Source: Rhizobium sp. Q54 (GTDB taxonomy: Bacteria > Bacteroidota > Bacteroidia > Flavobacteriales > Flavobacteriaceae). Taken from it: a DNA stretch of 12,009 nt. This document shows, in pieces, positions 1-12,009 of the stretch. The stretch spans positions 1 to 12,009 of the forward strand of contig CALPLL020000038.1 in assembly GCA_943324395.2 (NCBI GenBank). Direction: 5' to 3'. The notes under the pieces were generated by a model, which saw only the letters and a list, made by a program, of their open reading frames with translations, had not been told where the DNA came from and did no database searches. A program made the position numbers and the translations under genes. How positions within the stretch are numbered: position 1 is the first letter of the stretch; every line of letters begins with the position of its first letter.

Positions 1-2906
1 CCTGGGTTTTGAGGGCTAATCCAACGATTTGAATTATAGTTCCTATTTGCAGATTTAGTTTCACCATAATTTGGGTCACCGTTAATTAATTCACCCCCTT
101 GAACACCTTGCAAAGAAAAGCTTAAATCAAAATTCTTATAACTAAAATTATTAGTTATTCCCCAAGTAAAATCAGGATATGGGTCGCCTATTATGGTTCT
201 GTCTTTTGTATCTAAAACACCATCTCCATTTACGTCAACTATTTTAAGTCCACCTTGTTTTAAAGCAGAAGGTAAATTTGAAGTTAATCCCGAAGCGGCT
301 ATTTGAGCTTGAGAAATCCAAATACCATCTGTTTTGTATCCAAAGAATTGAACTAATGGACCACCTACTACACTTTTATAGATTTCATTTCTTTCACCAT
401 AATTAAGTAAGTAAGCTTCATTTCCTAGCTCGATGATTCTATTTTCAGTGTGAGCAATATTTGCAGAAGTTGACCATTTAAAATTACCTTTTAAGTTAGT
501 GGTATTTAATTCAACTTCAAAACCTCTATTTCTCAAACTACCGATGTTATTCCAAGATAATGGCACTCCTGAAAATGCCATAGTAGCTTGTTGTAATAAT
601 AATTTATCAGTGATAGAATTATAGATATCTAAAGTAACATTAATTCTGTTATTCAAGATCGATAAGTCCATACCGTAATTTGTTTGGAAAGTACTTTCCC
701 AAGTGATATCCTCATTGGCATTAATTGCAGTATTACCCACTTGACCGCCAGTTTGCGTTCCTGTTCCAGATCCAAATGAATAATTCGAAGCAGATAATAA
801 GTTTTGGAATCCATAATTTAAGATTCTATTGTTTCCTGAAACTCCGTAACTTGTTCTAAAGTTCAATTTGTTCAACCAATCAACATTGCTCAAGAAAGGT
901 TCTTTATTAGCAGCCCACCCAATTGATGCAGCAGGGAAACTTCCCCATTTTTTATTAGGTCCAAAATAAGAACTACCGTCGGTACGATAACTTGCGGTAA
1001 GAAAATACTTATTATCAATAACGTAATTTACTCTTCCTAAATAAGACAATAAACCAATTTGGTTGTTAGATCCAAAAGTACCTGATTTATCAATAAATAA
1101 GGCATTGTTTAAAGTGTTAAATTCATTACTTGGATAATCTAAGCCCGTTGTTTGGGTTGAAGTATTTCTTGTTTGTTGTGCAGTGTAACCTAACAAAAGT
1201 TCTACTGAATTGCTTTCATCTAGCTCTTTCTTATAATTTAAAGTATTTTCAGTTAATAAGTCGACGTAAGAATTATCATAATACACTCCTTTATTAACTA
1301 TCCCATCACCTTCAGCATTTCTATCCGTCCAATCGAATTTTGTATCGTATTTAACATAAACTGTATTCATAGTTTTGAAATCAAAACCAGGAGAAATATT
1401 AACATTTAAAGTAGTACCTCCTTGTAATCCATAAGATTTTGCATTTATATCATGACTTAACAATGAGGCCATTGGGTTGTTTTGTGCAGAGTTTGAAGGC
1501 GCACCAGCAGCTGGAGTAAAAGTTGTACCATCAGGCATGAATAATGTTGACCCATCAGGATAAACTGGATAATAGGTTAAACCTATAAAATGTCTAGGGT
1601 GTGCATAATCTCCTGGTCTAATATTTGCCCATTGCGCATTTTGATTAACAAATGCAGCAGTTATAGCATTGTGTTGGTATGGTAACCAAGATGGATAACG
1701 CCAAAAATTAGTTAAGTTTTCAGAAGGTGATTCTTTAGAAGTATAGGAAGGATTCAAGTTTACATTTAACTTTACTCTTTTACTTAATTCAATATCAAAT
1801 TTTGTTCTAAAATTTAATTTTTGGAAATTACTTTTAAGCATAATCCCTTGGTCACCTTGATATCCAGCAGAAATATAATATTTCATAGCTTTAGTGCCAC
1901 CAGTTGCACCAAATTGAATATTTTTAAATTCAGCATTTCGTAATACTTCACTTTGGTAATCATAACCTTTTCCACCTAACATAGTATTTTCAACGATGTA
2001 ACCCGCAATTAAGTTATTGGTTTTTGTAGCACTACCTTGGTAAAGTAAATTTAACGCATTTGGATTAGTAAGTCCTTCTGCTTGAATTGCAGGATCGGTA
2101 AGTCTTATGGCTCTTTCACTATACAATAAATTAATATATTCTGAAGTAGTCATCATATTGTATTTTTCATACGCACTTTTAAATCCTGTGCTGTATTTGA
2201 AAGAATATTTAGCTTTATCCGTTTTTCCACTTTTAGTAGTAATTAAAATTACCCCACTTGCACCTCTAGATCCATAGATTGCAGCAGAAGCGGCATCTTT
2301 CAATACTTCAACTGAAGCTACGTCTGCCATATTTAAAGTTGCTAATCCATCGGGAATAGGTTGACCATCAACAACAACCAAAGGACTTGCGCCAGCATTG
2401 ATTGAGCTAATACCACGAACAGAAATTTGAGCATCAGAACCTGCTTCAGATGAAATGTTTTGAACTTGAACCCCAGCAATTTTACCCTGAAGGGCTTGAT
2501 CCAATCTAGAAACAGCAACTTCGTCTAATTTCTCATTTTTATATTTGGAAATGGATCCTGTTACGTTGGATCTTTTCTGAGTACCGTAACCAATTACAAC
2601 TACTTCATCTAATTCACTTTTAGATTCTTGTAGTGTGATGTTGATCTCTTTGTTTTTTCCTACCACTACAATTTGCGAAGCAAATCCTAAGTAAGAAAAC
2701 CGTAAAATAGATTTAGCGTTTTTTACTTCAATTGAGTACTTTCCGTCTAAATCGGTGGTGGTGTTTTTATCCTCAAATGTTACAGTAACACTAGGAATTG
2801 GAGCACCTTTACTATCAACAACAGTTCCCGTGATTTTTTTTGAATCATTCTGACTGAATGCAATTGACGTAAAAATTAATAAAAACAATAATAGTAGTTT
2901 TTTCAT
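1..2906 (-). CDS. SusC-like TonB-dependent outer-membrane transporter (RagA/SusC family), C-terminus cut by window edge
   Basis: This is an outer-membrane beta-barrel that imports oligosaccharides with energy from TonB, normally paired with a SusD lipoprotein lid. I translated it by hand from an ATG at 2906; the frame stays open for about 968 codons to base 1. Residues 1-18 are a signal peptide, with cleavage likely before Gln19. Residues 25-92 are a carboxypeptidase-regulatory-like beta-sandwich typical of SusC proteins. The TonB-box region DEVVVIGYGTQKR is at about 100-112. The plug follows, with SVRG at 162-165 and the signature segment from VEVLKDAAS to ITTKSG at about 199-227. The rest is barrel. 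SusC proteins are usually 1000-1100 residues, so only the last strands are missing. The gene is downstream of the enzyme genes, 131 bp after the last stop, which is the reverse of the common susCD-first order. Family call is very secure; the substrate is not readable from the sequence. Confidence 0.96.
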   Translation of the reverse strand, partial: MKKLLLLFLLIFTSIAFSQNDSKKITGTVVDSKGAPIPSVTVTFEDKNTTTDLDGKYSIEVKNAKSILRFSYLGFASQIVVVGKNKEINITLQESKSELDEVVVIGYGTQKRSNVTGSISKYKNEKLDEVAVSRLDQALQGKIAGVQVQNISSEAGSDAQISVRGISSINAGASPLVVVDGQPIPDGLATLNMADVASVEVLKDAASAAIYGSRGASGVILITTKSGKTDKAKYSFKYSTGFKSAYEKYNMMTTSEYINLLYSERAIRLTDPAIQAEGLTNPNALNLLYQGSATKTNNLIAGYIVENTMLGGKGYDYQSEVLRNAEFKNIQFGATGGTKAMKYYISAGYQGDQGIMLKSNFQKLNFRTKFDIELSKRVKLNVNLNPSYTSKESPSENLTNFWRYPSWLPYQHNAITAAFVNQNAQWANIRPGDYAHPRHFIGLTYYPVYPDGSTLFMPDGTTFTPAAGAPSNSAQNNPMASLLSHDINAKSYGLQGGTTLNVNISPGFDFKTMNTVYVKYDTKFDWTDRNAEGDGIVNKGVYYDNSYVDLLTENTLNYKKELDESNSVELLLGYTAQQTRNTSTQTTGLDYPSNEFNTLNNALFIDKSGTFGSNNQIGLLSYLGRVNYVIDNKYFLTASYRTDGSSYFGPNKKWGSFPAASIGWAANKEPFLSNVDWLNKLNFRTSYGVSGNNRILNYGFQNLLSASNYSFGSGTGTQTGGQVGNTAINANEDITWESTFQTNYGMDLSILNNRINVTLDIYNSITDKLLLQQATMAFSGVPLSWNNIGSLRNRGFEVELNTTNLKGNFKWSTSANIAHTENRIIELGNEAYLLNYGERNEIYKSVVGGPLVQFFGYKTDGIWISQAQIAASGLTSNLPSALKQGGLKIVDVNGDGVLDTKDRTIIGDPYPDFTWGITNNFSYKNFDLSFSLQGVQGGELINGDPNYGETKSANRNYNSNRWISPQNP

Positions 2907-3037
2907 AATTTGAATGAATTAATTGGTTTTTTTTGGTTAATGATAAAAATATAAGTAAATAATTATTAAATGTAAAAATATTAAATTGATAAAGTTTGAA
3001 AATCCGTAATTGGTATAAAAATTGTCCAGTTTACAAA
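2907..3037 (-). promoter_or_regulatory. AT-rich intergenic leader upstream of the SusC-like gene; possible promoter region
   Basis: This 131-bp gap is the only sizeable non-coding stretch in the window and is about 80% A+T by eye. It separates the third sulfatase from the transporter, whereas all other gaps are 1-38 bp. A separate or additional promoter here is plausible. I looked on the minus strand for the Bacteroidota consensus (TAnnTTTG at -7, TTG near -33) and found no exact match; the closest is TATATTTT near 2946-2953. I see no convincing hairpin terminator and no Shine-Dalgarno sequence. The regulatory role is inferred from spacing only. Confidence 0.35.
2923..2938. repeat. Perfect 16-bp mirror repeat in the SusC leader
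   Basis: The plus strand reads ttggtttt followed by ttttggtt, the same bases in mirror order around an eight-T run. On the coding strand it reads as a purine-rich AACCAAAAAAAACCAA, 17-32 nt before the ATG at 2906. It is a mirror, not an inverted, repeat, so it does not form a hairpin. In DNA this AT-rich it may well be chance. Confidence 0.3.
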
Positions 3038-4375
3038 TTAATCTTCTACTTTTTCCTTTTTCTTATTAACGTTGGAAGCATGACGACCGCTACCTCCAGC
3101 ATTATCTATAATCCCTTTTTCAGGACTTAAAGTATTTAGCGTTGCTTTTAATCGGTTATAAGCATCGTTCGATTCTTTATTTTCAGAATAATTAGAGACT
3201 AATTTTTCTTCAAATGGTGAATTACTCATATCAAAAAGCTCTCCTTCACGATTTAATTTCCACTTCGCATCTCGAACATACCATTTATTTCCTAATTCGA
3301 TGAATATCCATTCTCTAGGATTTCCTTTCTTTCCAAATAATTGGGGAAGAAAGCTACGACCATCAATAACATTTTTAGTAGGTAATTTTGCCCCAGCTAA
3401 ATCAGCAAACGTTGGTAATAAATCGGTAGAGTCAATTAATAAATCACTTGTTTTACCACTGCCAATAACACCAGGCCAATTGGCAATTGTTGGAACTAAA
3501 CTTCCACATTCTAACATGGTTCCTTTTTTTCCAGATAAAGCTTTTCCTCCTATTGTGCCTCTATTGGCATACTGACTTGCGGTTCCATTATCACCCATAA
3601 AAATAATTAATGTGTTTTTACGTAATTTTAAATCATCCAACGTTTTCAATAATTTTCCAACTAACTTATCCATATACGCCGTATTATCTTCATATAAATC
3701 ACTGCCAGGTTTACTATCCGGAGTTCGTTGAATTACAGCGTGAACATGAACCATTGAGTAATATAAAAAAAATGGTTTGTCTTTATTGGTAGTAATAAAG
3801 TCAACCAAATGATCGTGCATTAAATCGGGCATATAGGTTTGCGCATCCAGTTTCTTGTTTACACCATTTTCAATATAATTTTCGGATTTCTTTTTTTCTG
3901 TTGACCAATAATCACCACTTCCAGCAAATGTTAGGTAATCATCGAAACCAAAATCACCTGGAGTTTTAGAAAATTGACTCCATTTTCCTACTAAAGAAGT
4001 AGTATATCCAGCAGGTTTTAAAACAGACGGAATTAGAACTTCATTTTCAGGTTTAATTTCTCCAACCATATCTTGATTTACAGCACCAGTTCTAAAGCCA
4101 TAACGACCTGTTAAAATCATTGCTCTTGAAGGGCCACACAAAGGCGCTGTATATCCGTGATTAAATCGGATCCCTCCTTTAGCCAATTGATCAATTATTG
4201 GAGTTTTGTTTAGATCGGAACCGTAACAACTTACGTCTCCAATTCCTAAATCATCAGCCAAAATGAAGATAATATTTGGTTTTTCAATAACTTTTTTAGC
4301 GGTAGCTTTTTGAGCATAAAAACTAGAACCTGTCAAAAGTGTTAGTGTAATAAAGAGCAATTTAAAATTTCTCAT
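3038..4375 (-). CDS. Secreted sulfatase, type I formylglycine-dependent (S1 family), CGPSR active site
   Basis: A 445-residue periplasmic sulfate-ester hydrolase. A type I signal peptide covers about residues 1-21 (cleavage before Gln22). The alkaline-phosphatase-like sulfatase fold begins at PNIIFILADD; Asp41 and Asp42 are the first calcium ligands. CGPSR at 80-84 is the C-x-P-S-R site whose Cys80 becomes formylglycine, followed by AMILTGR. GDNG with Asp262/Asn263 supplies the remaining metal ligands, and a conserved Lys lies at about 283-284 in the GKKG segment. His210 or His212 is likely the sulfate-binding His. One oddity: the usual GKWHLG motif reads GKWSQF at 130-135, so the Lys is kept but the adjacent catalytic-site His is Ser133. 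The C-terminus ends in a charged Lys/Glu-rich tail. It is the last enzyme gene of the run, 14 bp after the PL38-like gene. Sulfatase identity is secure; subfamily and substrate are not. Confidence 0.93.
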   Translation of the reverse strand: MRNFKLLFITLTLLTGSSFYAQKATAKKVIEKPNIIFILADDLGIGDVSCYGSDLNKTPIIDQLAKGGIRFNHGYTAPLCGPSRAMILTGRYGFRTGAVNQDMVGEIKPENEVLIPSVLKPAGYTTSLVGKWSQFSKTPGDFGFDDYLTFAGSGDYWSTEKKKSENYIENGVNKKLDAQTYMPDLMHDHLVDFITTNKDKPFFLYYSMVHVHAVIQRTPDSKPGSDLYEDNTAYMDKLVGKLLKTLDDLKLRKNTLIIFMGDNGTASQYANRGTIGGKALSGKKGTMLECGSLVPTIANWPGVIGSGKTSDLLIDSTDLLPTFADLAGAKLPTKNVIDGRSFLPQLFGKKGNPREWIFIELGNKWYVRDAKWKLNREGELFDMSNSPFEEKLVSNYSENKESNDAYNRLKATLNTLSPEKGIIDNAGGSGRHASNVNKKKEKVED

Positions 4376-4389
4376 ATTTAAAATTTGTA

Positions 4390-5607
4390 TTAAAAAGTAA
4401 GTTCGTTGATTTCTGATTTATAACTTTTAAAATCTATTTTTTTAGCAATTTCTTCGTATTCAGAATTATTGTATTTGCTTGAAGCAAATTTTAAAATTTT
4501 GATTGTTTCACCATAACTTATTTTTTGAATTTGTTCATATTCCCAAACTTTTTCATTTTTCAAATATGGAATAATAAATTGAAGTGCATTTTTCATGTTT
4601 TTACCTTCACTTATTTGATGATTCCAAAGGGATACATTTACATTTTCAGCCAACTTTGCAATAAGATAATAACCATACATGTTCATATTTACATAATTCC
4701 AAGATTTTGTTCTAGCTAATTCTAATGGTTGACTTCCGTCAGATTTCATTTGGCTTTCCATTCTGTTTTTAAAGATTTCAATTTCTTTTAAAGCGATTTC
4801 TGGTTTGTCAATAAATAAAGCCATGGCAATAACTTGCTCGCTATAAAAGGTACCGTGATTATTTTTCGCTTTTGCTTCGTCTTGACCAATTGGACTTTCA
4901 AGCATCCAAGTTAAATAATCCGAAAACCAATTTTTTAATGACTTATGGTCTTCTTTTGACCAATTTGGTGAGTTTTGAATTAATATTGCCGCATCTAAAA
5001 TACGATATATATCTCTAGTTTCTATCAACCCTGTTCCACGGCCAGAACTTAATCCTGGTATTCCTTGTGCAAAATTTAGGTGTGGGTTTTGACGAGTTTC
5101 AGGGTTTATAAACCAAACTTTAAGAAGTTTAGATGTGAAATTAGCGTACTTAGCCTCTTTAGTGAAATAATAGGCTAAAGCCAATGATAACGTGGCATCT
5201 TCAACTTTATCAATTTCTTGTGAATCTGAAATATCGTAATATGTTGGATTTCGAAGTCCGTCTTTTTTAATATAAGGCAAACCGTCAGGCTTGGTTGGAT
5301 CTGGCCACCAATAAGGACCTGTACTCATATAATCGTGTTTATCACCGCTTGGAGGAGTTTGTTTTTTATCCATAACAGAATAAACAATCGCATCATTAAC
5401 CAATTCATCTGCTTTTTTTAGTAACGATTTTAAAGCAACCACTTTATCTTTATTATTAGATAAAATCAATTTGTAATTAGTTGAAAGCGTTTGCCCGTCA
5501 ATAGAAAGTGTTTTTGGAATACCCTGATCTAATTTGCCTTGAGCAAAAATAGAAGTGCAAATTCCAAAAACCACTATTAGAAATAGATACTTTATAGATT
5601 TATTCAT
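4390..5607 (-). CDS. Secreted polysaccharide lyase of the alginate-lyase superfamily, PL38/PL5-like
   Basis: A 405-residue predicted periplasmic lyase with an alpha/alpha-toroid fold (Pfam alginate_lyase type). The signal peptide covers about residues 1-22 with cleavage before Gln23; Cys17 is not in a lipobox. Family marks are the aromatic segment MSTGPYWWPDP at 94-104 followed by DGLPYI, an SSGRGTGLIETRD stretch near 187-199, and NNHGT at 249-253. In PL5 and PL38 enzymes an Asn-His pair neutralises the uronate, and a downstream Arg and Tyr complete catalysis. Here Asn250, His251, Arg299 and Tyr305 fit these roles. Known relatives cut mannuronate- or glucuronate-containing polymers by beta-elimination. 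Its position between two sulfatase genes suggests a sulfated or partly desulfated uronan rather than plain alginate. The superfamily call is strong; the choice of PL38 over PL5 is from memory of motif and length, without a search. Confidence 0.85.
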   Translation of the reverse strand: MNKSIKYLFLIVVFGICTSIFAQGKLDQGIPKTLSIDGQTLSTNYKLILSNNKDKVVALKSLLKKADELVNDAIVYSVMDKKQTPPSGDKHDYMSTGPYWWPDPTKPDGLPYIKKDGLRNPTYYDISDSQEIDKVEDATLSLALAYYFTKEAKYANFTSKLLKVWFINPETRQNPHLNFAQGIPGLSSGRGTGLIETRDIYRILDAAILIQNSPNWSKEDHKSLKNWFSDYLTWMLESPIGQDEAKAKNNHGTFYSEQVIAMALFIDKPEIALKEIEIFKNRMESQMKSDGSQPLELARTKSWNYVNMNMYGYYLIAKLAENVNVSLWNHQISEGKNMKNALQFIIPYLKNEKVWEYEQIQKISYGETIKILKFASSKYNNSEYEEIAKKIDFKSYKSEINELTF

Positions 5608-5645
5608 TATTGTTTTTTAAATTAATTTGTAAAGATATTCTTTTT

Positions 5646-7247
5646 CTAGTCACCTGAATTTTTCCAATCCAAAGTGTCACCTTTCAATCTTCTTAATGCT
5701 TCAGCTTCGGTTTTAATTCCTTTATCTCCTTGATCCAACATCCATTTTTTCAATTCAGATAATAATTTAATTTTAACAGTTACCAATTTAGCATCGTCGG
5801 CTAAGTTATCTAATTCATAAACATCTTTTTTAATATTATACAACTCAAATTCTGGTCGGTTACGATACAGTTTAGCGTGTTCAGCTTGTTTTGGAGTTAC
5901 ATTTGTAGCCCGCAACCAACTTCCATATAATTTATTTTTTGGTTGAGAACCTGAAGATAAAAAGGGCTCGTTGAATTGTAAATTCCAAATTAATTTATAC
6001 TCATGATCTTGAATGGAACGAACCGGGTAATTATCGGAACCATTTTTTATTCCTCTTGTAGTATGAACCCCATAAACATAGTCACGAACTTCTTTTGGTT
6101 TGCCATTAAATGAAGCGAAAAAACTCTTTCCATCTAATTTCATTGTTCCTTCTTTGTTTCCACGTAAAGTCTCAGGATTTCCACCTGCAGCTTCAAAAAG
6201 TGTTGGAACTACATCAATATATTGAGTTAAAATACCCGTTCTTGTATTCGGTTTTATCACTTTCGGCCAACGAGCAATAAATGAAGCTTTTAGCCCCATA
6301 TTATAACACGTCCATTTCGCAAAAGGCATTGAACTTCCGTGTTCACTTGCAAATAGGAAAAGGGTATTGTCTTTCGTTTTTTGATTTTCAACCATTCTAG
6401 TACAAGTGCCAACTAGACTATCCATGTAAGTAATTTCAGCATAGTATTTCACTAATTCCGAACGAGTTTCTTTGGTGTCAACCATGTAGGGAGCTATAGT
6501 TATTTTATTAGCATCATACTGTTTTACATCACCTCTATTCCATGGTCCGTGTGGTTGATTAGATGCAACAATTAGTAAATAGGGCTTTGAAGTATCTTTA
6601 TTAATCCATTTTTCTGCGTCAGCCAATTCAACATCTGGTCCTTTTCCATTATCACTATTTCTACCTCCTAAATATTCAAATGGAAAATTGGCCATTGGAG
6701 CATAATGTTGTTTTCCAATTAAGGCAACTCGATAACCTAATTTTTTAAAATGCTGAACTACTGAAATTACATTATCATATACTTGCGCGTGATTAGGGTA
6801 ACTTCCATTTTTTACAGGAAACAATCCAGTATATAAACTTTGACGAGTAGGTCCGCACATTGCTGTAGCATTATTCATATTATCAAATGTCAAACCTTCT
6901 TTGGCTAGTTTAGCTAAATTAGGAGTGTGAACGTCTTTATTTCCATAAGGTTCGCAATCAATTGAAGTCATGTCGTCTGCAATAAAAAACAAAATATTTG
7001 GTTTGGTAACCGATTCTTTTATAGTATTGTTTATAACTAATTTCTGATTAGAATAGGATGCAATAAGCGTATTTTTATTATTTGTTTCCTTAGGAAATGA
7101 TGAAGCTAAATCAGTGTATTGCTTTTCTAAATTGGCTCCCGTTTGTTGTACGTTATTTTCAAAAGAAGCATTCGAGAGTTTAAAAGTGAAAGCTGAAACA
7201 AGTGCTAAACCTGATAAACCTAAAAGTAGAACAATTTTATTTTTCAT
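5646..7247 (-). CDS. Secreted sulfatase (S1 family, S1_8/N-sulfoglucosamine-sulfohydrolase-like), CGPTR active site
   Basis: A 533-residue exported sulfatase. A hydrophobic signal sequence spans about residues 5-20. It is followed by an Asn/Ser/Lys-rich segment to about residue 80 with no recognisable fold, so the sulfatase domain starts late, at PNILFFIADD (Asp91/Asp92 metal ligands). The active site is CGPTR at 131-135, with Thr in place of the more common Ser; Cys131 is the formylglycine precursor. GKQH at 178-181 keeps the catalytic Lys and His in place of GKWH, and His233 in NQPHGPW is a likely sulfate-binding His. The second metal site reads SEHG with Glu302/His303 instead of the usual Asp-Asn or Asp-His. 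This variant is one I associate with the SGSH-like subfamily. It lies 18 bp after the DUF1961 gene and 38 bp before the lyase. Sulfatase identity is secure; the subfamily is tentative. Confidence 0.9.
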   Translation of the reverse strand: MKNKIVLLLGLSGLALVSAFTFKLSNASFENNVQQTGANLEKQYTDLASSFPKETNNKNTLIASYSNQKLVINNTIKESVTKPNILFFIADDMTSIDCEPYGNKDVHTPNLAKLAKEGLTFDNMNNATAMCGPTRQSLYTGLFPVKNGSYPNHAQVYDNVISVVQHFKKLGYRVALIGKQHYAPMANFPFEYLGGRNSDNGKGPDVELADAEKWINKDTSKPYLLIVASNQPHGPWNRGDVKQYDANKITIAPYMVDTKETRSELVKYYAEITYMDSLVGTCTRMVENQKTKDNTLFLFASEHGSSMPFAKWTCYNMGLKASFIARWPKVIKPNTRTGILTQYIDVVPTLFEAAGGNPETLRGNKEGTMKLDGKSFFASFNGKPKEVRDYVYGVHTTRGIKNGSDNYPVRSIQDHEYKLIWNLQFNEPFLSSGSQPKNKLYGSWLRATNVTPKQAEHAKLYRNRPEFELYNIKKDVYELDNLADDAKLVTVKIKLLSELKKWMLDQGDKGIKTEAEALRRLKGDTLDWKNSGD

Positions 7248-7265
7248 TTTATTAATTATTTTGTA

Positions 7266-7991
7266 TTATTTATTATGTTGTATTTCCCAAACTTTAAAAT
7301 TTCTGTAAGCAAAATGGGTCCACTGCATTTGTCTAAATCCAATTTTTCCGTCTTCTAAAACTTTACCGTATTTTACACCATTATCAGTCCAATCGATAAC
7401 TTTTCTGTTGTCAATATAAAGTGTGATATGACCTTCATTTTTAACTAATTTCATTTTGTGAATCGCGGTAGATTGAACAGGAATACCTATTTCACCTGTT
7501 TGAACTAAATTAAAACCCTTATTTTTTCTCAAATTAGCCGTTTCCCGATTTGGATTATCGCGACCATTTGCATAATAAGAAATATGGTAATCGTTCATAG
7601 CTCCTTTTGTATAATCAGTAAATATTCCTGTTGTTCTTTTTGGCATAGAAGGGTCAAAAATACTTTCACCTTTCAGCCCTTTTGCACAGAAAAAAACAAT
7701 GCATAAACCAGCATCGATTTCTTGATTTTGGGCTTCCCATTCAGCAATAAAACTACCTGGAAAATCTTGTGGACACCAAAAAACATGATGACCTTCTTCA
7801 TTTGGCGAATACATTTTCAACCAATTATTATTAAATTCAATTTTGGCAGGACCTTCCAAAACCCAATCTTTGACAGATTCTACATTGGACAACGAATTGA
7901 TATATATCAATTTTCCTTTATTCACTTCTTGTGAAAAGTTATTAAAAGTTACTAAAAATAGTAAAGAATAAAATATTTTATCAATTCTCAT
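7266..7991 (-). CDS. Secreted DUF1961 (YesU-like) beta-sandwich protein, function unknown
   Basis: A 241-residue protein with a signal peptide of about 20 residues (cleavage before Gln21). The whole mature part looks like a DUF1961 domain. The marks are VFWCPQDFPGSF at 70-81 followed by an aromatic EWE, AKG and IFDPSMP motifs, a SYYANGRDNPNRETANLRKN region, and a C-terminal GFRQMQWTHFAYRNFKVW. The Bacillus subtilis member, YesU, belongs to the rhamnogalacturonan-utilization gene cluster and has a galectin/concanavalin-like fold with no assigned activity. The many conserved Trp, Arg, Asp and His residues suit carbohydrate binding or catalysis. Here it lies between a cupin-like gene (8 bp upstream) and a sulfatase (18 bp downstream), so a periplasmic role on the same glycan is likely. 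Whether it is an enzyme or a lectin is open. Confidence 0.82.
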   Translation of the reverse strand: MRIDKIFYSLLFLVTFNNFSQEVNKGKLIYINSLSNVESVKDWVLEGPAKIEFNNNWLKMYSPNEEGHHVFWCPQDFPGSFIAEWEAQNQEIDAGLCIVFFCAKGLKGESIFDPSMPKRTTGIFTDYTKGAMNDYHISYYANGRDNPNRETANLRKNKGFNLVQTGEIGIPVQSTAIHKMKLVKNEGHITLYIDNRKVIDWTDNGVKYGKVLEDGKIGFRQMQWTHFAYRNFKVWEIQHNK

Positions 7992-7999
7992 TATTTCAA

Positions 8000-8668
8000 T
8001 TATAACTTAATTTTATATTCAATAACAATATTAAACAAAGGGATTTTGCTCAAGTTTTTAGTTACGTGCACCATTGGTTCAGCATATTTTACAGTGTTTG
8101 CCACTTGCATTCCCGTACCTGGTTTCCCATTCGGATGGTATCTTGGATCTGTGAGTTGAACATCGTTTAATCGAACCACAACTCGTTGCGCATGACTATG
8201 TAATTCTCTTGTATCACCAGGATTTAAACGTTCTTCAAAAACTCGAAATTCATTATCTTCGTATATTATTTTGTTTTTTGTAGGCTCAACCCACTCGCTC
8301 GGTTTTGCTAATTGGGGATGGTCTTTTTTTAATGCAATTTCAAAATAGGATCCTGTGGGTATTTCGTAAAATTCATTTTCATTAAAAACAGCAATTTCTC
8401 CACGTTTAATTTTAATTTTTCCACGGCTACTTTTAAACTTGATATTTTCCAAAGCAGCAATTATTCTTGAACCAATATTTGGAGTATTCGAAGACGAAAA
8501 TTGTGCTCCATTTCGAACCACTTTAAAATAAGGGTTGTCAATAGCAATCGAATCTTTATTTGCAAAAGCGTTATTATCAATATTTACAGTTGATATCGAA
8601 TTACTATTTGCAAAAGCAAAATTAGCCGTTAACGCAAACAAAAAAATAGAATACAGTTTTATTTTCAT
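8000..8668 (-). CDS. Secreted cupin-like protein of unknown function
   Basis: A 222-residue exported protein. I start it at the ATG at 8668: this gives a clean signal peptide (MKIKLYSIFLFALTANFAFA, cleaved near Asn21) and a 9-bp gap after the upstream stop. A longer reading from a TTG at 8677 adds three residues and would abut the previous stop codon. The sequence looks like two beta-barrel cupin-type repeats. The N-terminal half (about 45-115) has no evident metal site. The C-terminal half has ELHSHAQRVVVRLN with His157 and His159 and a later His201, resembling a cupin metal site. An EWVEPTKNKIIYEDNEFRVF stretch joins the halves. I do not recognise a characterised family. A KdgF-like action on unsaturated uronates made by the neighbouring lyases is imaginable, but KdgF is a short cytoplasmic protein and the similarity is only at fold level. 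Confidence 0.72.
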   Translation of the reverse strand: MKIKLYSIFLFALTANFAFANSNSISTVNIDNNAFANKDSIAIDNPYFKVVRNGAQFSSSNTPNIGSRIIAALENIKFKSSRGKIKIKRGEIAVFNENEFYEIPTGSYFEIALKKDHPQLAKPSEWVEPTKNKIIYEDNEFRVFEERLNPGDTRELHSHAQRVVVRLNDVQLTDPRYHPNGKPGTGMQVANTVKYAEPMVHVTKNLSKIPLFNIVIEYKIKL

Positions 8669-8677
8669 CTTAATCAA

Positions 8678-9787
8678 TTAATTAGAAACGCATCGAAAAC
8701 CTAAATGCTCCATTGAAGAATCAGCAGAACTTTTCATTCTTGCTGAAACCCTATAACCACTGCAATAAGACTCGTTACATAAAAATGATCCACCTCGCAT
8801 CACTCTTTTTTCAACCAAAGGCTCATCTGGGTCATAACTTTTTGAGGGGCCTTTTGGATTGAGGGTTACTTTTATTTTTTTAAATGTATCGTAATACAAA
8901 TTGTTGTATTTATCGGAACACCATTCCCAAACATTCCCTGCCATATCAAACAATCCAAAACCATTAGCTGCAAATGATTTTACTGGTGCTGAGCCATTAA
9001 ATCCATCGCTTACTTCATTTTTATAAGGAAAATTTCCTTGAAAATAGTTGCAATGGTATTTTCCTTCATCAACTTTTTGATTTCCCCAAGTGTAAACACT
9101 TTTAGTTAATCCTCCTCTAGCTGCAAATTCCCATTCCGCTTCGGTTGGCAAGCGTTTTCCAGCCCATTTACAATAAGCATTTGCATCGTCCCAGCTAATA
9201 TGAACCACCGGAAAATTATCTTTTCCTTCAATATTACTGTCTTTTCCTTGCGGATGTTTCCAATTGGCACCGTGAGACCAATTCCACCATTGACTATAAT
9301 CTTGCAAACTCACTTCTCCAGTTGTTGGAACAAAAACTAAAGAAGCTGCTTTTAGGGTCTCCCCATCAGGTTTTGGTGTATCTAAAGGCAATTGTTTTTT
9401 TAATTCTTCCCAATTGATATCTTTTTCAGCAGTAGTTACATAACCAGTTGCAGCAACAAATTTGGCAAATTGTGAATTGGTAACTTCCGTTATATCCATG
9501 AAAAAGCCATTCAATTTTACTTGGTGTTTTGGGAATTCATCTTGACGTGCTTGGTCATTATCGCCACCCATACTGAAGGTTCCACCTGGAATCCAAACCA
9601 TCCCTTCGTGATTTTTTAGAGTCAAATTGGGTTTGCTTTTTGGTTGCGCTTTTTTTAATCCAAAACGACTCGGTATTTTTGAAGTACAACAAGATTTAAC
9701 AGTATCTTTAATTTGAAGTAAATTAACAGTTTCTTTTGCCTGAACTTTAAAACCAAAAACCAATAATATAAGTGCTATTTTATACAT
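8678..9787 (-). CDS. Exported formylglycine-generating enzyme (SUMF1/FGE-sulfatase family), sulfatase activator
   Basis: This protein should oxidise the active-site Cys of the three neighbouring sulfatases to formylglycine, using oxygen and a copper-bound cysteine pair. It has 369 residues, with a signal peptide over about 1-17 (VQA/K) and a linker containing Cys33-Cys34. The SUMF1 domain runs from about 62 to 367: MVWIPGGTFSMGG, then DITEVTNSQF, VVHISWDDANAYCKWAGKR, LPTEAEWEFAARGG, GLFDMAGNVWEWC, and RGGSFLCNESYCSGYRVSAR. In the last motif Cys337 and Cys342 match in position and spacing the copper-binding catalytic pair of human and Streptomyces FGE, so this is probably a true FGE and not one of the many SUMF1-fold proteins lacking both Cys. 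The domain ends with LGFRC. It sits 9 bp after the PL6-type gene. Export implies maturation of sulfatases in the periplasm after Sec translocation. Confidence 0.92.
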   Translation of the reverse strand: MYKIALILLVFGFKVQAKETVNLLQIKDTVKSCCTSKIPSRFGLKKAQPKSKPNLTLKNHEGMVWIPGGTFSMGGDNDQARQDEFPKHQVKLNGFFMDITEVTNSQFAKFVAATGYVTTAEKDINWEELKKQLPLDTPKPDGETLKAASLVFVPTTGEVSLQDYSQWWNWSHGANWKHPQGKDSNIEGKDNFPVVHISWDDANAYCKWAGKRLPTEAEWEFAARGGLTKSVYTWGNQKVDEGKYHCNYFQGNFPYKNEVSDGFNGSAPVKSFAANGFGLFDMAGNVWEWCSDKYNNLYYDTFKKIKVTLNPKGPSKSYDPDEPLVEKRVMRGGSFLCNESYCSGYRVSARMKSSADSSMEHLGFRCVSN

Positions 9788-9796
9788 TTTATTATC

Positions 9797-11275
9797 TTAA
9801 TTATTTTTTATCCAACTCACACCAACATCTTTCTTTTTTACTATCCAATTTGGATTAAATTTAGTAATTTCTGAATCACTTAATTTAATATTATGAATTG
9901 AGAGCCGTTGATTGATTTCATCCAAAACTGAAGGATCAACTTTTGTTTTCACCTCATTTTTTTTATTACTAAACGGAATCTGCTTTAATTTTATCAAAGA
10001 AAATCCAGGTTCTGATGTTTTTCCGTTGGTAAAAATATTATCTTTTATTGTAAATGTAGCATTCAAATCGGTTAATTCATAAGGAGAATCATTATCTCCT
10101 ATTGAATTTATTATTGTATTTCCTATTATAAAAACATTTTTAGGAGCAACTTTTGGGGTTTTCACGTCTTTGTTTACAACACCCAATTTTATTGCAGGAC
10201 CATAAGAATTTAGAACAGTATTATAGGCTACAATGGCATTATCAGCAGGATAATAACCATTTAATGATGAATCAACTAATCCATCCATAATTGAAATCGG
10301 AAATTTTGAGTTTCCTTTTCCTCCTTCAATATTTTCTAAAAAATTATTAAAAACAGTATTGTTAGGATTAATAATTCTAATTCCACCGCTTTTGTTTCTG
10401 CCAGATTTCCCATCAAAATAATTGCCATAAACGAAACATTTCTGGCCGTGTCGAATCACCATTGCGCCATCATTTCCTATAAAAGTATTAAATCTATAAA
10501 TGTTATCCCAACTTTTATTGCTTATAATTTCTGCTTCTATTCTCTCGTCTTCAAAATAATTGTATTCAATTAAATTAAATCCGTGTGTGAAAGATGTGGT
10601 GCTTGTTCCAACTCGAATTTGCTCGCCACCATTTGAAGAAAAAGTTCTATATCCAAAATAATTATGATGAATATGATGGAAAGAGGACGGGGCAACATCG
10701 CTTCCAGGAACATAACCGCTTTCTTGTTTATATTCAATTACTAATGTTGGCCCAGCATTTAACTTTCCTTCAAAAGTACAATTATTAACTTCATTATAGG
10801 TTCCCACTAAATTAACGAAATAATTCTTTTTATCACTTTCCTCAGTTGAAGAATAATTAATTATAGCACAATTTGTTAATCGGCAATGATTTGCTTCGCT
10901 ATTTATTTTTTTACCTTTAGATTTAAAATCAATTACGTTTTGATTGGTATCTAAAGTACAATTTCCTTGAAATGATAATCCTTCAACTACAAGAAAATTA
11001 CCGCCAATAAATAATTGAGAATTTCCAGAGAATATTACCTTACCAGGCTTTTGGGCTCTAAAAGTGATTGGTAGTTTTGAAGTTCCGTTATTTAAAGGAC
11101 TAAAATCAATTTTAATATCAGAATAATTGCCTTCCTTCCAAATAATGATATCACCTGGATTGACTTTTGTTATAACACTTTCAAATTCAGTTTTTGATTC
11201 TACTAAATATTCAGTAGCTTTCACTTGTAAAGTAAAAACCCAAAATAGTAGAAAAACAAAAATCGAATTTTTCAT
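9797..11275 (-). CDS. Secreted chondroitinase-B/PL6-type polysaccharide lyase
   Basis: A 492-residue lyase with a right-handed parallel beta-helix. The signal peptide covers about residues 1-20 (VKA/T). The helix region has repeated short NxF/NxI coils typical of PL6, such as NHCRLTNCAI, HNYFGYR, EYNYFED, RFNTFIGN and YGNYFDG. NGGEQIRVGTS at 215-225 is a family mark. EAEIISNK at 247-254 gives Glu247 and Glu249 as calcium ligands and Lys254 as catalytic base; Arg275 in MVIRHG follows 21 residues later. This matches the Glu243/Glu245/Lys250/Arg271 spacing of Pedobacter heparinus chondroitinase B. PL6 enzymes cut alginate or dermatan sulfate by beta-elimination. The length suits the single-domain class, with a C-terminal extension from about 440. 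It starts 1 bp after the upstream sulfatase stop, showing tight coupling. Family and catalytic residues are clear; alginate versus a sulfated uronan is undecided. Confidence 0.92.
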   Translation of the reverse strand: MKNSIFVFLLFWVFTLQVKATEYLVESKTEFESVITKVNPGDIIIWKEGNYSDIKIDFSPLNNGTSKLPITFRAQKPGKVIFSGNSQLFIGGNFLVVEGLSFQGNCTLDTNQNVIDFKSKGKKINSEANHCRLTNCAIINYSSTEESDKKNYFVNLVGTYNEVNNCTFEGKLNAGPTLVIEYKQESGYVPGSDVAPSSFHHIHHNYFGYRTFSSNGGEQIRVGTSTTSFTHGFNLIEYNYFEDERIEAEIISNKSWDNIYRFNTFIGNDGAMVIRHGQKCFVYGNYFDGKSGRNKSGGIRIINPNNTVFNNFLENIEGGKGNSKFPISIMDGLVDSSLNGYYPADNAIVAYNTVLNSYGPAIKLGVVNKDVKTPKVAPKNVFIIGNTIINSIGDNDSPYELTDLNATFTIKDNIFTNGKTSEPGFSLIKLKQIPFSNKKNEVKTKVDPSVLDEINQRLSIHNIKLSDSEITKFNPNWIVKKKDVGVSWIKNN

Positions 11276-11276
11276 T

Positions 11277-12009
11277 TTATTTTACTTGAGTTGCTAAGAA
11301 TTTTAGCATTTTCGATTTCAAATCTTTTGCAACCGATTTGTATTCTTTGACATCTGCTACATTAACGGTTTCGTTCGGGTCTTTTTCATAATCGTACAAT
11401 TCGGTACCAACAATTAAATCAGAATTAAAAGGCTTGTTACTTCTGAAATCATTGGTCATCCAAATAGTGTAACGGTATCTTTTATCTCTTAAAGAATAAC
11501 CCATCACTTTTGATGATGCATATCCTTGACGCTCTGTTTCAGAACCATTTCCACTTCTAGGATATTGACTAATCGAATAGTCCTTAACTGATTTAGCGGA
11601 TTTATTGATTAAAGGTAACAAACTTTTTCCATCTAAAGTTTCAGGGATTTTCACACCTGCTGCATCACATAATGTAGGAAATATATCAACGAATTCTGAA
11701 GGAGCACTGGTTACTGAAGGTGCAATTCCAGGAACTGAAATTATCATTGGAGTTCGAGTTGCTTGTTCAAAATTAGAGTGTTTACACCAAAGATTATGAT
11801 CTCCAAGGTGCCAACCATGATCTCCCCAAAGAACAATTATAGTGTTTTTTATCAATCCTAATTCATCTAATTTATCCAATAGTTTCCCAACTTGAGCATC
11901 AGTGTAAGATACGGAAGCGAAATAACCATGAATCAATTCTTTTTGCTTTTCTAAAGGTAAAGTTAATCCGAAATCTTTTTGATCCGTGAAAGAAACTAAT
12001 GGTGGAATA
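11277..12009 (-). CDS. Sulfatase, iduronate-2-sulfatase-like (S1_7-like), N-terminal part beyond window edge
   Basis: The last 243 residues of a sulfatase whose N-terminus, including the formylglycine Cys site, lies past 12009. An in-frame TTG at 11936 is internal, not a start: the frame reads on upstream as IPPLVSFTDQKDFGLTLPLE to the edge. The segment YFASVSYTDAQVGKLLDKL leads to WGDHGWHLGDHNLWCKHSNFE, the strongly diagnostic block of iduronate-2-sulfatase-type enzymes. Its Asp-His pair provides metal ligands, and the Lys of CKH is the usual sulfate-contacting Lys. Then follow TRTPMIISVPG, the EFVDIFPTLCDAAGV segment, LDGKSLLPL, and the terminal ELYDYEKDPNETVNVAD common to this group. Family members remove 2-O-sulfates from uronic acids, or other sulfates in algal PULs. 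The stop is 1 bp from the start of the PL6-type gene. Confidence 0.9.
   Translation of the reverse strand, partial: IPPLVSFTDQKDFGLTLPLEKQKELIHGYFASVSYTDAQVGKLLDKLDELGLIKNTIIVLWGDHGWHLGDHNLWCKHSNFEQATRTPMIISVPGIAPSVTSAPSEFVDIFPTLCDAAGVKIPETLDGKSLLPLINKSAKSVKDYSISQYPRSGNGSETERQGYASSKVMGYSLRDKRYRYTIWMTNDFRSNKPFNSDLIVGTELYDYEKDPNETVNVADVKEYKSVAKDLKSKMLKFLATQVK

Follow-up and report, generated by a model that had tools for sequence, protein, structure and literature searches.

The 12,009-base stretch of DNA analyzed here (the window) is one entire contig of a 65%-complete MAG and, with a probability of roughly two in three, comes from the middle of a Bacteroidota PUL that targets a sulfated, glucuronic acid-rich polysaccharide, its uronate being gluco, ido, or galacto configured. 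This reading draws on sequence comparisons. It supports the original prediction of a sulfated uronic-acid polymer locus that encodes its own formylglycine-generating enzyme (FGE) alongside a SusC transporter and two mutually unrelated types of lyase. A freshwater algal exopolysaccharide is the likely natural source, plain alginate is an unlikely substrate, and a GAG is a possible one.

Gene content of the window

ORF calling and Pfam/NCBIfam searches place all nine genes of the window on the minus strand, two of them cut by contig ends. The predicted run of sulfatases, FGE, PL6, a PL38/PL5 lyase, and a DUF1961 protein beside SusC is borne out by these searches. From SusC to the sulfatase gene S1_C, the intergenic gaps measure 131, 14, 38, 18, 8, 9, 9, and 1 bases, a close spacing as in one operon. 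The SusC/RagA TonB-dependent transporter (3..2906; 968 amino acids [aa], cut by the contig end) scores 692.3 bits against TIGR04056. In relatives, SusD (PF07980) is the next gene after SusC, as at L009:19013-20611; in the window's own MAG, a SusD adjoining the truncated SusC was not located. SusC in the window and SusC/SusD neighbors in relatives, together with carbohydrate enzymes, mark a SusC/D-type PUL.

A conserved 29-gene PUL in relatives

The flanks of the PUL were read in six relatives. Two of these, G003 and G006, hold the complete run of 29 codirectional genes, which spans about 42 kb in G003. With families assigned on representatives, the full PUL contains five sulfatases interleaved with lyases (two PL38, two PL6-like, and two weakly PL29-like proteins, U559 and U606), as well as GH88, GH2, SusC/D, a hybrid sensor, and two uronate routes. 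GH88 is matched by PF07470 at 43.2 bits (cutoff, 26.6), and the nearest named family for GH2 is the beta-glucuronidase LacZ4, at 381.5 bits, below its cutoff of 950. U606 and the second PL6-like protein (PL6b) carry T9SS tails, and the second PL38 (PL38b) is lipoprotein-like. The window is thus the middle part of this PUL, cut off by assembly, and position 12009, the end of the predicted cassette, is an assembly break with no biological meaning as a boundary. A "self-contained" cassette of "three sulfatases, two lyases" therefore understates the locus, of which the window holds nine genes. The upstream half is present on two further contigs of the window's own MAG (C9 and C146), where complete genes are 74 to 96% identical to the reference genes at a coverage of 0.99 to 1.00 and where fragments of the sulfatase genes S1_C and S1_D also lie.

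Gene order was compared across 18 of 41 loci (L003 to L019 and L023; bicupin identity, ≥63%), leaving out 23 more distant loci with other gene sets (L020 to L022 and L024 to L043). With labels assigned at ≥45% identity and counts made per loci holding both genes, same-strand adjacency for eight neighboring pairs was 9/9, 9/9, 17/17, 15/15, 15/15, 16/17, 16/16, and 11/12. Because gene order recurs in this way in related loci, the grouping exceeds chance.

Polysaccharide lyases

The PF05426 lyase (4390..5607; 405 aa; 282.8 bits) matches seven distinct PDB sequences at an E value of ≤0.001, namely, 3nfv/3nnb and the 8bdq/9fi series, with 270.2 bits for 3nfv, which we take to be a PL38 enzyme, and 226.6 to 231.7 bits for the 8bdq/9fi series. 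In view of these matches, the protein, predicted as PL38/PL5, is best called PL38, and the PL5 label was dropped. Its residues H251 and Y305 align with H243 and Y298 of BoPL38, the mechanism residues of that enzyme, whose numbering also led us to take 8bdq as BoPL38 (PMC13169297). Among characterized PL38 enzymes, two are glucuronan lyases and one acts on hyaluronan/chondroitin; two of the five listed cut alginate, an observation that runs against the main reading (PMC13027841).

PL6 (9797..11275; 492 aa; PF14592) retains catalytic K254 and R275-H276, matched to K249/R270/H271 of BcelPL6 and to the AlyGC R241A structure. Alginate lyases resemble it more closely (AlyGC, 184.3 bits) than chondroitinase B does (104.5 bits), which likewise runs against the main reading. 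The gene is accessory, occurring in 9 of the 15 loci that hold S1_C. A residue check found the catalytic residues intact across FGE, PL38, PL6, and the sulfatases.

Sulfatases and their maturase

Two of the three predicted sulfatases are complete in the window and combine PF00884 with the S1 motif C-x-P-x-R. S1_A (3038..4375; 445 aa; 187.4 bits for PF00884) has CGPSR at residue 80; its top PDB matches are steryl-sulfatase (172.3 bits) and arylsulfatase A, followed by the carrageenan S1 sulfatase 6prm (161.5 bits). S1_B (5646..7247; 533 aa; SGSH/S1_8-like), with CGPTR at residue 131, matches N-sulphoglucosamine sulphohydrolase (4mhx, 107.4 bits) and S1_8A (9bb9, 102.1 bits). The third, S1_C (11277..12008; PF00884 plus SGSH_C; S1_7/iduronate-2-sulfatase-like), is incomplete where the contig ends: only the C-terminal 243 aa are in the window, the catalytic half is absent, and a piece of its N-terminal end, CGPTR included, sits elsewhere in the MAG, on contig C146 (L055). 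Its full-length orthologue (L009:5778-7406) has as best PDB matches 6hhm (294.6 bits), listed in the search as "Arylsulfatase" and presumably the S1_7 ulvan sulfatase of Formosa, and iduronate-2-sulfatase 5fql (260.9 bits). CGPTR is also found in S1_C, S1_D, and S1_E of relatives, and the MAG of the window itself has it in S1_E and the N-terminal fragments of S1_C and S1_D.

The FGE/SUMF1-type enzyme (8678..9787; PF03781, 284 bits) ranks FGE structures first (6s07, 265.7 bits), ahead of PorK (98.3 bits), scores 259.4 bits against the sulfatase modifying factor 1 structure 2aii, and has an N terminus that, by eye, resembles a secretion signal. Its cysteine pair, C337/C342, is intact within GGSFLCNESYC near the C terminus. 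All nine relatives have one strong FGE per genome, always inside the PUL, and a profile search of the same nine found no radical-SAM sulfatase maturase above the cutoff. The predicted activating enzyme is thus present, although it is probably not the cassette's alone, since PF00884 proteins occur outside the PUL as well in the nine relatives, where no second maturase was detectable. Running against the main reading, one genome (G052) has FGE at 77% but no PL38 at an E value of ≤1e-40.

DUF1961 protein and bicupin

The DUF1961/YesU-like protein (7266..7991; 241 aa) scores 183.8 bits against PF09224 and 169.1 bits against the YesU structure 1oq1 and is found in 15 of the 18 related loci. Between it and FGE sits a conserved bicupin that the original prediction missed (8000..8668; 222 aa from an ATG start, with a TTG start at 8677). 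A KdgF-like uronate cupin was one candidate identity for it. Such cupins have a single-cupin fold and linearize uronates; the protein here has a two-cupin architecture by model, and its top matches are BacB, AerE, and others. HxH and H(X)3N are invariant in the C-terminal cupin, and the N terminus looks by eye like a secretion signal. The bicupin occurs in all related loci because it was the bait used to collect them. It is not exclusive to the PUL, since several distant loci (e.g., L026, L031, and L036 to L043) have no labeled PUL sulfatase or PL38 beside it.

Uronate catabolism

Two routes are encoded in the relatives' PUL, KduI/KduD-like and UxaC-UxuB-UxuA, joining at KdgK/Eda. Scores exceed the cutoffs (in parentheses) for UxuA at 590.8 bits (199.55), UxaC at 609.4 (387), D-mannonate oxidoreductase at 427.8 (281), and KduI at 440.4 (250), whereas the KduD-like enzyme reaches 240.3 against a KduD cutoff of 338.85 and 445.5 against a gluconate 5-dehydrogenase cutoff of 369. 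The KduD-like scores count against the main reading, as does the lack of a KduI match in the window's own 65%-complete MAG, in a search run without a positive control. By their family assignments, the routes fit a gluco-, ido-, or galacto-configured uronate rather than alginate, whose monomer belongs to the erythro series; UxaC by itself is compatible with galacturonate.

Candidate substrates

The uronate genes and the distribution of PL7 favor glucuronate/iduronate/galacturonate chemistry over alginate, which narrows the predicted sulfated uronic-acid polymer. PL7, with PL17 the usual partner in alginate PULs, was searched for in 199 genomes of the genus, drawn evenly from a larger group with incomplete genomes kept, and the search rings in 10 of them. 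All 18 genomes with a PL38 match were split by identity: PL7 is absent from the 13 sampled carriers of cassette-type PL38 (67 to 100%) and present in all five with divergent PL38 (35 to 52%). It was also absent from nine relatives, in a search that had no ringing control. An alginate PUL whose sulfatases act on a co-occurring sulfated fucan is therefore very unlikely, the more so as the PUL itself encodes KduI and UxaC-UxuA-UxuB and the five sulfatases interleave with its lyases, even though both PL6 and PL38 have alginate-active members. The PL29, GH88, and Kdg/Kdu genes are no proof against alginate, because PL29 proteins, a GH88-type uronidase, and a Kdg/Kdu-type cluster are upregulated on alginate in Verruconatronum (PMC13274419).

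A PUL for chondroitin/dermatan sulfate or a hyaluronan-like polymer, drawing on GAGs that animals or bacteria supply in lakes, is a possible but rather improbable reading. RiPL38 degrades hyaluronan and has weak activity on chondroitin sulfate (PMC13027841). S1_C and S1_B resemble iduronate-2-sulfatase and SGSH, respectively, the BT3328 hyaluronan lyase family matches 17 of 19 U559/U606 members, far below its cutoff, and GH88 and KduI/KduD-like genes are in the PUL. However, hexosamine catabolism families had no match among the PUL proteins scanned, PL6 leans toward AlyGC, and UxaC-UxuA-UxuB with GH2 suggests that saturated glucuronate is handled beyond what GAG lysis would require. We consider an ulvan-type locus, for a sulfated rhamnose-glucuronate/iduronate polymer, highly improbable: the S1_C match to 6hhm (and to 6hr5, at 124.8 bits) and the uronate pathway are consistent with it, but the GH78 rhamnosidase Pfam had no match among the PUL proteins scanned and the host clade is apparently lake plankton. 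As the hosts appear to be lake-dwelling bacteria, marine sources such as ulvan, to which the prediction extended, are less likely. No record of sulfated glucuronan in lakes was found in the accessible sections of the literature.

Proposed pathway

For a sulfated glucuronic acid-rich polymer, U606, PL6b, and PL38b would cut the chain at the cell surface, and SusC/SusD, judging by their family, would import the oligosaccharides. A periplasmic FGE is predicted to convert the CGPTR/CGPSR cysteines of the five S1 sulfatases to formylglycine. Ester removal by the sulfatases would allow PL38, and PL6 where present, to act by beta-elimination; GH88 and GH2 would then release unsaturated and saturated uronates for uptake by a permease. 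Unsaturated uronate may pass through KduI and the KduD-like dehydrogenase and D-glucuronate through UxaC-UxuB-UxuA, both meeting at 2-keto-3-deoxygluconate, to be processed by KdgK and Eda. The hybrid two-component sensor presumably governs the locus.

Relation to known systems and significance

Sulfated polysaccharides and sulfatase-rich PULs have been studied mostly in the sea. The Formosa agariphila ulvan PUL reportedly pairs sulfatases of the S1_7 and S1_8 types with lyases that attack a glucuronate/iduronate polymer and contains PL24/25/28/40 and GH78. The PUL described here shares such sulfatases and lyases but has PL38, PL6, PL29-like proteins, and the bicupin and no GH78 match among the proteins scanned. 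The chondroitin sulfate/hyaluronan PUL of Roseihalotalea indica, also a member of the Bacteroidota, similarly has PL38 beside SusC/SusD, active on glucuronate-containing polymers, but is listed as SusC, SusD, PL8, PL35, PL38, CE19, and four hypothetical proteins, with no PL6, sulfatase, or uronate pathway named in the accessible sections of the report (PMC13027841). The glucuronan lyases CUL-I and TpPL38A belong to the same PL38 family and act on glucuronate, yet their substrate is unsulfated beta-1,4-glucuronan and the sections available describe no sulfatase partnership (PMC13027841, PMC9029943). Bacteroidota alginate loci, such as those of the NS5 group (PL6, PL7, and PL17; PMC9122927), also combine PL6 with SusC/D; the sampled carriers here, in contrast, lack PL7, and their PUL has sulfatases, FGE, KduI, and the UxaC-UxuA-UxuB route. 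No equivalent PUL was found described in the literature sections available.

In nine relatives, the PUL is the one place where a sulfatase maturase was detected, so that losing or transferring a single locus could determine whether the cell has any FGE-dependent sulfatase activity. The PUL points to a little-studied freshwater food source. If the main reading is true, a conserved sulfatase-rich uronan PUL across apparently lake-dwelling Flavobacterium would mean that fresh waters hold a carbon pool comparable to that of the sea, and PL38, the sulfatases, and FGE would form a defined enzyme set for finding and mapping the polymer. Much more tentatively, lakes may hold a substantial, undescribed pool of heavily sulfated, glucuronic acid-rich algal polysaccharide, such as a sulfated form related to the cryptophyte galactose/glucuronate exopolymer, and small-genome bloom Flavobacterium may meet it with a dedicated 29-gene PUL. 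New enzyme families would then be part of this PUL, represented by the PL29-like U606/U559 and by a bicupin that binds metal in the periplasm and acts on unsaturated or sulfated uronate.

A conserved 29-gene PUL surrounds the window

The nine genes of the window all lie on the minus strand, with intergenic gaps of 131, 14, 38, 18, 8, 9, 9, and 1 bases. In order of transcription, they encode the end of sulfatase S1_C (C-terminal 243 amino acids), a PL6 lyase (9797-11275, minus strand), a formylglycine-generating enzyme (FGE), an unassigned protein termed bicupin (8000-8668, minus strand), a DUF1961 protein, sulfatase S1_B, a PF05426 lyase (PL38), sulfatase S1_A, and the first 968 amino acids of SusC. 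Since the window is contig C38 in its entirety, both of its ends are assembly breaks, which cut S1_C and SusC. The assembly, at 65.1% completeness, totals 1.80 Mb in 237 contigs. It carries parts of the surrounding locus (PUL) on three separate contigs; besides C38 these are C9, which runs from eda into the beginning of S1_D, and C146, on which a second portion of S1_D is accompanied by U606, PL6b, and the beginning of S1_C.

The flanks were read in six relatives, on both sides in G001, G002, G003, and G006 and on one side in G005 and G008; the sequences of G001 and G002 stop short of kdgK. PUL families were assigned on representatives, and most G003 genes were labeled by matching length, position, and sequence start to those annotated representatives. 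In G003, the PUL comprises 29 genes on a single strand over approximately 42 kb (positions summed by hand), in the order kdgK, DUF386, eda, D-mannonate oxidoreductase, uxuA, uxaC, MFS permease, U559, hybrid two-component sensor, GH88, GH2, PL38b, S1_E, S1_D, U606, PL6b, S1_C, PL6, FGE, bicupin, DUF1961, S1_B, PL38, S1_A, SusC, SusD, kduI, kduD-like, and DUF4861. G006 has the same gene run. U606 and PL6b have T9SS sorting tails, and the N terminus of PL38b is lipobox-like. Past DUF4861, the one relative scanned has a convergent block that encodes a TonB receptor, a member of an esterase family, and proteins weakly resembling polysaccharide lyases.

A search with a bicupin alignment against contigs of 84,980 species returned 41 loci. 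Synteny was counted in the 18 closest (L003 to L019 and L023), using as denominators the loci with both genes of a pair; loci stop at contig ends, so that the values given for outer genes are minimum values. The window gene order is kept in these 18 loci, with adjacency of S1_C-PL6 in 9/9, PL6-FGE in 9/9, FGE-bicupin in 17/17, bicupin-DUF1961 in 15/15, DUF1961-S1_B in 15/15, S1_B-PL38 in 16/17, PL38-S1_A in 16/16, and S1_A-SusC in 11/12. The PUL is genuine, conserved, sulfatase-rich, and of a known kind. The combination of five S1 sulfatases, two PL38 enzymes, PL6, PL29-like proteins, FGE, bicupin, and two uronate routes was not found described in the literature searched.

Canonical PL6 is an accessory gene of the locus: it is present in 9 of the 15 S1_C-bearing loci, PL6b being found in 15 of 18, and in a genus sample (199 genomes drawn evenly, genus taken as Flavobacterium) a close PL6 occurs in 8 genomes versus 13 for the cassette-type PL38. 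DUF1961 is absent from 3 of the 18 closest loci. Its position is occupied by an extra 576-amino-acid sulfatase in L019 (7387-9117), and L015 has no DUF1961 and a DUF6250 protein between S1_B and PL38 (9025-9939). A Bacteroidales lake MAG holds a rearranged relative (L030:2959-19082) with PL6b, a PL6-like gene, three S1_C/S1_D-type sulfatases, bicupin, PL38b, S1_A, and U606, which suggests spread across orders. The bicupin has invariant HxH and H(X)3N motifs, a secretion-signal-like N terminus, and no Pfam family. Many Bacteroidota loci have it next to sulfatases or lyases, and in two Ignavibacteriae loci (L028 and L033) it lies inside a longer 560-amino-acid frame.

Catalytic motifs and sulfatase activation

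S1_A carries the motif CGPSR and S1_B CGPTR. CGPTR is also found in S1_C, S1_D, and S1_E of relatives; the MAG itself has it in S1_E and in both N-terminal fragments, that of S1_C and that of S1_D. When PL38 is aligned to the 9fi1 chain, H251 and Y305 fall opposite positions 243 and 298, the residues assigned to H5 abstraction in BoPL38 in the available text of PMC13169297. PL6 K254, R275, and H276 match residues described as necessary in BcelPL6 (PMC6879350, in part), and also the R241A site of AlyGC.

The best solved match of the FGE is the bona fide FGE 6s07 (265.7 bits, with PorK far lower at 98.3), and a motif check places the cysteine pair C337/C342 within GGSFLCNESYC. The original prediction of a cassette with its own activating enzyme was borne out: all nine relatives have exactly one strong PF03781 match (276.5 to 285 bits), inside the PUL. 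Their remaining matches reach at most 184.3 bits and are mostly frames of 464 to 619 amino acids, taken as probable GldK/GldJ from length and family cross-matches; G008 also has a 258-amino-acid frame (124.6 bits). No radical-SAM maturase scored above the cut-off in the nine relatives (one match, 60.3 bits). The FGE seems to be the genome's sole activating enzyme.

Every relative has between 6 and 10 PF00884 matches. The PUL accounts for five of these in eight relatives and for four in G008, where the contig is cut. Because every relative has at least one above-cut-off match elsewhere, the FGE probably also serves true sulfatases outside the PUL, and certain of these outside proteins may fall in PF00884 branches that are independent of FGE. 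Further sulfatases include a second group of three matches in G003 (C10:151089-155234) and those on contigs C148 and C215 of the MAG itself. Close FGEs (E ≤ 1e-70) are present in 77/199 genus-sample genomes, 14 of them at ≥77% identity; 13 of these 14 carry the cassette-type PL38, and genome G052 has such an FGE with no PL38 match at E ≤ 1e-40. Close FGEs thus also occur outside cassette carriers and are not unique to the cassette.

Substrate of the PUL

UxuA, UxaC, D-mannonate oxidoreductase, and KduI all score above curated cut-offs in profile searches; no KduI was found in the MAG itself (65.1% complete) by a search without a positive control. UxaC-UxuB-UxuA is the route for D-glucuronate. 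KduI acts on unsaturated uronate of the threo series, derived from glucuronate, iduronate, or galacturonate; alginate yields the erythro product. The KduD-like enzyme passes the cut-off for gluconate 5-dehydrogenase and falls short of that for KduD, so its label rests on its location next to kduI. The closest family to GH2 is the beta-glucuronidase LacZ4, at a score well below the LacZ4 cut-off.

Alginate was weighed as a substrate. PL6 matches AlyGC at 184.3 bits versus 104.5 for chondroitinase B; PL6 specificity is not reliably predicted from sequence, according to the portion of PMC6879350 available. In the genus sample, PL38 (E ≤ 1e-40) occurs in 18/199 genomes, 13 at 67 to 100% identity (cassette type) and 5 at 35 to 52% (divergent). 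All five divergent-PL38 genomes are among the 10/199 with a PL7 match, and the 13 cassette-type carriers have none. This distribution is a strong hint against alginate, and not an independence test, because carriers are often incomplete and related. A PL7 search of nine named relatives, with controls that gave no match, was likewise negative in all nine.

U606 and U559 (L009:2154-3974; L050:7134-8813; L054:5595-7274) are related conserved proteins with a weak match to the family of the hyaluronan endo-lyase BT3328, which we take to be PL29. U559 reaches 84.0 bits, where the cut-off is 1100, and 17 of the 19 members of the U606/U559 alignment show the match. Judged from these similarities, they may be distant PL29 relatives or possibly a new lyase family, and the matches lean toward glucuronate polymers. 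PL29 was upregulated on alginate as well in a soda-lake isolate (PMC13274419, in part). The likely substrate class of the PUL is a sulfated, glucuronate-rich polymer.

All source records of the 41 loci are titled MAGs, and some of these titles contain lake names, among them Baikal, Erken, Loc, and LacPavin; the prefixes Jr, RE, and RH presumably denote Czech pond and Rimov reservoir. L004 and L011 are titled Chitinophaga pinensis and Candidatus Nitrotoga; because the locus is the same, these titles look mislabeled, with an error in binning or labeling the probable cause. Erken and Loclat are among the lakes sampled in PMC8121793. In the surface layer of the Rimov spring bloom, eukaryotic reads were mostly cryptophyte, and Flavobacteriaceae are described as short-lived bloom specialists (PMC9878933, in excerpt). 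An exopolymer fraction of Cryptomonas tetrapyrenoidosa contained 47.0% glucuronic acid and 36.0% galactose, and the polymer of C. obovata is sulfated and rich in fucose (PMC7884888, in excerpt). We infer that the PUL may target a polymer like the glucuronate-rich cryptophyte exopolymer, possibly in a sulfated form.
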